5,369 nt of DNA. It comes from a bacterium (lineage in GTDB: Bacteria; Blakebacterota; Blakebacteria; Blakebacterales; Blakebacteraceae). Location: assembly GCA_025774205.1 (NCBI GenBank), contig JALGWK010000138.1:1-5369 (forward strand). The letters are read 5' to 3'. Below, in pieces: positions 1 through 5,369 of this stretch. Position 1 is the first letter of the stretch. Each line of letters opens with the position of its first letter. Under the pieces are notes generated by a model. The model made no database searches and was not told the DNA's origin. It saw nothing but the letters and a program-made list of their open reading frames with translations. Position numbers and translations under genes: made by a program.

Positions 1-22
1 CCCGCCGGCAGCAGCCGGCGGG
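1..22 (-). terminator. Probable intrinsic terminator hairpin of the redox operon (cut by window edge)
   Basis: Positions 1-9 and 14-22 form a perfect 9-bp GC-only inverted repeat around a 4-base loop (AGCA at 10-13). On the minus strand the hairpin starts 31 bases after the TAG stop (54-56) of the last operon gene, which is a typical place for a Rho-independent terminator. The T-run that should follow would lie to the left of base 1, outside the window, so termination itself cannot be confirmed. The hairpin could also serve a convergent gene beyond the edge. Confidence 0.6.
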
Positions 23-53
23 CCCTCTCGTCACACTGGAAATCCCGGTACGA

Positions 54-1634
54 CTACCCCAGGATCGCTTCGACCTCTTTGGCGTCCACCTCGGTGATGT
101 AATCAAGCCCGGTGACGTCGGCGGATTCCCGCGTCAGGCATGCCACATCATCACGCGTAATGACGTCGAGGTTGAACTTGCGCTCACCGGCCATGATCTG
201 CTGGACACCCTGAGCCAGTCGGCTGAAGTAGGTGTAGACACCCATCGCGCCGGTAGGCATCTCCTTGAAGCGCTCCGCACCCACCAGCTCCTTCAGCTCG
301 GGAGCCGTGATGAACACCTCTTCGGGAGTGGTCCCGAAGCGGCCCACGAAGACGGGCATTGCGTTGTCGGCCATGTGCTTGCCAAGGGTCTTTCCGACCA
401 TGGCAGCCGCCAGAGGTGAACGCGCCATCGCGATCAGTTTGGTGTACGGCGCACCCAGTGCCAGTCCCTTGAAGATCATGTCCTCGAAGGTGAATCCACC
501 AGCAAAGGCGAGATCGGGTACGTACTCACCCTTCTCGTCCAGGTGTTTGGCCATCTGGTAAGTCAGGCTGTGCAGTTCCACGATCGGCACACCCCACTCG
601 TTCATCATGCGCCAGGGGCTCATGCCGGTTCCACCTCCGGCACCGTCGACCGTGAGCAGGTCGATTCGTGCCTGGGAGGCCCACTTGACCGCTCTGGCCA
701 GGTCGGCGGGACGGTAGGCACCGGTCTTCAGGGTGACACGCTGAGCGCCGGCTGCCCTCAGTTCCTCGACCCGGGCCATGAAGTCTTCCTCGTTGACCAT
801 GCCGACCCGGCTGTGCCGCTCGAACTCGTGGAAGACACCGGACTTGAACGATTCGACAACCTTGGGATCGGTGGGGTTGGGGAGAACCACGTAACCACGC
901 TTGTAGAGCTCCTGCGCCTTCTCGAGGTTGGTGATCTTTACCTCGCCGCCGATGTTCTTGGCGCCCTGTCCCCACTTCAGCTCGGCTGTCTTGATACCGA
1001 GTTTCTCGATCGCGTATTCCTGAACGCCCAGTCGGGTGTCTTCAACATTCCCCTGCAGGATCACATCACCCTTACCGTCAATCTGCCACTCCTGGTAGGG
1101 CCTGATCCGGCTTTCCAGACCAGGTGAGTTGACAACCCGACCTTTCTTGATCTCCGACTGCATGTCCATCCCTACCACGTTCTCACCGATAGTGATAGGT
1201 ACGCCGTAGAGGGCGGATCCGATGGAGAGTTCGGTCCAGTTATTGGCAGCGACATTCGTCGATCCCATACCGGCGATGACGAACGGCAATCCGGCCGTGA
1301 GCTTGTTTTTGTCACCGATCTCCCGCTCGAGATTCACGTTCGGGAAAATGGCCTTGTCGCTGTCGGCTTCGATGCCATGCGCTCCGACGGCCGTACCCAT
1401 GATGGTGAGATGACCGTAATCGATCGGGTAATCTTTCTCGGATGCGGCAGTGATGATGCCGAAGGGCTGCGGGTAGATCATCTCCGCCCCTCGATATGCA
1501 GACTTGCCGATCTCACACATCCCGACACATCCGTCTATACATGTTGCGCACATGCCGGAGATGGTTGTGATTGCGTCTTCAGTGCGGTTCTTGGAAAGTG
1601 TTGCCGCACTGGCGTTGACCTTCGTGTACGACAT
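54..1634 (-). CDS. Glutamate synthase-family FMN-binding protein, stand-alone barrel subunit of the redox complex
   Basis: This 526-residue protein belongs to the FMN-binding glutamate synthase (GltB central domain) family, which has a TIM-barrel fold. Visible barrel motifs are PFVIAGMGS (117-125), ITIGENV (147-153, matching the INTGEGG region), KWGQGAKNIGG (220-230, matching IKxxQGAKPGxGG), TVDGAGGGTGMSP (328-340, the most diagnostic stretch) and an FAGG...LALGA phosphate-binding segment (377-395). It has no N-terminal glutaminase domain and no C-terminal beta-helix, so it is about a third of a normal GltB. The [3Fe-4S] cysteines that follow the barrel in GltB are absent; the only cysteine after residue 40 is C499. 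Instead there is an N-terminal C29-x2-C32-x3-C36-x3-C40 motif that probably binds an iron-sulfur cluster. The start is fixed by GAGGAGGAG, 5 bases upstream. It is the last operon gene, 37 bp after the cysteine-rich subunit, and is predicted to be cytoplasmic. Family membership is secure; substrate and reaction are unknown, and real glutamate synthesis is only one possibility. Confidence 0.93.
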   Translation of the reverse strand: MSYTKVNASAATLSKNRTEDAITTISGMCATCIDGCVGMCEIGKSAYRGAEMIYPQPFGIITAASEKDYPIDYGHLTIMGTAVGAHGIEADSDKAIFPNVNLEREIGDKNKLTAGLPFVIAGMGSTNVAANNWTELSIGSALYGVPITIGENVVGMDMQSEIKKGRVVNSPGLESRIRPYQEWQIDGKGDVILQGNVEDTRLGVQEYAIEKLGIKTAELKWGQGAKNIGGEVKITNLEKAQELYKRGYVVLPNPTDPKVVESFKSGVFHEFERHSRVGMVNEEDFMARVEELRAAGAQRVTLKTGAYRPADLARAVKWASQARIDLLTVDGAGGGTGMSPWRMMNEWGVPIVELHSLTYQMAKHLDEKGEYVPDLAFAGGFTFEDMIFKGLALGAPYTKLIAMARSPLAAAMVGKTLGKHMADNAMPVFVGRFGTTPEEVFITAPELKELVGAERFKEMPTGAMGVYTYFSRLAQGVQQIMAGERKFNLDVITRDDVACLTRESADVTGLDYITEVDAKEVEAILG

Positions 1635-1639
1635 GGTTA

Positions 1640-1648
1640 CTCCTCCTC
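1640..1648 (-). promoter_or_regulatory. Strong Shine-Dalgarno site of the glutamate synthase-like gene
   Basis: The minus strand reads GAGGAGGAG, then TAACC, then ATG (1634-1632). This near-perfect ribosome binding site sits in the 37-bp gap after the upstream gene and settles the start codon. It suggests independent, efficient translation of the catalytic candidate, unlike the ATGA-coupled genes before it. Confidence 0.8.
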
Positions 1649-1671
1649 GATTGCCCTCGAAATACCGGGCT

Positions 1672-2406
1672 CTATGCTTCAGTCTTTACTTCACTAATGC
1701 GCCCGGTAGCGGGCAGGTAATCCCCCTCAGGACGTATGCAGGTGCCGCAACCAGGCGGCATCCAGCACTGCTGATGGTCGTAAACTTCTACACAGGAGGG
1801 ACTCAGGTTCAGACAGCTGCTGCAGAGCGTGGTGTCGGCATCCGGTCCCATACAGCGTGACGAGCAGGCGGGGCAGATGAACATGCATCCGCCGCAATGC
1901 CTGCATAACGCTGAGGCTTCGTCGAACGGGGTTGTTATGCGTCGATCAGGACCACGACCGGCGAAGTCGATGGCCGTGGCCATCATCTGTTCCTTGCACA
2001 TCCTCACACACAGGCCGCAAAGCATGCAGTCCTCATGCTCGGGTTTGAATCGGGCGGTGATGACACCGTGAGCAGCGGCCAGATCCTGGATCGTCTTCGA
2101 ACCCGGGGTCGAACAGACAAGCAGTTCAAGTATCATCTTCCGGGTATCCATGACCCGCTTCGAATGGGTTCTGATCTCCAGCCCTTCCTCGCACCGGTAG
2201 GTGCACGATGAGACTACCTTGGTCCTGTCCTGGGGGCCGATCTCCACGATGCAGAGACGGCATGCTCCGTAACTGCTCAGGCCTTCATCGTAGCAGAGGG
2301 TCGGAATATCGATCCCCATGATACGGGCCGCCTCAAGGACATTCATGCCCTCATACACCTCCATCGGCAGACCGTTCATGGTGATGTTGATCACCTTCGC
2401 GCTCAT
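1672..2406 (-). CDS. Cysteine-rich NuoG/HoxU/HydA N-terminal-like iron-sulfur subunit without catalytic domain
   Basis: This 244-residue protein probably carries electrons between the NuoF-like subunit and a catalytic partner in the cytoplasm. Residues 1-80 form a plant-type [2Fe-2S] ferredoxin domain with ligands C38, C49, C52 and C68. Residues 85-97 (TRKMILELLV region) match the NuoG segment that normally leads into the His-Cys3 cluster, but that motif is lost; only C98 remains. Two [4Fe-4S] motifs follow: C127/C130/C133/C137 and C168/C171/C174/C178. The tail after 178 carries eight more cysteines (181, 185, 195, 198, 205, 214, 220, 223), giving 22 in total. No H-cluster, molybdopterin or other active-site domain follows. 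The reading frame extends 21 residues upstream, but the ATG at 2406 is preferred because it has a GGAGGT site 5 bases away and makes an ATGA overlap with the upstream gene. The fold is clear; the role is inferred. Confidence 0.92.
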   Translation of the reverse strand: MSAKVINITMNGLPMEVYEGMNVLEAARIMGIDIPTLCYDEGLSSYGACRLCIVEIGPQDRTKVVSSCTYRCEEGLEIRTHSKRVMDTRKMILELLVCSTPGSKTIQDLAAAHGVITARFKPEHEDCMLCGLCVRMCKEQMMATAIDFAGRGPDRRITTPFDEASALCRHCGGCMFICPACSSRCMGPDADTTLCSSCLNLSPSCVEVYDHQQCWMPPGCGTCIRPEGDYLPATGRISEVKTEA

Positions 2407-4280
2407 ACCCCACCTCCCGACGTAATGAGTACAGCTCCTCGCGTACAGACGTTTAAACACGATCCGCACTTGATGCAGTCCTCGGTGATTATCGTGTGCA
2501 GAGAATCCTTCTCACCCACGATGCATTCTGACGGACAGACCTTGCTGCAGGCGGCGCACCCGTCACAGAATTCCTCCAGGATCGTGTATTGGATAAGTTC
2601 TGTGCAGACACCGGCGGAACATCGATGCTCGTTGATGTGCGCCTCATACTCGTCACGGAAATGCCGGAGAGTGGAGAGCATCGGGTTAGCGGCGTTCTGA
2701 CCAAGACCGCACATGCTGGCGGTATTGACAGCATGTCCGAGTTCCTCCAGCAGCGCCAGGTGACCAGGTGTCCCCCGTCCCTCGCAGATGTCATCGAGCA
2801 GTTCCCGCATCCGCTGGGTGCCTTTACGGCATGAGTAGCACTTACCGCACGATTCCTCCTCGAGGAACTTCGTGAAGTAACGAGCCACATCCACCATACA
2901 GGTGTCCTCGTCCATCACGATCAGGCCGCCGGATCCCATGATGGTCCCTGCCTCCTGTAGAGCATGGAAATCGACCGGAAGATCGAGCATGCTTGTCGGC
3001 AGACAGCCACCGGCGGGTCCACCTGTCTGGACCGCCTTGAATTCCTTGCCGTTCGGGATCCCACCTCCGATATCGAAGACGATTTCCCTGATCGTCACTC
3101 CCATGGGAACCTCGACCAGACCGGTGTTGTTCACCTTTCCCACCAGGGAGAAAATCTTGGTTCCCGCACTGCCCTCGGTACCGAATCCGACGAACCACTC
3201 CGGCCCGTTGTTGATGATGTGGGGGACGTTCGCCCAGGTTTCGACGTTGTTGATCACCGTCGGTTTGTTCTGGAACCCTTTCTCGACCGGGAAGGGTGGG
3301 CGTTGTTTCGGTTCGCCCTTCAATCCTTCGAGAGACTTCAGCAACGCCGATTCCTCACCACAGACGAACGCGCCGGCCCCCCGGACTACCTTCAGGTCGA
3401 AATTGAGGCCGCTGCCCATGATGTCCTCACCCAGCAGTCCGGCCGTCCGGGCATCTTCGATCGCAAGCGTGATCCGTTCGACCGCCAGTGGGTACTCATG
3501 GCGGACGTAGATGAATCCCTGGGAAGCTCCGATGGCGAATGCGCCGATGCACATCCCCTCAATGACCCGATGCGGGTTTCCTTCCAGAATGCTCCGGTCC
3601 ATGTAGGCCCCCGGATCGCCTTCGTCGGCATTGCACACCAGATATTTCGGCTCACTCGGCTGTTTCTGGCAGATCTCCCATTTCTTTCCGGTCGGGAATC
3701 CGGCGCCACCGCGTCCGGCGAGCCCGGAGTCGATAACACAGGTGATGACCTCATCCGGGTTCATCTCGTCCAGAACATGCGCCAGACCCTTGTACCCGCC
3801 GATCGAGATGTAATCCTCAATATCGGTCGGGTTCAGGTGTCCGTTCTCCGCCAGGATAATTCGCTTCTGGTGCTTGTAGAATGGAACGTCTGCTTCCCTG
3901 GCGATGGCTTCATCGGTCTGGGGATCGTGATAGAGGAGTTTCTCCACCACTTCATTGTTCAGCAGGGTTTTCTCTACGATCTCCCTGGCGTCCCGCGCGT
4001 GGACCTGGGGGTAGAAGTAACCGGACGGGGTCATGGTGACCAGCGGGCCCATTTCACAGAACCCATGACAACCCGTGGGCTTCACTTCGATCTTTTCCTC
4101 CAGCCCCATCTCGGAGATCACCTCAACGAATGCATCCACCACACTTTCAGCACCGCCAACCACGCACCCTGTACCCGTGCAGATGCTGATACACAGGTGA
4201 TCTTCGCTTCTTCGCTCCACGAGAACACCGTGGAGGTCCTCCAGTTCCCCGGAGGAGCGGATTGGGTTATCCAGACTCAT
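2403..4280 (-). CDS. NuoF/HydB-type NADH-binding flavin and iron-sulfur subunit (Bfu-family BfuB candidate)
   Basis: This 625-residue cytoplasmic protein exchanges electrons with NAD(P)H through FMN. Domains in order: an N-terminal thioredoxin-like [2Fe-2S] domain (about 25-105; C34, C39, C71, C75); the NuoF core with the flavin/NADH glycine loop GRGGAGFPTG (189-198), CNADEGDPGAYMDR (216-229) and GAGAFVCGEES (301-311); a [4Fe-4S] site ESCGKCYSC (C478, C481, C484) completed by C524; then a C-terminal two-cluster ferredoxin domain (C572/C575/C578/C582 and C602/C605/C608/C612). C460, H548 or H552, C554 and C559 could form the zinc site described in HydB. Complex I NuoF lacks both terminal extensions, and the length matches HydB or HndC of trimeric bifurcating hydrogenases. 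The start has GGAGGAG 7 bases upstream and overlaps the previous gene by ATGA. Family is certain; bifurcation, and NADH versus NADPH, are inferred. No defects are seen. Confidence 0.96.
   Translation of the reverse strand: MSLDNPIRSSGELEDLHGVLVERRSEDHLCISICTGTGCVVGGAESVVDAFVEVISEMGLEEKIEVKPTGCHGFCEMGPLVTMTPSGYFYPQVHARDAREIVEKTLLNNEVVEKLLYHDPQTDEAIAREADVPFYKHQKRIILAENGHLNPTDIEDYISIGGYKGLAHVLDEMNPDEVITCVIDSGLAGRGGAGFPTGKKWEICQKQPSEPKYLVCNADEGDPGAYMDRSILEGNPHRVIEGMCIGAFAIGASQGFIYVRHEYPLAVERITLAIEDARTAGLLGEDIMGSGLNFDLKVVRGAGAFVCGEESALLKSLEGLKGEPKQRPPFPVEKGFQNKPTVINNVETWANVPHIINNGPEWFVGFGTEGSAGTKIFSLVGKVNNTGLVEVPMGVTIREIVFDIGGGIPNGKEFKAVQTGGPAGGCLPTSMLDLPVDFHALQEAGTIMGSGGLIVMDEDTCMVDVARYFTKFLEEESCGKCYSCRKGTQRMRELLDDICEGRGTPGHLALLEELGHAVNTASMCGLGQNAANPMLSTLRHFRDEYEAHINEHRCSAGVCTELIQYTILEEFCDGCAACSKVCPSECIVGEKDSLHTIITEDCIKCGSCLNVCTRGAVLITSGGGV
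2412..2418 (-). promoter_or_regulatory. Shine-Dalgarno site that decides the start of the cysteine-rich subunit
   Basis: The minus strand reads GGGAGGT, then GGGGT, then ATG at 2406. It lies inside the last codons of the NuoF-like gene, whose TGA overlaps this ATG (ATGA, 2406-2403). This favours the 244-residue product over the 265-residue reading that starts at 2469, which would overlap the upstream gene by 67 bp and add a non-homologous basic leader. Confidence 0.75.
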
Positions 4281-4816
4281 TCCGTATCTCCTCCCGACGA
4301 CCTGGTCGCTTTTTTGATCATACTGCTGACCCTCGTCTGCTTGACCTGCCCCTTGAACTCACCATCCACGATTACAACCGGTCCCAGCGCGCAGGCACCG
4401 ATGCAGTTGACCGTTTCGAGGCCACACTCCATATCGGGTGTAGTGTTGCAGATCGTTGTATCAAGATTGAGCTGCCGCTCGAATTCGCGGAAGACCTGCA
4501 CAGCTCCGCGCACGTGACAGGCGGTTCCGGTGCAGACCGTGAACTGGTGCTTCGGGGGTGGTGTGAGTTTGAAATGCTTGTAGAACGTCACTATCCCGTA
4601 GATCTCGTTGATCGGGAACTCCAGCTGTTCCGAGATATGCCTCAGGGCGGGTATCGGCAGGTACCCGAGCGCGTCCTGGATATCGAGCAGAATCGCGATC
4701 AGTTCCGTGGAGTCTGAGTGATGCTGCTCCAGGATCCGATCTACTTCGTTCATATCCAGAGGTGGAGGAGTGATCTCTTCGACAGTGGAAGCAGACGAGG
4801 CATCAGATGCTGCCAT
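4277..4816 (-). CDS. NuoE/HydC-type thioredoxin-like [2Fe-2S] subunit (BfuC candidate)
   Basis: This 179-residue protein is the small electron-carrying partner of the NuoF-like subunit, as in complex I NuoE, HydC and HndA. A helical N-terminal part (about 22-85, with LLDIQDALGYLP at 43-54 and EIYGIVTFYKHF at 71-82) leads into a thioredoxin-like domain. The [2Fe-2S] ligands are C95 and C100 (CTGTAC) and C138 and C142 (CIGAC). C123 and C131 are additional cysteines outside the canonical four. The first 20 residues are a low-complexity Ala/Ser/Thr/Pro leader, with no signal peptide. The ATG at 4816 is chosen because AAGGA lies 8 bases upstream; the internal Met22 has no comparable site. It is the first operon gene and its TGA overlaps the next ATG (ATGA, 4280-4277), implying coupled translation and fixed stoichiometry. 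Length is ordinary for the family. Confidence 0.95.
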   Translation of the reverse strand: MAASDASSASTVEEITPPPLDMNEVDRILEQHHSDSTELIAILLDIQDALGYLPIPALRHISEQLEFPINEIYGIVTFYKHFKLTPPPKHQFTVCTGTACHVRGAVQVFREFERQLNLDTTICNTTPDMECGLETVNCIGACALGPVVIVDGEFKGQVKQTRVSSMIKKATRSSGGDTE

Positions 4817-4850
4817 GTTTTGCGTCCTTGTGCGGCATTATTCTTGAGGT

Positions 4851-4884
4851 AAAACAGTAAGGATGCCCACGTAGGAAGGCATCC
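4851..4884 (-). promoter_or_regulatory. Leader hairpin with T-rich tail: possible attenuator or operator
   Basis: On the minus strand GGATGCC (4884-4878) pairs perfectly with GGCATCC (4867-4861) across a 10-base loop, and TTACTGTTTT follows. It lies between the candidate promoter and the first operon gene, and no upstream minus-strand gene in view needs a terminator. It may be a weak intrinsic terminator acting as an attenuator, or a 24-bp protein-binding inverted repeat. The T-tract is interrupted, so the call is tentative. Confidence 0.35.
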
Positions 4885-4902
4885 CCTGTCAGTCGCGGTA
4901 GA

Positions 4903-4931
4903 AGAATCGGGACTGGAAATGGGTATGTCAA
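4903..4931 (-). promoter_or_regulatory. Candidate sigma-70-type promoter of the redox operon
   Basis: The minus strand has a perfect TTGACA at 4931-4926, a 17-base spacer, and GATTCT at 4908-4903 (3 of 6 matches to TATAAT). Transcription would begin near 4896, giving a leader of about 80 bases before the ATG at 4816. The position is right and the -35 box is perfect; the -10 box is weak, so an activator may be needed or the match may be chance. No clear Rex- or FNR-like palindrome was seen nearby. Confidence 0.4.
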
Positions 4932-5002
4932 CCATTTCGGGCCTGAATGTCTGAAATTGGTGGCAAGCCAGGGAATGCAGAAGTCCCCATGGGACGATCG
5001 AG

Positions 5003-5031
5003 TTGTTCTATGTCGGCAACCACGTTACCAT
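5003..5031 (+). promoter_or_regulatory. Weak candidate promoter for the GAF-domain gene
   Basis: TTGTTC (5003-5008) and TACCAT (5026-5031) are separated by 17 bases and run into an AT-rich stretch (5031-5040) that is unusual for this GC-rich window. The matches are 3 of 6 and 4 of 6 to consensus, so this is only a suggestion. If correct, it places transcription after the in-frame ATG at 4975 and supports a later start codon. Confidence 0.2.
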
Positions 5032-5082
5032 AAAATATTACCTTCAGGTATCCATGCGGGGGTGTCGATCCCTGATATCCGA

Positions 5083-5087
5083 AAGGA
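5083..5087 (+). promoter_or_regulatory. Shine-Dalgarno site supporting the TTG start of the GAF gene
   Basis: AAGGA at 5083-5087 is followed by a 10-base spacer and TTG at 5098. The same AAGGACGC core precedes the first gene of the divergent operon at 8 bases. The alternative GTG at 5062 and ATG at 4975 lack a well-placed site. The spacer is at the long end, so confidence is limited. Confidence 0.4.
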
Positions 5088-5097
5088 CGCAGGCAGC

Positions 5098-5369
5098 TTG
5101 CCCGAGGACGAACAGAAACGGTCATACGAAGAGCTTCAACGCGAGGTCGCCCGATATCGGGCGGTCTACGAAGTCATGCGGGCGCTTGGCGGGACTCTTG
5201 ACCTTGATGAACTGCTCGACCTGATCATCACCAGGATCACCGAAGTGATGGAAGCCGACCGTTCCAGTCTCTTCCTCATCGACTGGGAGTCGGAGGAACT
5301 GTGGTCGAAGGTCGCCCAGGGCGTCCGGTTCATGGAAATCCGTTTTCCGATGGACCTCGGCCTGGCGGG
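5098..5369 (+). CDS. Coiled-coil plus GAF-domain sensor/signalling protein, N-terminal part only
   Basis: The frame stays open to the window end, giving 90 residues and a partial codon. About residues 8-30 (EELQREVARYRAVYEVMRAL) are a charged amphipathic helix typical of the signalling coiled coil before GAF domains. A GAF domain begins near residue 33 (LDLDELLDLIITRITEVMEA), followed by the strands DRSSLFLID and LWSKVAQG. GAF domains bind small ligands or relay signals to output modules such as histidine kinases, nucleotide cyclases, HD-GYP phosphodiesterases or PP2C phosphatases; the output module is outside the window. The start is uncertain. TTG at 5098 is preferred because AAGGA ends 10 bases upstream and the protein-like sequence begins there. 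GTG at 5062 and ATG at 4975 are in-frame alternatives, the latter adding an unconvincing leader. It is transcribed away from the redox operon. Confidence 0.85.
   Translation, partial: MPEDEQKRSYEELQREVARYRAVYEVMRALGGTLDLDELLDLIITRITEVMEADRSSLFLIDWESEELWSKVAQGVRFMEIRFPMDLGLA
5148..5163. repeat. Perfect 16-bp palindrome inside the GAF gene
   Basis: CGCCCGATATCGGGCG reads identically on both strands and lies about 50 bases into the GAF coding region. It may be an operator bound within the gene or simply a product of the codons for Ala-Arg-Tyr-Arg-Ala. No second copy was noticed in the window. Confidence 0.5.

Follow-up and report, generated by a model that had tools for sequence, protein, structure and literature searches.

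Four genes packed on the minus strand of the analyzed stretch of DNA (the window, 5,369 nt) encode the Bfu subunits BfuC, BfuB and BfuA together with a glutamate synthase-like FMN protein, GLT. They are proposed, with a probability of roughly 45%, to specify one cytoplasmic Bfu-type complex ('Glt-Bfu') in which NADH plus either ferredoxin or NAD(P)H would drive the amination of 2-oxoglutarate.

Gene layout and cofactor sites

The window (contig C409) belongs to a fragmented genome bin of 3.09 Mb that is 86% complete. The first gene encodes BfuC, a NuoE/HydC-like [2Fe-2S] subunit (4277..4816, minus strand, 179 aa). It is followed on the same strand by the HydB-like BfuB (2403..4280, 625 aa), BfuA (1672..2406 with the ATG at 2406, 244 aa) and GLT (54..1634, 526 aa). 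BfuC and BfuB share a 4-nt ATGA start/stop overlap (4277..4280), as do BfuB and BfuA (2403..2406). BfuA and GLT are separated by a 37-nt gap (1635..1671), with a strong Shine-Dalgarno-like GAGGAGG located just 5' of the GLT start. An earlier note on this DNA had described a packed set of four genes with ATGA at the first two junctions, and both the four open reading frames and the overlaps are read in the sequence; the domain identity that it gave to each of the four proteins matches the Pfam and NCBIfam results. In the Pfam search, the window shows neither a hydrogenase nor a glutaminase domain (PF00310), and GXGXG (PF01493) and GltD domains are missing as well.

BfuC matches PF01257 (E 4.1e-40), and its C1 cysteines (C95, C100, C138, C142) are 99-100% conserved among 67 sequences. 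BfuB contains PF01512 (155.9 bits), PF10589 (107.7 bits), an N-terminal 2Fe-2S thioredoxin-like domain and a C-terminal Fer4 domain above the cut-off. The SLBB region scores 22.2 bits, below the cut-off of 27, but still aligns end to end with HydB structures. The N-terminal [2Fe-2S] cluster B5 is assigned to C34, C39, C71 and C75, and BfuB also has an FMN/NAD domain. Ligands of B1 are C478, C481, C484 and C524, those of B2 are C461, C499, H548, C554 and C559 (by alignment to the NiFe-HydB structure 7t2r), and the two C-terminal [4Fe-4S] clusters B3/B4 are contained in C572-C612. All B1-B5 and C1 ligands are present in the BfuB and BfuC proteins of the window.

The best solved relatives of BfuB are NiFe-HydB (7t2r, E 4e-229), FeFe-HydB (8a6t) and 9mqx_B, with NuoF of complex I far behind. 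A FastTree reconstruction of 85 BfuB cores places the window protein on the Bfu/HydB side, apart from the outgroup, which consists of two NuoF-like paralogues (L126 and L127) encoded in the same genome. Five reference BfuB sequences in this tree were copied from printed alignments and may carry single-residue errors; the PDB ranking agrees with the grouping. In a test set beforehand, the NuoF-like protein is thus found with HydB and Bam BfuB and not with complex I, as both the tree and the PDB ranking indicate. An identity as complex I NuoF is rejected on the basis of tree grouping and cluster content. NuoEFG and the Bfu subunits share a common E/F/G ancestry, whereas BfuB carries additional clusters at both termini and falls in with HydB, and no membrane subunits are encoded in the window.

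BfuA is recognized by Pfam through Fer2_4 (E 3.6e-17) and 4Fe-4S domains, corresponding to the A1 [2Fe-2S] cluster and two ferredoxin-type [4Fe-4S] motifs. Its best solved match is 9mqx_A (E 4.3e-32, or 6.8e-49 in a second comparison). The C-terminal domain adds eight conserved cysteines (C181, C185, C195, C198, C205, C214, C220, C223), which are among the 20 BfuA cysteines conserved at ≥96% in 81 sequences. BfuA could plausibly be connected to GLT by this domain; the AF2 model of the protein has low quality in its Cys-rich half (mean pLDDT 67). In the alignment, BfuA does not have the His/Cys3 site known from HydA, and the NCBIfam match to FeFe_hydrog_A6 is restricted to the N-terminal 203 of 571 positions. 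An identity as HydABC [FeFe]-hydrogenase is rejected, since the protein of 244 aa has no H-cluster domain.

The locus resembles the Bfu family, above all its Type 2 with members such as Wor-Bfu and Bam-Bfu (PMC9304861). These have BfuB/BfuC homologues with the FMN domain and the B1, B2 (including the His) and C1 ligands, a non-catalytic BfuA with A1 and two [4Fe-4S] clusters, and an extra subunit for the third substrate. Glt-Bfu differs from the described family in its glutamate synthase-like FMN barrel partner, in the 8-Cys extension of BfuA and in a GltD-like domain swap in part of the BfuB proteins.

Conservation of the unit and exchange of the BfuB port

A search of species-representative genomes with GLT gave at least 582 confirmed relatives, the best 80 of which were kept. 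Among these 80, the nearest by GLT identity are L022 (91%) and a Latescibacterota MAG (L023, 82%). The number of testable loci, with more than 5.2 kb of DNA upstream of GLT, is 59, and Bfu genes were sought within 6.5 kb. BfuC, BfuB and BfuA are encoded upstream of GLT on the same strand in 57 of the 59. Bfu-GLT is therefore a conserved unit and not a chance arrangement, and a merely sporadic adjacency of GLT, for which the test had been set beforehand, does not apply. Since the 80 loci are the closest matches, this conservation refers to the close clade (GLT identity ≥64%); GLTs of lower identity (44-61%) are for the most part extra copies or not accompanied by Bfu genes.

The bacterial members of the best 80 belong to Aminicenantes, Zixibacteria, KSB1, Cloacimonadota, Neomarinimicrobiota, Planctomycetes, Acetothermia, Armatimonadota, Firmicutes (Dethiobacter, Syntrophomonadaceae) and Deltaproteobacteria, and the archaeal members to Thermoplasmatota, Methanoperedens, ANME-2 and Methanophagales. 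Carriers of the four-gene unit number in the dozens; they are uncultured anaerobic bacteria and methane oxidisers among the archaea that are not related to one another.

GLT is the best conserved subunit, with a median pairwise identity of 70% compared to 58% for BfuA and 55% for BfuB. The distance matrices of the subunits all correlate, partly due to their shared ancestry, most strongly for GLT and BfuA (r 0.88; BfuB-BfuA, r 0.73). These values bear on the idea that GLT is co-transcribed with the Bfu genes and acts as a separate enzyme, for example a ferredoxin-dependent one. The intergenic gap in front of GLT and the existence of GLT paralogues that carry this protein's N-terminal Cys motif but have no Bfu genes beside them would fit such an arrangement. 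It is nevertheless improbable given the near-universal linkage, the GLT-BfuA correlation and a BfuA without a catalytic domain, whose 8-Cys C-terminal domain would otherwise be unexplained. A role of GLT as a subunit of Glt-Bfu is preferred.

A GltD/NfnB-type domain (Fer4_20 + Pyr_redox_2) takes the place of the C-terminal B3/B4 domain, from about residue 565 onwards, in 33 of the 73 BfuB proteins compared. The earlier note's statement that GltD, glutaminase and hydrogenase domains are missing is correct for the window but not for these relatives with their fused GltD-like domain. On the BfuB tree, the state of the port changes about 13 times, compared to 25 times with shuffled labels. Well-supported sister pairs of mixed port are L101/L041, L051/L080, and the window versus contig C53 of its own genome. 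The GltD-fused architecture is not new: in the sub-type I BfuABC [FeFe]-hydrogenase of Hydrogenedentota, B3/B4 of BfuB are replaced by DPD_II and a FAD/NAD(P) domain (PMC11406978). The partner there is an H-cluster BfuA, whereas here it is GLT and a non-catalytic BfuA. For a glutamate synthase-like setting, no report of repeated port swapping was found in the searchable literature. The alternation between a ferredoxin port and a GltD port parallels the split of classical glutamate synthases into Fd-GltS and NADPH-GltS (PMC8097209), which counts in favor of the glutamate reading.

Among the 73 BfuB proteins, the B1 and B2 ligands are near-invariant except for position 499, which is Cys, Thr, Ser or Ala, and the B2 His is kept in 39 of 40 short-form and all 33 long-form sequences. 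The ligand set expected of B2 in the Bfu family is four Cys/Thr and this His. One B5 Cys is missing in many relatives, so that the Glt-Bfu cofactor set is less invariant than claimed for the Bfu family. A rule of complete B1-B5/C1 ligands fails across the whole Glt-Bfu group, because the long form is devoid of B3/B4 and the B5 Cys is often lost. These losses are in line with a plain NADH- or NADPH-dependent glutamate synthase-like complex without bifurcation, in which the Bfu module would be an electron wire only. In addition, B3/B4 loss is tied to the absence of bifurcation in sub-type II hydrogenases (PMC11406978), and with ammonia in the millimolar range glutamate formation is close to equilibrium with NADH as the sole donor. 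The window BfuB, in contrast, keeps its full set of ligands including the B2 His, a residue confined to bifurcating members according to Schut et al. 2022 (PMC9304861), and a complex of the plain type is regarded as rather improbable. A coupled, confurcating Glt-Bfu would be the better match for the window protein.

GLT and its candidate substrate

The sequence of GLT places its origin among glutamate synthases, from which this FMN-barrel protein has diverged. The Pfam match to PF01645 (E 1.7e-14; 54.3 bits, cut-off 20.4) covers only profile positions 185-300 of 369, and NCBIfam gives no match. In a multiple alignment, the GltB motifs KxxQGAK and GGTG[A/M]SP align with invariant GLT residues, including QGAK at Q223-K226 and GGTGMSP at G334-P340. 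The motif mapping rests on this multiple alignment; hhalign of GLT against three GltB domains aligned 30 columns. The only invariant cysteines of GLT form an N-terminal CX2CX3CX3C motif (C29, C32, C36, C40). The [3Fe-4S] cysteines of GltB (CQMMRVCHLDTC in L151) are absent from every aligned GLT, and the glutaminase, central and GXGXG domains are absent as well, PF01645 being the only Pfam domain.

The AF2 model of GLT (pLDDT 85, pTM 0.88) shows a (beta/alpha)8 barrel of the FMN type. The structures matched by fold are alpha-hydroxy-acid dehydrogenases, lactate/glycolate oxidases, IPP isomerase and GltS with bound 2-oxoglutarate (1ofd, E 2.1e-9). GltS ranks 6th by Foldseek and is absent among the top 50 matches listed by VIA-align. 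Since FMN barrels tie in fold and Pfam gives only Glu_synthase, the assigned ancestry is based on sequence and not on fold. A phmmer search of PDB sequences with GLT gave no match, and a profile search gave only spurious designed TIM barrels.

With GltBD (NADPH) and Fd-GltS, the Glt-Bfu system shares the FMN synthase domain (PF01645, QGAK, GGTG) and probably an electron input from ferredoxin or from a GltD-type NAD(P)H module. GLT differs from both in the loss of the glutaminase, central and GXGXG domains and of the [3Fe-4S] cysteines, in the gain of CX2CX3CX3C and in a supply of electrons that would run via BfuABC. The lost [3Fe-4S] cluster and the missing glutaminase count against the glutamate synthase reading. 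They also speak for an alternative in which the complex forms while GLT works on a substrate other than the glutamate couple, such as a different 2-oxo acid, an imine or a hydroxy acid. The strong divergence of GLT, with one third of the domain matched by Pfam and none by NCBIfam, also points in this direction, as do the lactate/glycolate oxidases and IPP isomerase that rank as high as GltS in fold and the fact that most carriers already have a glutamate dehydrogenase (GDH).

The genomic context speaks against such a substrate. A GDH gene is found in the fetched flanks of 15 of the 80 loci, where about 0.4 would be expected if 1.5 copies per 3 Mb are assumed (about 1.4 copies per genome in a survey). 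Four GDH-like neighbours were tested and fall into NCBIfam GDH families, three of them scoring below the strict equivalog cut-offs. In G040 and G215, GLT paralogues without Bfu genes share a cluster with CarA/CarB and GAF-ANTAR regulators, one together with HisH, GuaA, PyrG and PurF and the other with GDH; some of these proteins were named by Pfam, others by sequence reading alone. Taken with the invariant GltB QGAK motif, this neighborhood makes a different substrate unlikely, if still a serious contender. The earlier note had named no substrate; the choice is now narrowed, as the GDH and CarAB clusters point to glutamate/2-oxoglutarate.

Among 49 carrier genomes, three have a full-length GOGAT, nine a separate archaeal-type GATase and 37 no PF00310 (GATase_2). 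A replacement of GOGAT was rejected as specific evidence: in the Zixibacteria phylum GOGAT is found in none of 132 genomes, 58 of them GLT carriers (E 1e-30 cut). Because it is phylum-wide there irrespective of GLT, GOGAT absence lends weak support only. Glutamine synthetase is present in 12 of 13 carrier genomes tested. GDH is present in 27 of 30, so that the need for a second glutamate-forming enzyme is not obvious; the window genome and its congener have only a GDH-type protein of about 1,000 residues (both bins are incomplete). Free ammonia is the probable nitrogen donor, a guess in view of the lack of a glutaminase domain. Ammonia is favored by the 37 carriers without GATase_2 and the frequent glutamine synthetase.

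Proposed electron flow and relation to known systems

In the proposed complex, BfuBC would hold the NAD(H)/FMN site and, in the short form, the ferredoxin port (B3/B4). Electrons from NADH and reduced ferredoxin would be merged there (confurcation), with NAD(P)H taking the place of ferredoxin in the GltD-fused form. The BfuA clusters and the 8-Cys C-terminal domain would relay them to the N-terminal cluster of GLT and on to the barrel FMN. The FMN would reduce 2-iminoglutarate, the product of 2-oxoglutarate and free ammonia, and so yield glutamate.

The E0' of the glutamate couple is -121 mV. Calculated from this value, a Glu/2-oxoglutarate ratio of 100 and 10 µM NH4+ bring the couple to near -328 mV. 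NADH is at -280 mV and ferredoxin at -500 mV (PMC9304861), with a mean near -390 mV. At low ammonia, the glutamate couple is thus out of reach of NADH alone but within that of the NADH/ferredoxin mean, and a confurcating enzyme would be a sensible one for synthesis. With ammonia at its standard or at a millimolar concentration, the couple is too positive and confurcation is not needed. A couple at -328 mV falls between NADH and ferredoxin, like the mid-potential third substrates of Bfu enzymes.

The reaction could also run oxidatively, with electrons from glutamate split to NAD+ and ferredoxin during amino acid fermentation. Bfu enzymes are reversible (PMC9304861), the carriers are anaerobes by lineage and GDH is encoded nearby. 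At a Glu/2-oxoglutarate ratio of 100, however, ammonia would have to fall to about 0.1 µM or less for the couple to reach the NADH/ferredoxin mean (extrapolated), and the paralogues adjoin biosynthetic amidotransferases, which renders this direction highly improbable. The reductive direction is retained for Glt-Bfu.

A likewise anaerobe-specific, rewired electron supply to glutamate synthase-type subunits is known from the putative F420-dependent glutamate synthases of ANME archaea (Chadwick et al. 2022, PMC9012536). Input there is from F420 (FrhB-like), whereas here it would be from NADH and ferredoxin via BfuABC. In the Bfu family paper (PMC9304861), 17 BfuB clades are left without an assigned function and 'glutamate' is not mentioned. 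No description of a Bfu and glutamate synthase-like combination was found in the searchable literature, which leaves out most subscription journals, and an earlier mention is possible.

With at least 582 GLT relatives among species-representative genomes, the gene cluster is widespread, and the Glt-Bfu proposal supplies it with a concrete candidate for the third reaction. The natural plug-and-play exchange of the low-potential port is useful for learning how Bfu enzymes bifurcate. More tentatively than the complex itself, a route of ammonia assimilation is suggested for uncultured anaerobic bacteria and ANME archaea: a NADH/ferredoxin-confurcating, ammonia-dependent glutamate synthase whose interchangeable low-potential port was swapped repeatedly. 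In such a route, ferredoxin instead of ATP, as used in GS-GOGAT, would drive the fixation of micromolar ammonia. If this is true, glutamate formation joins the bifurcation-coupled reactions, and energy-limited anaerobes would fix scarce ammonia at a lower cost than by GS-GOGAT.

Variation of the Bfu module within one genome bin

The genome bin of the window contains another complete Glt-Bfu operon at locus L003 (contig C309). Between the two operons, GLT identity is 90-91%, and a GAF-type gene fragment on the flank is conserved at 91% DNA identity. The Bfu subunits are less alike, with identities of 67% for BfuB, 70% for BfuA and 49% for BfuC. This pattern would fit either a mosaic exchange in which the Bfu module was replaced and its flanks were kept, or the presence of two strains in one bin.

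A GltD-fused BfuB, in which a GltD-like NAD(P)H module (an alternative electron port) takes the place of the ferredoxin-type B3/B4 C-terminus of short BfuB proteins, is encoded in the same bin at L123 (contig C53, 1-3162). Its residues 51-550 share 80-98% identity per block with the window BfuB, and the protein diverges completely after residue 550. The start of BfuA follows next, at 76% DNA identity. Judged from the sequences, the comparison looks like a recent port swap inside one lineage.

Related genes and genomic context

A distinct GltB-like FMN protein, bearing a rubredoxin-like domain at its N-terminus, was identified in the window's genome by sequence inspection and a PF01645 match (L124, contig C484, 2136-3596); by inspection, a rubrerythrin-like gene is located downstream. 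Further BfuC-BfuB-BfuA-type clusters are found at L159:5921-12631 (G001:C123, same genus as the window) and at L125 (C270). Downstream of the L159 cluster lie genes of FNR-like and GltD-like type, and the set possibly encodes an Nfn-type Bfu complex.

In Methanoperedens and relatives, the Glt-Bfu operon is adjoined by a second, divergently oriented GLT paralogue of approximately 47% identity (L037:4032-5639, L082:4018-5622, also L042 and L076). Dethiobacter-type loci carry another GLT paralogue, which has IclR regulators on its flanks. Immediately upstream of BfuC, L032 (3812-4141) and ten other loci encode a conserved protein of small size, for which no Pfam match was obtained; its two Cys-rich repeats end in a VWxCEEY-like motif. 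Its gene often has BfuC on one side and a sigma-54 regulator/histidine kinase pair on the other. In Zixibacteria PFL53 (L031:652-2743), a glutamate dehydrogenase gene lies directly upstream of BfuA-GLT, at the place expected for BfuB.

Conservation of the B5 cluster

The cysteine at position 39 of the window BfuB, which belongs to the N-terminal [2Fe-2S] cluster B5, is replaced by glycine in most GltD-fused BfuB relatives, and the same position is glycine in 15 of 40 short BfuB proteins. The BfuBC cofactors have been claimed to be absolutely conserved in the Bfu family, which is contradicted by this cysteine loss in Glt-Bfu BfuB relatives.
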